DNA of 64,000 bases, from assembly GCF_001027285.1 (NCBI RefSeq), contig NZ_CP011509.1:794501-858500 (forward strand), in the 5' to 3' direction. This stretch comes from Archangium gephyra. GTDB taxonomy: Bacteria > Myxococcota > Myxococcia > Myxococcales > Myxococcaceae. The position numbers and the translations under genes were made by a program. This document shows, one piece after another, positions 1 to 64,000 of the stretch. Within the stretch, counting starts at the first letter, position 1, and every line of letters begins with the position of its first letter. The notes under the pieces were generated by a model. The model worked only from the letters and a program-made list of their open reading frames with translations, had not been told where the DNA came from and searched no databases.

Positions 1-1
1 C

Positions 2-361
2 GTGGGGATGGTGTTCGACTCCGTGGGCGGGGACATCTTCGACCAGAGCCTCAAGTGCCTCGCCCCCGAGGGCCGGCTGCTGGTGGTGGGTTTCGCGGGC
101 GGGCGGATTCCCGAGGTGAAGGTGAACCGGCTGCTGCTCAACAACCTCGACGTGGTGGGCGTGGCCTGGGGCGCCTTCGTGACGCAGAAGCCCCAGCTCA
201 CCTCGGAGATCTCCAAGGCGCTGGCCGCGCTCGCGGACAAGGGCTTCGTGGAGCCGCTGGTGGGCAAGGTGTTCCCGCTGGAGCAGGCGGCCCAGGCCCT
301 GCGCGAGCTGGAGTCCCGTCAGGCCACCGGCAAGGTGGTGCTGCGTCTGCGCGAGGGGTGA
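2..361 (+). CDS. Quinone oxidoreductase / zinc-type alcohol dehydrogenase, C-terminal part
   Basis: The gene is cut by the left edge of the window; only its last 119 residues are present. The fragment starts inside the Rossmann fold (VFDSVGGD, then RLLVVGFAGG) and ends with the family's closing segment (LEQAAQALRELESRQATGKVVL), which matches NADPH:quinone oxidoreductases of the medium-chain dehydrogenase superfamily. These enzymes reduce quinones or other enone substrates in the cytoplasm with NADPH. The GTG at position 2 is not the true start. An acyl-CoA ligase follows after 52 bases on the same strand, so the two may be co-transcribed. The substrate cannot be told from this fragment. Confidence 0.85.
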   Translation: MGMVFDSVGGDIFDQSLKCLAPEGRLLVVGFAGGRIPEVKVNRLLLNNLDVVGVAWGAFVTQKPQLTSEISKALAALADKGFVEPLVGKVFPLEQAAQALRELESRQATGKVVLRLREG

Positions 362-413
362 GCCGCGCGTTTGGAGGTAGCATCGGTGCCCTCTACCCCT
401 GGGGGATGCACCG

Positions 414-2051
<1,638 letters not shown>

Positions 2052-2077
2052 CGTCCCGGCACCGCTCCGGCGGCAAC

Positions 2078-2106
2078 GGGGGGGCCTCCCAGGTGGAAGC
2101 CCCCCG
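2078..2106. terminator. Hairpin between convergent genes
   Basis: A run of G (GGGGGGC) pairs with GCCCCCC about 13 bases later, between the stop of the acyl-CoA ligase and the stop of the convergent membrane-protein gene. There is no T tract. Its position suggests a bidirectional terminator. Confidence 0.45.
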
Positions 2107-2118
2107 GAGGACGGGGAC

Positions 2119-2430
2119 TCAGTCCTCGATCTCCACCTCGAGCCCACCCGTCAGCTTCAGCGCCAGGTTGGCGAAGGCCGTGGCGATGATGCCGAAGATG
2201 AAGCCGAGCAGGCCGTAGAAGATGGGCCCGAAGATGATGACGGCGATGCCTCCGCCGATGCCGAAGGCCGCCATGGGACCGGCATCCTTCCCACCCGAGG
2301 CGGCTCCCGCCGCGCCGATGAGCATCATGATGCCGCCGTACATGAGCCCGAAGATGAAGCCCAGGAAGGCATAGAAGACTGCCAGGTACTTGCCGAACGA
2401 CAGCACGCCGAAACTGCGGATCCGCTTCAC
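2119..2430 (-). CDS. Small two- to three-helix membrane protein
   Basis: A 103-residue protein of unknown function. A short basic N-terminus (MKRIRSFGVLSFGKY) precedes a hydrophobic helix at about 13-42, a Gly/Ala-rich linker, and a second hydrophobic stretch at about 55-95 that is rich in GIF/GFIFG. It ends in an acidic tail. This resembles DUF3566-like or other small inner-membrane proteins, but I do not recognise a specific family. It stands alone: its neighbour to the left is convergent and the gene to its right is read in the same direction 97 bases upstream. Confidence 0.7.
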   Translation of the reverse strand: MKRIRSFGVLSFGKYLAVFYAFLGFIFGLMYGGIMMLIGAAGAASGGKDAGPMAAFGIGGGIAVIIFGPIFYGLLGFIFGIIATAFANLALKLTGGLEVEIED

Positions 2431-2527
2431 GTGGGTATCCCCCTCGAGGTGGCACCGGGCCGGTGGGCTGGCTCGGACGTACCCCCGAGGTTAAGCGTTG
2501 TGTCGTGGACAATGCCAGTCCACCGCC

Positions 2528-3445
2528 TCAGATGGCGGCGCCGTGGCGCAGGGCGTCCCAGCCCACCCGCGTGATGGCCTCGTCCCGCTCGCTCTCTCCG
2601 TAAAGCACCAGCGCCACCCCGTAGTGGAACGCCCGGAAACGCGCCCGGTCCCACGTGGCCTCGTCGATGTCTCCGTAGGCCTCGCGGAACACGCCTCGCG
2701 CCTCCGGCGGCAGGAAGGTGAAGGCCAGCGTCAGGTCGATCGCCGGATCTCCCAGGTGCACGTCTCCCCAGTCGAGCACCCCCGTCACCGTGTGGTGCTC
2801 GTCCACGAGCAGGTGTCGCGCGTACAGGTCTCCGTGCACCCAGCAGGCGCGCCGCTCCCAGGGCGGTGCGTCCACCAGCCGGGACAGCCAGGCCCGTAGC
2901 GCTCGTCCGTCCATCTCCGGGTGGGCCGCCTCCACCTTCTCCAGCCGCTCGAGAATCATCGGCGCGCGCTTGCGCAGGTCCGCCCGCGCCAGCTCGTCTC
3001 CCGGGCCGCGTGCCAGCGTCTCGTCGTCCACCGGAAGGCCGTGCAGCGCCCGCAGGAAGCCCCCGAGCGCCGCGGCATTGCGCAGCCGCTCCCCAGGCGT
3101 CCACGTCACGGCGCAGGCGGTGACTCCGGGCAGCAGCGCGTACCCGGCGAAGGGGTAGGGGTAGTCTCCCTCGGGCCGGCCGTGCCACACCGGCTCGGGG
3201 ATGCGCAGCGGCAGGTGGGGCGCCAGCCGGGGCAGGATGCGGGCCTCGTTCTCCAGCAGGGGCACCGCCACCTTCCGGCGCGGGAAGCGGAACACCCACT
3301 GTCCATTCACCGTGTACGCCGTGTTGTCCCAGCCCGTTCCCAGGTGCTCCAGCCGCGCCGGGGCCAGCGACGGACACCTCCGCTCCACCAGCCGGGTGGC
3401 CTCCTCGCGCGTCAGCTGGACGTCCGCTTCCCATACCGGTGCCAT
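2528..3445 (-). CDS. Phosphotransferase of the APH (aminoglycoside kinase) fold
   Basis: A 305-residue kinase-like protein. It shows the phosphotransferase hallmark CWVHGDLYARHLLVDE with catalytic Asp at HGD, followed by VLDWGDVHLGDPAIDL with the metal-binding Asp. The N-terminal lobe has GTGWDNTAYTVNGQWVFRFPR, including the nucleotide-lobe lysine/arginine region. The family phosphorylates small molecules (sugars, choline, antibiotics, macrolides); the substrate here is unknown. I chose the ATG at 3445 because a GGGAGGAA ribosome site sits just upstream and the start gives the usual family length. The reading frame stays open further upstream, but that part has no family similarity. Confidence 0.87.
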   Translation of the reverse strand: MAPVWEADVQLTREEATRLVERRCPSLAPARLEHLGTGWDNTAYTVNGQWVFRFPRRKVAVPLLENEARILPRLAPHLPLRIPEPVWHGRPEGDYPYPFAGYALLPGVTACAVTWTPGERLRNAAALGGFLRALHGLPVDDETLARGPGDELARADLRKRAPMILERLEKVEAAHPEMDGRALRAWLSRLVDAPPWERRACWVHGDLYARHLLVDEHHTVTGVLDWGDVHLGDPAIDLTLAFTFLPPEARGVFREAYGDIDEATWDRARFRAFHYGVALVLYGESERDEAITRVGWDALRHGAAI

Positions 3446-3611
3446 GGGGCTTCCTCCCCGCTCTTTGTAGCCCGCGCGTCTCCCAGGATGGAGAGGGAGT
3501 GCGCCCCGCCCGGTTGTGACAGGGCCGTGAGACACTCCTGACGCCGAGTTGACCCGGGCTCCCCACGAGGCCGTGAGAGGTTGGCCTCGCACGCCAAACC
3601 CGAGGAGCTTC

Positions 3612-4778
3612 ATGCCGCTCAATCGCCGCAACTTCCTGCGTCTGTCCGCGCTCAGTGGATCCGCGCTCGCCCTGGGCCCGGCCTTCTGGCGCAACGCCTA
3701 CGCCGCCCCCGCCCAGCCCGGCCCCAGCCCCTATGGCGCCATGTCCGGCTCGGCCGACGTCAACGGCGTCCGCCTGCCCGCCGGCTTCTCCTCGCGCATC
3801 GTCGCCCGCTCCGGCGTCCAGGTGGCCAGCACCGGCTACTCCTGGCACGGCGCTCCGGACGGCGGCGCCTGCTTCCCCGTCTCCGGCGGCGGGTGGATCT
3901 ACACCTCCAACTCCGAGAAGTCCTCGGGCACCGGCGGCGCCTCCGCCCTCAAGTTCGATGCCGGCGGCGCCATCATCGGCGCGTACCGCATCCTCTCCAA
4001 CACCACCTCCAACTGCGCCGGCGGCCCCACCCCCTGGGGCACCTGGCTCTCCTGCGAGGAGTTCTCCGGCGGCCGCGTCTGGGAGTGCGATGTGACGAAG
4101 TCCTCGCAGGGCTCGGTGCGCTCCGCGCTCGGCACCTTCGCCCACGAGGCCGTCGCCGTGGACTCCGAGGACTTCCGCCTCTACCTCACCGAGGACAGCA
4201 CCAGCGGCCGCTTCTACCGCTTCACCCCCTCCGCCTATCCCTCACTCGGCTCGGGCACCCTCGAGGCCGCCCGCGTGTCGGGAGATCCCCTCACCGGCGC
4301 CACCGTGACGTGGGTGGCCGTGTCCTCCACGAAGCCCGCCTCCCAGCAGACCAATGCCTCGCAGACCTCCGTCTTCAACGGCGGCGAGGGCTGCTGGTAC
4401 GACCGCGGCGTCGTCTACTTCACCACCAAGGGCGACAACCGCGTCTGGGCCTATACCCCCTCCACCTCACGCCTGGAGCTCATCTACGACGACAACCTCT
4501 ACCCGGGCTCGCCCCTCACCGGCGTGGACAACGTCACCGTGTCCTCCGCGGGGGATATCTACGTCGCCGAGGACGGGGGAGACTTGCAGATCTGCATCAT
4601 CACCCCGGGCCGGGTGGTGGCTCCGTTCCTCCAGCTCGTGGGCCACAACAGCTCGGAGATCTGCGGCCCCGCGTTCAGCCCGGATGGCAAGCGGCTGTAC
4701 TTCAGCTCGCAGCGCGGCACCACCGGCTCCTCGAGCAACGGCATCACCTTCGAGGTGACCGGGCCCTTCCGCACGTAG
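3612..4778 (+). CDS. Tat-exported DUF839 / PhoX-type protein
   Basis: This 388-residue protein opens with a twin-arginine signal (NRRNFLRLSALSGSALALG, cleavage likely after AYA), so it is exported folded. The body resembles the PhoX/DUF839 family of calcium- and iron-dependent alkaline phosphatases. It contains AGFSSRIVARSG, NCAGGPTPWGTWLSCEE, TFAHEAVAVD and SPLTGVDNVTVSSAGDIYVAEDGG, which are the beta-propeller metal-site segments of that family. The likely role is release of phosphate from organic phosphate in the periplasm or outside the cell. It is shorter than classical PhoX (over 600 residues), so the enzyme activity is inferred. The start follows a CGAGGAG ribosome site; upstream in-frame codons lack any signal. 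Confidence 0.8.
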   Translation: MPLNRRNFLRLSALSGSALALGPAFWRNAYAAPAQPGPSPYGAMSGSADVNGVRLPAGFSSRIVARSGVQVASTGYSWHGAPDGGACFPVSGGGWIYTSNSEKSSGTGGASALKFDAGGAIIGAYRILSNTTSNCAGGPTPWGTWLSCEEFSGGRVWECDVTKSSQGSVRSALGTFAHEAVAVDSEDFRLYLTEDSTSGRFYRFTPSAYPSLGSGTLEAARVSGDPLTGATVTWVAVSSTKPASQQTNASQTSVFNGGEGCWYDRGVVYFTTKGDNRVWAYTPSTSRLELIYDDNLYPGSPLTGVDNVTVSSAGDIYVAEDGGDLQICIITPGRVVAPFLQLVGHNSSEICGPAFSPDGKRLYFSSQRGTTGSSSNGITFEVTGPFRT

Positions 4779-4982
4779 CGCCCGGCGTCCAGCGGGAGGC
4801 CGGTGCGCGAGGCCCCGGTCTCCCGGACCCGCGTAGGGGTCATCGATGCGGAGGTTCTTGTCTGGGATTGGGCTGGCTCCTGTGGCGGAACGCCCCAGTC
4901 TCCCGGAATGCCGCACCCGCCCCTGTGGCGGAACGCCGCAAGGGCCGCCGGGTGGCCCGGAGCTCCCCGAGGCGGACCCGGG

Positions 4983-4997
4983 TGGCACGCGCGTCGC
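4983..4997 (+). promoter_or_regulatory. Possible sigma-54 type promoter
   Basis: TGGCAC, five bases, then TCGC resembles the -24/-12 sigma-54 consensus (TGGCAC-N5-TTGC) with one mismatch. It lies about 36 bases before the start of the small membrane gene at 5034 and ahead of its GGAGGTG ribosome site. No activator site can be recognised. Confidence 0.3.
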
Positions 4998-5033
4998 AAG
5001 GGCTCCAGCCGTCATTCCCTGGAGGTGGGCGCG

Positions 5034-5273
5034 ATGAAGGTCGGTACCAAGGTGATGTGGCTCGCGGTCGTGGTCGGCATTCTCATGGCCACCAGCGCTG
5101 TCCTCGTTCAGCACTGGAGCCCCGGGAGCACCGCCCTCATGTCCCTGGGACTCGTCCTCGCCCAGCTCGCCGCCCTCATCCTCCCGCTCCATCGCTCCCG
5201 CGAGCTCACCACCGGCTCGAAGGCCGTTCGCGCCCCAGAGGCCCGCTCCGCCCGGCCCTCGTCCCGCTCGTAA
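5034..5273 (+). CDS. Small membrane protein, unknown
   Basis: A 79-residue protein with two hydrophobic segments, at about 5-25 (VMWLAVVVGILMATSAVLV) and 33-52, and a basic, Ser/Ala-rich tail. The ATG at 5034 follows a textbook GGAGGTG ribosome site at 5021-5027, which makes this a believable gene despite its size. I do not recognise a family. It is followed by a palindromic repeat that separates it from the convergent cyclase gene. Confidence 0.6.
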   Translation: MKVGTKVMWLAVVVGILMATSAVLVQHWSPGSTALMSLGLVLAQLAALILPLHRSRELTTGSKAVRAPEARSARPSSRS

Positions 5274-5280
5274 CGGCACA

Positions 5281-5331
5281 ACCCGGGAGGCTCGATACCC
5301 TCACCCCGTCCCTCTCCCGGAGGGCGAGGGG
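5281..5331. repeat. G/C-rich palindromic repeat (REP-like), composite half
   Basis: The unit CCCTCACCCCGTCCCTCTCC (from 5298) is followed by GGAGGGCGAGGGG and forms a hairpin. The left flank AACCCGGGAGGCTCGATA recurs in inverted form at 41337-41389. It lies between two convergent genes, so it could also end transcription. Confidence 0.75.
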
Positions 5332-5400
5332 AGATTGGGGGACCCTGGGTTCACGGTGGCGCTGTGCTGCTGTGGTTTGGTGTTGCTGTGCTTCGGTGCT

Positions 5401-7041
5401 TCAGTCTGGCAGGTGGAGACGGTGGTGGCGCAGCGGCTTCGCCACGTTCTTCACCGGTGTCTCCGTCAACTCGCCATACGTGAGCGATTGGAGGAAGGCG
5501 TCCTGGCTTCCCTCCAGCGCCTGCTTCACCGGCTCCATCACCAGCATCTCGCGGAACCCCGCCAGCGATTGCAGCCTCGCCGTCTGGTTCATCCCCGTCG
5601 AGAAGCCCGTGTAGTCCTGGTTCGGTCCGAAGAAGCCGCACAGCGTCGGCGCCAGGTTGAGTCCCACCGCGACTCCCAGCCCCGGCATCCCCACCCGCTC
5701 ACAGATGGTCCGCACCTCCGGGTCCGCGCTCATCGCCACCGTCGTGCGCTGGATGTCACACGCCGCCCGCACCAGCGCCTCGCACCGCTCGCGCCGGCTG
5801 CCCCGGAAGAACGGCGGGCCGAACAGGCCGATGATGCAGTCGCCCACCATCTTGTCGAACACCCCCCCGTGCCTCCACAGCAGCTCCACCATCCGCTCGC
5901 TCCACCGGTCCACGAAGCGGCCGATGCGCGCCGGGCTCTCCAGCTGCTCGCACAGCCTCGTGAAGCCGTTGAGGTCCGCGAAGAGGATGCCCACCTCCTC
6001 GTCCCTCCCCACCAGGAAGCGCGCCGCGTAGTCCGGCACCTGCAACAGCTCGTCGATCGCCTCCGCCGGGAAGAATTTCGACAGGTGCGTGCGCTCGCGG
6101 TTGTAGTCCACCAGCCGCTGGCTCAGCGTCGAGGCCAGCACCCGCACCAGGTCCATCGTGTGGCTGGAGAAGCCCTCCTCGCCCGACCACAGCAGGATGC
6201 GGCCCAGCTGCTCGCTCTGCAGGTGGCCCGAGATGAGCACCGCCTCCATCACCCGCGGCTGTCCCAGCGCCCGCTTGAGCCGCTCCTCGCCTGGCTGGAG
6301 CAACTCGGTGCCGTGGGTACGCAGCAGCGCGTCCAGCTCCGCCGAGGGCTTGTCCCCCGAGTCGTGCTCCAGGTGCCCGTTGCGGTACACCCGGTAGTGC
6401 AGCACCGAGTGCCGCACCGCGTCCCGGTACACCAGCAGGAAGCCCGGCACCCGCACCCGCTGCGCCAGCGTCAGCACCACCTGGTCCATGCCCGCCTCGA
6501 AGACGGGGTTGGCCAGCAGCTGGTTGAGCCGGAGGATCAGCTCCTGCTTCTCACTCGCCGTGTGCACCAGCAGCAGCACCGTGTCGAGCTGCTCGGCCAC
6601 TGTGTCCAGCATGCGCTCCAGGCGCTGGGCGTGCTCGGGCTGGGTATGGTCTCCCACCAGGTACAGGCCGATGTGCCCCACCGTCTGGCCCATCACGTCC
6701 AGCGTCTGGCTCACCCGCGTGCCACTCCCCTCGCGCCGCGTGCCGTGCGGCCCGGCGAGCAGCGGGCCCGGGAAGACGCCACCGAAGTCCCCCGCGTGGA
6801 AGGTCTGCTCGGCCAGCTCCTCGTTGCGCGTGGTGACGGCGATGCCCTGCGCCCCCGTCTCCTTCAGTACCTCGGGCAGGATTCGCTGGAAGGTCTGCGC
6901 CAGGGACAGCTGGTCCCGGATGCACCCCTCGATGAGCGAGTCCACGGCGCGATTGAGCGCGTGCAGCACACGCAGCTCCTCGAGCCCGGCCTCGGCGGCC
7001 TCCGGCGTGGTCCGTGTGGAGATCATGGGTGCCCCCGTCAT
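5401..7041 (-). CDS. GAF-type sensor with class III adenylate/guanylate cyclase domain
   Basis: A 546-residue soluble protein. The N-terminal 300 residues hold sensory GAF-like regions, with a segment QTVGHIGLYLVG at about 119-130. The C-terminal half is a class III nucleotide cyclase. LFADLNGFT (about 353-361) carries the first metal Asp, KMVGDCIIGLFG (about 397-408) carries the second, and GVAVGLNLAPTLCGFFG and TGMNQTARL complete the core. It should make cAMP or cGMP in response to a small ligand; which nucleotide is not clear. The start lies 6 bases after the stop of the cysteine-synthase-like gene, so the two form an operon and the signal may relate to sulfur or amino acid metabolism. Confidence 0.85.
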   Translation of the reverse strand: MTGAPMISTRTTPEAAEAGLEELRVLHALNRAVDSLIEGCIRDQLSLAQTFQRILPEVLKETGAQGIAVTTRNEELAEQTFHAGDFGGVFPGPLLAGPHGTRREGSGTRVSQTLDVMGQTVGHIGLYLVGDHTQPEHAQRLERMLDTVAEQLDTVLLLVHTASEKQELILRLNQLLANPVFEAGMDQVVLTLAQRVRVPGFLLVYRDAVRHSVLHYRVYRNGHLEHDSGDKPSAELDALLRTHGTELLQPGEERLKRALGQPRVMEAVLISGHLQSEQLGRILLWSGEEGFSSHTMDLVRVLASTLSQRLVDYNRERTHLSKFFPAEAIDELLQVPDYAARFLVGRDEEVGILFADLNGFTRLCEQLESPARIGRFVDRWSERMVELLWRHGGVFDKMVGDCIIGLFGPPFFRGSRRERCEALVRAACDIQRTTVAMSADPEVRTICERVGMPGLGVAVGLNLAPTLCGFFGPNQDYTGFSTGMNQTARLQSLAGFREMLVMEPVKQALEGSQDAFLQSLTYGELTETPVKNVAKPLRHHRLHLPD

Positions 7042-7047
7042 TGCGCG

Positions 7048-8004
7048 CTAGGCGGCGCCCTTGGGTTGCAGCAGCTCGGTGGAGAAGTAGCGCTCCATCC
7101 GGTCCGGGAAGAGCGTCACCACCTGCGCCTGCGGGCCCAGCCGCTTCGCCGCCTCCACCGCCGCCGCGTAGTTGAGCCCCGACGAGGGCCCCACCGGGAA
7201 GCCCCGGCGGATGAGCGCCCGCGCCGTGCTCATCGCCACGTCGTCCGAGACGTTCAGCTCCACCAGCCCCGGCAGGTCCGCCTCGCGGTATAGCCGCGAC
7301 AGGCCATCCACCACGCCCGGCACCCGGGAGCTGAAGCTGCAGCACTCGATGTCGGTGCCCATCCCCGAGATGGGCCGCGCCACGAAGGGCACCACCGGGC
7401 AACCCGCTTCGGCGAAGGCCTGGTAGAGGCCCACCACCGTGCCGCCCGTGCCCACGCCGCTCACCACCGCGTGCACCAGTCCGCCCGGCACCTGGGAGAG
7501 GATCTCCTGCCCCGTCCACACCCGGTGCGCCTCCGCGTTGTCCGGGTTCTCGAACTGGCGCGGCGCGAAGGCCTTGCGCTCCCGGGCGATCTCCTCCGCC
7601 CGCGTGATGGCACCCCGGATGCCCGAGTCACGCGGCACCAGCTCCACGTTGCCACCGTAGGCGCGGATGGTGAGCACGCGCTCGCCCGTGACGCCCTCGG
7701 GCATGACGGCGGTGAACTTCAGGCCCATCTGCGCCGAGGCCAGCGCCAGCGCGATGCTCGTCGAGCCGCTGGAGGCCTCGACCACCTCGCCGCCCGGGCA
7801 CAGCTCGCCCAGGCGCCACGCCTTCTCCAGCATGTAGCGGGCGATGCGGTCCTTGGTGGAGCCGCTCGGGTTGAGGAACTCCAGCTTGCACCAGATGGTG
7901 GGGCCCTCCGCGTCGAGGCGGACGGGGACCAGCGGCGTGGGAGCGATGGCCTGGAGGAAGCGGCCATCCGCGGGCAGCGGGCGACAGGGAGGACGTGAGG
8001 TCAT
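7048..8004 (-). CDS. PLP-dependent cysteine synthase / cystathionine beta-synthase family enzyme
   Basis: A 318-residue fold-type II PLP enzyme. NPSGSTKDRIA (about 45-55) carries the PLP lysine, EASSGSTSIALALA is the substrate-binding loop, and GVGTGGTVVGLYQAF is the phosphate-binding glycine loop. These fit O-acetylserine sulfhydrylase or cystathionine beta-synthase. It differs from CysK in having EASSGSTS in place of EPTSGNTG, so the amino-acid substrate may be unusual. It is the first gene of an operon with the downstream cyclase (6-base gap). Confidence 0.83.
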   Translation of the reverse strand: MTSRPPCRPLPADGRFLQAIAPTPLVPVRLDAEGPTIWCKLEFLNPSGSTKDRIARYMLEKAWRLGELCPGGEVVEASSGSTSIALALASAQMGLKFTAVMPEGVTGERVLTIRAYGGNVELVPRDSGIRGAITRAEEIARERKAFAPRQFENPDNAEAHRVWTGQEILSQVPGGLVHAVVSGVGTGGTVVGLYQAFAEAGCPVVPFVARPISGMGTDIECCSFSSRVPGVVDGLSRLYREADLPGLVELNVSDDVAMSTARALIRRGFPVGPSSGLNYAAAVEAAKRLGPQAQVVTLFPDRMERYFSTELLQPKGAA

Positions 8005-8299
8005 GGCGGGGTCCGGAAGTCCGCCTCACATATCGTGAAAGCCCCCGCTCCGGGAGTCTTCCTCCGGCATGACGCGCCGCTTCCCCGGCTGCTTCCCCGG
8101 CGAGAGGGCGGAGTGGCGCGGTGTCATCGGGCAGGACCGCAGGTGGTCGTCCGGTACTACGAAGCCAGGCCACCGGATGGAGGTTCGCGAACGCGAGCGG
8201 TGACGTAGAAGCAGGGGACCTGTCGGGCGCGCGCTTCAGAAAGTTGTCCAACAGTTGGACAAGTTCATGAAGAGCGCGCCCGGGGGGGCGGCTGCTGGC
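8005..8299. other. Intergenic region with long palindrome
   Basis: No believable gene is present. It holds the promoter region of the cysteine-synthase-like gene and, at its right end, a 55-base imperfect palindrome listed separately. Confidence 0.6.
8226..8280. terminator. 55-base imperfect palindrome with perfect 19-base core
   Basis: The core TTGTCCAAC-A-GTTGGACAA (8244-8262) is a perfect inverted repeat. Outer arms 8226-8238 and 8268-8280 pair at 12 of 13 positions. It starts 19 bases beyond the stop of the Ser-rich protein gene on the minus strand, which favours a terminator. The symmetric core could equally be an operator for the gene downstream. Confidence 0.55.
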
Positions 8300-9313
8300 T
8301 CAGAAGTGCAGGCCGATGCCCGCGAACGGGCCGCCCAGCTTGTCCCGGTGCACCACGCCATCCAGGTGGCCCCGGTCATCCAGCAGCAGTCCGCGCCAGC
8401 CCGCCCTCAGCGTCAGCGTGCCCAGGTGCATCGCCAGCGCCGCCTGCCCGTCCAGTTGCAGGTGCGGCAGCGGTACCCACTGCAACCGCCCCTCCACGTC
8501 GAACGGTCCGAACAGGCATCGCTCGAATGACATCGCCAGGCTCGGTCCGATGAAGGTGATGCCCGGTGCTCGCGCCATGGCCACGCCCGCTTCCATCCTC
8601 AGCCGCCCGTGCTCGCCCGCCAGCGGCGCGAACGTCAGGGCCACGTCCGCCAGGTTGATGTGGTCCTTTCCTTTCGAGCCGTCATCCGTGTTCAGCGTCA
8701 GCGCCGTGAAGTGCGTGGACACGCCCCAGCGCCGCTCCTCGATGCCCAGGTTGAACCCCATCGCGCCGCCTTCCTTGAGCGCGTTCGCGTCCACCCCCAT
8801 CCGCACCATCACCGGATGGTTCGGCTCCTCCGGCTCCTGTGTCACCGGACGCGGGCGGTAAAGGCGGTAGTACGGGACAGAGGCTCCGGACACGGAGATC
8901 CACCCGATGCCCGGCATGAAGATGGGCCACCCTCGGGGACGCGGACCCGAGCCTCCACCCGCGTCGCCACCGGGGTCCGGTGAGGAGTCCTCCTGGCCCA
9001 CCGGCGTGGCATCGTGGACCCGGGACTTCCTGCCGCTGACGCCGCTGCTGCCGTGCTCGCGGGAATTCCACCCTCTGGAGCCGCCGCCGGAATAGCCGGA
9101 GCCGGAGGAGCCTGAACTCCTGGTCGAGGACGCGCTGGAGCCCGAGCCGCCAGATGAGGACGAGCTCGAGGACGAGCCTCCCGATTTGCCGAAGCGGGCC
9201 TCGGCCACGGGGGTGGTGAAGAAGCACCCGGCCGCCAACGCGGCACACAGTGTCTGCTGGGGGGATGGCAGGGGATGCCTCCTGGGAATGCGGTTCCTCG
9301 CGGCTCCATCCAA
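8300..9313 (-). CDS. Exported Ser/Gly-rich protein with beta-barrel-like C-terminus
   Basis: A 337-residue protein beginning with a signal peptide (likely cleavage after PVAEA). It continues with a low-complexity Ser/Gly tract of about 35 residues and a Gly/Pro/Arg linker. From about 150 onward there are alternating hydrophobic strands typical of a small outer-membrane barrel (for example LRMEAGVAMARAPGITFIG), and the last residue is an aromatic Phe (GIGLHF), as is common for barrel proteins. I know no named family. The start is a TTG at 9313 behind a GGTGGGAAA site; no in-frame ATG precedes the signal peptide, so the start is not certain. Confidence 0.65.
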   Translation of the reverse strand: MDGAARNRIPRRHPLPSPQQTLCAALAAGCFFTTPVAEARFGKSGGSSSSSSSSGGSGSSASSTRSSGSSGSGYSGGGSRGWNSREHGSSGVSGRKSRVHDATPVGQEDSSPDPGGDAGGGSGPRPRGWPIFMPGIGWISVSGASVPYYRLYRPRPVTQEPEEPNHPVMVRMGVDANALKEGGAMGFNLGIEERRWGVSTHFTALTLNTDDGSKGKDHINLADVALTFAPLAGEHGRLRMEAGVAMARAPGITFIGPSLAMSFERCLFGPFDVEGRLQWVPLPHLQLDGQAALAMHLGTLTLRAGWRGLLLDDRGHLDGVVHRDKLGGPFAGIGLHF

Positions 9314-9457
9314 GCACTTTTCCCACCCGCCCGGCCCTCACTCCCCAGCGGGTGACACATGCCCGACAGGGTGAGTGTCCATGTCAGGAACCCCACGGTG
9401 GCGAGTGTCCTCCGTCGTACGGCAATGCCCCGCACACGGAGTGATAGCCTGCACGCC

Positions 9458-10108
9458 ATGCTGTTCTTCGACCTGGAGGCCTATGCCCCTCCCGATGACC
9501 GCAACGCGAGCCTGAGCTCGCTCACCGTCAATCCCGCCCGGCCGGGTCACCTGCTGCTGGGCGGATGCTTCTTCAGCAAGCGCTTCGAGGATCCCATTCC
9601 CGATGCTCCCGAGGTGCAGGGGCTCTGGCTCTGGAACTTCGAGTCCGAGGCCTCCCTGCTCTCGGCCATCAAGGCCCGCTTCGAGGAGGAGTGGCGCCGG
9701 CAGCGCGAGGAGAAGGTCCGCGTGCTGGGCAAGCCGGCCACGGACCTCGTCGTGTGCGGCGCGGGCATCGCCAAGTTCGATCTCCCGGCGCTCTACTGCC
9801 GCTCCGTCCTCAACGAGATCGCCAGCCCCGCCGAGCTGTTCGAGGTCTTCTTCAAGTCCCGCCCCATCGACCTCGCCAACGAGGCCAGCTTCCTCTTCCC
9901 CAAGGAGCCCATCCTCTATCCGAAGACGACCCGGGAGATGGCCGGACGTCTGGGATTGCAGGAGCGCAAGGGCTCCAGCAAGGGCGTGTGGGAGTGCTAC
10001 GAGAGCCGCGACTACGCCGCCATCGAGCAGCGCACCGAGCAGGAATTGCGGCTCGTGTTGGAGCTCTACAAGCGTCTTCAGGCGAAGATCGTCCGGGCGT
10101 CCCCGTGA
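9458..10108 (+). CDS. Predicted DEDD-type 3'-5' exonuclease-like protein
   Basis: A 216-residue protein. FFDLEAY at residues 3-9 has the Asp/Glu pair of exonuclease motif I, and VCGAGIAKFDLPALY (about 99-113) resembles motif II of the DNA polymerase B-like exonuclease family. A late segment with YESRDYAAIEQRTEQELRLVLELYKRL takes the place of motif III, where Glu appears instead of the usual Asp. The fold call is an inference from these spaced motifs. The ATG at 9458 gives a protein that starts directly with motif I; an upstream in-frame GTG/ATG series adds an unlikely basic leader. It is divergent from the Ser-rich gene. Confidence 0.6.
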   Translation: MLFFDLEAYAPPDDRNASLSSLTVNPARPGHLLLGGCFFSKRFEDPIPDAPEVQGLWLWNFESEASLLSAIKARFEEEWRRQREEKVRVLGKPATDLVVCGAGIAKFDLPALYCRSVLNEIASPAELFEVFFKSRPIDLANEASFLFPKEPILYPKTTREMAGRLGLQERKGSSKGVWECYESRDYAAIEQRTEQELRLVLELYKRLQAKIVRASP

Positions 10109-10111
10109 GCC

Positions 10112-10864
10112 TCATCCACCGGTGGTGACGAGGCGCACGGCTTCCACCACGACCTCGGGCTCCGTGAGCTGCGGGAAGTGTCCGCTCCGGTTGGCGATCA
10201 GCTGCTTTCCCCGGGGCGACAGGGCCGTCAGGCGCCGCTGGTGTTCCGCTCGTGCCGCGAGCGCTTCCGCCGGGGTGGCCCAGGCCATGGCCGGTTTGCC
10301 GCCCGTCACGACCACGAGCGGGACGTCCGGGAAGGGGCCCGCTCTCTGGATGAGCTCGACGGTGCGCGAGACGTGTTCCGTCTCTCCGTGCTCATCCTTT
10401 CCGAAGAGTGCATCGAGCGTGCGCTGGGTGAAGCGCTGAAAGCCGCTCTGATGGCTGGCCATGACACCGACGTCCTCGGGCGCGGTGGCATCGAGCAGCA
10501 CCACGCCCGAGACCTCATCCGGGTAGGTCCGGGCGAGGAGATTGACGGCGAGGCCGCCGAGCGAATGCCCCACCAGCACGTAGGGCGGAGACAGGTGGGC
10601 GTGACGCAGCAGCGCACGGAGCGACTCGACGATGACGTCTCCGGTCTGCGCGACCACCGGCTTCCCGCTGCCGCCGAGCCCCGGGCGGTTGTACGCGAAG
10701 ACGGTCCCCAATGCGGACAGCGGCTCCCATACCCGGAGCCATCCCTCGATGGGGCCGCCGGCTCCATTGATGAGCACGAGGGTGGGGGAGCCCTGCCCCA
10801 CGATGAGGTACTCGAGCTCCTGTCCCTGGATGCGGGCCTTCTGCTTGGGAGGAAGTGGCTTCAT
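10112..10864 (-). CDS. Alpha/beta hydrolase
   Basis: A 250-residue soluble hydrolase. The oxyanion region is LINGAGG, the nucleophile elbow is GHSLGG (Ser at about 92), and a catalytic Asp (VLLDATAPED) and a His near the end (RSGHFPQLTEP) complete a triad. This fits esterases, lactonases or haloalkane-dehalogenase-like enzymes; the substrate is unknown. Its ATG overlaps the stop of the upstream HVWNAF-family gene by four bases (ATGA). It is therefore the last gene of the radical SAM operon and may process or transport the product of that system. Confidence 0.85.
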   Translation of the reverse strand: MKPLPPKQKARIQGQELEYLIVGQGSPTLVLINGAGGPIEGWLRVWEPLSALGTVFAYNRPGLGGSGKPVVAQTGDVIVESLRALLRHAHLSPPYVLVGHSLGGLAVNLLARTYPDEVSGVVLLDATAPEDVGVMASHQSGFQRFTQRTLDALFGKDEHGETEHVSRTVELIQRAGPFPDVPLVVVTGGKPAMAWATPAEALAARAEHQRRLTALSPRGKQLIANRSGHFPQLTEPEVVVEAVRLVTTGG

Positions 10865-11631
10865 GCGGGAGGGGGAGCGGTTCTCTCACGCTTCAGTGGC
10901 GGTTGGCACGGACGAAGGAACGCGAGCGGGTCCGTGTCGGGCCAGGCCTCGAACACCTTCACCGAGATGTGCAGGTGGTGGCGGCGGGCGATCCGCTCCA
11001 CGGCGGTGTAGCTGGTGGGGAGCTCCTCGAACACGGCGCCCACCCGCAGCATCGGTTCGCCGAAGCCGTCACCTTCCTTCCACGCGGGGCGCACCTTCCC
11101 ATCCACTCCCGTCACCAGCGGTCCGTCCTCCGCGTTCAGCTCCTCCACCAGCGCCTCGAGCAGACTGCTCGTCTCTTCCTGGCCGTGCTGGCCCTTCCAG
11201 AGCTCGAAGATGCTCACCAGCGGGTGGTGCGCGTGGTCCAGCTCCGTCTCCACCCGGCCTCCCCGGGCGTAGATGAACTCGCCGAGCGTCCGCGGCAGCG
11301 TGAGGGTGTAGTCGTGGTGCACGAACACCTGATGGCCGATGGCCCAGGCCTCCGGCGCCTGCTTCCCGGAGTAGTTCGGCCAGTCCTCCCAGCCGCCGAT
11401 GTCCTCGCCCGCGGTGAGCCCGTGCTTCTGGATGAAGACGTCCAGCGGCGAGGGCCGCTCGGGCTCCTTCCTCTCCGAGTTCGCCGCGTCCCACCAGACG
11501 CCATGGGCCTCCAGCACCTCCTTCAGCTCGGCCGCTACCCGCGCCGCCTGCTCCTCCTCCTCGAACCGGCCCACGATGGTGTAGCTGCCGCTGTTGTTGC
11601 TCGCGAAGGCATTCCAGACATGAAGCTTCAA
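10861..11631 (-). CDS. HVWNAF-family protein, short paralogue
   Basis: A 256-residue protein of a family I cannot name. It begins MKL followed by HVWNAFASNNSGSYTIVG and shares this start and several later blocks with the next gene upstream. The shared blocks are GHQVF, LTLP/LTLQ, HAHHPLVSIFEL versus HAHGDLVSVFEL, EDGPLVT/DDGPLVT, YTAVERIARRH/YTAVETIARRH, and DPLAFLRP/DPLAWLRP. It has no signal peptide or membrane helix and looks cytoplasmic. It lacks the C-terminal extra domain of its paralogue and ends in a Pro-rich tail. It lies in a four-gene operon with a radical SAM protein and a hydrolase, overlapping the hydrolase start by four bases. It may be a partner or substrate of the radical SAM enzyme (inference). 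Confidence 0.8.
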   Translation of the reverse strand: MKLHVWNAFASNNSGSYTIVGRFEEEEQAARVAAELKEVLEAHGVWWDAANSERKEPERPSPLDVFIQKHGLTAGEDIGGWEDWPNYSGKQAPEAWAIGHQVFVHHDYTLTLPRTLGEFIYARGGRVETELDHAHHPLVSIFELWKGQHGQEETSSLLEALVEELNAEDGPLVTGVDGKVRPAWKEGDGFGEPMLRVGAVFEELPTSYTAVERIARRHHLHISVKVFEAWPDTDPLAFLRPCQPPLKRERTAPPPA

Positions 11632-11668
11632 GGTTGAACCTCCTCGCTCCCAGGCCTCGGGCCAGGAG

Positions 11669-12610
11669 CTACTCGGCGGGGCGCAGCTCCGCGTTCGCGC
11701 CGCCCTTGCGCAGGAACTGCACGGCCTGCTCGGCCCGGTCCCGGGTGAGCCGTTTCAGCACCGCGTCTGGGAGCCACTTCAACACCGTGGGGCCGTCGAT
11801 GTATCTGCCGCGCCGCAGCTCCACCAGCCGGCGCGCCACTTCCTTCAGCGAGTGCCCCGCATCGAGAATCCAGACATCGAACAGCTTCCGCGCGAGCGCC
11901 GGATGCGAGGGCCTCAACCAGGCCAGTGGGTCCCCCGGGGACTGGTCCTCGGAGACCCGCACCGTCACCTGCAAGCCATGGCGGCGCGCGATGGTCTCCA
12001 CTGCCGTGTAGCCCGGGGCGAGCTCCAGATCCTGGAACACCGCGCCCAGCGTCAACACCGGCTCGCCAGGCTTGGAGCCCTCCCTCCACGCGGGCTGCAC
12101 ATCGAAGGGCGCCAGCGTCACCAGCGGCCCGTCATCCGCGTACCACTCCTCGACCACGGCCGAGACCGTCGCGGCCTTCGTCTTCTTCGGCAGCGTGCCG
12201 TGCAATTCGAAGACGCTCACGAGGTCGCCATGCGCGTGCCGGATGCGCGTCTCCACCTTCCCGCCCCGCACCCGCAGGAACTCCTCGTACGAGTCCTGCA
12301 ACGTCAGCGTCCACGGGTCGTGCAGGAACACCTGATGGCCCGTGCTCCAGGCGCGCAGCTCGCCCTGGTCCGCCTGGTCCGCCTCGCTCTGCGTGAGGCT
12401 GTGCGCCTGGGTGAACGCCCGCAGCGGTGAGGGCTTCTCCGGATCCTCCTGCCGCGATTCGGGCGACCCGCGCCACCGCTCGTGCGCCTCGAGCACCGCG
12501 GACAGCTCGGCCGCCACCCGCGTGGCGAGCTCCTCGGAGGGGAACCGGCCCACGATGGTGTAGCTGCCACTGTTGTTGCTCGCGAAGGCATTCCAGACGT
12601 GAATCTTCAC
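11669..12610 (-). CDS. HVWNAF-family protein with L7/L12-like C-terminal domain
   Basis: A 313-residue paralogue of the downstream gene. The GTG start at 12610 overlaps the stop of the radical SAM gene by four bases (GTGA) and places the protein at VKIHVWNAF..., matching its paralogue. Residues 1 to about 240 are the shared HVWNAF region. The last 70 residues (FDVWILDAGHSLKEVARRLV ... AEQAVQFLRKGGANAELRP) look like the ribosomal L7/L12 C-terminal / ClpS-like fold. This small alpha/beta module binds translation factors or peptides in other settings. The domain call rests on pattern only. Function is unknown; tight coupling suggests that it works together with the radical SAM enzyme. Confidence 0.8.
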   Translation of the reverse strand: MKIHVWNAFASNNSGSYTIVGRFPSEELATRVAAELSAVLEAHERWRGSPESRQEDPEKPSPLRAFTQAHSLTQSEADQADQGELRAWSTGHQVFLHDPWTLTLQDSYEEFLRVRGGKVETRIRHAHGDLVSVFELHGTLPKKTKAATVSAVVEEWYADDGPLVTLAPFDVQPAWREGSKPGEPVLTLGAVFQDLELAPGYTAVETIARRHGLQVTVRVSEDQSPGDPLAWLRPSHPALARKLFDVWILDAGHSLKEVARRLVELRRGRYIDGPTVLKWLPDAVLKRLTRDRAEQAVQFLRKGGANAELRPAE

Positions 12611-13626
12611 AGCGCCCCTCCCGCGTAGGTCTCCAGCCCGTACCCCGCCACCCGCGCGCAGCCCGGCAGCCTCGACGCCGAGCCCAGCTCCTCCCTCCGC
12701 TCGCGCCACACCGCCATCACGTCCGCCGCGTCCCCCACCGGAATCGCCACGTGGTGGAAGCTGCACGGCATCACCTTCCGGTCACTCGTCAGCACGAGGT
12801 AGTCCCTCCCCGCCCCGCAGTCCGTGCGCCGGAACAGCCTCGGCACCGCCTCCATCCGCTCGCCCCAGCAGACGTCCAGCTTCAGCTGGCTCCGGCCCGC
12901 CAGCGCCCGGCCCAGCAGCTCCACCTTCTTCGCCAGCTCGCCCGCCTGCCCGGGAGTCAGGTGCAGCGCCCGGTCCGCCCCGTTGTAGCTGAGCAGCAGC
13001 ACGTCCCGGCACCCTCGCGACACCAGCTCCAGCACCACCGTCTCCAGCGACGCGAGCCGCTCGGGCGTCACCAGGTAGTTGACGCCAAAGCGCGCCCCCG
13101 CCTCCGCCAGCTCCTCCACCTTCCGCCGCCAGTCATTGTCCTCGTAGAGCGACAGCCGGCACTGTCCGTAGCGTCCCCGGATGGCCGCCAGCCGGCGCGC
13201 GGTGAACGCCAGCCCGTTGGTGGTGAAGCTCACCGCCAGGGGCGTCTCGTCGTACAGCCGGCACACCAGCTCCTCGAAGCGGGGGAACACCCATGGCTCG
13301 CCCCCGCCGAAGGCCACCTCCAGTACCCCCGCCTCCGCCAGCCCCGCCAGCACCTGGAAGGCCTCGTCCGCCGTCCAGGCACTCCGCGCCTCCATGTCCC
13401 GGGAGCAGAAGGTGCACGCCAGGTTGCAGCGGTTGGTGATGCCGAACTGGAGCGCCCTCGGCGCGCGCTGGCGCAGGTGCGCCGTCTCCGGCCCCTCGCA
13501 CAGCGCGTTCAGCCCGCTGTCCCGGTCGAAGAGCAGCAGCCCTCCATCCATCGGGAAGCGGCGCAGGCGGGCAAGCGCCGGCGGGACGGGGACGTGCTCG
13601 AAGGAGGGGAGGGCGGCTGGGGACAT
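12607..13626 (-). CDS. Radical SAM/SPASM-type protein
   Basis: A 339-residue radical SAM enzyme. CNLACTFC (Cys 67, 71, 74) is the CX3CX2C motif that holds the SAM-binding 4Fe-4S cluster, followed by the GGEPW (glycine-rich) motif. A C-terminal part with DCGAGRDYLVLTSDRKVMPC and a late GCARV resembles a shortened SPASM/twitch domain with an auxiliary cluster. Such proteins modify peptides or proteins. It is the first gene of an operon with two HVWNAF proteins and a hydrolase. I see no short precursor peptide gene next to it, so the substrate may be one of the HVWNAF proteins. The ATG at 13626 gives a compact start; the frame is open upstream but there it is Arg/Pro-rich and unlikely to be coding. 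Confidence 0.87.
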   Translation of the reverse strand: MSPAALPSFEHVPVPPALARLRRFPMDGGLLLFDRDSGLNALCEGPETAHLRQRAPRALQFGITNRCNLACTFCSRDMEARSAWTADEAFQVLAGLAEAGVLEVAFGGGEPWVFPRFEELVCRLYDETPLAVSFTTNGLAFTARRLAAIRGRYGQCRLSLYEDNDWRRKVEELAEAGARFGVNYLVTPERLASLETVVLELVSRGCRDVLLLSYNGADRALHLTPGQAGELAKKVELLGRALAGRSQLKLDVCWGERMEAVPRLFRRTDCGAGRDYLVLTSDRKVMPCSFHHVAIPVGDAADVMAVWRERREELGSASRLPGCARVAGYGLETYAGGAL

Positions 13627-13816
13627 GGCGGGGCGCTGACGCCGGGCGGGCAGCCGTCCTGACGCTCCCGCCAGGACTCCCTCCCGGGGAGCGAGGGAGG
13701 ATACCGGAGGTCCGCGCCGCCAGGCGGGGGAGGGGCCGGGGATTTCCCCTATTCGCGTGGCGTGGGCGCTCGTGCGAGCATGCACGGGTGGTGGTTGGTC
13801 GACACGAGGGCCGGCG

Positions 13817-15526
13817 ATGACGATTCGCGCCAAGGTGTTCCTGTTCGCCTTGTTGGCGGTCGGGCTCGTGTGCCTCATGGGCATCCACCTCTACGTGGGG
13901 GCCCAGAAGGGCCAGTACATCCGCGAGCAGCTCACCGCCATCCAGGAGCAGCGCGACGCCTACGAGCGGTTGCACGCGCTGGCCTGGCCCTACCTGAACA
14001 TGCTGGCCCAGACCCGGCGGGTGGAGGGCAGCACCGCGCTCGCGCAGCGCGAGCTCATGATGAAGGTGGAGCAGGAGCTGGCGCTGCTCGGCGACAGCCT
14101 GTCCCGCGAGGAGCAGTGGCTGGACGACAGGCCCGAGATGGTCGAGCGGGACGAGCAGCGGCAGCTGCGCGATGCCTACCAGCACTGGTCGGAGTGGGCG
14201 GCGGCACGCGTGCGCGCCCTCCCCGAGGGCTCCTCCGTGGGCTCCACGTTGGAGTGGTTGCTGTACTCCCAGTTCGAGCAGAACGTGGGCGAGCGCATCA
14301 CGTCCATGCAGCAGGCCGAGAAGTCCGAGATGGACGAGCTGCGGCGCCGCTGGGACCACAACGTCCTGCTCACCCGGCAGCTGGCGCTCGTCTTCCCCGC
14401 CATCTGCCTCGTGCTCGTGCTGGCGCTCGCCTTCGCCATCCTCACCCCCCTGCAGCGCTCGCTCCGGGGGCTCATGGCCGTGGCCGAGCGCATCGGGCGG
14501 GGAGACTTCGACATCCAGCTGCCCCCCGTGGGCCAGGACGAGCTGGGCCGGCTCACGCACGCCTTCGACCGGATGGCGCGCGAGCTGCGCGAGTTGCTCG
14601 AGGAGAAGCAGCGGCTCATCCGCGCCGAGGCCGAGGCCTCCGAGCGCGAGGCCCGCCGCTACCACGCCATGCTGGAGGACACGGTGCGCACCCGCACCAC
14701 CCAGCTCGCCGATGCCAACGTCCGCCTCCAGGACAGCCTCCAGCAGCTCCAGTCCGCCCAGGAGCAGCTGCTCTTCGCGGACCGGCTCGCCGCCGTGGGC
14801 CGGCTCGCCGCGGGCGTGGGCCATGAAATCAACAACCCGCTCGCCTTCATCCTCAGCAACCTGCGCTACGTCCACCAGGAGCTGAAGCAGCTGCCCGGCG
14901 CCCCCTCCGCCGAGGACCGCGAGGAGATGATCAACGCGCTCGCCGAGGCCAGCGAGGGTGCCGAGCGCGTGCGCCTCATCGTGCAGGACCTCAAGACCCT
15001 GTCGCGGCCGGATGACGTGGCGCTCGGCCCGGTGGACCTGGCGGAGGTGGTGCGCGGCTCGGCCAAGATGGCCCGGCACGAGGTGCGGGACCGGGCCCGC
15101 CTGGTGGAGGACTGTGGCGAGGTGCCTCCCGTGCACGCCAACGCGGCGCGCCTGGGGCAGGTGTTCCTCAACCTCATCATCAACGCGGCGCACGCCATCG
15201 AGCCGGGCCGGGTGCAGGAGAATGAAATCCGCGTGGAGGCCCGGCTCTCCGCTCCGGACCGGGTCACCGTGGCGGTGCGCGACACCGGCGCCGGCATCTC
15301 CCCCGAGAACCTGCGGCGCATCTTCGATCCGTTCTTCACCACCAAGCCCGCGGGCGTGGGCACGGGGCTGGGGCTGTCGGTGTGCCACCGCATCATCACC
15401 GCGCTCGGCGGAGAGATTCGCGTGGAGAGCGAGCCGGGCCGCGGCACCTGCTTCTTCATCACCCTGCGCGTGGCCGATTGCTCCACGGACGCCGGGCCGT
15501 CCTCTTCCGGCCAGTCCGCGGCCTGA
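13817..15526 (+). CDS. Membrane HAMP sensor histidine kinase
   Basis: A 569-residue kinase. TM1 is at about 7-25 and a periplasmic four-helix-like sensor fills about 30-185. TM2 lies at about 188-210, HAMP at about 210-262, and a coiled coil leads to the HisKA site AAGVGHEINNPLAF with the phospho-His at about 336. The ATPase domain follows with N box NLIINAAHAI, G1 DTGAGISP, F box FDPFFTTKP and G2 GTGLGLS. No response regulator gene is adjacent, so it is an orphan kinase, as is common in myxobacteria. The ATG at 13817 puts TM1 at the N-terminus; an upstream GTG would add 20 residues without clear purpose. It is divergent from the radical SAM operon. Confidence 0.9.
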   Translation: MTIRAKVFLFALLAVGLVCLMGIHLYVGAQKGQYIREQLTAIQEQRDAYERLHALAWPYLNMLAQTRRVEGSTALAQRELMMKVEQELALLGDSLSREEQWLDDRPEMVERDEQRQLRDAYQHWSEWAAARVRALPEGSSVGSTLEWLLYSQFEQNVGERITSMQQAEKSEMDELRRRWDHNVLLTRQLALVFPAICLVLVLALAFAILTPLQRSLRGLMAVAERIGRGDFDIQLPPVGQDELGRLTHAFDRMARELRELLEEKQRLIRAEAEASEREARRYHAMLEDTVRTRTTQLADANVRLQDSLQQLQSAQEQLLFADRLAAVGRLAAGVGHEINNPLAFILSNLRYVHQELKQLPGAPSAEDREEMINALAEASEGAERVRLIVQDLKTLSRPDDVALGPVDLAEVVRGSAKMARHEVRDRARLVEDCGEVPPVHANAARLGQVFLNLIINAAHAIEPGRVQENEIRVEARLSAPDRVTVAVRDTGAGISPENLRRIFDPFFTTKPAGVGTGLGLSVCHRIITALGGEIRVESEPGRGTCFFITLRVADCSTDAGPSSSGQSAA

Positions 15527-15629
15527 GCTGTCCGGCGCTGGACGTCCGGCGGCTGCAACCCCCTGCGTCTGGAAACGGGCATCCCCATGTTGGGCGCGCA
15601 ATCCATCCGACAATCAGGAGGAGGACCGG

Positions 15630-16034
15630 ATGCCACCGCGTGGAGTGAAGAGCCCGAAGCGTCAGCGGCAGTACTCGAAGATCAAACAGTCCGCGCGCAA
15701 GCGGGGCGCCAGCGAGGGCCGGGCCGAGGAGCTCGCCGCCCGCGTCGTCAACAAGCAGCGCAGCAAGGCCGGTGAGACGAAGGGCGCCTCCAAGCGCTCG
15801 GCGAAGAAGACCTCCGCCAAGAGCTCCACGAAGAGCTCCGCGAAGAGCTCGTCGCGCCGGGCCAAGCCGGCCCGCAGCACGCGCAGCGCCGGAGCCAAGT
15901 CCCGCAGCCGCACCACCGCCGCCAAGACGCGCCGCAAGTCGAGCAGCTCGTCCGGCTCGCGCTCCCGCTCGTCCGGCTCGCGCAGCCGCTCCAGCTCGCG
16001 CGGCCGCTCCAGCTCGTCGCGCTCCAAGAAGTAG
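15630..16034 (+). CDS. Basic Lys/Ser/Arg-rich protein of the plasmid-stabilization-like family
   Basis: A 134-residue, very basic protein. The first 55 residues (YSKIKQSARKRGASEGRAEELAARVVNKQRSKAGE) match a small family often annotated as plasmid stabilization protein. The remainder is an almost pure K/S/A then R/S repeat tail (AKKTSAKSSTKSSAKSS, SRSRSSGSRSRSSS), similar to histone-H1-like or SR-type tails, which would bind nucleic acid. The ATG at 15630 follows a perfect AGGAGGAGG site. Role is unknown; DNA or RNA compaction is possible. A palindromic repeat follows. Confidence 0.75.
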   Translation: MPPRGVKSPKRQRQYSKIKQSARKRGASEGRAEELAARVVNKQRSKAGETKGASKRSAKKTSAKSSTKSSAKSSSRRAKPARSTRSAGAKSRSRTTAAKTRRKSSSSSGSRSRSSGSRSRSSSRGRSSSSRSKK

Positions 16035-16041
16035 GCGCGTG

Positions 16042-16077
16042 CTCCCTCCCCCACCGGGCGAGGGACGGGGTGAGGCT
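16042..16077. repeat. G/C-rich palindromic repeat (REP-like)
   Basis: A single unit in reverse orientation (GCGAGGGACGGGGTGAGG preceded by CTCCCTCCCCCACC) right after the stop of the basic-protein gene. Confidence 0.65.
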
Positions 16078-16092
16078 CTCCCAGCCCCCCGT

Positions 16093-16168
16093 TAAGTGGC
16101 AAGTGAAATATCACATTTAGGTTGGCCCCTCTTCTGCACTGGAGGTGTGCGCAGAAGGGGGTCCAACC
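16093..16168 (+). promoter_or_regulatory. A/T-rich promoter region and 5' hairpin covering the ribosome site
   Basis: A rare A/T-rich patch (AAGTGAAATATCACATTTAG, 16101-16120) looks like promoter or operator DNA. It is followed by a hairpin of about 19 base pairs: arm 16120-16139 (GGTTGGCCCCTCTTCTGCAC) pairs with arm 16147-16168, with a 7-base loop and three small bulges. The AGAAGGGGG ribosome site of the downstream gene lies in the right arm, so the fold would block translation. Confidence 0.5.
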
Positions 16169-17779
16169 TTGTCGCTTCACGTAGCCATCTCCGCAGTCCG
16201 CTCTCCCGTCGAGTCCCGCTCCGAGCTGGAGCCGAAGGCCTTCCGGCAGGTCATCCCGCTGGAGGACGCGCGTCCCGGACTGAAGCTCATTCCCTTCCGC
16301 TCGGGCGCCCGCCCGGGCCACGAGGCGCTCGCTCCCGGAGAGGGCTGCAGCCTGCACATCGGCCTGTTCGACTCGCGGAGCACCGCTCGGGACGACGGCG
16401 CGCTGTGGCTGCTCTACTCGCTGCACCCGGGCCTGGGCCGCCACCGCGTGAAGGAGCCCCTGCGCGTGCGCATGTCCGTGTGGCTGCTGCCGGACTCGCC
16501 CGAGGACGGTGGCACCCGCGCGCTGCCCGGCCTGGTGTGCCACGAGGTGCCACTGTGCCAGCCCGCGTGTGCCACTCCCGCCCAGCTCGTGCCAGCCGGG
16601 GCGGGCGCCTCCCGGGGCAGCTACGTGGCCGCGCTGCCGTACGCCGCCGTGCGCGAGGGGCTCTCCCGGCTGGGGGCCGCCGGGGCCGGGGCCTTCTCGC
16701 TCGCCCACCTGTTCCACCGCCGCTTCCGCGTGTCGCTGGAGCTGTGCGCCGGGGAGCGGGTGCTCGCGGGCGACTCCACCGAGGTGGAGCTCTATGACCT
16801 GGGGAGCTTCGGCTCGCTGTACCAGCGGGTGATGGACTCCCTGGTGCGGCCGGACACCGGTGCGCAGGTGGCGCGGTGGGGCGCGCGGGGGCTGTCCGTG
16901 GCCCACCACCCCTGGTTCCCCGTGCTGACCATCGGCATGGACAAGGCGCGGCTGTACCTGGAGGCACTCGAGAGCGATGTGTCCCAGCACACCACCCACC
17001 TGCCGGATCCCCGCTGGCTGGTGCGCGTGGGGCTGTACCTGGAGCTGCTCACCGCGCTGGGTGTCGTCGAGGCCGTGCGCGACGAGTACCCGGACCTGCT
17101 CTCCGCCGAGGAGCGGCACATGCTGGAGCACGCGCCCGTGCTGGCGCCCATCCGCGAGCGGCTGAACGTGGCGGCGTGGCGCGAGGTGTGGTCGCTGCGG
17201 CACATCGCCGCGCCGTCACGGTGGCTGAAGCGGGGCGTGGTGGGGGTGATGAACCTGCTGCGCAAGCAGCGGGCGACCCGGGCCTTCCTGGAGACCCACC
17301 ACGAGGACCTGGAGCGGGCGATGGAGCTGGCGGGGCCCGCGCTGGGTGGAACTCACGAGACCTGGCTGCGGGTGTTCCAGGACGCCGAGCGGGCGGTGCT
17401 GCGCAACGTGGACGTGGCGTTTCCCGAGCTGCGTGCCCTGCCGGCCCGCTGGCGGCGGTGGGTGCTGTGGCGCGAGTGCGGCGACTTCGAGGCGCTGGGC
17501 CTCGGCCGGGTGCCGGGTTGGTTGAGCCGGTGGGTGGGGGACCAGGACGGGCTGTTCGCCTCGGCGAGCCGCGAGTACCGGCGCTCGATGAACGAGGTGG
17601 CGCACCGGGCTCGCGAGCGCGGGTGGATGGTCTACTCGGGCGGCGAGTGTGTCCCGCGCGAGGCCAGCCTCATCGAGTCCTGGCTGGGACACGCGCGGGG
17701 CCGGCGCGCTCCGCGTGCCGAGTCCGAGCCGGCCTCCTGGCCCTCGGGCGCGGGCTTCGCCAGGCTGGTCTCGAAGTGA
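16169..17779 (+). CDS. Large protein of unknown function
   Basis: A 536-residue soluble protein without a recognisable family. The N-terminal half (about 1-230) is mostly beta with motifs such as SLHIGLFDSR and WLLYSLHPGLG. The C-terminal half is helical and rich in Arg/Trp. There is no signal peptide or obvious catalytic motif. I prefer the TTG start at 16169 because AGAAGGGGG sits 7 bases upstream. A GTG at 16145 is in frame but lies inside the 5' hairpin. The 3' end is only 5 bases from the convergent glycosyltransferase, with a shared hairpin. Confidence 0.65.
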   Translation: MSLHVAISAVRSPVESRSELEPKAFRQVIPLEDARPGLKLIPFRSGARPGHEALAPGEGCSLHIGLFDSRSTARDDGALWLLYSLHPGLGRHRVKEPLRVRMSVWLLPDSPEDGGTRALPGLVCHEVPLCQPACATPAQLVPAGAGASRGSYVAALPYAAVREGLSRLGAAGAGAFSLAHLFHRRFRVSLELCAGERVLAGDSTEVELYDLGSFGSLYQRVMDSLVRPDTGAQVARWGARGLSVAHHPWFPVLTIGMDKARLYLEALESDVSQHTTHLPDPRWLVRVGLYLELLTALGVVEAVRDEYPDLLSAEERHMLEHAPVLAPIRERLNVAAWREVWSLRHIAAPSRWLKRGVVGVMNLLRKQRATRAFLETHHEDLERAMELAGPALGGTHETWLRVFQDAERAVLRNVDVAFPELRALPARWRRWVLWRECGDFEALGLGRVPGWLSRWVGDQDGLFASASREYRRSMNEVAHRARERGWMVYSGGECVPREASLIESWLGHARGRRAPRAESEPASWPSGAGFARLVSK

Positions 17780-17781
17780 GT

Positions 17782-17805
17782 CGTTCAGCCGCCCAGGGCT
17801 GAACG
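17782..17805. terminator. Convergent hairpin overlapping a stop codon
   Basis: CGTTCAGC pairs with GCTGAACG across an 8-base loop. The hairpin lies over the end of the glycosyltransferase gene (minus), 3 bases past the stop of the plus-strand gene. It fits a bidirectional terminator. Confidence 0.5.
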
Positions 17806-18789
17806 GTACACCCGCGCGAGCGCCTGGGCCTCATTCGCCACGCCGAAGCGGGCCCGGGCCTCCTCGGCGGCGTTGAGCCCCACCTGCCTCGCCCGCTCCG
17901 GCTCGTGGAGCAGCTCGCGCAGCAGCTCCCGCAACTCGGCCACGTTGCCCGGCTCGAAGAGGAAGCCGGTGCGGCCGTGCTCGATGAAGGACGGCACGTG
18001 CGGCAGCCGGCTCATCACCGTGCAGCAGCCACACGCCATCGCCTCCAGCATCACCATGGAGAAGGACTCGAAGTGCGTCGGGTTCACCAGCACGCTCAAG
18101 CCCTGGTACCAGGGCACCACCGGGCGCTGCTCTCCGGCGAGCACCAGCCGTCCGTCTGTCCTGGCGCGCAGCTGCTCGGCCCAGGCGCTGTCTCGCCCCT
18201 TGGCCAGCCCCACCAGCACCGGCGTCCACTCGGACGCGGGCAGTCCGGGCAGCAGCGGCGCGAGGGCCTCGACGAAGTCTCCCTGCCCCTTGCTCGGGCG
18301 GATGCGTCCCACCACGCCCACTCCGCGCCGGCCGCCGAGCCCCAACGCCTTCCAGGCCGCGTCCCGGTCCACCGGCGGGGTGAAGCGCTCCAGGTCCACG
18401 CCATGCGGCACCAGCTGCGAGGGCCTCCCCATCCACCCCGCGCTCTGCGCGTTGAGCGTGACGAGTTGCTCGGCGAAGCGGGTGAGGAAGCGGGTGAAGC
18501 GGCCCGGGGGCTTGCCTCCGTGGCGCGTGTAGACGAGCCGCACCTCCCGGCCCACCCACCGCAGCACCAGCCCGGCCAGCAGCTCGTTGTTGCGGTGCGC
18601 GTGCCACACCACCGGCTCCTGGCGGATGCGCCGCCACAGCTCGCTCCAGGCGATGCGCGGCACGTCCTCCTCCAGGTTGCCCCCCACCGCCCGCGTCTCC
18701 ATCAACCGCGAGAGCTCGGTGACGATGCGCTCGGTGTGCGCGGTGACGCCGGTGCGGCGCCGGTGGAAGTGCGGATGGACGACGAGCAT
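17785..18789 (-). CDS. Family 1/4-type glycosyltransferase (GT-B)
   Basis: A 334-residue retaining glycosyltransferase. The N-terminal Rossmann half begins LVVHPHFHRRRTGVTAHTE. The C-terminal half has GVVGRIRPSKGQGDFVEAL, the donor-binding arginine/lysine segment, and ESFSMVMLEAMACG, the E-x7-E motif that contacts the sugar nucleotide. It should add a sugar to a cell-surface lipid or polysaccharide. The ATG at 18789 places the fold at the N-terminus; the upstream frame has no family similarity. No other polysaccharide genes are adjacent. Confidence 0.85.
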   Translation of the reverse strand: MLVVHPHFHRRRTGVTAHTERIVTELSRLMETRAVGGNLEEDVPRIAWSELWRRIRQEPVVWHAHRNNELLAGLVLRWVGREVRLVYTRHGGKPPGRFTRFLTRFAEQLVTLNAQSAGWMGRPSQLVPHGVDLERFTPPVDRDAAWKALGLGGRRGVGVVGRIRPSKGQGDFVEALAPLLPGLPASEWTPVLVGLAKGRDSAWAEQLRARTDGRLVLAGEQRPVVPWYQGLSVLVNPTHFESFSMVMLEAMACGCCTVMSRLPHVPSFIEHGRTGFLFEPGNVAELRELLRELLHEPERARQVGLNAAEEARARFGVANEAQALARVYRSALGG

Positions 18790-18814
18790 GGCGCCGCCGT
18801 CTGTACCCGACGTC

Positions 18815-18843
18815 AGACGCCTCGGCACCTGGGTCTGGCGTCT
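18815..18843. promoter_or_regulatory. Inverted repeat upstream of the glycosyltransferase
   Basis: AGACGCC and GGCGTCT are separated by 15 bases, ending 26 bases before the glycosyltransferase start. This could be an operator. Confidence 0.3.
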
Positions 18844-18928
18844 AAATGGTACTCCTTGGCGCCCCTTTGTCAGTGGAAGGAGGGTATCTGGCGCCGGTTA
18901 TCCCACCTGTGCTACCTGAGGTGTGCCC

Positions 18929-19129
18929 ATGCCCACTTCTCCTTCCCGCGGTTGGCTCCTGGGGTTCGCGATCTGGTTCGCGAGCACCGCCTGGCTCTAC
19001 ACCTTCATGAGCCGCGCCCAGGCGGAGCAGTCCTGGGAGCTCGCCCAGCTGCGCCGGGAGATGTCGGAGCTGCACCGCGAGGTCCTCTCCTGCCAGCTGG
19101 AGAAGGCCGAGGCGCGTCTCTCCCCCTGA
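18929..19129 (+). CDS. Small single-pass membrane protein with coiled coil
   Basis: A 66-residue protein. One membrane helix at about 9-27 (WLLGFAIWFASTAWLYTFM) is followed by a charged heptad-like helix (ELAQLRREMSELHREVLSCQLEKAEARL) that should form a coiled coil on one side of the membrane. The ATG at 18929 has GAGGTG 5 bases upstream. A GTG at 18923 is possible. I know no family; it could be a small scaffold or division-type protein. Confidence 0.6.
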   Translation: MPTSPSRGWLLGFAIWFASTAWLYTFMSRAQAEQSWELAQLRREMSELHREVLSCQLEKAEARLSP

Positions 19130-19146
19130 GCGAAGTGGGCGAAGCT

Positions 19147-19286
19147 TTCCCCTCGCCCTTCGGGAGAGGGACGGGGTGAGGGTGTCTGGGCCCGTTCTTC
19201 AACCCGTGGCCCACCGTGTGGACAGGGGGTTCAACCCGGGATGCGTGGCACCCTCACCCCGTCCCTCTCCCGGGGGGCGAGGGGAT
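19147..19286. repeat. Composite palindromic repeat, long form
   Basis: Two REP-like units face each other (19149-19183 and 19251-19285) around a spacer of about 65 bases. The entire 140-base element reappears in inverted orientation at 53961-54099 with only about ten differences. It fills most of the 302-base gap between genes; nothing else is visible in the gap. Confidence 0.85.
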
Positions 19287-19431
19287 ATTGAATGGCCAAG
19301 GGGCACGGCGGCGTCTGCGCTCCGCTGAGCGCTCGCTCGTGGGCCGGCCGGGCCTGGACCTCCCAGCGCCCCGCCGTGAAGAAGGACCCGAGGTCCGAGG
19401 TTGACTCCAGGAGGTTACCTCCGGAGTCATC

Positions 19432-20766
19432 ATGGACCGTACGGGCAGTGCAGACCTTCCCCTCCACTCGGGCCGCGTGCCGGACTGGCTCGCCGAGCGC
19501 ATGGCGCGCATGAGCCGCGTCCTCGTGGAGGCGCTCGTGCTCCACTACGGCCGCCACGAGGTCCTGCGCCGGCTCGCCCACCCCTTCTGGTTCCAGTCCC
19601 TCGGCGCCGTCATGGGCATGGACTGGCACTCCTCGGGTGTCACCACCACCGTGCTCGGTGCCCTCAAGCGTGGCCTCACCCCGGGTGGCCGTCAGCTCGG
19701 CCTCTATGTCGTCGGCGGCAAGGGCCTCCAGGCGCGCCGCACCCCCGACGAGCTGCGCATCATCGGCGACCGGGTGGGCATCGACGCCGACGCGCTGATC
19801 CGCGCCAGCCGGCTCGCCGCCAAGGTGGACAGCGCCGCCGTGCAGGACGGCTTCGAGCTGTATGCCCACAGCCTCATCCTCTCGGACGACAACGCGTGGG
19901 CCGTGGTGCAGCAGGGGATGAACGCCGAGGCCCGCCAGGCCCGCCGCTACCACTGGCTCTCCGAGGGCCTCGGGAGCTTCGTGGAGTCGCCCCATGCCGC
20001 CATCGAGGGGCCCAACCAGGGCGTCATCCTCAACCTCACGGACAGGCGCGCCTCGCGGGCCCGGGCCGCGCAGGTGGAGCTCGTGTCCCAGGGGCCCGAT
20101 GTGGTGCTGGGTGCCCTGCGCAAGCTGCGTCCCCTGTCCCAGCCCGAGCCCGTGCCCTTCACTCCGCCGCTGCCCCACCTCCAAATGCCCGTGCACGAAG
20201 AGGTGACGCGCGACGACGTGGTGCTGCGCCGGCTCCATGGCACGCTGGCCGCCGCGGCCGAGCAGGGCCCTCGTGACTTCGCCGAGCTGCTGCTCACCCC
20301 CGGCGTGGGTGCGCGCACCGTGGCGGCGCTGGCCAGCGTGGCCGAGGTCCTCCACGGCTCGCCCTCGCGCTTCACGGACCCCGCGCGCTTCGCCTTCGCC
20401 CAGGGAGGCAAGGACCGGCAGCCCTTCCCCGTGCGCCTGGACGTCTATGACGAGACGCTGCGCGTGCTGCGCTCGGCGGTGGACGCGGCGAAGCTCGGCA
20501 ACGACGAGCGCCTCCAGGCCATCCGCGAGCTGGATCGGCAGGCGCGGCGGCTCGAGTCCGTGGTCTCCGCTGCTTCCTCTGGCGCCTCCTTCGAGGCGCT
20601 CGTCGAGGAGGGGTGGAAGGACCTCACCGAGCTGCTGCCCACCGATGCGCCCCCGCGCCGGCCCTCGGGACGCCCCGGCTGGCGGCGCCGCGGGGCCCGG
20701 ACGCAGCTGGAGCTGCCCGGCCTGGACGAGGAGACTCCGGGTGGCTCCTCCTCCCACTCCCGGTAA
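19432..20766 (+). CDS. DUF763 family protein
   Basis: A 444-residue protein of the DUF763 family, found in archaea and scattered bacteria, with no settled function. Typical segments are TGSADLPLHSGRVPDWLAERM at the start, GVTTTVLGALKRGLTP, and HSLILSDDNAWAVVQQGMN around residues 145-165. In many relatives this domain is thought to act on nucleic acids. The middle (LLLTPGVGARTVAAL) resembles a helix-hairpin-helix, which would suit DNA binding. The C-terminal 40 residues are Arg/Pro-rich and probably disordered. The ATG at 19432 is preceded by AGGAGG. It stands alone between a repeat and the kinase pair. Confidence 0.85.
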   Translation: MDRTGSADLPLHSGRVPDWLAERMARMSRVLVEALVLHYGRHEVLRRLAHPFWFQSLGAVMGMDWHSSGVTTTVLGALKRGLTPGGRQLGLYVVGGKGLQARRTPDELRIIGDRVGIDADALIRASRLAAKVDSAAVQDGFELYAHSLILSDDNAWAVVQQGMNAEARQARRYHWLSEGLGSFVESPHAAIEGPNQGVILNLTDRRASRARAAQVELVSQGPDVVLGALRKLRPLSQPEPVPFTPPLPHLQMPVHEEVTRDDVVLRRLHGTLAAAAEQGPRDFAELLLTPGVGARTVAALASVAEVLHGSPSRFTDPARFAFAQGGKDRQPFPVRLDVYDETLRVLRSAVDAAKLGNDERLQAIRELDRQARRLESVVSAASSGASFEALVEEGWKDLTELLPTDAPPRRPSGRPGWRRRGARTQLELPGLDEETPGGSSSHSR

Positions 20767-20947
20767 AGGGGGCCCGCTGGGTGCTCGCTCCCCTGGAGGG
20801 TGAGGCGCCGGGCCCCACCCGGGGACGCGTACGGTGGTGGACAGCTGTTTCCTTCCTTGGCCGTACCAGCCGGGGTGGGGCCAGGGTCATGGCGGTAATC
20901 TGTCCGGTGGCGCCTGCCCCCCCAGGGGAGTAGGGAGATCCCTCATC

Positions 20948-23476
20948 GTGTCGAGCAGCCACTCCGCCCCTCCCGCGCGACGGGGGCCCCAGGAAAAGCG
21001 GGCCTTGCCTCCCCGGCTGGATGGACGGGTGCTGGTGGTCGATGACACGGAGGCCAAGCGCTACCTCATCGCCCAGACGCTGCGCAGGGCGGGCATGGAG
21101 GTGGTGGAGGCGGTGAGCGGCGAGGCGGCCCTGGCCGAGGCCCTGTCCGGTCCGGACGTGGTGGTGCTGGACGTGCGCCTGCCGGACATGAGCGGCTTCG
21201 AGGTGTGCCGCCGCCTCAAGGAGGATCCCGCCACCTCCGCCATCCCGGTGCTCTACATCTCCGCCCTGCTGCAGGACGAGGAGCTGGAGGCGCGGCTCTT
21301 CGACGATGGGGCGGACGGCTACATCCCCCAGCCCATCGAGTCCCGGCACCTGGTGGCGCAGACGTGGGCCCTGGTGCGCATGCGCCGCGCCGAGCAGGCC
21401 CGCCAGCGCGAGCGGGAGGAGGCCCAGGCCGAGCAGGCGCGGCTGCAGCGCGAGCTGGAGAAGACGCAGTCCCGGGCGCGCCGGCTCACCGAGTCCGGCC
21501 TGGTGGGCATCCTCTATTGGGACCTGGACGGCTCCATCCTCGAGGCCAATGACCTCTTCCTGGAGATGATGGGCTACACGCGCGAGGAGCTGGAGCGGGG
21601 CCTGCTCGACTGGCGGAAGCTGACGCCGCCGGAATGGGCGGAGCAGGACGAGAAGAGCGTCGCGGCGCTGCGCACCCAGGGCTTCAGCGGGCTGTACGAG
21701 AAGCAGTACCTGCGCAAGGACGGCGCGCGGGTGGATGTGATGCTGGGCTCGGCCGCCTTCGACGGCGAGCCCCACCGGGGCGTGACGATGGTGGTGGACC
21801 TCTCCGAGCGCCGCGAGGCCGAGCGCCAGCTCAAGCACCTCATGGCGGAGCTGGGGCAGGGCGAGGCCCGGCTGCGTCTGGCGCTCGACTCGGCCGAGCT
21901 CGGCGCGTGGAGCTACGACCTGGTCACCGGCCAGCACCACTGGGACACGCGCGCCAAGGAGCTGTTCGGGCTGCCCCCGGAGGCGCCGGTGGACATGTCG
22001 GTGTGGCAGGCGGCGGCGCACCCGGAGGATCGCGAGTGGGTGTCGGCGGGCGTCCGGCGCGCGTTGGCCGGGGAGGGGGGCGGCTCGTTCTCGGCCGAGT
22101 ACCGCACGGTGGGCCGGCGCGACGGGGTGTTGCGGTGGATTGCCTCGCGGGGCCGGGTCCTCTTCGGCGTGGACGGCCAGCCCACGCACCTGTCGGGCAC
22201 CTACCTGGACATCACCGAGCGCAAGCTGAACGAGCAGCGCGCCGCGGAGCTCCAGGCCACCACCGCCGCCTTCGCGCACGCGCTCACCCCCGCGCAGGTG
22301 GGCGCCGCGCTGGTGGAGCACGGGCTGAAGTCGTTGGACGCCTACGCCGGCGTGCTCAGCCTGGTGGAGGGCGAGCACCTGCGCATCTTCAACTACTTCG
22401 GCTACCCGGCCCGCATTCCCGAGGCCTACAGCGTCGTTCCCCTCAGCCTCCGCTCCCCCTCCACCCTCGCCGCGCTGGAGGGGCGCACCATCGCCGTGCA
22501 GGCCACCGACGGCCTGGAGCGGGAGTGGCCCGAGTTCGCCCGCACCGTGCAGGGCAGCCGCAGCCGCACCTGGCTGAGCACGCCGTTGAAGCTGGGGGAT
22601 CGGGTGGTGGGGGTGCTGGGGTTGAGCTTCTCCTCGCTGCGCCGCTTCAGCGCCCAGGAGAAGGCCCACCTGGAGTCGCTCTGCGGACTGTGTACCCAGG
22701 CGCTGGAGCGGGCCCGGCTCTACGAGGAGGAGCGGCGGGCGAAGGACGAGGCCCGGCAGCGCTCGGAGCTGGAGCAGCAGTACCTGGGCGTGGTGAGCCA
22801 TGACCTGCGCAACCCCCTGGCCTCCATCTCGCTGGGCGCGCGCACGCTGCAGCGTCTGGAGCGGCCGGCCCCGGAGACGGTGCTGCGCACGGCCGGGCGC
22901 ATCGCCACCAGCGCGGACACCATGGGGCGCATGGTGTCGGACTTGCTGGACTTCACGCGCGGGCGGCTGGGCGGAGGCCTGCCGCTGGAGCGCACGCACA
23001 ACGATCTCGTCCTGCTGTGCCAGGAGGTCATCGAGGAGTTCTCGGTGACGCACCCGGAGCGGCGCATCCTCCTGGAGGGAGACGCGCGCTGCGAGGGGTG
23101 GTGGGACGGAGAGCGCATGCGCCAGGTGCTCTCCAACCTCCTGTCCAACGCGCTGAGGCACTCGCGGCCGGGGTCGCCGGTGTCCGTGCGGGCGCGGGAG
23201 CTGGAGGGCGAGGTGGAGCTGGCGGTGTCCAACGAGGGCGAGCCGATTCCCACCGAGCTGCTGCCCGTGCTCTTCGAGCCGTTCCGCCGGGGCCTGTCGA
23301 CGTTCCGTCCGGCGGGCAGCCTGGGGCTGGGGCTCTTCATCGTGCACCAGGTGGTGGCGGGCCACGGCGGCCGGGTGGAGGTGGGCACCGGCGAGGAGGG
23401 GACCACCTTCGCCGTGCGCGTGCCCCGGGGGGCCGTGCCCGGGGTGTTGAGCGCCGCGGGGGCACCCGATGCGTGA
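20948..23476 (+). CDS. REC-PAS-PAS-GAF hybrid sensor histidine kinase, copy 1
   Basis: An 842-residue soluble kinase. A REC domain at about 25-150 (VLVVDDTEAKR, phospho-Asp in VVLDVRLPDMSG) is followed by a coiled coil, a PAS at about 175-300, and a PAS/PAC at about 310-420 ending DITERK. A GAF at about 430-590 comes next, then HisKA with VVSHDLRNPL, and an ATPase domain (NLLSNALRH, GSLGLGLFIV). In REC the conserved switch lysine is Gln (GYIPQPIE), and in G1 the Asp is Asn (VSNEGEPIP). The GTG start is preceded by GGGAG. A close paralogue follows at 23575 and both have the same layout. Confidence 0.9.
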   Translation: MSSSHSAPPARRGPQEKRALPPRLDGRVLVVDDTEAKRYLIAQTLRRAGMEVVEAVSGEAALAEALSGPDVVVLDVRLPDMSGFEVCRRLKEDPATSAIPVLYISALLQDEELEARLFDDGADGYIPQPIESRHLVAQTWALVRMRRAEQARQREREEAQAEQARLQRELEKTQSRARRLTESGLVGILYWDLDGSILEANDLFLEMMGYTREELERGLLDWRKLTPPEWAEQDEKSVAALRTQGFSGLYEKQYLRKDGARVDVMLGSAAFDGEPHRGVTMVVDLSERREAERQLKHLMAELGQGEARLRLALDSAELGAWSYDLVTGQHHWDTRAKELFGLPPEAPVDMSVWQAAAHPEDREWVSAGVRRALAGEGGGSFSAEYRTVGRRDGVLRWIASRGRVLFGVDGQPTHLSGTYLDITERKLNEQRAAELQATTAAFAHALTPAQVGAALVEHGLKSLDAYAGVLSLVEGEHLRIFNYFGYPARIPEAYSVVPLSLRSPSTLAALEGRTIAVQATDGLEREWPEFARTVQGSRSRTWLSTPLKLGDRVVGVLGLSFSSLRRFSAQEKAHLESLCGLCTQALERARLYEEERRAKDEARQRSELEQQYLGVVSHDLRNPLASISLGARTLQRLERPAPETVLRTAGRIATSADTMGRMVSDLLDFTRGRLGGGLPLERTHNDLVLLCQEVIEEFSVTHPERRILLEGDARCEGWWDGERMRQVLSNLLSNALRHSRPGSPVSVRARELEGEVELAVSNEGEPIPTELLPVLFEPFRRGLSTFRPAGSLGLGLFIVHQVVAGHGGRVEVGTGEEGTTFAVRVPRGAVPGVLSAAGAPDA

Positions 23477-23574
23477 GCTGGCCGACAGCCCTCTTCCTCC
23501 CTGAGCGGGAGACGGGCCGTTCGTGGCAAACAGGGGGGAGCGTCCATCCCCCCAGATGAGCAGGGAGTTTCATC

Positions 23575-26427
23575 GTGTCCAGCAGCGGCCCCTCCGCCCC
23601 TCCTCCGCGCCAGGAAGCGCGTGAGACGGCCACCCCCTTCCGGATGGAGGGGCGGGTGCTGGTGGTGGATGATACGGAAGCCAAGCGGTACTTCATCGTC
23701 AAGACGCTGCGCGGCGCGGGCATGGAGGTGCTGGAGGCGGCCAGCGGGCAGGAGGCGCTCACCGCGGCGGCGCTGAAGCCGGACGTGGTGGTGCTGGACG
23801 TGCGCCTGCCGGACATGAGCGGCTTCGAGGTGTGCCGCCGCCTCAAGGAGGACCCCGCCACCTCCGCGCTCGCCGTCCTCTATGTCTCCTCGCTGCTGCG
23901 CGACGAGGAGCTGGAGGCGCGGCTCTTCGACGATGGGGCGGACGGCTACCTCCCCCAGCCCCTCGAGCCCCGGCACCTGGTGGCACAGACGTGGGCCCTG
24001 GTGCGGATGCGCCGCGCCGAGCAGGCCCGGCAGCGCGAGCGCGAGCAGGCCCAGGCCGAGCAGGCGCGGCTGCGGCGCGAGCTGGAGCGCTCCCAGTCCC
24101 GGGCGCTGCGGCTCACCGAGTCCGGCCTGGTGGGCACCTTCTACTGGGACCTGGATGGCTCCATCCTCGACGCCAACGACACCTTCCTGGCGATGGTGGG
24201 CTACACGCGCGAGGACCTGGAGCGGGGCCTGCTCGACTGGCGGAAGATGACGCCGCCGGAGTGGGCGGAGCAGGACCGGCACAACGTCCAGGACGTGCGC
24301 GCGCATGGCGTGTCCGGGTTGAGGGAGAAGCAATACCTGCGCAAGGACGGCACGCGGGTGGATGTGATTCGCGGGGCCGCGGCCTTCGAGAGCGAGCCCC
24401 ACCGGGGCGTGGGGGTGGTGGTGGACATCTCCGCGCGCCGGGACGCCGAGCGCCGGCTGGCGCAGCTCATGGAGGAGCTGGAGTCCAAGGAGCGGCTGCT
24501 GCACGCGGTGCTCCAGCAGATGCCCACCGGCCTCCTCATCACCGAGGCGGGCACGGGGCGCACGCTGCTGACCAATGAGCGGATGAGCGTGCTGCTCGGG
24601 GGCACTCCGAGGCAGAACCTCAAGGAGATGCGCCTGCACCTCGTGGAGCACCCGGATGGCAGGCCCTGCACGCGCGAGGAGCTGCCGCTGATGCGCGCGA
24701 TGCGCGAGGGCCGGGAGGTGATGGAGGAGCTCGTCGTGCGGCGCGAGGACGGCTCGACGCGGCTCAGCCGGACGTGTGCCTCGCCGGTGCGGGATGCGCG
24801 GGGGGAGATCGTCGCTGGCGTGCTGACGATGGAGGACATCACCGAGCGCAAGGCCATCCAGGAGTCGCTGCGGCTGAGCGAGGAGCGGCTGCGCCTGGCG
24901 ATGGACTCGGCGGCGCTCGGGGTGTGGAGCTACGACCCGGCCCGGGACGAGCTGGCGTGGGACGCGCGGACGCGGGAGATGTTCGGAGTGGCCCCCGGCG
25001 CGCCCGTGGACATCCGGATGTGGCTGGAGCACGTGCACCCGGATGACCGGGAGCGGATGGAGGCCCTGTGCCAGCGGGGCTTCTCCGCCGCGGACGGGCG
25101 CGTGTGGGAGTTCGAGTACCGGGCCCTGGGAAAAGAGGGCGTGCTGCGGTGGCTGGTGGGGCGGGGCCAGAGGCATAGCGGCGCGGACGGGAAGGTCTGG
25201 CACATGGGCACCGTGCTGGACATCACCGAGCGCAAGCTGGCCGAGCAGCATGCCGAGGCGCTCCTGGCGACGACGGCCACCTTCGCGCACGCGCTCACCG
25301 CACAGCAGGTGGCCGAGGCGCTGGTGTCGCACGGCCTGAAATCGCTGGAGGCCTGCGCGGGGCTCGTCAGCGTGGTGGCGGGGGACGGGGTGGAGGTGCT
25401 GGGCTCCATCGGGTACCCGGAGGAGATGCTCCGGGCGGTCCGCGCCGTGCGGCTCACCCAGCCCCTGCCGATTCCGCAGGTGGTGCACACCGGGCGCGCG
25501 GTGTGGATCGAGTCCATCGAGGCGCTGGAGCGGGACTGGCCGGAAGCGATCGCGTGGGCGGGGCTGAGCCGGAAGCGCTCCTGGGGCTCCATTCCCCTGG
25601 TGAGCGGGGAGCGGGTGGTGGGCGTGCTGACGCTGAGCTTCCCCACGCCGCGGCGCTTCAGCGCGCGGGAGAAGGCGCACCTGGAGTCGCTCTGTCTGCT
25701 GGGGGCCCAGGCCCTGGAGCGGGCCCGCGTCTACGAGGAGGCCCGGCAGCGCGCCGAGCAGGAGCAGCAGTTCCTGGGCGTGGTGAGCCACGACTTGCGC
25801 AACCCCCTGGCGGCCATCTCGTTGGGGGCTCGCACGCTGCAACGGCTGGAGCGGCCGACGCCCGAGGCGCTGTTGCGGATGACGGGGCGCATCGCGAACA
25901 GCGCGGACACCATGGGGCGCATGGTGTCCGATCTGCTGGACTTCACGCGTGGGCGGTTGGGCGGAGGCATTCCGCTGGAGCGCACGCACAACGAGCTGGT
26001 GCGGTTGTGCCAGGAGGTCATCGAGGAGTTCTCGGTGACACACCCGAGCAGCGACATCCGCCTGGAGGGGGACGCGCTGTGCGAGGGGTGGTGGGACGGG
26101 CCGCGCATGCGGCAGGTGCTCTCCAACCTCTTGTCCAACGCGCTGAGACACTCGCGGCCGGGGAGCGAGGTGGGGGTGCGGGTGCGGGGGCTGGACGGCG
26201 AGGTGGAGCTGACGGTGTCGAACGCGGGCGAGCCGATCCCGGCGGAGCTGGTGCCGGTGCTCTTCGAGCCGTTCCGCCGGGGCATGTCGAAGTTCCGTCC
26301 GGCGGGCAGCCTGGGGCTGGGGCTCTTCATCGTGCACCAGGTGGTGAAGGGCCACGGCGGCCGGGTGGAGGTGGGCTCGGCCGGAGGCGTCACCTCCTTC
26401 ACCGTGCGGGTGCCGCGCGGGGCGTGA
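23575..26427 (+). CDS. REC-PAS-PAS-PAS-GAF hybrid sensor histidine kinase, copy 2
   Basis: A 950-residue paralogue of the preceding kinase, starting with GTG 98 bases after its stop. REC, first PAS, last PAS, GAF, HisKA (VVSHDLRNPLAAI) and ATPase domains align over nearly the entire length. An extra PAS domain of about 110 residues (AVLQQMPTGLLITEAGTGRTL to the first DITERKAIQ) is inserted after the first PAS. The REC switch lysine is again Gln (GYLPQPLE), so this is a fixed trait of the pair. Which signals the PAS and GAF domains bind is unknown. Tandem duplication followed by domain gain or loss is the simplest history. Confidence 0.9.
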   Translation: MSSSGPSAPPPRQEARETATPFRMEGRVLVVDDTEAKRYFIVKTLRGAGMEVLEAASGQEALTAAALKPDVVVLDVRLPDMSGFEVCRRLKEDPATSALAVLYVSSLLRDEELEARLFDDGADGYLPQPLEPRHLVAQTWALVRMRRAEQARQREREQAQAEQARLRRELERSQSRALRLTESGLVGTFYWDLDGSILDANDTFLAMVGYTREDLERGLLDWRKMTPPEWAEQDRHNVQDVRAHGVSGLREKQYLRKDGTRVDVIRGAAAFESEPHRGVGVVVDISARRDAERRLAQLMEELESKERLLHAVLQQMPTGLLITEAGTGRTLLTNERMSVLLGGTPRQNLKEMRLHLVEHPDGRPCTREELPLMRAMREGREVMEELVVRREDGSTRLSRTCASPVRDARGEIVAGVLTMEDITERKAIQESLRLSEERLRLAMDSAALGVWSYDPARDELAWDARTREMFGVAPGAPVDIRMWLEHVHPDDRERMEALCQRGFSAADGRVWEFEYRALGKEGVLRWLVGRGQRHSGADGKVWHMGTVLDITERKLAEQHAEALLATTATFAHALTAQQVAEALVSHGLKSLEACAGLVSVVAGDGVEVLGSIGYPEEMLRAVRAVRLTQPLPIPQVVHTGRAVWIESIEALERDWPEAIAWAGLSRKRSWGSIPLVSGERVVGVLTLSFPTPRRFSAREKAHLESLCLLGAQALERARVYEEARQRAEQEQQFLGVVSHDLRNPLAAISLGARTLQRLERPTPEALLRMTGRIANSADTMGRMVSDLLDFTRGRLGGGIPLERTHNELVRLCQEVIEEFSVTHPSSDIRLEGDALCEGWWDGPRMRQVLSNLLSNALRHSRPGSEVGVRVRGLDGEVELTVSNAGEPIPAELVPVLFEPFRRGMSKFRPAGSLGLGLFIVHQVVKGHGGRVEVGSAGGVTSFTVRVPRGA

Positions 26428-26559
26428 GGCGGACGTCCAGGGAGCAACCCGATGCCTGGGAAGGACCCGGGCAGGCGAGGAGACGTCACGTTCCACGACA
26501 TGACATGGGAGGTTGGCAACGTCTCGACAGGGGGTTACGTTTCAGGTAGGGTGCTTCGT

Positions 26560-27129
26560 ATGCGATACGACCGGATGGTGGTCGCCTACCATGGCTGTGA
26601 TTCGAGCGTTGCCGAGCGGCTCTTGAGCGGGGAGTCCTTCAAGCCCAGCCACAACACATATGACTGGCTGGGAGACGGCATCTACTTCTGGGAGTACGGA
26701 GCCGACCGTGCGCTCCAGTTCGCGCAGGAGCAGGTGGCGCGGGGCAGGGTCCAGACTCCGGCCTGTGTGGGCGCGTTGATCCAACTCGGCCACTGCTTCG
26801 ATCTGCTGGATACCCGCTTCACCCGCGAGCTGGCGGCGGCATTCCCACCTTGGACGAAGCGCTATCAGTCCGAGAACCTGCCATTGCCACGGAATGCCGG
26901 ACAGGCCCCGGACTTCAAGCTCCGTTTCCTGGATCGCTCGGTCCTCGATTGGTACCTGCGCCTATCCGATCAGCGAGGCGAATGCTTCGACACCGTGCGC
27001 TGCGGATTCCCGGAGGGAAACCCAATCTATCCGGGCTCTGGGATTCTCGAGCAGACCCACATTCAACTGACGGTGCGCAACCCGGGCTGCATTCTCGGCG
27101 TGTTCCGTCCCAACGTGGAGACAGTATGA
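26560..27129 (+). CDS. ADP-ribosyltransferase-like protein, possible toxin
   Basis: A 189-residue protein. The N-terminal part, VAYHGCDSSVAERLLSG, then WLGDGIYFWEYGADRAL, has the layout of PARP/ART-type folds: a His at the NAD pocket, a Tyr/Phe-rich strand and a downstream Glu. This fold is an inference from pattern. Such small ART proteins are often toxins. The next gene starts inside its stop codon (ATGA), a coupling typical of toxin-antitoxin pairs. Base composition is a little less G/C-rich than that of the flanking kinases, suggesting transfer. The ATG at 26560 is chosen because the HG motif then lies near the N-terminus; upstream in-frame ATGs exist. Confidence 0.6.
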   Translation: MRYDRMVVAYHGCDSSVAERLLSGESFKPSHNTYDWLGDGIYFWEYGADRALQFAQEQVARGRVQTPACVGALIQLGHCFDLLDTRFTRELAAAFPPWTKRYQSENLPLPRNAGQAPDFKLRFLDRSVLDWYLRLSDQRGECFDTVRCGFPEGNPIYPGSGILEQTHIQLTVRNPGCILGVFRPNVETV

Positions 27130-27698
27130 GCAGAGACTCCATCAGCAAGGCGCGCAGACTGCGCACCATCACCACCCTGCCGCCTCACGCCAATGCCGAG
27201 AACCACAAGCGAATCATGGAGAAGCTCAAGACCATGACGCAGGCGGAGTTCTTCCAATCCCTCGTGGATGCCGGCATCTACACGCCCAAGGGGCGGCTCA
27301 CCCGGCGATACGCTGGAGCCATCGACTTGTATCCCGTCCTGACCCCGAGCAGATGGGGATTGCTCCGGCCGCGAAGGCCCTCGAGTCGCCCCGGCGGACC
27401 TCCGCGAAGACGGCTGCGCGAAAGTCCCCCCGCGCTCCCCGCCGGAAGTCCGCGAAGGACTCCCGGCGGTAGCCCACCCCGGGCGCGTTACTTCCCCGCG
27501 CGCTTGAGCGGGAGGAACTCGGGCCGCCACATCTCCGTCTCGAGCAGGCCCTCGAGGTCCTCGGGCAGCTTGCGCATGGCCACCTCCTCCTTCACTGCCT
27601 GGCGCATGACGGCGATGGCCACCTGCCGGCTCGCCGCGCGCAGCCGATCCATGCGCGGGTACAGCGCGCCCTGGGCCAGCCGCGCCCCGTCCGTGTAG
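27126..27698 (+). CDS. Small partner protein of the ART-like gene (antitoxin candidate); 3' end uncertain
   Basis: The gene is coupled to the ART-like gene by a 4-base overlap. Residues 1-64 (LPPHANAENHKRIMEKLKTM, then FFQSLVDAGIYTPKGRLTRRY) look like a small helical antitoxin ending in a typical short tail. After that the frame stays open as a Pro/Arg/Ser-rich sequence to 27698, running 211 bases into the convergent malic enzyme gene. Such overlap is unlikely to be natural. In a neighbouring frame a stop lies at 27339-27341, so a frameshift or recent loss of the original end is possible. The conserved part is probably real, the long tail probably not. Confidence 0.45.
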   Translation: MSRDSISKARRLRTITTLPPHANAENHKRIMEKLKTMTQAEFFQSLVDAGIYTPKGRLTRRYAGAIDLYPVLTPSRWGLLRPRRPSSRPGGPPRRRLRESPPALPAGSPRRTPGGSPPRARYFPARLSGRNSGRHISVSSRPSRSSGSLRMATSSFTAWRMTAMATCRLAARSRSMRGYSAPWASRAPSV

Positions 27699-29200
27699 TC
27701 CGCCAGCGCCAGCGAGGCCGCCGTCAGCATCCCGTCCGTCACCCGCTTCGCCCGCGTCAGCAGCACGCCCAGCCCCAGTCCCGGGAAGATGAAGGCGTTG
27801 TTGCCCTGGCCCACCGGGTGCGGCGCCCCATCCCACTCCACGTCCTCGAAGGGGCTGCCCGTGGCCACCAGCGCCTTGCCCTGCGTCCACTTGTAGATGT
27901 CCGCCGGCACCGCCTCGCTGTTCGCCGTGGGGTTGCTCAGCGCGAACACCACCGGGTACGGCGTGTTCACCGCCACCGCCTTCACCACCTCCTCGCCGAA
28001 CGCCGCCCGCTGCCCGCTCAGCCCCAGCAGCACCGTCACCTTCGCCTCCCGCGCCGTCTCCAGCAGGCTCGGAATCCCTCCCTGAAGCTTCCAGCCCGCC
28101 ACGCGCGAGGGCTCGTGCGCGAACTCCAGCTTGTACGGCTCCAGCCCCTTGCGGTCCTTCAGGATGAGGCCCTTGGAGTCGATGAGGTAGATGCGCTCGC
28201 GCGCCTGCTGCGTGCTCAGGCCCTCGCGCTCCATGCCGCGGACAATCTGCCGCGCCACGCCCACGCCGCCCGCGCCCGCGCCGTGCACCAGGTACACCTG
28301 CTGGCCGAGCGTCGTCTGGCTGCGCCGCGTGGCCGACAGCAGGCCCGCCAGCACCACCGCGCCCGTGCCTTGAATGTCGTCATTGAGCGAGGGCAGCACG
28401 TCCCGGTAGCGCTCCAGCACGTCGAAGGCCTTCTGCTTGCTGAAGTCCTCCCACTGCACCAGCACGTTGGGGAAGCGCTTCTTGAGCGCCGTCACGAAGG
28501 CGTGGATGAAGTCGTCATACTCCTTGCCCTCCATGCGCGGCCGCTTCACGCCCAGGTAGAGCGGGTCATCCAACAGCTCCTTGCGGTTGGTGCCCACGTC
28601 CAGCTCCACCGGCAGCGTCACCGCCGGATCGATTCCCGCCGCCGCCGTGTACAAGGACAGCTTGCCGATGCAGATGGCCAGGCCGCCGAAGCCCTGGTCT
28701 CCAATGCCCAGAATGCCCTCGTTGTCCGTGGCGACAATCAGCTGCACGTCCGGGAAGGGCGTGTGCGCCAGCAGCGAGTCGAGCTCCCCGATGTTCTCCG
28801 GGCTCACCACCAGCCCGCGCGGATAGCGGTAGATGCGGCTGAACTGCTCCACCGCCTGCGCCACCACCGGGGTGTAGATGATGGGCATCATCTCCTCGAT
28901 GTGCCGGTTGAGCAGCGCGTAGAAGAGCACCTCGCTGCGGTCCTGCAGCGCGCGCAGGAAGACGTGCTTGTCCAGGTCCGAGCGGAAGGAGCGGAAGTTG
29001 GCGTAGGAGCGTTCAATCTGCTCGTCCAGCGAGGAGACGTGCGTGGGCAGCAGGCCCATCAGTCCGAACTCGCGCCGCTCCTCCAGGCTGAAGGAGGTGC
29101 CCTTGTTGAGTAGGGGCAGGCGGGTGAGCATCAGCCCCTCCAGGTGTGTCTCCAGGTAGGGGCGGCCGTTCGCGTCGAGCTTCTTCTCGTACTGTTTCAT
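27488..29200 (-). CDS. maeA: NAD-dependent malic enzyme
   Basis: A 570-residue oxidative decarboxylase that turns malate into pyruvate and CO2 with NAD. Length and sequence match MaeA/SfcA. Recognisable parts are the malate-binding tyrosine segment MPIIYTPVVAQA, RGLVVSPENIG, the catalytic lysine region LAICIGKLSLYTAAAGI, LNDDIQGTGAVVLAGLLSA with metal-binding Asp residues, and the NAD-binding glycine loop GAGAGGVGVARQI. It stands as a single gene, transcribed away from the spermidine-synthase-like gene. Confidence 0.95.
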   Translation of the reverse strand: MKQYEKKLDANGRPYLETHLEGLMLTRLPLLNKGTSFSLEERREFGLMGLLPTHVSSLDEQIERSYANFRSFRSDLDKHVFLRALQDRSEVLFYALLNRHIEEMMPIIYTPVVAQAVEQFSRIYRYPRGLVVSPENIGELDSLLAHTPFPDVQLIVATDNEGILGIGDQGFGGLAICIGKLSLYTAAAGIDPAVTLPVELDVGTNRKELLDDPLYLGVKRPRMEGKEYDDFIHAFVTALKKRFPNVLVQWEDFSKQKAFDVLERYRDVLPSLNDDIQGTGAVVLAGLLSATRRSQTTLGQQVYLVHGAGAGGVGVARQIVRGMEREGLSTQQARERIYLIDSKGLILKDRKGLEPYKLEFAHEPSRVAGWKLQGGIPSLLETAREAKVTVLLGLSGQRAAFGEEVVKAVAVNTPYPVVFALSNPTANSEAVPADIYKWTQGKALVATGSPFEDVEWDGAPHPVGQGNNAFIFPGLGLGVLLTRAKRVTDGMLTAASLALADYTDGARLAQGALYPRMDRLRAASRQVAIAVMRQAVKEEVAMRKLPEDLEGLLETEMWRPEFLPLKRAGK

Positions 29201-29511
29201 GGGGGGAAATTCGTGTCTGTGAAGGAGGGGCGCTCCCTTAACGGCTCGCCCTCGTCTTCAACAAGGCCCCTCACCGGGCGGGCATAAGCGACGGTTCGTC
29301 CCTCCATGCGGCCCATGCACGGCGCCCCGCGCCAACGCGTCGCGTCAAAGGGGCCCCACCTCATGGGTTGTCCCGGTTATTCCCACGCCCCGGGAGCGCT
29401 GGCGGCCCGCCTGGTGCGGGAGCGGTTTCGCACGTGGAACTGGCCTCCGCTGGAGGGCACTGGTTCAATCCGCGCCCCTGGTCTCCGTCCGCCACGACTG
29501 GCAGAGGATCG
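29201..29511. other. Divergent intergenic region
   Basis: About 310 bases between maeA (minus) and the membrane spermidine-synthase-like gene (plus). It must hold both promoters, but I see no clear -35/-10 pair, repeat or RNA gene. A short open frame at 29306-29515 has no features of a gene. Confidence 0.5.
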
Positions 29512-32500
29512 ATGAACGCACGTGTCTGGAAGATTGCCCCCTTGCTGTTCGGCTCGGGCTTCTGTGCCCTGGTGTACCAGACGGCGTGGCAGCGCGAGTT
29601 GCGCCTCATCTTCGGGGCCTCGACGGCGGCGTCGGCCGCGGTGCTGGCCATCTTCATGGGCGGGCTGGGCCTTGGCGGCGCGCTGCTGGGGGGCCGGGTG
29701 GACCGGGAGAAGCGCCCGCTGGCCTTCTACGCCAACCTGGAGCTGCTCATCTCCCTGAGCGCGGCGGTGACGCCGTTGCTGGTGTTGCTGGCGCGCACCG
29801 TCTACACGGCCCTGGGGGGCTCGGTGTCGATGGGGCTGGGGCTCGGCTCGGTGGTGCGGTTGGTGCTCTCCGCGCTGGTGCTGGCGGTGCCCACGCTGCT
29901 CATGGGAGGCACGTTGCCGGCGGCGGCGCGCGCGGCCGAGACGGCGGATGACGTGCGGCGCCGGGCGCTCGCGGTCCTCTACGGGCTCAACACGCTGGGC
30001 GCGGTGGCGGGCGCGGCGGCCTCCACCTTCCTCCTCTTCGAGGTGTTCGGCACCCGCACCACGCTGTGGCTGGCGGCCCTGCTCAACGTGCTGGTGGCGC
30101 TGGTGGCCCGCTCGGTGGCGCGGGATCTGCCCGAGCACGAGGAGAGCGCGGCCCCCGCTCCCGTGGCCGCCGAGGAGTCCACGCCGGCCACGGCCCTGCC
30201 GCCGCGCCGCTTCGTGCTGGGCGCCGCGGCGCTGGTGGGCTTCGCCTTCTTCCTCATGGAGATGGTGTGGTACCGCATGCTGGGGCCGCTGCTGGGAGGC
30301 TCCACCTTCACCTTCGGCCTCATCCTGGTGGTGGCGCTGGCGGGCATCGGCCTGGGCGGCGCGGCGTACGCGGCGTGGGGCCAGCAGCGCCCGGCCACCC
30401 TGCGCGGCTTCGCGCTGACGTGCCTGCTGGAGGCGCTGCTGCTCGCCGTGCCCCTGGCGCTGGGGGACCGCATGGCGGTGCTCGCCTCCCTGGTGCGGCC
30501 GCTGTCCATCTTCGGCTTCGGCGGGCTGGTGCTCAGCTGGGCCGTCATCGCCACGCTGGTGGTGCTGCCGGCCGCCTTCGTCTCCGGGGTGCAGTTCCCC
30601 CTGTTGCTGGCGCTGCTGGGCCGCGGCGGCCAGGACGTGGGCCGCCAGGTGGGCCTGGCCTACGCGTGGAACACGGCGGGCTCCATCGTGGGCTCGCTGG
30701 CGGGAGGCTTCGGCCTGCTGCCGCTGCTGTCCGCCCCCGGGGTGTGGCGCCTGGTGGGCGCGGTGCTGGTGGGCCTGGGGCTCGTCGCGGTGGTGCTGTC
30801 GCTGCGCCAGGAGCCGCCGGTGCCCGCGCGCCTGGTGCCGCCCGTGGCCACGGCCGTGCTGGCCGCCCTGCTGCTCACCGCCGTGGGGCCCACCGCCGCC
30901 TGGCGTCACAGCTCCATCGGCGCCGGACGCAGCGGGCTGGATGCCGCCTCCTCTTCCTCCAACGGCCTGCGCGACTGGCTCTCGGGCCACCAGCGCTGGT
31001 TGATGTGGGAGACGGATGGCGTGGAGAGCAGCGTGGGCGTGCTCAACGCCTACGGCCTGTCCTTCATGGTCAACGGCAAGTCGGACGGCAACAGCTTCGG
31101 TGACTCGGGCACCCAGGTGATGGGTGGCCTCGTCGGCGCGCTGGCCCACCCCAACCCCCGCCGCTCGCTGGTGGTGGGCCTGGGCACCGGCAGCACCGCC
31201 GGCTGGCTCGGCTCCGTGCCGGGGATGGAGCGCGTGGACGCGGTGGAGATCGAACCCGCCATCATCGAGTTCGCGCGCATGTGCCAGGACGTCAACGAGC
31301 GGGTGCTCGACAACCCCAAGGTGAAGGTGCACCTGGACGATGCCCGCGAGGTGCTGATGGCCTCCAAGGAGTCCTACGACATCATCTTCTCCGAGCCCTC
31401 CAATCCCTACCGGGCCGGCATCTCCAGCCTCTTCTCGCGCGAGTTCTACCAGGCGGTGAAGCGGCGGCTGGCCCCCGGGGGCATCTTCCTGCAGTGGCTG
31501 CAGACGTACGAGGTGGACTCGCGCACGGTGCGCAGTGTCTACGCCACGCTCAGCAGCGAGTTCGGCGCGGTGGAGACGTGGCGCACGCAGGGAGGAGATC
31601 TCATCCTCATGGCCACGGAGATGCCGCTGCGCCACGACCTGGAGCGGATGCGGGCGCGCGTGTCGCAGGAGCCCTACCGCCGGGCGCTGCCCTCGGTGTG
31701 GGGGACGAACGAGCTGGAGGGCGTGCTGGCGCACTTCATCGCCGGGCCCTCGGTGTCGCGGGCGCTGGCCGAGGGCCAGGAGGCGCTCATCAACACGGAT
31801 GACCTGTCGTTCGTGGAGTTCGCCTTCGCGCGCAGCGTGGGGCACAAGCAGACGGGCTTCTCCTACTCGCAGCTGCGGCGCTCGGCCTGGGAGCGCAAGG
31901 CGGAGCGGCCCGAGGTGGCGCGCGGCACGGCGGACTGGCAGCGGGTGGAGGAGCTGCGGGTGATGGCGGGCGAGCCTCCCACGGTCCCGGCCCGCTCCGG
32001 CCTGGACGAGGCCGCGCTGGCCCGGCGCCTGGCCTTCAATGATGCCATCAAGGTCAACAACCCTCCCGAGGCCCTGCGCCTGTGGCGCGAGAGCGGGTGG
32101 CGGCCCCACGGCCCCTCGGAGCTCATCGCCGTGGGCTCGCTGATGGCCTTCCTGAACGAAGAGGCGGCGCTGCTTCCGCTCGTCGAGGAGCTGCGGGGCA
32201 TGCGGCCCTTCGACGCGGAGGCGCTGGTGGCGCGGTTGCGGTTGCAGCAGGGCCGCCTGCCCGAGGCGGCGGAGTCCATCGAGCGGGCCTTCGCCCTCCT
32301 GCGCCAGACGCCCTGGCACAGCCGGGCCCTCTACCAGGACGCGCTGGAAGTGGGGGCGACGCTCTCGCGCAAGGACGAGGCACTGGGGCAGCGGATGTGG
32401 GCCGCGCTGGAGAAGCCCTTCTCCAACTTCGTCGGGGAGAACATGCGCCTGAGCGTGCGGCTGGAGTTCGGCACGCGGCTCGAGTCCGGCAAGCGGTGCG

Positions 32501-32736
32501 CCGAGGCGCTCGCGCCCTTCGAGCCCCATGTCCCCTGGATGCGGCAATTCCTCGAGGTGCGCTCCAATTGCTACGTGAAGACCCAGCACCCGCTGCAGGA
32601 CCAGGCGCTGGATGACCTCCTGGCGTTCATGGAGGCGGAGCCGCCGCCGCTCTGGGGCAACGGGATGGACGCCGCTCCGGACGCGCGGCAGGCCCCCTCG
32701 GACGCGCCTCCGGTGTCGGACGTGGGCTCGCCGTAG
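29512..32736 (+). CDS. Multi-pass membrane protein fused to a spermidine-synthase-like domain
   Basis: A 1074-residue protein. Residues 1 to about 490 form a transporter-like membrane part of about 13 helices (LLFGSGFCALVYQTAWQREL at the start is characteristic of this fusion family). Residues about 520-720 are a spermidine-synthase-type Rossmann fold, with VVGLGTGSTAGWL as the SAM/dcSAM glycine loop, DAVEIEPAIIEFAR as the acidic ribose contact, and FSEPSNPYRAG near the active site. The C-terminal 300 residues are helical and TPR-like. Bacteria carry many such fusions and their substrate is unknown; true spermidine synthesis is doubtful. The ATG at 29512 has AGAGG upstream. Confidence 0.87.
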   Translation: MNARVWKIAPLLFGSGFCALVYQTAWQRELRLIFGASTAASAAVLAIFMGGLGLGGALLGGRVDREKRPLAFYANLELLISLSAAVTPLLVLLARTVYTALGGSVSMGLGLGSVVRLVLSALVLAVPTLLMGGTLPAAARAAETADDVRRRALAVLYGLNTLGAVAGAAASTFLLFEVFGTRTTLWLAALLNVLVALVARSVARDLPEHEESAAPAPVAAEESTPATALPPRRFVLGAAALVGFAFFLMEMVWYRMLGPLLGGSTFTFGLILVVALAGIGLGGAAYAAWGQQRPATLRGFALTCLLEALLLAVPLALGDRMAVLASLVRPLSIFGFGGLVLSWAVIATLVVLPAAFVSGVQFPLLLALLGRGGQDVGRQVGLAYAWNTAGSIVGSLAGGFGLLPLLSAPGVWRLVGAVLVGLGLVAVVLSLRQEPPVPARLVPPVATAVLAALLLTAVGPTAAWRHSSIGAGRSGLDAASSSSNGLRDWLSGHQRWLMWETDGVESSVGVLNAYGLSFMVNGKSDGNSFGDSGTQVMGGLVGALAHPNPRRSLVVGLGTGSTAGWLGSVPGMERVDAVEIEPAIIEFARMCQDVNERVLDNPKVKVHLDDAREVLMASKESYDIIFSEPSNPYRAGISSLFSREFYQAVKRRLAPGGIFLQWLQTYEVDSRTVRSVYATLSSEFGAVETWRTQGGDLILMATEMPLRHDLERMRARVSQEPYRRALPSVWGTNELEGVLAHFIAGPSVSRALAEGQEALINTDDLSFVEFAFARSVGHKQTGFSYSQLRRSAWERKAERPEVARGTADWQRVEELRVMAGEPPTVPARSGLDEAALARRLAFNDAIKVNNPPEALRLWRESGWRPHGPSELIAVGSLMAFLNEEAALLPLVEELRGMRPFDAEALVARLRLQQGRLPEAAESIERAFALLRQTPWHSRALYQDALEVGATLSRKDEALGQRMWAALEKPFSNFVGENMRLSVRLEFGTRLESGKRCAEALAPFEPHVPWMRQFLEVRSNCYVKTQHPLQDQALDDLLAFMEAEPPPLWGNGMDAAPDARQAPSDAPPVSDVGSP

Positions 32737-32782
32737 GGCGGGACCTCCCCTCCCGGGGGTCTCCGCGCTAGGGTGACACCTC

Positions 32783-33340
32783 ATGCCGGAGACCCCACTC
32801 GTCTTCAACCACACCGTCCAGGGACTCTTCGCCCGCTCGTTCCCGGACGGCGTGCCCGCCGAGCTCAAGGCGCAGCTGCGCGCGGCGGGGGTGGACCTGG
32901 ACAAGCCGCTGCTGCCCGCCTACCCGACGACGGTGTGGTCGCGCTGCATCGACCTGGGCGCCCGGGCCGCCTTCCCCGACGAGCCGCGCCGCGAGGTGGC
33001 CTGGCGCAGGATGGGCGAGCGGATGATCGACGGCTACCAGGACTCGATGATTGGCCGCGCCATGTTCTCCATGCTCCAGGTGCTGGGGCCGCGCCGCACG
33101 CTGCAGCGGGCGCAGAAGAACTTCCGCACGGGCAACAACTACAGCGAGGTCCGCTTCAGCGACGTGTCCCCCACGGAGATGGAGCTGTGGTTCAACGAGA
33201 CGGACGACGTGCTGCGCCACTTCACCGTGGGGCTGGTGCTCGCGGGCATGCGCGCCGGGGGCGCCGGCGAGCCCCAGGTGCGCCTGCATGACGTGGACGC
33301 GAAGGGCTTCACCCTGCGCGCCTCGTGGACGCCGAAGTGA
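32783..33340 (+). CDS. DUF2378 family protein (myxobacterial paralogous family)
   Basis: A 185-residue cytoplasmic protein of the DUF2378/TIGR02265 family, which is almost restricted to myxobacteria and present in many copies. Typical parts are LVFNHTVQGLFARSF near the start, DKPLLPAYPTTVW, GRAMFSMLQVLGPRRTLQR and FRTGNNYSEVRF. Function is unknown; the fold is probably related to heme- or ligand-binding sensor domains. A second member lies at 42975. The gene ends 18 bases before the convergent oxygenase, with a hairpin containing both stops. Confidence 0.9.
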   Translation: MPETPLVFNHTVQGLFARSFPDGVPAELKAQLRAAGVDLDKPLLPAYPTTVWSRCIDLGARAAFPDEPRREVAWRRMGERMIDGYQDSMIGRAMFSMLQVLGPRRTLQRAQKNFRTGNNYSEVRFSDVSPTEMELWFNETDDVLRHFTVGLVLAGMRAGGAGEPQVRLHDVDAKGFTLRASWTPK

Positions 33341-33364
33341 GCGGGCCCGGGGCCGGCCTCACTT
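33335..33364. terminator. Convergent hairpin containing both stop codons
   Basis: AAGTGAG pairs with CTCACTT across a 16-base G/C-rich loop that can pair further. The TGA of the plus gene and the TCA (stop) of the minus gene are both inside the arms. Confidence 0.5.
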
Positions 33365-34066
33365 GCGGGGCGCGCCGCCGTAGAGCGTCTCGGCGCGGTG
33401 GAAGAGCACCCACGAGGTGATGATGTATTTGTCGTTGGACTCGGGCACGTTGCCCCGGTGGGTGTGGGTGAAGCCCGCGGGGAAGATGAGCATGCGGCCC
33501 GCCTTCGATTGGACCTTCTTCTCCTGGTAGAAGAACTCGGTCTCGCCGCCCTGGCCCACGTCGTTGAGGTAGAACTGGAAGGCGAGCACGCGGTGCAGCG
33601 GCTCGCAGCTGGCGTCCTTGGGGTACACCTCCGAGTGCCAGTGCGGATAGCCGCCGGAGCCCTTGAGGTACTTCTGCACGGTGAGGTCGCCGTAGCGGTA
33701 GAGGAAGCCGACGAGCTGGTCGAAGACGGGGTCTCCCAGCTCGGCGAAGTTCTCCCGCGTGAGCGTCGTCACCTGGCCCGTCTTGGGGTGCTTCGTGGAC
33801 AGCGAGACGGCGCCGATGAGGCTGTAGAGGTACTTGCGCAGGTAGCTCTTGAGCGGGGGGAAGGCCGCGTCCAGCAGCTGGCGCAGCACGGGCTGGTAGT
33901 CCGCGTGCTGGTTGAGGTTGAGGTCGAAGCTGTCCTTCTTGGTCAGGTCGACGCCGCCCCCGGTGCGGCCGCGCTGCACGTGGGGGCTCTTCTCGAAAAG
34001 CTGGAGGATGTCCTGGCACAGCCGGGGCGGCAGGACTCCGTCGTGGACCTCGATGAAGTCGGTCAT
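33359..34066 (-). CDS. 2-oxoglutarate/Fe(II)-dependent oxygenase, prolyl-4-hydroxylase type
   Basis: A 235-residue hydroxylase. The iron-binding part is HWHSEVYP, where the usual H-x-D is H-x-E, followed by FQFYLNDVGQGGETEFF and the distal His with basic partner in FPAGFTHTHRG. These fit the 2OG-Fe(II) oxygenase superfamily that hydroxylates proline or other residues. The Glu in place of Asp is unusual but can still bind iron. The gene starts 10 bases after the stop of an FKBP prolyl isomerase lipoprotein, so a proline-related operon is possible, although the two proteins would act in different compartments. Confidence 0.85.
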   Translation of the reverse strand: MTDFIEVHDGVLPPRLCQDILQLFEKSPHVQRGRTGGGVDLTKKDSFDLNLNQHADYQPVLRQLLDAAFPPLKSYLRKYLYSLIGAVSLSTKHPKTGQVTTLTRENFAELGDPVFDQLVGFLYRYGDLTVQKYLKGSGGYPHWHSEVYPKDASCEPLHRVLAFQFYLNDVGQGGETEFFYQEKKVQSKAGRMLIFPAGFTHTHRGNVPESNDKYIITSWVLFHRAETLYGGAPRK

Positions 34067-34076
34067 GGGGCGCGGC

Positions 34077-34550
34077 TCAGCGGGCGTAGAGCAGCTCCAC
34101 GTCGAAGATGAGCACCGAGTGGGGAGGGATTGCGGGGGGGCTGCCGCTGGCGCCGTAGCCGAGGCCGGACGGGATGACGAGCCGGCGCTTGCCACCGGCC
34201 CTCATGCCGAGCAGGCCCTCCTCCCAGCCCGCGATGACGCGGTCGTAGCCGAAGCGGAAGGCGAAGGGCTGGTTGGTGTCGCGGCTGGTGTCGAACTGGG
34301 TGCCGTTGGGGAGCCAGCCGGTGTAGTGCACCTCGAGGTAGCGGCCGATGACGACCTCGGTGCCGCCGGTGCCCACCGTCAGGTCCTGCGTGTAGAGGCC
34401 GGACTCGCTGCGGTTCATGGCGGCGAGGTCCACGCCCAGCGCGGGGGCGTAGGTCACCTTGGCCGGATCTCCCGACTCCGGGGTGCTTTCGTCACAGGCG
34501 GAGAGGGCGAGCAGCAGACAGGCGGACAGGAGCGGGAGGAGTCGTTTCAT
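34077..34550 (-). CDS. FKBP-type peptidyl-prolyl isomerase lipoprotein
   Basis: A 157-residue lipoprotein with signal MKRLLPLLSACLLLALSAC, where Cys is the lipidated residue. The FKBP domain fills about 45-157. It contains LEVHYTGWLPNGTQFDTS, FRFGYDRVIAGWEEGLLGM, RRLVIPSGLGYG and SVLIFDVELL, all standard FKBP motifs. It should help proline isomerisation and folding in the periplasm or at the outer membrane. It is the first gene of a two-gene operon with the 2OG oxygenase. Confidence 0.93.
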   Translation of the reverse strand: MKRLLPLLSACLLLALSACDESTPESGDPAKVTYAPALGVDLAAMNRSESGLYTQDLTVGTGGTEVVIGRYLEVHYTGWLPNGTQFDTSRDTNQPFAFRFGYDRVIAGWEEGLLGMRAGGKRRLVIPSGLGYGASGSPPAIPPHSVLIFDVELLYAR

Positions 34551-34591
34551 GGCACCCGGAGCCTAGCAAGGCCGGGCGCCAGCCGGTGGGC

Positions 34592-35386
34592 TCACCGGGA
34601 ACGGACGCGCGGCCCGCCGCCTGCCCACTGGTAGCCCACGGTGGCGCCCGAGCCGATGAAGCCCAGGGCGATGTACTTGCGGAACCACCCGAGCGCGCCG
34701 CGGTTGTCGACGACCTCCTCCAGCAGGCCGTGCGCGGCCACGCCGAGCAGCGTGCCCACGGCGGCGCCACCCAGCGCTCCGAGGAAGGCGCGGCCCCGGT
34801 CCTGGCTGCCATTGAAGGCCAGCTCGCCCAGGCCCCAGGTGCCCAGCGCCGCCACGGGAGGCGTGAGCACGAGCCCCGCGCCGAACGCGGCCACGTCCAG
34901 CTCGGCCCAGCGCCCGCCGGCCTCCGCGGACTGGAGGAACAGCAGGCTTCCCGGCAGCGAGCCCACGAGGCTTCCGGCCGCCGTCTCCGCGGCCGTCACC
35001 CACAGCCGTTCATCGCCGAGGCGGCTCGCGCCGTACACGCCCCCGAGTGGCACCAGCGCGAGCGAGCCGTACGTCACCCAGGCCCCCGGGGTGACGGGGG
35101 CATCCGCGGTGAGGTGGGGCGAGGTCCGCTCCGTCTTCTCGGGCGGGGGCGTCTTCTCCGCGTCGGGGGCCGCCTCGCGGGGCTCCTGGACGACGGGGGT
35201 GGCGGGGAACTCGACGTTCTGGTTGGGAAGGAGCGAGAGCGCGGCGGGGATGCCCCGGGCCCGGGCGCTCAGGGGCGACTCGTGCCCGGAGGGCAGGGGC
35301 CGGGCCGAGGCGCGGGGCGGGGCGAGCACGGCCCCGAGCAGCGCGAGGGAGGCCAGACAGGAGGGCAGGGAAGCAGGCAGTCGCAT
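34592..35386 (-). CDS. Exported protein with hydrophobic C-terminal half
   Basis: A 264-residue protein. A signal peptide (MRLPASLPSCLASLALLGAVLAPPRASA) is followed by a Pro/Glu-rich linker of about 80 residues. Glycine-rich hydrophobic segments at about 105-260 (GSLALVPLGGVYGASRLG, FLGALGGAAVGTLLGVAAHGLL) resemble membrane-associated glycine-zipper proteins. No family recognised. It lies 41 bases upstream of the FKBP gene on the same strand and could share a transcript with it. It is divergent from the cardiolipin-synthase-like gene. Confidence 0.7.
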   Translation of the reverse strand: MRLPASLPSCLASLALLGAVLAPPRASARPLPSGHESPLSARARGIPAALSLLPNQNVEFPATPVVQEPREAAPDAEKTPPPEKTERTSPHLTADAPVTPGAWVTYGSLALVPLGGVYGASRLGDERLWVTAAETAAGSLVGSLPGSLLFLQSAEAGGRWAELDVAAFGAGLVLTPPVAALGTWGLGELAFNGSQDRGRAFLGALGGAAVGTLLGVAAHGLLEEVVDNRGALGWFRKYIALGFIGSGATVGYQWAGGGPRVRSR

Positions 35387-35614
35387 GGTCTCCAAGGAGG
35401 GCCCGCGTGGCGGAGGCCCCGGCCCGGCAGCCGGGCGGCGGGGGCGTAGCGGCGGACCCGTGTCGCGGGAGGGATGGGGCGGGTGTCGCGTTTCGTCCAC
35501 CCGTGCACCGCGAGGGCCATGTCCCAGCGGACAGAGGGGGGGCGGGGTTGTCGGCGGGTGGACGGAGCGCGGGCCCCCGGAGGCAGACGCGCGGGGCGTG
35601 ACTAGCTTGCGCGC

Positions 35615-36871
35615 GTGAAGAAGACGCCTTGGTTGATGCTGCTGCTCGCCCTGGGACTGGCGGGCTGTCCCCTGCCGAATCACCGCCTCGCCCTGCGCAT
35701 CCGCGACACCGTGCCGGAGTCGCCGGAGGGCATGTCGCTCGCCTGGTACCAGACGGTGGGCGTGGAGCTGGAGCCGGGCAATCAGGTGGAGCTCGTCCAC
35801 AACGGCCACGTCTTCGACCGGCTGGTGGAGGAGATTCGCGCGGCGCGCTCCAGCATCCACATCCTGCTCTACATCTGGCGGCCGGGGTACCCGTCGGACC
35901 GCATCATCCAGGCGCTGCGCGAGCGGCACCCGGGCGTGGCCTGCCGCGTGCTGGTGGATCCGTTGGGCAGCATCCGCTTCGAGGACAACGTGGGGCCGGA
36001 GCTGGTGGCGGCCGGGTGCGAGGTGCGCGTGTTCCGCCCGTTGCAGGGGACCATCTCCACGTTGAACCTGAAGCGCTTCCAGTCGCGGCTGCACCGCAAG
36101 CTGGTGGTGCGCGATGGCATCTCCGGGATGACGGGGGGCTGGGGCATCTGGAAGAGCTGGATTGGCGAGGGGCGCAAGCCGGACGAGTGGCGCGACGCGA
36201 ACATCTGGGTGCGGGGCCCGGCGGCGCGAGGCATCCAGCTGGCGTTCGCGCAGAACTGGCAGGAGGCGGGGGGAGGGATGCTGCCGGCCGAGGCCTTCCC
36301 GGAGCCGATGCCCACGCCGGGCGAGGCGCGTGCGGGTTTCGTGACGCACACGGGAGCGCCGGTGCTCACCAATGCCGAGCGGATGACGCTGCTGGCGATC
36401 GCCTCGGCGAAGAAGCGGCTGTGGATCTCCAACTCGTACTTCATTCCCACGGGGGCCATCCAGGACATGCTCATCGCGAAGGCGAAGGCGGGGGTGGACG
36501 TGCGGGTGCTGACGCCGGGGAGGCACCACGACATCCCTCCGGTGCACGAGGGCCAGCGGGCCACGTACGCGCGGCTCCTGGAGAACGGGGTGCGCATCTG
36601 GGAGTACGAGGTGTCGATGATGCATTCCAAGTCGCTGCTGGTGGATGACCGGCTGTCGATGGTGGGCTCGACGAACCTGGATCCGCTGGCGTTGAGTGCC
36701 GAGGAGGGCTCGCTGGTGGTGGACGACGCGGGCCTGGCGGCGCAGCTGGCGCAGGACTTCGAGGAGGACATGCAGCACTCGGTGGAGATCCGCTGGGACT
36801 CATGGAGGCGGCGGGGCCTGTTCAAGCGGCTGTCGGAGCGGGTGACGGTGCTGTTCGGCAAGTACCTCTGA
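35615..36871 (+). CDS. Phospholipase D-type lipoprotein, cardiolipin-synthase-like
   Basis: A 418-residue protein with a lipoprotein signal (LLLALGLAGC). Two PLD active-site motifs are present: HRKLVVRDG (first HxKxxxxD) and MHSKSLLVDDRLSMVGSTNLD (second). This is the layout of bacterial cardiolipin synthases and related phosphatidyl transferases. It would join or exchange phospholipid head groups, or cut phosphodiesters. As a lipoprotein it would sit in the envelope outside the cytoplasm, unlike ClsA, which is held by membrane helices. The GTG at 35615 puts the signal directly at the N-terminus. A sterol-desaturase-family gene follows. Confidence 0.87.
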   Translation: MKKTPWLMLLLALGLAGCPLPNHRLALRIRDTVPESPEGMSLAWYQTVGVELEPGNQVELVHNGHVFDRLVEEIRAARSSIHILLYIWRPGYPSDRIIQALRERHPGVACRVLVDPLGSIRFEDNVGPELVAAGCEVRVFRPLQGTISTLNLKRFQSRLHRKLVVRDGISGMTGGWGIWKSWIGEGRKPDEWRDANIWVRGPAARGIQLAFAQNWQEAGGGMLPAEAFPEPMPTPGEARAGFVTHTGAPVLTNAERMTLLAIASAKKRLWISNSYFIPTGAIQDMLIAKAKAGVDVRVLTPGRHHDIPPVHEGQRATYARLLENGVRIWEYEVSMMHSKSLLVDDRLSMVGSTNLDPLALSAEEGSLVVDDAGLAAQLAQDFEEDMQHSVEIRWDSWRRRGLFKRLSERVTVLFGKYL

Positions 36872-36979
36872 GGCCCACTCGCCGCTGCGCCGCGTACCCG
36901 CTAAGCTGGCCCTTAACAGGGAGGCTTCACGGCAGGGCCGGCGGACCCGCTTCCCGTGCGCATCACCGCGGGAGGCGGC

Positions 36980-37795
36980 ATGGAAGGCTCCATCACGAGT
37001 CTCGACAGTATCCTGGAGATGTACCAGGAGGAGCGGTTCTTCCTCATCGCCATCTGTTCCACGCTGTTGAGCATCGCGGCGTTCCTGGCGTTCGCGCTGC
37101 CGTGGACGTGGGTGGCGTACAAGAACCCGGAGTCGTTGAAGAAGTACCGGGTGCAGGGGCGGGACATTCCGGTGAAGCGGTGGTTCGCGCCGTCGCTGCA
37201 GCGCTTCGCCATCAACAGCCTGGTGTCGTTCCTGGGGGTGCTGGTGGCGTGGCCGGTGTTGCGCCGGTCGGGCATCCACGCGGGGGAGTTGCCGGCCTGG
37301 TACGTGATGGTGGGGCAGATCGCCTTCTTCATCGTGCTGGACGACCTGCTCTACTACTGGATGCACCGGGCGATGCACACGCGCTGGCTCTACAAGCACG
37401 TGCACTCGGTGCACCACCGCATCACGACGCCGTATGCGCTCACGGGCAATTACATGCACGCGTTCGAGTTCATGATGACCTCGACGCTGGTGCTGGTGGG
37501 GCCCTCGCTGGTGGGGGCGCACGTGGTGACGCTGTGGGCGTGGATTGTGTTCCGGCAGCTGGAGGCGGCGGACGGGCACTCGGGGTACGACGTGCCGTGG
37601 AACCCGGCGCTGCTGATTCCTTTCTATAAAGGGCCGGCGTACCACGACTTCCACCACCGGAGGTTCTTCGGCAACTACGCGGGCTTCTTCGCGTACCTGG
37701 ACAAGGTATTCGGGGGCACGTGGTCCAAGGGGTACGAGGAGTACCGGCGAGCACAGCAGCAGCGGCCGGAGCCCCAGCCGCAGCCGGAGCCGTAG
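36980..37795 (+). CDS. Fatty acid hydroxylase / sterol desaturase superfamily enzyme
   Basis: A 271-residue integral membrane di-iron enzyme. Three histidine clusters are visible: HRAMH (about 130), HSVHH (about 145) and HDFHH (about 223), which together bind two irons. At least four hydrophobic segments surround them. Members hydroxylate or desaturate sterols, fatty acids, carotenoids or alkylglycerols; several myxobacteria make sterols and ether lipids. The ATG at 36980 follows GGGAGGCGG; a GTG at 36956 would add eight residues. The phospholipase D-type gene lies upstream in the same direction. Confidence 0.88.
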   Translation: MEGSITSLDSILEMYQEERFFLIAICSTLLSIAAFLAFALPWTWVAYKNPESLKKYRVQGRDIPVKRWFAPSLQRFAINSLVSFLGVLVAWPVLRRSGIHAGELPAWYVMVGQIAFFIVLDDLLYYWMHRAMHTRWLYKHVHSVHHRITTPYALTGNYMHAFEFMMTSTLVLVGPSLVGAHVVTLWAWIVFRQLEAADGHSGYDVPWNPALLIPFYKGPAYHDFHHRRFFGNYAGFFAYLDKVFGGTWSKGYEEYRRAQQQRPEPQPQPEP

Positions 37796-37807
37796 GTTGC
37801 GCATGCA

Positions 37808-37842
37808 CCCGCTCCCGCTGGGAGAGGGCGGGGGGTGAGGGT
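37808..37842. repeat. G/C-rich palindromic repeat (REP-like), degenerate
   Basis: GCTCCCGCTGGGAGAGGGCG followed by GGGGGTGAGGG resembles the other units with several changes. It lies between two convergent genes. Confidence 0.55.
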
Positions 37843-37882
37843 TGTCGCCGCGGTGATGCGAGGCGTTCCCAGGCAGGCCGGC

Positions 37883-38371
37883 TCAGCGAAACGAATCGAC
37901 CACGAAAACCGAGGCGTTGGAGAACTCGAGGATGGCTGTTCCAGGCTTTGATTCTGGTCGCTTCGTGAGCTGATTCGCCCCGAGCCGGACCACCGCACAA
38001 ATCGGCACCGTGTCCGCGCGGGGTGGCCTTGCTTCATAATACCGGACGACGACTTGCGGCCCACTCGTCCATACCCGCCCATATAAGCGGGTTCCGGGGT
38101 CGAGCGTGCCAAGCGAACCGTCCAGGAAGCTCTCCACGGGTCCGTCATAAAGCGTGATGGGCCTCGCGTCGATCTGGTTGGCATCCAGCTCCACGTCCGC
38201 GGAGTCACCGACGTACATCCGAAGAATGCGCATCGTCTTGATGGCTTCTTCCGAGCACTTTTCGGGTCCCGGACTCCCATCCGCCCGCAGGGGCACGCTC
38301 CCGGAAGGGCAGCCCAACGTCCCAACAAGGAGAGCCAAAGAGGGAAGCAGCGGTGCTCTGGTCAGCGACAT
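37883..38371 (-). CDS. Small lipoprotein, unknown
   Basis: A 162-residue lipoprotein (signal SLALLVGTLGC) with no recognised family. The mature part is mostly beta, with one further Cys at CSEEAI and another at PICAVV. It starts 11 bases after the stop of the DUF2381 gene and is surely co-transcribed with it. Codon use is less G/C-biased than in neighbours, as in the whole 37.9-40.3 kb patch. Pairs of a DUF2381 gene with a small secreted or kinase-type gene are known from myxobacteria. Confidence 0.75.
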   Translation of the reverse strand: MSLTRAPLLPSLALLVGTLGCPSGSVPLRADGSPGPEKCSEEAIKTMRILRMYVGDSADVELDANQIDARPITLYDGPVESFLDGSLGTLDPGTRLYGRVWTSGPQVVVRYYEARPPRADTVPICAVVRLGANQLTKRPESKPGTAILEFSNASVFVVDSFR

Positions 38372-38382
38372 GACGGGCGCTC

Positions 38383-39336
38383 CTACTCGCGGACAAGCCG
38401 GCGATCCAGCAGAACGTAGGTGTCCAGGAACCCGTCCTGGCGGTAGAACTCCAGGGCGAGAGTGTTGACGAACCCGTCATCCGTCCTGAAGGCACTCCTG
38501 TCCACGACGACGGCGACGGTCCCTGACTGGCCTGGAGCAATCTCGTCCCGGTCCGTGCGCAAGGCGAACGGTTTGGCCTCACCAAACAGGAAGGGCGCGC
38601 GCAGGTCCTCGCCTGGACGCGTAGTCAGGAGTCGGGCTTCTGCCAGGCTCCAAGATTTCGACGGGTGGCGGTTGGTCACCGTCAACACGACCGCGGCCTT
38701 CTGTTTGCCCGCGAAGATCCGGACGACCAGTTCGGCTCCATCATCGGTCTTGACGATCCGCTTTCGTCGCTCGACGAACGAGGTTTGCTGGATGGCGCCC
38801 GTGGTGAGGATCTTGGCGAGCGCGTGGTCCGCCGTGTCCTCCCGAAAGTGACGGTAGACACTTTCCATGAGCTCCTCCTCCCGCTGACGGGTTGCCTTGA
38901 GCTCGGCCTGGAGCGCATCCCGGCTTTCTGGCTCGAGGAACACGTTCACCTGCTGGTCGGGCCGCTCCCACTCCTTCTTCCCGATGGACGTCACGGTGAA
39001 TGGGAGTTCCTTCCCGTCCGCGAGTGTCACCAACAGGAGGAAGCGATCCTCGGGCTCAAGGTTTTGGAGCGGCTCAAGCAGAACCCAGTTCCCGACGCAC
39101 TCGATAGGCTCGAAGCGGCCCTCCCAACCCAGCATTTTCGTCCGTGCAGGGTCACAGGGTTGTTGCAAGCGGAGCACGGTGACCACTCGCCCGGTGACGT
39201 ACACCTGCTCCGCTTCGTCCTTGGGAGTGTCCCGGATGTGGATGTTACGTACCCGGGGATCCTGGTCCTTGGCCACGGCCATGGATGCAAGGAGGGTGAG
39301 AAGAAGGGTAGACCGCAGAGGTAAGAAGTTCCGCAT
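38383..39336 (-). CDS. DUF2381 family protein
   Basis: A 317-residue exported protein of the DUF2381/TIGR02268 family, a paralogous family of myxobacteria. A signal peptide (LRSTLLLTLLASMAVAKD) is followed by an N-terminal beta domain with RNIHIRDTP and VVTVLRLQQPCDP, a helical middle (ELKATRQREEELMESVYRHF) and a C-terminal beta domain (VVLTVTNRHPSKSW, QSGTVAVVVDRS). Function is unknown; a surface or regulatory role near Ser/Thr kinases has been suggested by context in other genomes. The ATG at 39336 gives a proper signal. It is the first gene of an operon with the lipoprotein. Confidence 0.87.
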   Translation of the reverse strand: MRNFLPLRSTLLLTLLASMAVAKDQDPRVRNIHIRDTPKDEAEQVYVTGRVVTVLRLQQPCDPARTKMLGWEGRFEPIECVGNWVLLEPLQNLEPEDRFLLLVTLADGKELPFTVTSIGKKEWERPDQQVNVFLEPESRDALQAELKATRQREEELMESVYRHFREDTADHALAKILTTGAIQQTSFVERRKRIVKTDDGAELVVRIFAGKQKAAVVLTVTNRHPSKSWSLAEARLLTTRPGEDLRAPFLFGEAKPFALRTDRDEIAPGQSGTVAVVVDRSAFRTDDGFVNTLALEFYRQDGFLDTYVLLDRRLVRE

Positions 39337-39466
39337 ATCGCGAACCAACCTAACGGATAAGGTTCGCTGCGGCAAGGAGCATCCCCGCGACTCGGTCGGC
39401 AGTGCGAGGGCCAGAACGAATGGCCAAGAAACAGGTGCCCTGAGCCCGTTGAGAGGTAGAGCAGAG

Positions 39467-40282
39467 ATGTCCGACAGGCAGATTGATTGGGACTCCATTC
39501 GGGCACTGGCAAAACGAGTCCTGGAGCAAGGCAAGCCCCTGGAGCTCACCGATGAAACGCGCGCCCTTCTGCTGCGAAGCGCCCGCGAGGTGGCTATCGG
39601 CGACGAGGATGCGGAGTACGCCCTGTGCAGCTTGTCCACCGCTACGACGCTGCTACAGGAGGTTCTTGTGACTCCCAACATCCACTACGAGAAGCGAGAG
39701 ATCATCGGCGAGCGGCTGGAGCTGCAAAAAGGCCCGTTCTACTGGCTCGGCCCCGACCTGACGCTGCGCGACTGCACCGTCATTTTCAGTGCGGCGCGGC
39801 GCGCACTGAGCTTGGTTTCAGGGGAGTTCATCAACTGCACCATTCAGGCGAAGGGCCAGTTGAAGGGCCTGCCGTGGGCGACAATGAAGGTGAAGGGGTG
39901 CCGCTTCAAGGGTCGCTTCACGGGCAACGAGTTCGGATTCCGCGAGGACGGGAATGCCAGGGAGAAGGCTGGTGGAATCGAGGACTGCGACTTCTCCGAG
40001 GCTCAACTCCACGGGTGTGGCTTCTTCAATTGCGACATGAACACCATCCGCCTGCCGCGCTGGCCGTGCTTCACCTTCTTGGACCCACTCCGGCACGCGG
40101 CGCAGCTGCGCCAGCACGCTTGGCCCGGTCGGTTCGGACGGGTCACCGTCGAGGTGGTGTGCGAGTCCTCCGGGGGCACAGTCGGTGTCACGTGGCACGC
40201 GCCCACCGTCGTGGACAAGATGGACACGACAGTCGAGGAACTGCGCGCCGCCCTGTCGACGGCACCGGGGATCTTCATGTAG
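39467..40282 (+). CDS. Protein of unknown function with beta-helix-like middle
   Basis: A 271-residue cytoplasmic protein. The central part (about 85-190) has short strands with regularly spaced Cys/Phe (LTLRDCTVIFSA, GEFINCTIQAKG, KVKGCRFKGRF, EDCDFSEAQLHGCGFFNCDM) that resemble pentapeptide-type right-handed beta helices. The N-terminus is helical and acidic. I know no family. It lies in the lower-G+C patch, divergent from the DUF2381 operon, and may be an immunity or effector-associated protein (inference). Confidence 0.65.
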   Translation: MSDRQIDWDSIRALAKRVLEQGKPLELTDETRALLLRSAREVAIGDEDAEYALCSLSTATTLLQEVLVTPNIHYEKREIIGERLELQKGPFYWLGPDLTLRDCTVIFSAARRALSLVSGEFINCTIQAKGQLKGLPWATMKVKGCRFKGRFTGNEFGFREDGNAREKAGGIEDCDFSEAQLHGCGFFNCDMNTIRLPRWPCFTFLDPLRHAAQLRQHAWPGRFGRVTVEVVCESSGGTVGVTWHAPTVVDKMDTTVEELRAALSTAPGIFM

Positions 40283-40310
40283 GGCCGTCCTCTGCTGATG
40301 GGAAGGATGC

Positions 40311-41285
40311 TCAGCGCACCAGCTCCTCGAAGCGGCGCCAGGAGACGTTGCGGCCGGTGAGCAGGACCACGGTGGTCCCAAGCGCCCGAGGCAGCAGCTT
40401 GCGCAGGGCGGCGAGTCCCGCGGCGGCGGAGGGCTCAAGGATGTATTTGGTATCCGTGACGCACCAGCGCATGGCCTCGCGCAGCTCGTCGTCGGTGACG
40501 AGCACGAACTCATCCACGTTGCGCTTGAGGTAGGGCCAGGGGCGGAGCTCCTTCTCCACCTGGGCACCGATGCCCTCGGCGATGGAGGGGCGCACGTCTT
40601 GGACGTCGACGGGTTGGCCCTCGCGATGCCAGTGGGCGAGGACGGCGGACGTCTCCGGCTGGACGCCGATGAGCCGGATGCGGGGGTTGGCGGCCTTGAG
40701 CACGACGCTCATGCCGGCGAGCAGCCCGCCGCCGCCCACGCCGACGAGGACGGTCTCCACGTGGGGGCAGTCCTCGAGGAGCTCGAGGGCGACGGTGCCA
40801 CCGCCCTCCATCATGTGCCGGTCGTTGTAGGCGGAGAGGAAGGTATAGCCCTGCTCGGCGGCGACGCGGAGCGCGGCCTCGCGGGCGAGGGGAACGCTGT
40901 CGAAGTACTCGAGGCGGGCGCCGTACTCCTGGATCATGCGCAGCTTGTCGGGGTCCGCCGAGCGCGGCAGGTAGATATGGGCCCTGGCGCCGAGGGTGGC
41001 GGCGGCGTAGGCGAGCCCGATGCCATGCCCACCGGCGGTGGGCGCGATGAACTCGGCATCGGGGCGCGAGGCGCGGACGGAGAGCACCTTGTGGAGTGAA
41101 CCACGGGGCTTGAAGCTGCCGGTGACCTGGAGGTTCTCGAGCTTGAGCAGCACGGAGGAGCCGGCGAGCTTCGAGAGGGAGGCGTTGGGCTCGAGGGGAG
41201 TGTGACGGAGATATGGAGCAATGCCGCGGCGCGCGGCGAGGACGTGCGAGGGGAGGAGTTCCAGCTCGGAGTCGGGCGTGAGCAT
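40311..41285 (-). CDS. PLP-dependent threonine/serine dehydratase-like enzyme
   Basis: A 324-residue fold-type II PLP enzyme. GSFKPRGS (about 57-64) carries the PLP lysine, and VGVGGGGLLAGM is the phosphate loop. APTAGGHGIGLAYAA takes the place of the usual SAGNHAQG loop. Overall it looks like threonine ammonia-lyase of the catabolic (no ACT domain) type, or a serine racemase/dehydratase. The altered substrate loop makes the exact amino acid uncertain. The ATG at 41285 gives the expected length; the upstream frame runs through a palindromic repeat and is not coding. Confidence 0.83.
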   Translation of the reverse strand: MLTPDSELELLPSHVLAARRGIAPYLRHTPLEPNASLSKLAGSSVLLKLENLQVTGSFKPRGSLHKVLSVRASRPDAEFIAPTAGGHGIGLAYAAATLGARAHIYLPRSADPDKLRMIQEYGARLEYFDSVPLAREAALRVAAEQGYTFLSAYNDRHMMEGGGTVALELLEDCPHVETVLVGVGGGGLLAGMSVVLKAANPRIRLIGVQPETSAVLAHWHREGQPVDVQDVRPSIAEGIGAQVEKELRPWPYLKRNVDEFVLVTDDELREAMRWCVTDTKYILEPSAAAGLAALRKLLPRALGTTVVLLTGRNVSWRRFEELVR

Positions 41286-41336
41286 GGCGCCTGTTATCAC
41301 GTCCAATCCTTTCCAGAGCCCCACCGTGCCCAAGAA

Positions 41337-41389
41337 CCCCTCGCCCTCCGGGAGAGGGACGGGGTGAGGGTATCGAGGCTCCCGGGTTC
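41337..41389. repeat. G/C-rich palindromic repeat (REP-like), composite half
   Basis: CCCTCGCCCTCCGGGAGAGG followed by GACGGGGTGAGGG, then a TATCGAGGCTCCCGGGTT flank. The whole block is the inverted counterpart of 5281-5331 with very few differences. It lies between two divergent genes. Confidence 0.75.
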
Positions 41390-41422
41390 CCACCGGCCTC
41401 GGAGCCACCGCATGATGGAGGG

Positions 41423-41977
41423 ATGTTCGAGACCGTGAGCCGCATCATCGGACCCTACGTGCGCGAACCTGTCGCCTGTCGTCCGCATGACCCGCGCTCG
41501 GCGGAGGTCGCGCGGCGCGTGGGCGAGGCCGTGCACCACCACCTGCCCGAGACCACGGTGGAGCACATCGGCAGCACGTCGGTGCCGGGCTGCGAGGGCA
41601 AGGGCGTGGTGGACCTGATGATTCCCGTGACGCCCGAGCAACTGGAGCCGGTCAAGGCCCTCCTGGACGCGCTCGGCTTCCAGAAGCAGGTGGCGCCCGC
41701 GGGCCACGAGCCCTGGCCCGAGTCCAGGCCGATGCGCGTGGGCAGCCTGGAGCACGAGGGCACCCGCTACAACCTTCACGTACACGTTATTCCGGCGGGC
41801 TCGCCGGAGATAGAGATGCAGCGCCGCTTCCGCGACCGGCTGCGGGAAGACCCCGCCCACCTGGAGGCCTACGTGGCGCGAAAGCGCGAAATCCTCGCCC
41901 AGGGCATCACCAACAGCGGGGACTACTCGGAGGCGAAGGGCCCGGTCATCGAAGTCATCCTGAAGGGCTCCGGGTAG
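41423..41977 (+). CDS. GrpB family protein (UPF0157)
   Basis: A 184-residue protein of the GrpB/UPF0157 family, which has a nucleotidyltransferase-like fold. Diagnostic segments are VEHIGSTSVPGCEGKGVVDLMIPV (residues about 46-69) and YNLHVHVIPAGSPE. Possible roles include nucleotide transfer to a small molecule or RNA; none is proven. It is followed after 22 bases by a VOC protein on the same strand, so they may be co-expressed. Confidence 0.9.
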   Translation: MFETVSRIIGPYVREPVACRPHDPRSAEVARRVGEAVHHHLPETTVEHIGSTSVPGCEGKGVVDLMIPVTPEQLEPVKALLDALGFQKQVAPAGHEPWPESRPMRVGSLEHEGTRYNLHVHVIPAGSPEIEMQRRFRDRLREDPAHLEAYVARKREILAQGITNSGDYSEAKGPVIEVILKGSG

Positions 41978-41999
41978 GCACTCCCGGTAGACTGCGCCC

Positions 42000-42389
42000 A
42001 TGCGCATCGAGCATGTGGCCCTCTGGGCGAAGGACATCGAGCGGCTCCGCTCCTTCTATGAGACGTACTTCCAGGCGAGCGCGGGGCCGCGGTACGTCAA
42101 CGAGCGCAAACAGTTCACCTCGTACTTCCTCAGCTTCGCCTCGGGGGCGCGGCTGGAGCTCATGACGGTGCCGCACCTGGTGGCCGCGAACGGCGACGCC
42201 AGCGCACCCCCCACCGGCTACGCGCACCTGGCGCTCTCGGTGGGCTCCCAGGAAGCGGTGGATGCCCTGGCGGAGCGCTTCCGGCGCGACGGCCACCCGG
42301 TCCTCGACGGCCCCCGGCGCACGGGCGATGGCTACTACGAGTGCGTGGTGCTGGACCCCGAGGGCAACCGCCTCGAAATCACCGTCTGA
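42000..42389 (+). CDS. VOC family protein (glyoxalase/dioxygenase fold)
   Basis: A 129-residue single VOC module pair. IEHVALWAKDIERLRSFYETYF starts the first beta-alpha-beta unit with a metal-binding His, ARLELMTVPH gives the Glu, GYAHLALSVGSQEAVD starts the second unit, and VLDPEGNRLEITV ends it with the last metal Glu. This fits glyoxalase-I-like or fosfomycin-resistance-type enzymes. Substrate is unknown. It lies 22 bases after the GrpB gene and 9 bases before the convergent zinc-finger gene. Confidence 0.88.
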   Translation: MRIEHVALWAKDIERLRSFYETYFQASAGPRYVNERKQFTSYFLSFASGARLELMTVPHLVAANGDASAPPTGYAHLALSVGSQEAVDALAERFRRDGHPVLDGPRRTGDGYYECVVLDPEGNRLEITV

Positions 42390-42403
42390 GCCGCGCCCTC
42401 AGA
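42385..42403. terminator. Small convergent hairpin with both stops in its arms
   Basis: TCTGAG pairs with CTCAGA over a 7-base loop; the TGA and TCA stops of the convergent genes lie in the arms. Confidence 0.4.
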
Positions 42404-42722
42404 TGGACGGAGCGGGAATGCCCTGGCCGGGCGGGGAGAGCGGAGGCAGCTCCTCCCCGTCGATCATCACCTCGTCCTCGTAGCACCAGCCCCAGTCCTC
42501 GCCGGGCTCGAGGGAGCGCACCACGGGGTGCGAGGTGGCGTGGTAGTGCTTCGTCGCATGGCGGTTGGGCGAGGAGTCGCAGCAGCCCACGTGGCCGCAC
42601 TCCATGCACAGGCGCAGGTGCACCCAGCGGCCGCCGATGCGCAGGCAGTCCTCGCACCCGGCCGGGGTGCGCGGGCGGACGTCTCGGAGGGAGTCGAGGT
42701 GTTGGCAGCCGGAGGTTTCCAT
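42399..42722 (-). CDS. UBP-type zinc finger protein
   Basis: A 107-residue protein that is nearly all one UBP-type zinc finger. The spaced ligands are GCQHL, CEDCL, CMECGHVGCCDSS, and RHATKHYHATSHPVV. In eukaryotes this fold binds the free ubiquitin C-terminus. In bacteria stand-alone copies are common but their role is unknown. The C-terminal 30 residues (WGWCYEDEVMIDGEELPP) are also typical of this bacterial group. It is convergent with the VOC gene. Confidence 0.9.
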   Translation of the reverse strand: METSGCQHLDSLRDVRPRTPAGCEDCLRIGGRWVHLRLCMECGHVGCCDSSPNRHATKHYHATSHPVVRSLEPGEDWGWCYEDEVMIDGEELPPLSPPGQGIPAPSI

Positions 42723-42974
42723 GGTGCGGGCTCCTTATCCCCACAGGGTAGGCACCCCCCGGGCACCCCCAGGCGGACGGCCCGCTCAGGGCGCGGCCGG
42801 GCGTCTCGCACTTCCCGCCGGGGTCGCTGTCTTCCATTGAACACTCCAGGGCGTCCGGGGTGCCGCGCGGCGTTCACCATCCATCACCGCCTTGCCCGTC
42901 TGATCGCCACCGCACTGGGGAAAGAAGGAACGCATTCCTAATTTTTCCGTGTGATTGTCACGGGAGCGTGGGGC

Positions 42975-43571
42975 ATGCAGGGGCTCGAGGGGTCGCGGGA
43001 GCTGGGGGTCGGACGTCCGGCGGCGGCGCGGCGGCGGTTGGTGTTCGAGCACACGGTCGAAGGGCTCTTCCGCTTCTCGCTGCGCTCGCGCCTGTCCTCG
43101 CAGGCGTGGAACGGCCTGAAGGCGGTGGGCATCGATCTGTCCAAGCCGCTGCTGCCGGCCTACTCGGACGAGACGTGGAAGCGGGCGCTGGAGCTCACCG
43201 TGGTGGACCTCTACCCGCTGGTGCCGCGCGAGGAGGGGTGGCGGCGGCTGGGGCAGGAGGTGGTCAACGGCATGGTGCACACGGTGATGGGGCGCGCCAT
43301 GGTGGGGGTGGCCCGGCTGCTGGGGCCGCTGCGCTCGCTGCGCCGGTTGAACAACACCCTGCGCAGCGCGGACAACTACGTGGAGTCGCGCCTCACGGAG
43401 CTCTCGCCCACCGCGTGCGAGGTGTGGATCAACGAGGTGATGGGCCAGCCCACCTACTACCAGGGGATTCTGGAGGCGTGCATCGCGCTGGCGGGGGGCC
43501 AGCGGGCGCGGGTGCGGGTGGTGGCGCGCGAGGGGACGGGCGCGCGGCTTCACGTGGAGTGGGAGGAGTAG
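42975..43571 (+). CDS. DUF2378 family protein, second copy
   Basis: A 198-residue member of the myxobacterial DUF2378/TIGR02265 family. Shared parts with the copy at 32783 are LVFEHTVEGLFR, SKPLLPAYSDETW, GRAMVGVARLLGPLRSLRR and LRSADNYVESRL. The N-terminus has about 20 extra residues. I chose the ATG at 42975 behind GGGAGCGTGGGG; a GTG at 42951 is possible. An unusually A/T-rich patch (TTCCTAATTTTTCCGTGTGA, about 42936-42955) lies upstream and is the likely promoter. Confidence 0.88.
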   Translation: MQGLEGSRELGVGRPAAARRRLVFEHTVEGLFRFSLRSRLSSQAWNGLKAVGIDLSKPLLPAYSDETWKRALELTVVDLYPLVPREEGWRRLGQEVVNGMVHTVMGRAMVGVARLLGPLRSLRRLNNTLRSADNYVESRLTELSPTACEVWINEVMGQPTYYQGILEACIALAGGQRARVRVVAREGTGARLHVEWEE

Positions 43572-43595
43572 ACGGCCTGGGGTGTGAGGTGAAGT

Positions 43596-43611
43596 CTACC
43601 CACGTGGGTAG
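43596..43611. promoter_or_regulatory. Perfect 16-base palindrome
   Basis: CTACCCACGTGGGTAG is perfectly symmetric and lies 24 bases after the DUF2378 stop and 114 bases before the sensor-kinase start. It could be an operator for the kinase operon; a terminator is less likely as there is no loop. Confidence 0.45.
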
Positions 43612-43725
43612 CAGGGGACTCGGCGAGCGGATACTTCCCGTCTGCCGGCTCTTCCCGCACTTCTGCGGGGCTCGCCGGGTTTCAGGCATACTCCCGCCGC
43701 CAGGGCGAGGGAGAGCCGCCCGTTC

Positions 43726-45636
43726 ATGTCGAGCATGTCCACCAGGGTCGCGCGAGCGCAGGGAGTCAGAGGGCTGGAGCCGTCGGGGCAGGGCCTCGCG
43801 CGCGCGGGAATGACGGCCCGGCTGCTGGCGGCGCTGGACAGCTTCCTCTCCGAGCGGTTGCGCCAGGGGTCCGCCGAGGAGCTGGGCCGCAGCCGGGTGC
43901 TGGTGGGTGCCAACGCGGTGCTGTTGCTGTGCTGCCTGCTCTTCCTGCTCTACGTGCCGCGGATGGCCCATCCCCTGTTCATGGGGGGGGTGGGGGTGGT
44001 GAGTGGGGCGGGCTTCGTGGCCTCGCTGCTGCTGCTGCGCCGGGGCAGGTCCTCGCGGCTTCCCGGGCTGCTGCTGTGCACGATGCTGACGGGGGGCTTC
44101 CTGGCCGCCGGGCTGCGCACGCCGGACCCTCACGTGGGCACGCATGCCATCTGCATGCTCATCCCCATCCTGTCCGTCTATCTGCTGGGGCCCCGGCCGG
44201 GCTTCGTCTTCGCGGCGGTGGGCGCGCTGGGTGTGGGCGGGGTGCTGCCGCTGTGGCACGGGGTGCACACGGGGCTGTGGCTGCGCTCCGAGTTCGCCGC
44301 CCTCTTCATCCTGGGGGCCTGGGCGCTGAGCTGGCTGATCCTCGCCGCGAGGGACCAGGCCAACCTGGCGATGGTGCGGGCGCTGCGCTCGTTGCGCGAG
44401 AACCAGGGCAAGCTGACGAGCCTGCTGGAGAACACCGAGGACATCGTGTGCTCGGTGGACGCGGACGGGCGGCTCATCGCGGCCAACCCGGCGCTGGAGG
44501 AGATGTACCGGGAGCTCATCGGCGCGGAGCTGGCGCCGGGGGACTTCCTCTTCCCGGAGCGTGCGCCGGAGCGGCTGCGCCGGCGCTGGCAGGAGGCCTC
44601 CGCGCAGGTGCTGGCGGGCAAGCGGGTGCGCTTCGAGGCCTCGCCCTCGCGGCTCAAGCGGCCGCGGGTGCTGGACATCTCGCTCAACCCGGTGTTCGAC
44701 GTGACGGGCACGCGGGTGGTGGGGATGACGGTCTTCGGGCGCGACATCACGGACCGCAAGGAGGCCGAGGCCCGGCTGCACGAGATGCACCGCAGCCTGC
44801 TGGACGTGTCGCGCCAGGCGGGCATGGCGGAGATGGCCACCGGCGTGTTGCACAACGTGGGCAACGCGCTCAACAGCGTCAACGTGTCCGTCAACCTGCT
44901 GGCCGAGCGGCTTCACCAGTCGCGGCTGCCGGGCCTGAAGAAGGCCATGGACCTGATGGCCTCGCACGGGGCGGACCTGGCGGCCTTCCTCACGGCGGAT
45001 GGCCGGGGCCGGCAGCTGCCCTCCTACCTGCAGGCGCTCGCGTCCCAGCTCACCGGCGAGCGTGAGGAGTTGCTGGAGGAGGTGCACACGTTGCAGAAGA
45101 GCGTGGAGCACATCAAGTCCGTGGTGAGCATGCAGCAGGAGCACGCGCGCTTCTCGGGCGTGGTGGAGCGGCTGGAGCTGACGGCGCTGCTGGATGATGC
45201 GCTGCGCCTGCAGTCCGTGTCCTTCGAGCGCCTGGGCATCCAGGTGAAGCGCGAGTACACCGAGGGGATGCTGGTGCGGGTGGACCGGCACAAGCTGTTG
45301 CAGATTCTCCTCAACCTGCTGAGCAACGCGCGGCACGCGCTGGTGGAGAGCGGGCGGGCGGACAAGCAGCTCATCATCCGCGTGGAGCGCATGGTGGCCG
45401 AGCGGCTGCGCATCGCGGTGCAGGACAATGGGGTGGGGATTGCTCCGGAGGACGCCCCCCGCCTCTTCACCCAGGGTTTCACCACCAAGAAGGACGGACA
45501 CGGGTTCGGCCTTCACATCAGCGCACTGGCGGCGGCGGAGATGGACGCGTTCCTCTCCTGTACGAGCGAAGGCCGCGGCCAGGGTGCTACGTTCACCATA
45601 GATCTGCCCATCTCGGGCGAGGAGAGCAGGGCATGA
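43726..45636 (+). CDS. Membrane PAS sensor histidine kinase
   Basis: A 636-residue kinase. Six hydrophobic helices at about 60-210 form a membrane sensor (ANAVLLLCCLLFLLYV is the first). A PAS domain follows at about 225-345 (ENTEDIVCSVDADGRLIAANPALEEMY ends with DITDRK). The dimerisation domain has the variant H-box ATGVLHNVGNALNSV instead of HEINNPL. The ATPase domain follows with LLNLLSNARHAL, DNGVGIAP and GHGFGLHI. Its stop overlaps the start of the next kinase by four bases (ATGA), so the two are made together and probably form one signalling path. Confidence 0.9.
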   Translation: MSSMSTRVARAQGVRGLEPSGQGLARAGMTARLLAALDSFLSERLRQGSAEELGRSRVLVGANAVLLLCCLLFLLYVPRMAHPLFMGGVGVVSGAGFVASLLLLRRGRSSRLPGLLLCTMLTGGFLAAGLRTPDPHVGTHAICMLIPILSVYLLGPRPGFVFAAVGALGVGGVLPLWHGVHTGLWLRSEFAALFILGAWALSWLILAARDQANLAMVRALRSLRENQGKLTSLLENTEDIVCSVDADGRLIAANPALEEMYRELIGAELAPGDFLFPERAPERLRRRWQEASAQVLAGKRVRFEASPSRLKRPRVLDISLNPVFDVTGTRVVGMTVFGRDITDRKEAEARLHEMHRSLLDVSRQAGMAEMATGVLHNVGNALNSVNVSVNLLAERLHQSRLPGLKKAMDLMASHGADLAAFLTADGRGRQLPSYLQALASQLTGEREELLEEVHTLQKSVEHIKSVVSMQQEHARFSGVVERLELTALLDDALRLQSVSFERLGIQVKREYTEGMLVRVDRHKLLQILLNLLSNARHALVESGRADKQLIIRVERMVAERLRIAVQDNGVGIAPEDAPRLFTQGFTTKKDGHGFGLHISALAAAEMDAFLSCTSEGRGQGATFTIDLPISGEESRA

Positions 45637-46979
45637 GCGCCGCCACCGCACCCAACCGCCGCATCCTGGTGGTGGATGACAACCAGGCGATCCACCAGGA
45701 CTTCCGCAAGATTCTCTGTGCCGCCCCGGCGAGCACGGCGCTGGACGCGATGGAGGCCGCGCTGTTCGGCGGGCCCTCGGCGGCGCCAGTGGACACGGGC
45801 TTCGAGGTGGACTCGGCCTACCAGGGCGAGGAGGGCGTGGCGAAGGTGAAGGCGGCGGTGGCCGAGGGGCGGCCGTACGCGCTGGCCTTCGTGGACATCC
45901 GCATGCCCCCGGGCATCGACGGCGTCGAGACGGTGCAGCGGCTGTGGAAGGAGGACGCGGACCTGCAGGTGGTGCTCTGCTCGGCCTACTCCGACTACTC
46001 GTGGGAGGAGATGACGCAGCGGCTGGGCATCAGCCAGCGGCTGCTGATTTTGCGCAAGCCCTTCGACAACATCGAGGTGCGGCAGCTGGCGCACGCGCTC
46101 ACGGAGAAGTGGGAGCTGCTGCGCCAGAGCCACCGGCGGCTGGAGGACCTGACGCGCGAGGTGGAGGAGTGGACGCGCGAGCTGTCGGTGGCCAACGAGC
46201 GGCTGCGCAAGGAGATGGAGGACCGGGCGCGGCTGGAGCTGCGGCTGGTGCAGGCCCAGCGCCTGGAGGCGCTCGGGCGGCTGTCGGCGGGGCTGGCGCA
46301 TGAAATCAACAACCCGCTGAGCGTCATCATGGCCAGCGTGGGCTTCATCCGCTCGGAGCTGGATGACCAGGCCAAGGGCGGCCGGCAGGCGGACCCGGGC
46401 GAGCTGAGCGAGGTGTGCTCGGACGCGCTGCTGGGCGCGGACCGGATTCTGCGCCTGGTGAATGACTTCCGGCTCTTCTCGAAGCTGGACGGGCAGCCGC
46501 AGGCGTGGGTGGACCTGCGCGAGGTGCTGGACCATGCGCTGTCGGGAGCCAGCTACAACCTGGGGCCCAAGACGCAGGTGGTGCGCGACTTCCAGGACGT
46601 GCCGCCCGTGTGGGGCAGCGAGCAGGGCCTGGAGCAGGTGTTCCTCGGGCTGCTGAACAACGCGGGGCACGCGCTCAAGAACGCTGCGGAGCCGCGGGTG
46701 GCCATCATCGCGCGCCAGCGGGAGGACGGCGGGGTGGTGGTGGAGATCCGCGACAACGGCGTGGGCATCGCCAAGGAGCACCTGAGCCGCATCTTCGATC
46801 CCTTCTTCACCACCAAGCCGCCGGGTGAGGGCACGGGCCTGGGCCTCTCCATCTGCTACGGCGTGGTGTCGGGGCTGGGCGGCGCCATCGAGGTGGACAG
46901 CACGCCGGGACAGGGCGCCACCTTCCGGGTGAAGCTGCCCAAGGCCCCGGAGAACGTGGCCTCGGCGAGCAGCCCGTAG
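45633..46979 (+). CDS. REC domain-histidine kinase hybrid
   Basis: A 448-residue soluble protein. The REC domain starts with RRILVVDDNQAIHQDF. Before the phospho-Asp strand (LAFVDIRMPPGIDG) there is an insertion of about 35 residues (STALDAMEAALFGG region) not present in usual receivers. The switch lysine is present (LRKPFDN). A coiled coil leads to HisKA (SAGLAHEINNPLSVI) and an ATPase domain (GLLNNAGHAL, DNGVGIAKE, GTGLGLSI). It is coupled to the upstream membrane kinase, which could phosphorylate its REC. No DNA-binding domain, so the output is another phosphotransfer. Confidence 0.9.
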   Translation: MSAATAPNRRILVVDDNQAIHQDFRKILCAAPASTALDAMEAALFGGPSAAPVDTGFEVDSAYQGEEGVAKVKAAVAEGRPYALAFVDIRMPPGIDGVETVQRLWKEDADLQVVLCSAYSDYSWEEMTQRLGISQRLLILRKPFDNIEVRQLAHALTEKWELLRQSHRRLEDLTREVEEWTRELSVANERLRKEMEDRARLELRLVQAQRLEALGRLSAGLAHEINNPLSVIMASVGFIRSELDDQAKGGRQADPGELSEVCSDALLGADRILRLVNDFRLFSKLDGQPQAWVDLREVLDHALSGASYNLGPKTQVVRDFQDVPPVWGSEQGLEQVFLGLLNNAGHALKNAAEPRVAIIARQREDGGVVVEIRDNGVGIAKEHLSRIFDPFFTTKPPGEGTGLGLSICYGVVSGLGGAIEVDSTPGQGATFRVKLPKAPENVASASSP

Positions 46980-47062
46980 TCCTCTTCTCAAGCGCCTGTG
47001 TCTCCAGCTACCCCGGCGAGGCCCCCGTGCCTCGCGCGGGGTTTCTCTTTCGAGCCCAAGCC

Positions 47063-47557
47063 ATGTCCATCTCCATCCGGCCCGCACGAATCGAGGACGC
47101 CCCCGCGCTGGGACGCATGGGCGGGGCGCTCGTCCGGCTGCATCATTCGTATGACCCCCAGCGCTTCATGAAGCCCGAGGAGGACGTGGAGTCCGGCTAC
47201 CGGTGGTGGCTGTCACGGGAGCTCAAGCGGCAGGGCGCGGTGGTGCTGGTGGCGGAGCGGGACGGCGCGGTGGTGGGCTACAGCTACGCCACCGTGGAGA
47301 AACGGGACTGGAACGCGCTGCTCGATGAGCACGGCGAGCTGCACGACGTCTGGGTGGACGAGGCGGCGCGGGGGAGTGGCGTGGGAGGGCTGCTGCTGGA
47401 GGAGATGATCCGGCGGCTGCGGGCCCGGGGCGTGCCGCGCATCATCTTGATGAGCGCCTCGAAGAACGAGGCGGCGCAGCGGCTCTTCGCGAAACACGGC
47501 TGGCGTCCCACCATGGTGGAGATGACGCGCGAGCTGGAGGACTCCGGGGAGGGGTGA
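47063..47557 (+). CDS. GNAT family N-acetyltransferase
   Basis: A 164-residue acetyltransferase. The N-terminal strand ISIRPARIEDAPALGRM, the central AVVGYSYATVEKR, and the acetyl-CoA loop VDEAARGSGVGGLLLEEM are clear, followed by ASKNEAAQRLFAKHGW. It transfers acetyl from acetyl-CoA to an amine of a small molecule or protein; the acceptor is unknown. The ATG at 47063 gives a clean start. It is convergent with the nuclease-like gene, separated by a hairpin. Confidence 0.9.
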   Translation: MSISIRPARIEDAPALGRMGGALVRLHHSYDPQRFMKPEEDVESGYRWWLSRELKRQGAVVLVAERDGAVVGYSYATVEKRDWNALLDEHGELHDVWVDEAARGSGVGGLLLEEMIRRLRARGVPRIILMSASKNEAAQRLFAKHGWRPTMVEMTRELEDSGEG

Positions 47558-47598
47558 GCCAGCGCCCAGAACCGGAGTCACTTCCTAACCTTCTCCAG

Positions 47599-47631
47599 TC
47601 ACGGCGGCTTCAGCTACTGCTGAAGCCGTGA
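47599..47631. terminator. Bidirectional terminator hairpin
   Basis: TCACGG-(CGG)-CTTCAGC pairs with GCTGAAGCCGTGA over a TACT loop, 13 base pairs with a 3-base bulge. It lies over the end of the minus-strand gene, 42 bases after the stop of the acetyltransferase gene. Confidence 0.6.
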
Positions 47632-48216
47632 GCGCAGAAATTCGTGGAGGCGATGGACCTTGTTGCCGCTCCACACTGCACCATACCAACTATTGAAGCC
47701 CCCCATGCCCCTTTGGCCGACGAGCGCGATATCCTCTCCGCCTTGAAGACGGTGGAAGAGATCGCCTTGCCAGCCCTTACTGCGGAGCGTGACGAGTTCC
47801 TCTAGCCGCTGCTCGGGATTGTTTCTGCTGTAGCCGATGAATACCCGCAGAGGCGCGGCGACTTGAAACACACGCCAGAAGTCCTTCTTGGCTTCGGCCG
47901 CCAAATAACTGTTCTCGTGCTCTAGGGCGAGCAGTGGAACGTCGTAAGTTCCTCCGTTCCGTTTGAACCACATCAGGTCAATCTCAAGTGCCTCCCCCGG
48001 CTCGTGGTGTTTCCCATCGCCGTGCTCACAGAGGCAGTGCATCGCGAAGCGATGCTGCATACGGTGGAGAACCTCGAACATGTGGGTAGTCCACATCGCT
48101 CCTGTCGCGTCCTTGGCCGTGTACTCCTCTCGGAATGCGGCGAGCCAAATTCGTGCGTTCATGACCTTCCTCTGGTCTGTTCGGAATGGTGGAGGCCTCA
48201 GCTTCTTTTTCGCCAT
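47614..48216 (-). CDS. Protein of unknown function, possible PD-(D/E)XK nuclease fold
   Basis: A 200-residue protein without a known name. ALEIDLMWFKRNG, a strand, then DVPLLALEHENSYLAAEAKKDFW has spaced acidic residues (Glu-x-Asp, then Glu-x-Glu) like the core of PD-(D/E)XK nucleases. A following strand LRVFIGYSRNN supports an alpha/beta fold. This is an inference only. The gene has clearly less G/C-biased codons than the surrounding core genes, as have the two genes that follow, which points to horizontal transfer. The ATG at 48216 fits a basic start (MAKKKLRPPPF). Confidence 0.6.
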   Translation of the reverse strand: MAKKKLRPPPFRTDQRKVMNARIWLAAFREEYTAKDATGAMWTTHMFEVLHRMQHRFAMHCLCEHGDGKHHEPGEALEIDLMWFKRNGGTYDVPLLALEHENSYLAAEAKKDFWRVFQVAAPLRVFIGYSRNNPEQRLEELVTLRSKGWQGDLFHRLQGGEDIALVGQRGMGGFNSWYGAVWSGNKVHRLHEFLRSRLQQ

Positions 48217-48531
48217 GACGGGCTTTCCGGGCCACGCATGGACCGGCGCCACTTGCGCTACGCATAGATCTGCCTAGGAGGTGCAGGCTCTACACTTTGC
48301 CTGCGACGGCAACCCAGATACGCGGAAGCTGCACTTCAGGGAGGTGGGCTTATGTAGGTGCTGGTGGGGTGTTTTTCTTTTGTGTGGTACGCTGCCGGAA
48401 GCATTTCGCTGCTGCTGGCTCAGCGTAATGACCGGTTCACTTTAGTTCTTGCGAGGAAGTGAGCGGCGATCAATATTGCGGTCACACGATTGGAGTGGGC
48501 GCGGGATGCGTCCATGGGACGGGAGAAGTTG
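48217..48531. other. Divergent, A/T-richer intergenic region
   Basis: About 315 bases between the nuclease-like gene (minus) and the partner gene of the protease (plus). It has T-rich stretches (GTTTTTCTTTTGTGTGGTAC near 48370) that could be promoters. No RNA gene or repeat is seen. Confidence 0.5.
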
Positions 48532-49173
48532 ATGAGACCACTGAACGAGCTGATGGGTAGCGCGGAGAACAGCAAGCTTCTGCGCAAGTTGGTGGACTGC
48601 GTTGCTCAGGCATATGCCGACGCCAGTGACCTCCACGACCCCGAGGTCGGCAGCGACGCTCGTACTTACGGCATGAGCGTCTACACCTTTGTTTGGCATC
48701 GCATCATGGAGTCGGGACTCGTGAGGGTGACGGCGAAGGAGCCGTTCTGGTTCGAGTTCGGTGACAGCATGGTGGCCTCTCATCGTGTGACGGGACCGAC
48801 CGGCGCGGGGATCAACGGCAGTTTTCCGCGCGACCGATCCGAGTGGCCCACCACGGTGGCACGGCAGGGAACCCTCGATTTTGAGCCTCAGCCGGGCGTG
48901 ACGAACAACGTCCTGGTTCTTGCCCACATCGGCAACGAATCGGAAGGGCTTCTTGAGGTGCACCTGTGCCGCCCCCTCGTGGACGAGCACGGCCACTTGG
49001 CGAGCTGGGCTGAAACTGCTGCCCTCTGGAAGCGTGGGGTGGACGAGACGGTCCTGCTGGATAACGCGACCTCTGGTACTGAGGCGAAGCCGCAGGAAGA
49101 GAACAAGCCCAAGCCCAGCGTCACCCTCAAGAAGCGCAAGGACAAGAAGGACAACGGGGATGCTTCCGCATAA
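48532..49173 (+). CDS. Unknown partner of the ImmA/IrrE protease
   Basis: A 213-residue protein of no known family. It has a helical N-terminus (LMGSAENSKLLRKLVDCVAQ), a beta-rich middle (FWFEFGDSMVASHRVTGPTG, LEVHLCRPLVDEHG), and a Lys-rich tail (KPSVTLKKRKDKKDNGDAS). Its 3' end overlaps the start of the XRE/ImmA-IrrE gene by 14 bases, so they are made together. In such pairs the first gene can be a toxin or a target of the protease (inference). The ATG at 48532 has GGGAG six bases upstream; an ATG at 48514 and a TTG at 48490 are alternatives. Confidence 0.65.
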   Translation: MRPLNELMGSAENSKLLRKLVDCVAQAYADASDLHDPEVGSDARTYGMSVYTFVWHRIMESGLVRVTAKEPFWFEFGDSMVASHRVTGPTGAGINGSFPRDRSEWPTTVARQGTLDFEPQPGVTNNVLVLAHIGNESEGLLEVHLCRPLVDEHGHLASWAETAALWKRGVDETVLLDNATSGTEAKPQEENKPKPSVTLKKRKDKKDNGDASA

Positions 49174-50380
49174 CGCACTTTTCTCCATTGCCCACGCGTT
49201 CAACCCGGCGCAGCTGACACTCGCGCGGGAGCTACGCGGCCTGCTCAAACACGAGCTGGCCGAGAAGGTGGGCAAATCCCCAAGTGCCATCGGTCAGTTC
49301 GAGAATGGGCGGGCTCGCCCCGAGCCCCAAACCCTCTTCGCGCTCAGCCTTGCGTTGGGATTCCCGCCTGGTTTCTTTGCCCGCGAGGCGAAGGCGCCCG
49401 TTGTAGTTCCCGACCGGTGTCAATTCCGCAGCCAGCGCTCCTCGAGTGTTCGCGAGCAGCGTTATGTGCTCGCCCGAGGGGAGCTTCTCAAGGAACTCGT
49501 TGCACTGCTTGAGGAGGACGTAGACTTCCCCGAGCCCAAGGTACCGCATGCTCCCGGGCCAGTTCGCAGCATTGAGGAGGTCGAGGCATGCGCAGAGATG
49601 GCACGTCGCGAGATGGGTCTGAAGGACGGTCCCATCGGTAGCATGGTGAACGAGTTGGAGAACCTCGGGGTGATGGTCATCTCGATGGACGCTGACTGCC
49701 GTCGTGTGGACGCCTTCTCCACTTGGATCGACAAGCGACCCTACGTCTTCCTGAATACCTTCAAGGGCTCGACTAGCCGCGCTCGGTTTGATGCCGCACA
49801 CGAACTTGGCCACCTCGTCATGCATCCGGATGTCGTGCCCGGTAGCCCTGAACTTGAACGCCAAGCGGACCAGTTCGCCAGCGCATTTCTCCTGCCGCGC
49901 AGTTCCTTCAGTAAAGAATGTCCGCGTCGGCTCAGTTTCGAGCACCTGCGCGAGCTAAAGGTGCGCTGGAAGGTGTCTCTCGCAGCGTTGCTCTATCGCG
50001 GCCGTGAACTGGGCTTTTTCTCGGAGGCGGCAGTGCGCCGCGCCTACATTCAGATGAATCGCCTTGGTATCCGGCGTAACGAGCCCGATGAGCCGCCCGC
50101 CGAGGAGCCGGAACTTCTTCAGGTGGCGCTCAAGGCTGTGCTCGCCGAAGAGACCACCGAAGGAAAATTGGCCGAAAAGATGGGCTTGTCCGTGCAGGAA
50201 CTGCTCGCACTGGTGGAAGGTCGGGACCTGCCGAACGTCATCACAAGCACCACCACAGGAGTGACCTCTCCCCTGCGCCCGGACGTAGGGCTCACCGAGC
50301 ACTCAAGTGCCGAGATTCAAGAGCAGCCTGAGCGTGAAGAGGATAGGGCTCTCGCACTTCGTTCCGTTCTGAAGGAGTAA
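49160..50380 (+). CDS. XRE-HTH / ImmA-IrrE metallopeptidase fusion
   Basis: A 406-residue protein. The N-terminal helix-turn-helix (LARELRGLLKHELAEKVGKSPSAIGQFENGRARPE, about 21-54) should bind DNA. A protease domain of the ImmA/IrrE family has zinc motif HELGH (about 214-218) and the third ligand Glu in ERQADQFASAFLLP (about 233). A second HTH-like stretch (GKLAEKMGLSVQELLALVEG) lies near 345-365. Such proteins cut a repressor or antitoxin in response to stress or foreign DNA and often regulate mobile or defence genes. It overlaps its partner by 14 bases and has atypical codon use for this genome. Confidence 0.88.
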   Translation: MLPHNALFSIAHAFNPAQLTLARELRGLLKHELAEKVGKSPSAIGQFENGRARPEPQTLFALSLALGFPPGFFAREAKAPVVVPDRCQFRSQRSSSVREQRYVLARGELLKELVALLEEDVDFPEPKVPHAPGPVRSIEEVEACAEMARREMGLKDGPIGSMVNELENLGVMVISMDADCRRVDAFSTWIDKRPYVFLNTFKGSTSRARFDAAHELGHLVMHPDVVPGSPELERQADQFASAFLLPRSSFSKECPRRLSFEHLRELKVRWKVSLAALLYRGRELGFFSEAAVRRAYIQMNRLGIRRNEPDEPPAEEPELLQVALKAVLAEETTEGKLAEKMGLSVQELLALVEGRDLPNVITSTTTGVTSPLRPDVGLTEHSSAEIQEQPEREEDRALALRSVLKE

Positions 50381-50507
50381 ACGAACTCTTGGGCTTGTCC
50401 CAATAGCCTGCTCCGGAGGCGGAGGCGTCTCTGCTACCTGCCTCGTGAGTCCTGTTGGATACGGCGCGTGGGCGCGGCTGGCTCCTGGGCGGACCCTGGA
50501 TTCGCCT

Positions 50508-51050
50508 ATGCTCCGCGCCGTGCGCTTCAGCGGACCGGGAGACTTCTTGCGCGACATCTTCAGCCCCCTGCCTCCTCGCGTGGCGCCGGTCCTCTCCCTC
50601 CTGGGCCTCCTGCTGGCGGGGTGTGGCGTGGACGGGCCACCGCAACGAGCGCCCGCGCGCCTCGAGGTGGGGACGGGCCGCTCCTTCACGGCGCTCGGAG
50701 ATGGCGCCGTGCTCGAGCTGGTACGTGGCTGCCAGGGCAGCCAGCACGTCTTCGTGTCCATGCGGGCCTGGGAGCTCACGTCGCTGACCGCCCGGGTGAC
50801 GCTGTCCCTGGAGCGCGTGGAGGACGGACGCGGGGTGTCGTCCCCCTTCGCGATCCGCCTGCCCTTCGAAGCGGGCACCACGCAGGATGCGCCGGCCACG
50901 CTGGAGGGCCTGTTGCTGGTGGTGCCCGACCCGGCCGCGTCCCTGGGCCGCGAGGTCCGCCTGACGGCCTCCATCGAGACGGAGGCCGCCGAGCGCGCCA
51001 CCGATACCCGTTCCGCTACGCTCCAGTGGGGCACCGAGACGTGCCCCTAG
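50508..51050 (+). CDS. Lipoprotein, unknown
   Basis: A 180-residue protein. A basic N-terminus and a hydrophobic segment end in LLGLLLAGC, a lipobox whose Cys would be lipidated. The mature part is mostly beta (LTARVTLSLERVEDG, GREVRLTASIETEA), perhaps one immunoglobulin-like domain. No family is recognised. The signal is preceded by about 25 residues, longer than usual, so the true start may be further inside. It ends 45 bases before the haloperoxidase-type gene, likely the same operon. Confidence 0.65.
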   Translation: MLRAVRFSGPGDFLRDIFSPLPPRVAPVLSLLGLLLAGCGVDGPPQRAPARLEVGTGRSFTALGDGAVLELVRGCQGSQHVFVSMRAWELTSLTARVTLSLERVEDGRGVSSPFAIRLPFEAGTTQDAPATLEGLLLVVPDPAASLGREVRLTASIETEAAERATDTRSATLQWGTETCP

Positions 51051-51095
51051 GTGGCGCAGTCCCTTGAACCCCGCTGTCCGCAGGAGCCTCCCCTC

Positions 51096-53954
51096 ATGGC
51101 GCAGCACCCCTCCTTCCCCTCGGCCGAGCCGCGGGTCCACATCCGCGGTGGCTGGCTGTTGACGCTGCTGCTGGGCGCACTGCTGGGCGGATGCCCGGTT
51201 CCGCCCGATCCCCCTGCCGTTCCCTGGACCCGCGTGGCGGGGGCCCGGCCCGAGGCCCTGCTGTCGGTGGCGGGCCGCTCGAGCTCGGACGTGTGGGCGG
51301 TGGGCGCGGACCGGGGCCGGGGGCCCTCGGTGCTGCACTACGACGGCACCGCCTGGAAGGAGCTGTCCACCGGCCAGCGCGGGGACCTGTGGTGGGTGCA
51401 CGCCTTCGAGAATGGTCCCGTCCTGCTGGCCGGCGGGAACGCCACCATCCTCCGCTACGAGGACGGCGTCTTCACCCGCATGCGCACCCCAGGCCTGGCG
51501 CGCCACACGGTGTATGGCCTGTGGGGCGCGAGCCCCGAGGACGTCTACGCCGTGGGCAGCGTGTCCGGACAGAGTGGCTTCATCTGGCACTACGACGGCA
51601 CGCAGTGGAGCGAAGTGGCTCTGCCGTACGACGAGCTGCCGCGCACGGCCGATGGAGACATCCCCGGCTTCTTCAAGGTGTGGGGCACGGGCGGGGACGT
51701 GTACGTGGTGGGTGCGCAGGGCGTGGTGCTGCGCTCGCGCGCGGGGAGCGCCTTCACGCGGATTCCCACGGACACCACGAGCCGGCTCTTCACGGTGCAT
51801 GGCGCTGGGGGGGTCGTGACGGTGGTGGGCGGCGAGAGCCAGGGTGAAATCCTCGAGCTGGACGAGGCCGCCGGCCGCTTCGTGAGCCGCTCGCCCGAGG
51901 GCTGCCCGCTGCTGCAGGGCGTCTCGCTGTCCGCGGACGGCAGTGGCTGGGCCACGGGCTTCCGGGGCGAGGTGTACCAGCGGCGCTCCGGTGGCGGGTG
52001 GCAGCGGGTGGCGCTCGGGTTGCCGCTCGAGCTGGAGTCGCTGCACGCGGCATGGGTGGACCCGGAGGGCGGGGTGTGGGCCGTGGGTGGCAACGTGCTG
52101 TCCGGCGGGCTGAACGCCGGCACGCTGCTGCACCGGGGGCCCGCGGTGGCCGAGGTGCCCGCGCCGGTGGATCCGGGCCCGACGCTCCCGGCCTCGTGCC
52201 CGGCGGCGGCGGTGGATCCTCGCCCCGAGGGCTCCATCGCGCGCCGGTGGAACGAGCAGATTCTCGGCGCCATCCGCAGGGATCTCCCGCGGCCCACGGT
52301 GCACGCGCGCAATCTCTACCACCTGTCCGCGGCCATGTGGGACGTGTGGGCCGCCTATGACGCCACGACGGATGGTGTCTTCTATCGCGAGAAGCACGCT
52401 GCTTCGGACGTGGCGGCGGCACGCACGGAGGCGATCAGCTACGCCGCCTACCGCGTGCTCACCCACCGCTACACGAAGGCCATTGGCGGGGCCACGTCCG
52501 CCGCGTGCTTCCGCGCCTTCATGGAGAAGCTCGGGTACGCGCCGGACGCCACGGGTACGGACGGAGACGGTCCCCGCGCATTGGGCAACCGCGTCGCCCA
52601 GGTCATCATCGGCGCGGGCGCGGACGACGGCGCCAACGAGCAGCAGGACTACAAGGACACCACGGGCTTCCTGGCGGCCAACACGCCGCTCGTCGTCGAC
52701 GCCCCCGGGCTGACGGTGGCCAATCCCTCGCTCTGGCAGCCGCTCAACCTGGCGGTGGCCGTCACGCAGAACGGCATCATCACCACCTCGGGGGTGCAGG
52801 GCTACATCGGCGCGCACTGGGGCCGGGTGACACCGTTCGCCCTGACACGCCCCGAGGGTGGCGGGTTGTACCTGGACCCCGGTGCGCCGCCGGTGTTCGG
52901 CGCGGAGCTGCGCGGGCACGTGGTGGAGGTGCTGCGCAAGACGGGCTGGACGGGCAGCGACGAGCGGGTGGACCTGTCGCCCGGGGCCTTCGGCAACAAC
53001 CCCCTGGGCTCGAACGAGGGCACCGGCCATCCCCTCAACCCCATCACCGGCCAGCCCTATGCGCCGAACCTCGTGAGGCGGGGAGACTTCGCGCGCGTGC
53101 TGGCGGAGTTCTGGGCGGACGGCCCCAAGTCCGAGACGCCGCCGGGACACTGGAACGTGCTGGCCAACAGCGTGGCGGACTCGCCCGGCTTCTCGCGGCG
53201 CCTGTTCGGCACGGGCGAGCCGGTGGATGCGCTGGAGTGGGACGTGAAGGTGTACCTGGCGCTCAACGGCGCCGTGCACGACGCGGCCATCGTCGCCTGG
53301 GAGGTGAAGCGCGTCCACGCCACCGCGCGCCCCATCACCCTGCTGCGCTACATGGGCGGGCTGGGCCAGTCGACGGACCCCTCCGGGCCGGCGTACCACC
53401 CGGAGGGCCTGCCCCTGGTGCCGGGCCTCATCGAGGTCGTCACCGCGGAGAGCTCCGCGCCGGGACAGCGGCACGCGCACCTGGCCCGCTTCCGGGGACA
53501 GGTGGTGGTGAACACCTGGCAGGGCGAGCCGGGGGACCGGGTGCACGACGTGGGCGGCACCGGGTGGATGCGCGCCGTCGAGTGGATGCCCTACCAGCTG
53601 CGCACCTTCGTGACGCCCGCCTTCCCGGGCTTCATCTCCGGGCACAGCACCTTCAGCCGCGCCTCCGCCGAGGTGCTCACCGCGCTCACCGGCAGCGCCT
53701 ACTTCCCCGGTGGCTTCGGCGAGTTCGTCGCGGGCCGCAACGCCTACCTCACCTTCGAGCGGGGGCCCTCCACGGAGGTGCGGCTGCAGTGGGCCACGTA
53801 CTACGACGCGGCGGACCAGGCGGGACAGTCGCGACTGTGGGGCGGCATCCACGTGGCGCCGGATGACTTCATGGGCCGGCGGCTCGGCAACAAGGTGGGC
53901 CTGTCCGCCCTCGAGCGCGCGCGGCGCTTCTTCGACGGCACCGCCCTTCCCTGA
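51096..53954 (+). CDS. Lipoprotein fusion of a beta-propeller and a vanadium-dependent haloperoxidase/PAP2-like domain
   Basis: A 952-residue exported protein with a lipobox (LLLGALLGGC, Cys at about 33). Residues about 45-370 form a BNR/kelch-like propeller (repeats with SSDVWAVGADRG, SPEDVYAVGSVSG, GGVWAVGGN). Residues about 390-950 match the vanadium-dependent haloperoxidase-related family: ARNLYHLSAAMWDVWAAYD, FPGFISGHSTFSRASAEVL with the PAP2-type SGH, and a final GGIHVAPDDFMGRRLG with His. The reaction could be halide oxidation or phosphate release. The ATG at 51096 is favoured; a GTG at 51051 directly after the upstream stop is in frame. Confidence 0.83.
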   Translation: MAQHPSFPSAEPRVHIRGGWLLTLLLGALLGGCPVPPDPPAVPWTRVAGARPEALLSVAGRSSSDVWAVGADRGRGPSVLHYDGTAWKELSTGQRGDLWWVHAFENGPVLLAGGNATILRYEDGVFTRMRTPGLARHTVYGLWGASPEDVYAVGSVSGQSGFIWHYDGTQWSEVALPYDELPRTADGDIPGFFKVWGTGGDVYVVGAQGVVLRSRAGSAFTRIPTDTTSRLFTVHGAGGVVTVVGGESQGEILELDEAAGRFVSRSPEGCPLLQGVSLSADGSGWATGFRGEVYQRRSGGGWQRVALGLPLELESLHAAWVDPEGGVWAVGGNVLSGGLNAGTLLHRGPAVAEVPAPVDPGPTLPASCPAAAVDPRPEGSIARRWNEQILGAIRRDLPRPTVHARNLYHLSAAMWDVWAAYDATTDGVFYREKHAASDVAAARTEAISYAAYRVLTHRYTKAIGGATSAACFRAFMEKLGYAPDATGTDGDGPRALGNRVAQVIIGAGADDGANEQQDYKDTTGFLAANTPLVVDAPGLTVANPSLWQPLNLAVAVTQNGIITTSGVQGYIGAHWGRVTPFALTRPEGGGLYLDPGAPPVFGAELRGHVVEVLRKTGWTGSDERVDLSPGAFGNNPLGSNEGTGHPLNPITGQPYAPNLVRRGDFARVLAEFWADGPKSETPPGHWNVLANSVADSPGFSRRLFGTGEPVDALEWDVKVYLALNGAVHDAAIVAWEVKRVHATARPITLLRYMGGLGQSTDPSGPAYHPEGLPLVPGLIEVVTAESSAPGQRHAHLARFRGQVVVNTWQGEPGDRVHDVGGTGWMRAVEWMPYQLRTFVTPAFPGFISGHSTFSRASAEVLTALTGSAYFPGGFGEFVAGRNAYLTFERGPSTEVRLQWATYYDAADQAGQSRLWGGIHVAPDDFMGRRLGNKVGLSALERARRFFDGTALP

Positions 53955-53960
53955 GCAACT

Positions 53961-54099
53961 TCCCCTCTCCCTTCGGGAGAGGGACGGGGTGAGGGTGCCA
54001 CGCATCCCGGGTTCAACCCGCTGTCCACACCGTGGGCCACGGGTTGGAGAACGGGCCCGGACACCCTCACCCCCGCCCTCTCCCGGGGGGAGAGGGAGC
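53961..54099. repeat. Composite palindromic repeat, long form, second copy
   Basis: The same 140-base element as at 19147-19286 in inverted orientation, including the spacer with GTCCACACCGTGGGCCACGG. It fills the gap between two convergent genes and could end transcription in both directions. Confidence 0.85.
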
Positions 54100-54104
54100 A
54101 TCCA

Positions 54105-54551
54105 CTAGCAGAAGCACACCCAGCTGCCGTCCGGCTCGCGGTGCGTGTAGCAGTAGTTGCCGTCCGCATCGATGCACACCGGCGCGGCCATGGCCGCCAC
54201 GCTGCCCTGCTTGGGCGCCATGAACGGGTACATGGTGAAGCCCTTCTTCAGCGCCGCGGGCGACGTCTGGAACTCGGAGGCCAGCTCGGGCAGCCACTTC
54301 TCCAGGTTCATCACGCGCTGGCTCGGGCAGATGACGTTGACGGCCGCGTGGTCCACGCCCGGCTCCACGCGGAAGCCCTGGCTCGTGTTCCGCAGATCCA
54401 CCACCACCGTGCCCTCGGGCGAGCTGGCCAGCAGACCGGAGACGGAGATCACCTGGGTGCCGCTGGCGGGCTGCTCCGCCGGGGCCGTCTCCGTACCACC
54501 ACACGCGATGAGTCCGGCGCCAAGAGCGGCCAGGGCGAGCTGCTTGATCAT
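54105..54551 (-). CDS. Small lipoprotein, unknown
   Basis: A 148-residue lipoprotein (signal ALAALGAGLIAC). The mature part has a short VVVDLRNTSQGFRVEPGVDH region and several Cys near the end (VCIDADGNYCYTHREPDGSWVCFC), which may form disulfides or bind metal. No family recognised. The ATG at 54551 (MIKQL) is the natural start; an ATG at 54563 is just upstream. It is divergent from the phoD-like gene and followed by the composite repeat. Confidence 0.7.
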   Translation of the reverse strand: MIKQLALAALGAGLIACGGTETAPAEQPASGTQVISVSGLLASSPEGTVVVDLRNTSQGFRVEPGVDHAAVNVICPSQRVMNLEKWLPELASEFQTSPAALKKGFTMYPFMAPKQGSVAAMAAPVCIDADGNYCYTHREPDGSWVCFC

Positions 54552-54791
54552 TCGTGTCTCCAATGCCCCTCGGGTGGGGGGTGAGCCGGTGAGGGGAAGG
54601 CACAGTCTTCCAGGTAAACATGGAATTGCAAGGACTCATGGCATGGAGCCGTGCGGGATAGTGGACGCTCTTCGGCACGCACGTGGCGGACGGGAGACAT
54701 GCTGCCCTGGAGTCGGAGCCGTCCGCTGCCCAGCGCTGCGTACCCTGCCGCGCTCCGGGCCCCCCGCCCGGCCCGACGCGGAGGAGTCTCC

Positions 54792-56915
54792 TTGTCCCAG
54801 CCCTTGCACCGCCGCACCGTCCTGCAGTGCCTCGTCGCCGCCGCGGCGAGCACCGCCTTCGGCTGCCATGACGATGAGCTGCCCGTGGAGGACGGGCGTC
54901 CGTATTTCCCCCAGTCCGTGGCGTCGGGAGATCCCCGTGCCCTGAGCGTGGTGCTGTGGACGCGCGTGGTGGACCCCGAGCGCCCCGATGCCGACATCGC
55001 GCTCACCCTGGTGGTCGCCCGGGACGAGGCGTTCCAACACCGCGTCCTGGAGAAGGCCGGGCTGCTCGCCAGGGCCGCGAATGATCACACCCTCCAGGTG
55101 AAGGTGACGCACCTGGAGCCGAGGACGCGCTACTACTACCGCTTCATCATCGAGAAGGAAGGGCAGCGCCTGGGCTCGCCCGTGGGCCGCACCCGCACCG
55201 CTCCCGCCTACGGTGCGAACGCGCCCGTCCGCTTCGCCGTGGCCAACTGCCAGGACTTCCGCGGCCGCTACTACAACTCCTGGCATCGCCTGCTGCAGCT
55301 CGACGAGGACCTCGACTTCGTCCTCTTCGTCGGCGACTACATCTACGAGGCCGACTCCTCGGCCGTGCCCTCGCCGGACCCCGCGCGCGTCGTGCGCTTC
55401 TCGGACCCCGGCTCCGCCCTGCCGAGGGACCTCGGTGGAGGACGCGGGGAGCTTGTCGCCCAATCCCTGTCCAACTACCGCGACCTCTACCGCACCTACC
55501 GCTCGGATCCCTTCCTCCAGCGGGTGCACGAGCGCTACCCGTTCATCGTCGTCTGGGATGACCACGAGTTCTCCAACGACTGCTGGGACGCGCATGCCAC
55601 GTACACCGACGGGCGCACCGAGGAGCTCCAGCCCGAGCGGCGGCGCAACGCGGAGCTCGCCTTCTTCGAATACATGCCGCTCGACACCACCGAGGCGCCC
55701 GCGGGGGTGCTCGACCCGGAGGGACTGCCCCGCTACCCGGACACGCGCATCTGGCGGGACTTCATCTTCGGCAAGCACCTGCGGCTGCTCGTCACGGACT
55801 ACCGAACGTACCGGCCGGACCACCTCATCCCCGAGGATGCCTACCCCGCCACGGTGGCCATGGACGCGGCGGTGCTGGGCTCGCTGGGAATCGCCGGGGC
55901 CTTCGCGGCCGATGCCTTCGCCTACGTGAACATCGACGAGTTCCCCGCGCAGCAGGCCGTGTTGCGAGGCGCGTACGTGCAGCTCGCGGTGGGCGCGGGG
56001 CTGACGGCGGAGGCGGCGGCGGCGCGGGCCGCGGCGCTCGTGCGGGGCAACCTCGCGCTGGCCTACGCCAACCCGGTGCTGGTGGCGGCGGCGCAGCCGG
56101 GGGCGGGTCCGATCGATCCCGCGGGCAAGCCCCGGGGACTCGCCTTCGTGCACCTGGGCAAGCAGGAGCTGTTCTCCAGCATCGGCGCGCGCAACGTGGT
56201 CATCAAGGACACCTTCGACGTGTACGCGGCCTGGCGGTACGCCACCTCGGGCGGCGGGGCCCAGCACGCGCTCGGTGAGGCCCAGGAGGTGTGGCTGATG
56301 GGGCTGCTGCGGGAGGGCGCGAGCACCCAGACGTGGAAGGTGATGGCGAGCTCGGTGTCCATGACGTCGATGATCTGGGACCTGAGGGCGAAGGCGGACG
56401 TGGAGCCGCCCACGGTGCGCAACCGCTACTACTTCAGCGTGGACCAGTGGGACGGCTTCCCCGACAAGCGGAACGCGCTGCTGGCGGCGCTGCGGGAGCG
56501 CACGGACGGCCACGGGCTCGTCGTCGCGGGAGACATCCACGCGGCCTTCGCGTCGGTGGAGCAGGGGGTGCCGTGCCTCACCGCGCCCGCCATCGCCTCG
56601 ACCGCGGTGCAGGAGGAGGCGGGGGAGGCGGTGGAGGCGGCGGGCTTCCCTCCCGGCTCGGCCGTCTACCGCTACGTCGTCACCGAGCAGGAGGCGACCT
56701 TCCGCGAGGGCAACCCCGGCATCGCCTTCGTGGACACCAACGCCCACGGCTTCACGGTGCTGGAGGTAGGGCCCGAGGAGGTGAAGGCCGCGTACCACCT
56801 GCTTCCCAGCAGCGAGGTGCGGGTGGACTACTCGGCGCGGCCCGAGGAGCTCGCGGCGCGCTTCTCCCGGAGCGACTTCCACGTCCGGCCGGGAGGCACC
56901 ATCGACGCGGCGTGA
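54792..56915 (+). CDS. phoD: PhoD-type alkaline phosphatase/phosphodiesterase, Tat-exported
   Basis: A 707-residue enzyme. A twin-arginine signal (LHRRTVLQCLVAAAASTAFGC, with a Cys that may be lipidated) precedes the N-terminal fibronectin-like domain (FPQSVASGDPRALSVVLWTR) and the PhoD catalytic domain. The latter has ANCQDF, LFVGDYIYEAD (metal Asp), FIVVWDDHEFSND and a late GLVVAGDIHAAF with metal His. It cuts phosphate mono- or diesters outside the cytoplasm using calcium and iron in known members. The start is most likely the TTG at 54792 behind GAGGAG. It is larger than typical PhoD, with a middle insertion of about 100 residues. Confidence 0.87.
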   Translation: MSQPLHRRTVLQCLVAAAASTAFGCHDDELPVEDGRPYFPQSVASGDPRALSVVLWTRVVDPERPDADIALTLVVARDEAFQHRVLEKAGLLARAANDHTLQVKVTHLEPRTRYYYRFIIEKEGQRLGSPVGRTRTAPAYGANAPVRFAVANCQDFRGRYYNSWHRLLQLDEDLDFVLFVGDYIYEADSSAVPSPDPARVVRFSDPGSALPRDLGGGRGELVAQSLSNYRDLYRTYRSDPFLQRVHERYPFIVVWDDHEFSNDCWDAHATYTDGRTEELQPERRRNAELAFFEYMPLDTTEAPAGVLDPEGLPRYPDTRIWRDFIFGKHLRLLVTDYRTYRPDHLIPEDAYPATVAMDAAVLGSLGIAGAFAADAFAYVNIDEFPAQQAVLRGAYVQLAVGAGLTAEAAAARAAALVRGNLALAYANPVLVAAAQPGAGPIDPAGKPRGLAFVHLGKQELFSSIGARNVVIKDTFDVYAAWRYATSGGGAQHALGEAQEVWLMGLLREGASTQTWKVMASSVSMTSMIWDLRAKADVEPPTVRNRYYFSVDQWDGFPDKRNALLAALRERTDGHGLVVAGDIHAAFASVEQGVPCLTAPAIASTAVQEEAGEAVEAAGFPPGSAVYRYVVTEQEATFREGNPGIAFVDTNAHGFTVLEVGPEEVKAAYHLLPSSEVRVDYSARPEELAARFSRSDFHVRPGGTIDAA

Positions 56916-56933
56916 CGGCCCCGAGGCACGTCA
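56913..56933. terminator. Convergent inverted repeat holding both stop codons
   Basis: TGACG pairs with CGTCA over an 11-base G/C-rich loop; the TGA of the phosphatase gene and the TCA of the minus-strand gene are in the arms. Confidence 0.35.
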
Positions 56934-59900
56934 GCCCGCCGAGGCCTTCGCGGGGGCGGGCAGCAGGGGTTGCTCCAGGGCCTCGAGCGCCCGCAGCGGG
57001 CCTGGCGCGTCCAGGTGCTCGAAGATGTGGCGGGCCCGCGAGAGGTGGAGCGCGCGGGTGCCGCCGGGCTCGGAGGTGCGCGCCAGCTCGGAGTGGGCGA
57101 GCCCCTCGTCGGTGGGCAGGCGCCAGGTGCTCGCCAGCGCGGCGGCGCGCGCCCACAGGGCCTGGGCCCTGCCGGTGCGGCCCTCGAGCCAGGCATACGT
57201 GCCCTCGAGACGGGCGGTGCGGCTGAGGGCGGTGGGGTGGAAGCGGCTCGCCTTGCGCAGCACCCGGAGGGACGCGGTGGCCAGCGCCCGGGGCTCGGTG
57301 TCTCCGGTGCCGCGCGCGGCCTCCCAGAGCTCCAGACACGCCTGCACCAGCGAGGTGAGGGACGTGAGGTCCGACCACATCACCAGGGGTCGCTTGCGCA
57401 GCAGCCGCAGGGCCTCGCGCGCGTGGAGGAGCACCCGGCCGGGCTCTCCCTGGCGCTGGGCCACGAGCGCCGCGTTGCAGCGGAAGCGCAGTGTGTTGGT
57501 GGGATCCGCCAGGCCGAGCAGCACCTCCGCCTCGCGCAGCCGCTCGGCCGCCTCGTCCAGCCGGTCGAGCAGCAGCAGCGTGGGCGTCATCTCCGTGAGG
57601 GCCCACAGCACGTTGACGACGTTGGAGACCTCGGTGGCCTCGCGCAGCATGGACTCGCGCACGTACTGGGCGGCGCCCGGCTCGCGCGCCATCTCCAGCC
57701 CCATGCCCAGCACCTCCAGGCCGGTGCACAGGGTGAAATGCTCATGGAGGCGGCGGGCCCCGGCGATGCCCAGCTCGGCCAGCCGCAGGCCCTCCTCCCA
57801 GCGGCCGAAGGTGAGGTGCCAGGCGCCCTCGACGATGTCGGTATGCGGGCTGCGCGAGGCGCGGTGGAAGTAGCGGCGCGCCAGCCCGTGCAGGCGCCCC
57901 AGGCCCGCCATGTAGCCCAGCGCGTTGTAGGCCGTGGTGGCGGTGGAGAAGTCGCGCGCCGCCTCGGCGAGGTTCACGGCGGCGAAGGTGGCGGTGAAGT
58001 TCTCCAGCAGCCGGTCCGCGTAGAAGCTCTGCTGGGCCAGGGTGCTGAAGATGCCCGCGGCCAGGGTGAGCCGCTCCCGCTCGGCCTCCGAGCGCGGTGA
58101 AGGCAGCCAGCGCCCCACCACCATGCGCCCCACGTGCCGCGTCACCTCCCACGCCAGCCGGCCGCCCCACCCCGCGCGCGAGCCGGGCCGCGTCTGTCCC
58201 AGCAGGCGCAGCGCCCCATCACAGTGACGCAGGCTGTGCTCCGTCTCGCCCAGCGCGTGGTAGGCCGCGCCGAGCCGTGCGCTCCAGCGGGCCTTGCGCA
58301 ACTCGTCCACCGGCCCGGTGCCGCTCGCGGCCAGCTCCAGGGCCCGCTTGAGCAGGGCCACCGTCTCCGCGTGCGCCCCGCGGGACACGGCGGCCTCCGC
58401 GGCCTGCTCCAGGTGCTCCAGCGCGCGCTCGGGCTGCTCCGCCAGCCGCCAGTGGTGCGCCAGCAGGGGCTGGAGCTGCTCGCCCCGCTCCTCCTGCTCG
58501 CGCTCGTGCAGCAGCGCCACGGCGCGGTGCAGCTCGCGGCGCTGGGAGAAGGCCATCAGGTGGTAGGCCGCCTCCTGGATGAGCACGTGCTTGAAGGCAT
58601 ACACCGGGCCCGCGGCGGACTCCTCGCGCTGCACCAGGTCCAAACGCTCCAGCTCGGCGAGCTGCTGCGGCAGCGTGGGCCGGTCCGCCTCCACCGGGTG
58701 CACCGCGCGCAGCAGCTCGAAGGGGAAGGCGCGGCCGAGCACGCTGGCCACCTTGAGGGTGAGCTGTTGCTGCTGGGTGAGCCGGTCGATGCGGCTGGTG
58801 ATGAGGCCCTGGATGGTGCCGGGCAGCTCCAGGGCCATCTTCTCCACGGAGCGGGCGCCCAGGCGGCACTCGCCACGCTCGATGACGAGCCAGCCGGCGT
58901 CGCGCAGGGCGCAGGCGAGCTCCTCGCTGAAGAGGGGGTGGCCCTCGGCGCGGTCTCGGATGAAGGTGGCGGCCTGCGCGGGCAGGTGCCGCACGCCGAG
59001 CCGCTGGCGCACCAGGGCCAGCACGTCCTCGGAGGACATGCGGCCCAGGGGCAGGTGCACGGTGCCGGGCGAGTCGCGCAGCGGGCGGTACTCGGCGGGG
59101 GTGGACTCGCCGGGGGGGCGGGTGGAGAGCACCAGCAGCAGCCGCTTCACGCGGCGTTGCACGGCGAGCGCGAGCTCCCAGGAGGCGGAGTCCATCCAGT
59201 GCGCGTCGTCGAGCACCACCAGCCGGGGCCGCTCGCGGGCGCAGTCGTCGAGCAGCTGCACCAGCAGCTCGCGGGTGGTGGCGGCGCGCAGGGGGGCGGC
59301 CATGTGGCGCACGCCGTCGTTCTCCGGCACCTCCACGGGCAGCACGCCGTTGAGCAGCGGGGCCCAGGCCTCCTGCTCGGGCCAGGCGCTCAGGCGCTCC
59401 AGGAGGTGCGCGGTGCGGGCGGCCTCGTCCGGCAGTCCTTCGAGTCCCAGCAGGCGCGAGAAGACGGAGCGCCACGCGTGCCAGACGGGAGAGCCCTCCA
59501 CCGCCGTGCCCTGGCCGAGCGCGGTGGACAGTCCCGCGGCGCGGGCGCGCTCGAGCAGCTCGCCCACCAGCACGGACTTGCCGATGCCGGCCTCGCCCTC
59601 GAGGAGCACGGTGCCACCCACGCCCCGCTCCGCGAGCGCCCGTACCGCCGAGGCCAGCCGCGTGCGCTCGTCCTGGCGGCCCACCAGCCGCGTGCCCTGC
59701 GCGGGGGCGGTGGTGTTCTCGCCGCCGGGCTCGGGGCGATACACGGGCACGGGGTGGGTAATGCCCTTCATCTTCAAGGGCGCGAGCGTCTCGAAGCGCA
59801 GCCGCGAGGAGGCCAGCCGCAGCGTGGTGGCATCGCACAGCACGTCGTCCACGGCGGCCTGCATCAGCCGCGCGGCGAGGTTCACCGTGTGGCCCACCAT

Positions 59901-61013
59901 CACGTACTCACGCCGGGTGGCCCCGCCCGTGGTGCCGCAGAAGACGCGCCCGGTGGCCAGCCCCAGCCGGTACGGCAGATTCAGCACCTGGAGCGCGCCC
60001 CGCAGATCCAACGCCGTCTGCACCGCGCGCGCCGCGTCGTCCTCGTGCGACAGGGGCGGCAGCCCGAAGGCCGCCACCATGATGACGCCCTTGTCGTCCA
60101 CCACCACCTGGTTGGCGCTGCCCCCGTAGCGGAAGAGGACGGCCTGGAGGGTGCTCAGCGCGCGCTGCAGCTCCTCGGGCCGCTGGCCGGAGGCGAAGCC
60201 GGGCGCGGCGAGGTTGATGAACAGCACCGTGACGGTGCGGAACTCGGAGAGCCACTGGCCGTGGCCGGCCTCCAGCCGGTGCGTCACCACGCGCGGCAGG
60301 TAGGAGCACAGCGCGGGCTCCAGCTCCGGCGGCACGGGCTGCTGGGGGCGCACGTCCGGCAGGGGTCCGGGCTCCATGGAGAGCAGCTTCCAGCCCGCGG
60401 CGCCCTTGGGCTCGCCCTGGGCTCGCCGCAGCAGGGGCCAGGCGCGAGGGCCGAGGATGATCTCTCCCGGCAGCGCGGCGCCCTGCGCCTGGGCCATCTC
60501 CAGCAGGGGCTCGCCCGAGGCGAGGAAGTCCCAGCGGCCCTTCTCGCCGCCCACGTCGGACAGGCGCACGGTGCCGGCGCCGATGCCCACCTTGAGGCGC
60601 AGCCGCAAGCCGTCCACGGGCTGGCTGCCGTCGATGAGGCCCTGGGCGGCCTGGGCGCACTGGGCCGCCAGCCGCACCGCCTGGGCCAGGTCTCCATCCG
60701 CTCCCACGGGCCAGAGGGCCACCAGGGCATCTCCGGCGAAGCGCAGCACGTCTCCCCCGTGCGCGAGGAGGGTGTCGATGAGTTGGGAGAAGAAGGCGTC
60801 GAGGATGCCGCGCAGACGCTCGGCGCCGGAGGGGCCGCTGTTCTCGAGGGCCTCGGCGACGGCGGTGAAACCCGTCAGGTCGGCGAAGAGGACGGCGCCC
60901 TGCTGCTCACTGCGGGCGCCCGCGCGCGGCCGCGAGGTGTCCTCCTGGAGGGCGCGCACCAGGGAGCCGGGCAGGAACGCCGCCAGTGCGTGCAGCCGCG
61001 AAGGGAAATTCAT
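56931..61013 (-). CDS. Double cyclase-domain / AAA-type ATPase / TPR signalling protein
   Basis: A 1360-residue protein. A first class III cyclase domain (VLFADLTGFT, about 41-50; RFAGDALVALWP with second Asp near 95) is followed by a second one at about 258-425. In the second, the first metal Asp is replaced by Asn (VLFINLAAPGF), so it is probably inactive. A P-loop ATPase follows with EGEAGIGKS (about 472-480) and LVVLDDAHWMD, then a long helical TPR-like region to the end. This layout resembles soluble adenylyl cyclases of bacteria and eukaryotes. It should couple ATP-dependent assembly or sensing to cyclic nucleotide production. The ATG at 61013 starts directly before the first domain. 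Confidence 0.88.
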   Translation of the reverse strand: MNFPSRLHALAAFLPGSLVRALQEDTSRPRAGARSEQQGAVLFADLTGFTAVAEALENSGPSGAERLRGILDAFFSQLIDTLLAHGGDVLRFAGDALVALWPVGADGDLAQAVRLAAQCAQAAQGLIDGSQPVDGLRLRLKVGIGAGTVRLSDVGGEKGRWDFLASGEPLLEMAQAQGAALPGEIILGPRAWPLLRRAQGEPKGAAGWKLLSMEPGPLPDVRPQQPVPPELEPALCSYLPRVVTHRLEAGHGQWLSEFRTVTVLFINLAAPGFASGQRPEELQRALSTLQAVLFRYGGSANQVVVDDKGVIMVAAFGLPPLSHEDDAARAVQTALDLRGALQVLNLPYRLGLATGRVFCGTTGGATRREYVMVGHTVNLAARLMQAAVDDVLCDATTLRLASSRLRFETLAPLKMKGITHPVPVYRPEPGGENTTAPAQGTRLVGRQDERTRLASAVRALAERGVGGTVLLEGEAGIGKSVLVGELLERARAAGLSTALGQGTAVEGSPVWHAWRSVFSRLLGLEGLPDEAARTAHLLERLSAWPEQEAWAPLLNGVLPVEVPENDGVRHMAAPLRAATTRELLVQLLDDCARERPRLVVLDDAHWMDSASWELALAVQRRVKRLLLVLSTRPPGESTPAEYRPLRDSPGTVHLPLGRMSSEDVLALVRQRLGVRHLPAQAATFIRDRAEGHPLFSEELACALRDAGWLVIERGECRLGARSVEKMALELPGTIQGLITSRIDRLTQQQQLTLKVASVLGRAFPFELLRAVHPVEADRPTLPQQLAELERLDLVQREESAAGPVYAFKHVLIQEAAYHLMAFSQRRELHRAVALLHEREQEERGEQLQPLLAHHWRLAEQPERALEHLEQAAEAAVSRGAHAETVALLKRALELAASGTGPVDELRKARWSARLGAAYHALGETEHSLRHCDGALRLLGQTRPGSRAGWGGRLAWEVTRHVGRMVVGRWLPSPRSEAERERLTLAAGIFSTLAQQSFYADRLLENFTATFAAVNLAEAARDFSTATTAYNALGYMAGLGRLHGLARRYFHRASRSPHTDIVEGAWHLTFGRWEEGLRLAELGIAGARRLHEHFTLCTGLEVLGMGLEMAREPGAAQYVRESMLREATEVSNVVNVLWALTEMTPTLLLLDRLDEAAERLREAEVLLGLADPTNTLRFRCNAALVAQRQGEPGRVLLHAREALRLLRKRPLVMWSDLTSLTSLVQACLELWEAARGTGDTEPRALATASLRVLRKASRFHPTALSRTARLEGTYAWLEGRTGRAQALWARAAALASTWRLPTDEGLAHSELARTSEPGGTRALHLSRARHIFEHLDAPGPLRALEALEQPLLPAPAKASAG

Positions 61014-61198
61014 GCCGGGCCACCACCAGCGGGAAGGGGGGAAGTCCCGAGGCGGAAGTAGGCCCATTCGTAGCAGATGGGGGACGCCCCAGCCACACTG
61101 GAGGCCGGTGCCCCGAGCGAGCAGGCAGGCGAGCGGAGAGTGGGACGCCCCGCGTGGGTGGGTTTCGCGGCCGGTGACGTGCTCCAGATTGTAAGGAT

Positions 61199-61855
61199 AT
61201 GGCACGGCCTTCTTCCACGCCCTGGCTGGATGTCTCCATTCCGCTGTCCTCCGCGATGCCCCACTACCCGGGAGATCCGGTCCCGGAGATCAAACGCGTG
61301 CAGGCGCTGGAGGAGGGCGCGGAGGCGAATGTCACCCACCTGTCCCTGAGCGCGCACGCGGGGACGCACGTGGACGCGCCGGTGCACTTCTTCTCGGGGC
61401 GGGCGGGCATCGACGAGCTGCCGCTCGACGCCACGATGGGCCGAGCGCGCGTGGTGCACGTGCCGGGGGAGGGGCAGGTGAGCGCGGAGGCCCTGCGGGC
61501 GCATGACCCGAGGCCCGGGGAGCGGTTGCTGCTGCGCACGCGCAACTCGGACCGGCGCTGGTGGGAGCTGCCCTTCCAGGAGTCCTTCGCCGGGCTGACG
61601 CGGGAGGCGGCGGACTTCCTGGCCGAACGCCGCGTGGGATGCGTGGGAGTGGATTACCTGTCGGTGGCGGGCTTCCACGAGGACAGCCCCGCGGTGCACC
61701 GCACGCTGCTCGACGCGGGCATCTGGATCATCGAGGGGCTGTACCTGGGCGAGGCGGCGCCGGGAGACTACGAGCTGATATGTCTGCCTTTGCGCGTCGC
61801 GGGCTCGGACGGAGCCCCGGCGCGTGCGCTGCTGCGTCCGTGGACGCGGGGATGA
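61199..61855 (+). CDS. Cyclase-family metal hydrolase (kynurenine formamidase-like)
   Basis: A 218-residue hydrolase. The metal-binding signature HAGTHVDAPVHFF (about 52-64) and PHYPGDPVPEI near the N-terminus match the cyclase/kynurenine formamidase family, which opens or closes amide or lactam bonds with metal help. Typical members act on N-formylkynurenine or isatin-like compounds; the substrate here is unknown. The ATG follows AAGGA closely. The 3' end is 3 bases from the convergent retron reverse transcriptase gene. Confidence 0.88.
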   Translation: MARPSSTPWLDVSIPLSSAMPHYPGDPVPEIKRVQALEEGAEANVTHLSLSAHAGTHVDAPVHFFSGRAGIDELPLDATMGRARVVHVPGEGQVSAEALRAHDPRPGERLLLRTRNSDRRWWELPFQESFAGLTREAADFLAERRVGCVGVDYLSVAGFHEDSPAVHRTLLDAGIWIIEGLYLGEAAPGDYELICLPLRVAGSDGAPARALLRPWTRG

Positions 61856-61858
61856 GGC

Positions 61859-63283
61859 CTACGCCTCGCGCTTCTCCAGCGCGTTGAGCCGCTCGAGGAA
61901 GGCGCGGCCCTTGGCCGGGTCCGTCATGTGGATGAAGGCGGCCATGCCCTTGAGCTGGTCGAGCGTCTCGCCCTCCTTGCCCGGCTTGCCCTTCTCCCGG
62001 TTGTGCAGCGCCGCCCGAAGCTGGCGCACCACCTCGCGTGGCACCCGCGCTGCGGGCTGGCCCTTGGCGGCCTCGTTCACCACCAACCCCGTCACCACCT
62101 GCCGGTTCCCCGGACGCATCACCCGCGTCTTGTCCGGGTGCACCCGGAAGCCCTCCGCCTCCAGCACCTTCTCCACCCGGGCGATCAGCACCGCCACCGG
62201 TGCCTCCGTCTTCCCCCGGCTCCTCCTCCAGGAGAACGTCATGTCGTCCGCGTAGCGCGTGTACGTGAAGCCCAGCCGCCTCGACAGCGCCGACAGCCGC
62301 TTGTCCAGGCGCAGGCACAGCGCGTTCGTAATCCCCGGAGACGTCGGCGCTCCCTGCGGCAGCGCGCGAGGCCCCTTCGCCACGTACAGCGTCTTGCCGC
62401 GGAACTGCACCACCTCGCGCGGTGCCTCGGTGGCCATCAGCGCGAGCAACGTCGCCGTGCTCTCCGCGAGCCCGCCCTTGCGCAACAGGCCCTTCACCCG
62501 CTGCCACGTCACCGAGGGGAAGAAGTCCTTGATGTCCATCTTCACCACCACGTCCGCGGCCTTGTGCGCCAGCGCGTTGGTGACGATGGAGCGTCCCGCC
62601 ACGAAGCCGTGCGCCGCGCCGTGCACCGGCAGCCGCTCGACGACGTTGGCGAGCACCCAGCGCTGCGCCTCCTTCAGCTCCTTCTTCGGCGAGGTGATGG
62701 TCCGCTTCCCACCGTCGCGCTTGGGAATCTCCCAGCTGCGGTAGTGCGTCCCCGTGTCCACCTCGCGGTGGTAGGAGAACCAGCGCAGCCGCGACACGCT
62801 CAGCCCCAGCGCCTTCGCGAGCGTCTGCGCCGACTCCAGCTCCGGCAGCCCGTTGGACTTCGCCCGCTCCTCGCGGTCCTTCAGGTCGAACTTGTCCGGG
62901 CCGCCCGCCTCCTCCCAGTGCACCCCCGCGCCCAGGTGGTTGATGTGCGCGGTGCGCCACGCCTCCCACGCCAGACGCTTCAGCGCGCGGCGCTCGGCGG
63001 CCTCGGCCTTCTTCTTCTCCTTCCAGGCGTTCTTCTCTTTTTCGGAGAGTCCGCTCGGATCCTCGTGCTCGGGTGCGAGCCCCTTGGCCTTGAGCTCGGC
63101 CTCGACCCACGCCTCCTGGCCGCCGGCCTCCTCAATCGCCTTCCAGCGGGCGAGCCGGGCCTGCTCCTCGCGCTGGGAGACTTCGCGCTGGGCCACGACG
63201 TTGGCCGGGGCGGCGGCGGGAGCGGGGGAGGGCACGACCACGGGGGCCGCGGCGGGGACGAACGTCTCGAGCTTCGCGGTCAT
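61859..63283 (-). CDS. Retron reverse transcriptase (Mx162/Sa163 type)
   Basis: A 474-residue reverse transcriptase that makes a branched RNA-DNA (msDNA) from the RNA encoded just upstream. An N-terminal extension of about 170 residues rich in Ala/Glu/Lys is typical of myxobacterial retron RTs (about 480 residues). The RT core has NALAH (236-240, retron-specific NAxxH), MDIKDFF (249-255), QGAPTSP (310-316), YADDMTFS with catalytic Asp pair (344-351), and VTG (397-399, retron-specific). The ATG at 63283 has GAGGTG upstream and gives the family length; the frame is open 28 codons further up but that part crosses the a2 RNA. No effector gene is fused or adjacent downstream. Confidence 0.93.
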   Translation of the reverse strand: MTAKLETFVPAAAPVVVPSPAPAAAPANVVAQREVSQREEQARLARWKAIEEAGGQEAWVEAELKAKGLAPEHEDPSGLSEKEKNAWKEKKKAEAAERRALKRLAWEAWRTAHINHLGAGVHWEEAGGPDKFDLKDREERAKSNGLPELESAQTLAKALGLSVSRLRWFSYHREVDTGTHYRSWEIPKRDGGKRTITSPKKELKEAQRWVLANVVERLPVHGAAHGFVAGRSIVTNALAHKAADVVVKMDIKDFFPSVTWQRVKGLLRKGGLAESTATLLALMATEAPREVVQFRGKTLYVAKGPRALPQGAPTSPGITNALCLRLDKRLSALSRRLGFTYTRYADDMTFSWRRSRGKTEAPVAVLIARVEKVLEAEGFRVHPDKTRVMRPGNRQVVTGLVVNEAAKGQPAARVPREVVRQLRAALHNREKGKPGKEGETLDQLKGMAAFIHMTDPAKGRAFLERLNALEKREA

Positions 63284-63333
63284 CACAGCACCTCGTTGAT
63301 GCGAGGAGGCGTCAGGGGGGGACGGACGGGACG

Positions 63334-63613
63334 GCGCGAGCGGTCGAGAGAGGCCTGGAACCACCACCTGCTCACCTGGGGCACGGTAGCCTCACCGGCT
63401 CTCCCCGGTAGAGGGGTCTAGGCCTCTTGGGGAAACAGCGGTTGCGTTGTTGGCTCCGCTCCCCGAGAGGCCTAGACCCCTCTACCGGGAGAGAGCCAAG
63501 AACAGGCTACCTTGCGGAGAGTGTCCTGCGTTGCATCCAGAGCGGCGCAGCGCCGCTCCCGCGCTCGAGGCGCGAAGGCTGATGCTTTCCGGACCTCTCT
63601 CGACCACTCGCGC
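63334..63613 (-). ncRNA. Retron msr-msd RNA (template of msDNA)
   Basis: Read on the minus strand. a1 (63613-63587) and a2 (63360-63334) pair over 27 positions with 24 Watson-Crick pairs, two G-U pairs and one mismatch. Right after a1 comes AGC; its G (63585) is the likely branch nucleotide. The msr part folds as an enclosing GCATC/GATGC stem with two hairpins (CGCGC/GCGCG and GAGCGGCG/CGCCGCTC). The msd part holds a very long hairpin of about 35 base pairs (63397-63432 with 63461-63497) with one bulge and one wobble, plus an 8-base stem (63385-63392 with 63504-63511) outside it. A DNA of about 160 bases is expected, as in Mx162 and Sa163. Confidence 0.9.
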
Positions 63614-63727
63614 TACCTGGCGCGTTTGCCGTGCGTCGTCGCGTCCACCCCTCCCGGCCGCGTGGGTCGCGGCCAGATGACAGCCGGGATTTCTACACCA
63701 TCCCATCGGCCGAGTCGATGAACGGCG

Positions 63728-64000
63728 TCATTCATTCCAGGGACGCAGGGGGGTGAGGAGGCCGGCCCGGGCGAGGCGCTCGGAGACGTCGCGGGCCAGC
63801 GCCACGTGGGCGGGGTTGGAGGCGGTGAGGCGCTCGGGGGTGAGGATGACGAGCGTGCCCTTGTCCTCCACGGGCTCGGTGTGGACGGGGGCGGGGAGGG
63901 GCGGCAGCGGGCCGCGGCGGTGGGAGAAGTACGTGAGCCAGCCGATGAAGGTGTCGCCCGGCGTTGATTCTGGCCACACCTCATCGTGAAGCTCATGGGA
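63728..64000 (-). CDS. C-terminal part of a possible Imm52-type immunity protein
   Basis: The gene is cut by the right edge; 90 residues remain, beginning SHELHDEVWPES. Segments FIGWLTYFSHRRGPLPPLP and LVILTPERLTASNPAHVALARD resemble the Imm52 immunity family that is frequent in myxobacteria near polymorphic toxins; this call is from memory of the pattern. The GTG at 63979 is not the true start because the frame continues to the edge. It lies upstream of the retron on the same strand, so the retron RNA could be transcribed from a promoter in the gap 63614-63727 or by read-through. Confidence 0.55.
   Translation of the reverse strand, partial: SHELHDEVWPESTPGDTFIGWLTYFSHRRGPLPPLPAPVHTEPVEDKGTLVILTPERLTASNPAHVALARDVSERLARAGLLTPLRPWNE

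What the first reader, a model, noticed from the sequence alone, without database searches (positions are those of the whole stretch)
10112..13626. Undescribed-looking operon: radical SAM/SPASM protein, two HVWNAF proteins and a hydrolase
Four genes are packed with a GTGA overlap, a 37-base gap and an ATGA overlap. A radical SAM enzyme with no visible precursor peptide is coupled to two paralogous proteins of unknown fold that share a near-invariant N-terminus rich in Asn/Ser. That conserved Trp-Asn-Ala-Phe-Ala-Ser-Asn-Asn stretch could be the modified site, with the proteins acting as substrates rather than enzymes. This is inference; nothing in the sequence proves it.
Basis: partly seen in the sequence, partly recalled or inferred. 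Interest (0 to 1): 0.75.

Follow-up and report, generated by a model that had tools for sequence, protein, structure and literature searches.

The report
Radical enzyme paired with N-terminally tagged proteins
A soil bacterium carries a radical SAM enzyme in tight partnership with two proteins that share an almost unchanging short N-terminal tag; the same enzyme-plus-tag pairing recurs in other bacteria, in plasmid-borne probable anti-phage cassettes and in phages, which suggests an undescribed way of chemically marking proteins.

Summary
The operon is real and exactly as described. The HVWNAF proteins (here "H") are an obligate partner family of this radical SAM (rSAM) enzyme. In 574 genomes searched with profiles, all 29 genomes with H also have the rSAM, and every intact rSAM gene sits beside an H-type gene or is fused to one. 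The N-terminus (AFASNNSGSY) is the most conserved stretch of H (0.23 bits per column against 1.9 elsewhere), yet its first 11 residues are unstructured in the predicted fold. H is a diverged relative of DUF6375, which also always follows a related rSAM and is usually followed by an Avs2-like STAND NTPase. More distant rSAM relatives on rhizobial plasmids and in phages pair with unrelated proteins that share only an N-terminal [ST]N[SN]S tag. A prospective test gave one tagged neighbour in 15 of 15 viral contigs with intact upstream DNA. Best explanation: the rSAM modifies this tag, so H1 and H2 are substrates. The link is shown; the chemistry is inferred. The hydrolase is a lineage-specific passenger. 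No description was found in the open-access papers held.

The parts
12607..13626 (-). Radical SAM enzyme, 339 aa, the proposed modifying enzyme
   Evidence: Pfam Radical_SAM 5e-11; 52-93% identical orthologues beside H in 25 other loci
13405..13428 (-). CxxxCxxC (C67, C71, C74), ligands of the SAM-binding [4Fe-4S] cluster
   Evidence: Invariant in alignment A3
12658..12870 (-). Region with C253, C270, C288 and C323, probable ligands of one auxiliary Fe-S cluster (twitch/half-SPASM-like)
   Evidence: All four invariant in 26 H-linked rSAMs; absent from the DUF6375-linked rSAMs
11669..12610 (-). H1, 313 aa tagged partner, proposed substrate
   Evidence: H family, partner of the rSAM in essentially all loci
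12542..12610 (-). N-terminal tag of H1 (residues 1-23, MKIHVWNAFASNNSGSYTIVGRF); Ser14 is the residue conserved in every branch
   Evidence: Lowest-entropy window of the family; residues 1-11 below pLDDT 50
12230..12238 (-). Invariant His-x-His of H1 (H125, H127), after the GG[RK]V motif
   Evidence: Invariant in alignment A2; second-lowest-entropy window 112-127; DUF6375 aligns a GA[KR]IEvySAHxhP end here
11681..11884 (-). L7/L12 C-terminal-domain-like domain of H1 (residues 243-310)
   Evidence: 1ctf Z 12.3, rmsd 1.3 over 67 residues; Pfam Ribosomal_L12 in 16 of 28 family members, best 1.3e-11
10861..11631 (-). H2, 256 aa paralogue; lacks the L7/L12-like domain that its A. lansinium counterpart keeps
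   Evidence: 54% identical to H1; A. lansinium counterpart is 323 aa
11563..11631 (-). N-terminal tag of H2 (MKLHVWNAFASNNSGSYTIVGRF)
   Evidence: Residues 4-23 identical to H1
10112..10864 (-). Alpha/beta hydrolase, overlapping passenger gene, not part of the conserved module
   Evidence: Abhydrolase_1 8.1e-17; found beside H only here and in A. violaceum

Best explanation
A dedicated protein-modification pair. The rSAM enzyme abstracts a hydrogen from a residue in the short N-terminal tag of H1 and H2 (AFASNNSGSYTIVG, core [ST]-N-[NS]-S) and installs a permanent modification. The tag residues around Asn12-Asn13-Ser14 are the likely target, with the universally kept Ser14 the best single candidate. 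The folded body of H (ferredoxin-like part plus, in H1, an L7/L12-like domain) then uses the modified arm. Shown: the obligate pairing, the fusions, the conservation of the tag, and its recurrence on unrelated scaffolds beside related rSAMs. Inferred: that the tag is the substrate, which residue is changed, the chemistry, and the purpose. In the DUF6375 and SMEK branches the purpose probably serves STAND-NTPase (Avs2-like) anti-phage defence.
For: Pairing: rSAM directly upstream of H in nearly all pattern-found loci, 13 of 27 measured gaps being exactly a 4-base overlap. In unbiased profile searches of 574 genomes, all 29 with H have the rSAM, and every intact rSAM gene has an adjacent or fused H-type partner. 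The trees correlate (r 0.79, Mantel p 0.0005). The rSAM-H fusion state needs at least 3 changes on the rSAM tree, although one origin is not excluded by starred branches. Tag: residues 8-23 have 0.23 bits entropy against 1.88 for residues 24-233, while residues 1-11 are below pLDDT 50 in an otherwise confident model (88.5); the tag region is also below 50 in the L033 fusion model. Recurrence: DUF6375 with SEHS; rhizobial 131-aa proteins with DFVSNSSSTSF; Methylobacterium and phage Arash with the tag fused to the N-terminus of the rSAM; neighbours in phages RM378, LMM01 and phiYS40. The scaffolds fall into at least four groups without detectable mutual similarity beyond the tag. Prospective test: 15 of 15 viral contigs with intact upstream DNA have exactly one tagged ORF, next to the rSAM; no tagged ORF among 277 control phage ORFs.
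Against: No modification has been observed. Fusion of an enzyme with its own substrate is unusual and suits a functional partnership as well. The tag varies between branches (SNNSGSY, GNNSGDC, CNNSSDY, SNHSTSY, SEHSxN), so only Ser14 is common to all. AlphaFold disorder may reflect lack of signal in invariant columns. The auxiliary-cluster cysteines are lost in the DUF6375 branch, so one common chemistry is not assured.
Confidence: 0.6

Rival explanations
1. H is an obligate non-substrate subunit: its N-terminal arm enters the rSAM barrel as a lid, electron-relay or substrate-presenting element, and the pair acts on a third molecule (for example a translation factor bound by the L7/L12-like domain, an RNA or a small molecule).
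For: Stable one-to-one pairing and cis fusions; invariant HxH in H; an L7/L12-like domain in H1, whose ribosomal counterpart binds translational GTPases (established knowledge); one locus in an rtcB-rtcA operon.
Against: The tag recurs on at least four unrelated scaffolds, which points to the short peptide and not the body as what the rSAM needs. The L7/L12 domain is missing in H2 and in several single-H loci.
Confidence: 0.25
2. A viperin-like enzyme that makes a modified nucleotide, with H or DUF6375 as a nucleotide-handling partner.
For: Viperins are the top Foldseek hits of the rSAM part and pVip is the best PADLOC hit (9.6e-11 for the window enzyme, 1.3e-19 for the Vibrio one); the DUF6375 branch sits in defence-like cassettes.
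Against: Far below the NCBIfam viperin cut-off (33.7 against 180 bits). MoaA, PqqE and mycofactocin maturases score as high or higher, and peptide-modifying rSAMs (SuiB, a sactipeptide thioether-forming enzyme, anSME) also rank in the fold search. The H-linked enzymes have four invariant extra cysteines. It leaves the N-terminal tag on unrelated scaffolds unexplained.
Confidence: 0.07
3. A RiPP pathway in which H1 and H2 are large precursor proteins from which a modified peptide is released.
For: An rSAM with candidate auxiliary-cluster cysteines beside a short conserved motif containing aromatic-x-x steps (W-N-A, F-A-S).
Against: The conserved stretch is at the extreme N-terminus of a large folded protein, not in a C-terminal core; no protease, transporter or leader-recognition gene recurs beside the pair; rSAM and H are fused in many genomes.
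Confidence: 0.05

Closest known systems
DUF6375 family (PF19902) with its adjacent radical SAM gene
   Same: N-terminal motif (MKIWxGYGSEHSxNLVMIG), order rSAM then partner, 4-base overlap; rSAMs related (hhalign prob 99.8, E 1.5e-29); DUF6375 aligns over its whole length to H residues 4-132 (prob 78, E 1.7e-5)
   Different: H is twice as long, has SNNSGSY in place of SEHSxN and often carries an added L7/L12-like domain; its rSAM keeps four auxiliary Cys that DUF6375-rSAMs lack; no STAND NTPase near H. Members score below the Pfam cut-off (best 0.0029)
Anaerobic sulfatase-maturating enzymes (anSME) and sulfatases
   Same: An rSAM that modifies one residue of a partner protein; Ser as a candidate target; anSME appears in the fold search
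   Different: H is not a sulfatase and lacks the C/S-x-P/A-x-R motif; the conserved site is an N-terminal arm; enzyme and partner are often fused
SPASM/twitch RiPP maturases (MftC, PqqE, SuiB)
   Same: rSAM barrel similarity and probable auxiliary cluster
   Different: Below every NCBIfam equivalog cut-off listed; no short precursor, protease or exporter
AVAST type II (Avs2) STAND NTPase defence
   Same: Downstream neighbour of the DUF6375-rSAM pair in 6 of 7 independent loci; a SMEK-NACHT STAND protein precedes the rhizobial pair
   Different: No Avs-like gene near the window operon or the other H loci

Membership tests
Radical SAM superfamily | CxxxCxxC and the Radical_SAM domain above gathering score | tested here: met
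   43.5 bits against cut-off 29.5; invariant C67, C71, C74
Full SPASM domain enzymes | SPASM domain above cut-off | tested here: not met
   13.4 bits against 21.5; only four extra invariant Cys besides C43
Viperin | Score above the NCBIfam viperin model cut-off | tested here: not met
   33.7 against 180 bits
Viperin | NTP-dependent SAM cleavage giving ddhNTP | not testable with these tools
   Needs enzymology
DUF6375 (PF19902) | Score above Pfam gathering cut-off | tested here: not met
   H2 15.4 bits against 27.5; 13 of 28 members match only weakly
DUF6375 superfamily (remote) | Profile-profile similarity over the whole domain, shared N-terminal motif and shared rSAM neighbour | tested here: met
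   hhalign E 1.7e-5 over 122 columns; rSAM E 1.5e-29; probability 78, so remote homology is likely, not certain
RiPP biosynthesis | Short precursor peptide with leader and core, plus processing or export genes | tested here: not met
   No conserved third gene in 27 loci; H is a folded 240-330 aa protein
Ribosomal L7/L12 C-terminal domain fold (H1 C-terminus) | Sequence and fold match | tested here: met
   1ctf Z 12.3; Pfam 1.3e-11 in family members; the H profile hits L7/L12-sized genes in most genomes of the phylum
AVAST/Avs defence system | Avs STAND NTPase in the operon | tested here: not met
   None near H loci at E 1e-4; met for DUF6375 loci
rSAM-maturated protein (anSME/sulfatase-like logic) | Covalent change in the partner protein | not testable with these tools
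   Needs mass spectrometry

The most novel reading that the evidence does not exclude
A general, undescribed protein-marking system: one broad rSAM group recognises a portable N-terminal [ST]N[SN]S tag on structurally unrelated proteins and creates a new kind of modified residue there, used by myxobacterial chromosomal modules, by STAND-NTPase defence cassettes and by phages.
Probability: 0.4. Interest if true: 0.9.

Novelty: new variant of a known kind. Interest (0 to 1): 0.77.

Why it matters
If right, a set of unexplained proteins that begin with S/T-N-S/N-S stretches gains a function: they are tagged for radical chemistry by a neighbouring enzyme. It would add a post-translational modification, possibly one that arms or licenses STAND-NTPase immune sensors and that phages carry too. 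It gives a Pfam domain of unknown function (DUF6375) and the H family a testable role, and the test, one co-expression and mass measurement, is simple.

Tried and rejected
Operon of four functional partners: rejected, because the hydrolase is absent beside H in all but two Archangium species and no third gene recurs. Phage or plasmid origin of the window pair: the H2 sequence found nothing in the phage and plasmid collections, nor did H or DUF6375 in viral contigs. Tag conservation as an artefact of the AFASNNSG search pattern: the first collection scan was biased this way, so it was repeated with profiles; variants then appeared, but N12 and S14 stayed. AlphaFold docking through the natural fusion L033: two alignments failed, the third gave pTM 0.55 with the tag unresolved, so no docking is claimed. 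Solved-structure search with the H profile: nothing. Viral-contig search with the Arash rSAM: no match. Literature searches for DUF6375, rSAM with Avs2 or AVAST, SMEK with rSAM and the tag strings: nothing relevant; only open-access papers are held.
Full report
OBSERVATION. The four genes are present as described on the minus strand: rSAM 13626-12607, H1 12610-11669, H2 11631-10861 and an alpha/beta hydrolase 10864-10112, with a GTGA overlap, a 37-base gap and an ATGA overlap. The window is part of a 12.49-Mb single-contig genome; its closest named relatives are Archangium species. H1 and H2 are 54% identical, and residues 4-23 are identical. The rSAM passes Pfam Radical_SAM; SPASM is below cut-off.

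PAIRING. A scan of genome contigs with the H1/H2 alignment returned 27 loci in myxobacteria, Melainabacteria/Obscuribacterales and a few others. In all but one, an rSAM lies next to H or in one reading frame with it; the separate ones are 52-93% identical to the window's. 13 of 27 measured gaps are exactly a 4-base overlap. The exception, L028, has the rSAM elsewhere in the same genome. Because that scan used the peptide AFASNNSG, it was repeated with profiles. In 195 genomes of the window's phylum, 12 hold full-length H (E below 1e-100) and 22 hold the rSAM (E below 1e-35), all 12 included. In 379 genomes of a second group, centred on Minicystis, 17 hold H and 22 the rSAM, all 17 included. 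Three of these 17 genomes (G196, G197, G200) came from the first scan and are not independent. Every rSAM gene without a separate H is a 500-900 aa fusion whose C-terminal part starts with a related motif, such as VRVWRGFSGNNSGDCVLVGRF. The two exceptions are a gene cut by a contig end (L132) and a broken one (L133). In L087/L124 the order is reversed but adjacent. rSAM and H distances correlate (r 0.79, Mantel p 0.0005). On the rSAM tree the fused state needs at least 3 changes, though starred branches do not exclude one origin.

ANATOMY OF H. Residues 8-23 have a mean entropy of 0.23 bits against 1.88 for residues 24-233; the second most conserved window is 112-127 (GG[RK]V, then H125-x-H127). 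Across the H-type relatives found by profile, N12 and S14 do not vary, N13 is Asn or His, and flanking positions do vary. AlphaFold2 gives a confident model of H1 (pLDDT 88.5, pTM 0.86) in which residues 1-11 are below 50. The middle part is ferredoxin-like. Residues 243-310 are an L7/L12 C-terminal-domain fold (1ctf, Z 12.3), also seen by sequence. Other H relatives carry BRCT domains or BNR-type repeats suggesting a beta-propeller instead, so the C-terminal attachment is exchangeable while the N-terminal tag is kept.

A WIDER FAMILY. Weak Pfam hits pointed to DUF6375. In the window's phylum one searched genome holds DUF6375, directly behind an rSAM. All 16 plasmid records with DUF6375 (Vibrio, Deinococcus, Synechococcus, Picosynechococcus; five distinct loci inspected) have a radical SAM gene overlapping it, and a seventh independent locus, L146, agrees. 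Six of the seven are followed by an Avs2-like STAND NTPase (PADLOC Avs2 1.5e-94 to 4e-113 for the four scanned); the seventh, in D. peraridilitoris, has an IS3 insertion there. Profile comparison joins DUF6375 to H over its whole length (E 1.7e-5, probability 78) and the two rSAM groups firmly (E 1.5e-29). The DUF6375-rSAMs lack the auxiliary Cys.

THE TAG ON UNRELATED PROTEINS. A plasmid search with the window rSAM also returned a Rhodobacter rSAM (25% identity over 297 residues). Just upstream of it is a 132-aa protein starting MKIKMDFVSNSSSTSFVYI, behind a SMEK-NACHT STAND protein. Rhizobium and Agrobacterium plasmids have the same arrangement. The Methylobacterium relative carries GHATNSSSSHSIV at its own N-terminus. 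Among phages, Arash has the tag fused to its rSAM, and RM378, LMM01 and phiYS40 have tagged neighbours of 165-317 aa. The partner proteins fall into at least four groups without mutual BLAST similarity apart from the tag. These tags were found by looking, so a prospective test followed: 16 viral contigs with LMM01-like rSAMs were fetched. All 15 with upstream DNA have exactly one tagged ORF, beside the rSAM, including five at 54-61% rSAM identity; the sixteenth is cut. Control: no tagged ORF among 277 ORFs in 100 kb of two of these phages.

MECHANISM. Shown: an obligate, repeatedly fused rSAM-partner pair whose only part shared across all branches is a short N-terminal tag. Inferred: the tag is the substrate. 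A structural reason for the conservation is less likely because the tag survives on unrelated scaffolds and its beginning is predicted to be unstructured. Ser14 is the only residue kept in every branch, so oxidation, epimerisation or cross-linking at or next to it are the chemistries to test; I do not choose among them. The main rival is that the arm is a subunit element and a third molecule is modified.

KNOWN OR NEW. Radical SAM modification of partner proteins is known in kind (anSME, and RiPP maturases). The enzyme lies below every NCBIfam equivalog cut-off listed, H has no family, DUF6375 is a family of unknown function in Pfam, and the open-access library held no description of the pairing, of the tag or of the STAND link. 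I rate it a new variant of a known kind with a real chance of being more.

Noticed in passing
L136, L137, L138, L140, L141, L146: rSAM-DUF6375-Avs2-like STAND NTPase cassette on plasmids of Vibrio, Deinococcus and cyanobacteria and in two other genomes: a candidate anti-phage system with an rSAM component.
   Followed up: partly
L147, L148, L149, L151: SMEK-NACHT STAND protein, small hypothetical gene(s), DFVSNSSSTSF-tagged ~131-aa protein and rSAM on Rhodobacter, Rhizobium and Agrobacterium plasmids: a second STAND-rSAM-tag cassette.
   Followed up: partly
L152-L155, L158-L172: Phages (Arash, RM378, LMM01, phiYS40 and large uncultivated ones) encode an rSAM with a TNSSS-tagged partner or fusion; role in infection unknown.
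   Followed up: partly
L017:615-6517: rtcB-rtcA-rSAM-H-DUF3556 gene string, linking one copy of the module to RNA repair genes.
   Followed up: no
L085, L086, L087: H relatives with motif VWNSFSCNNSSDYRLVA carry C-terminal BRCT domains or BNR-type repeats in place of the L7/L12-like domain.
   Followed up: partly
window 10861-11631: H2 has lost the C-terminal L7/L12-like domain that the A. lansinium counterpart keeps; the hydrolase gene begins at the truncation point.
   Followed up: partly
L150:5909-6977: Downstream of the tag-rSAM fusion on the Methylobacterium plasmid lie three further small uncharacterised genes.
   Followed up: no
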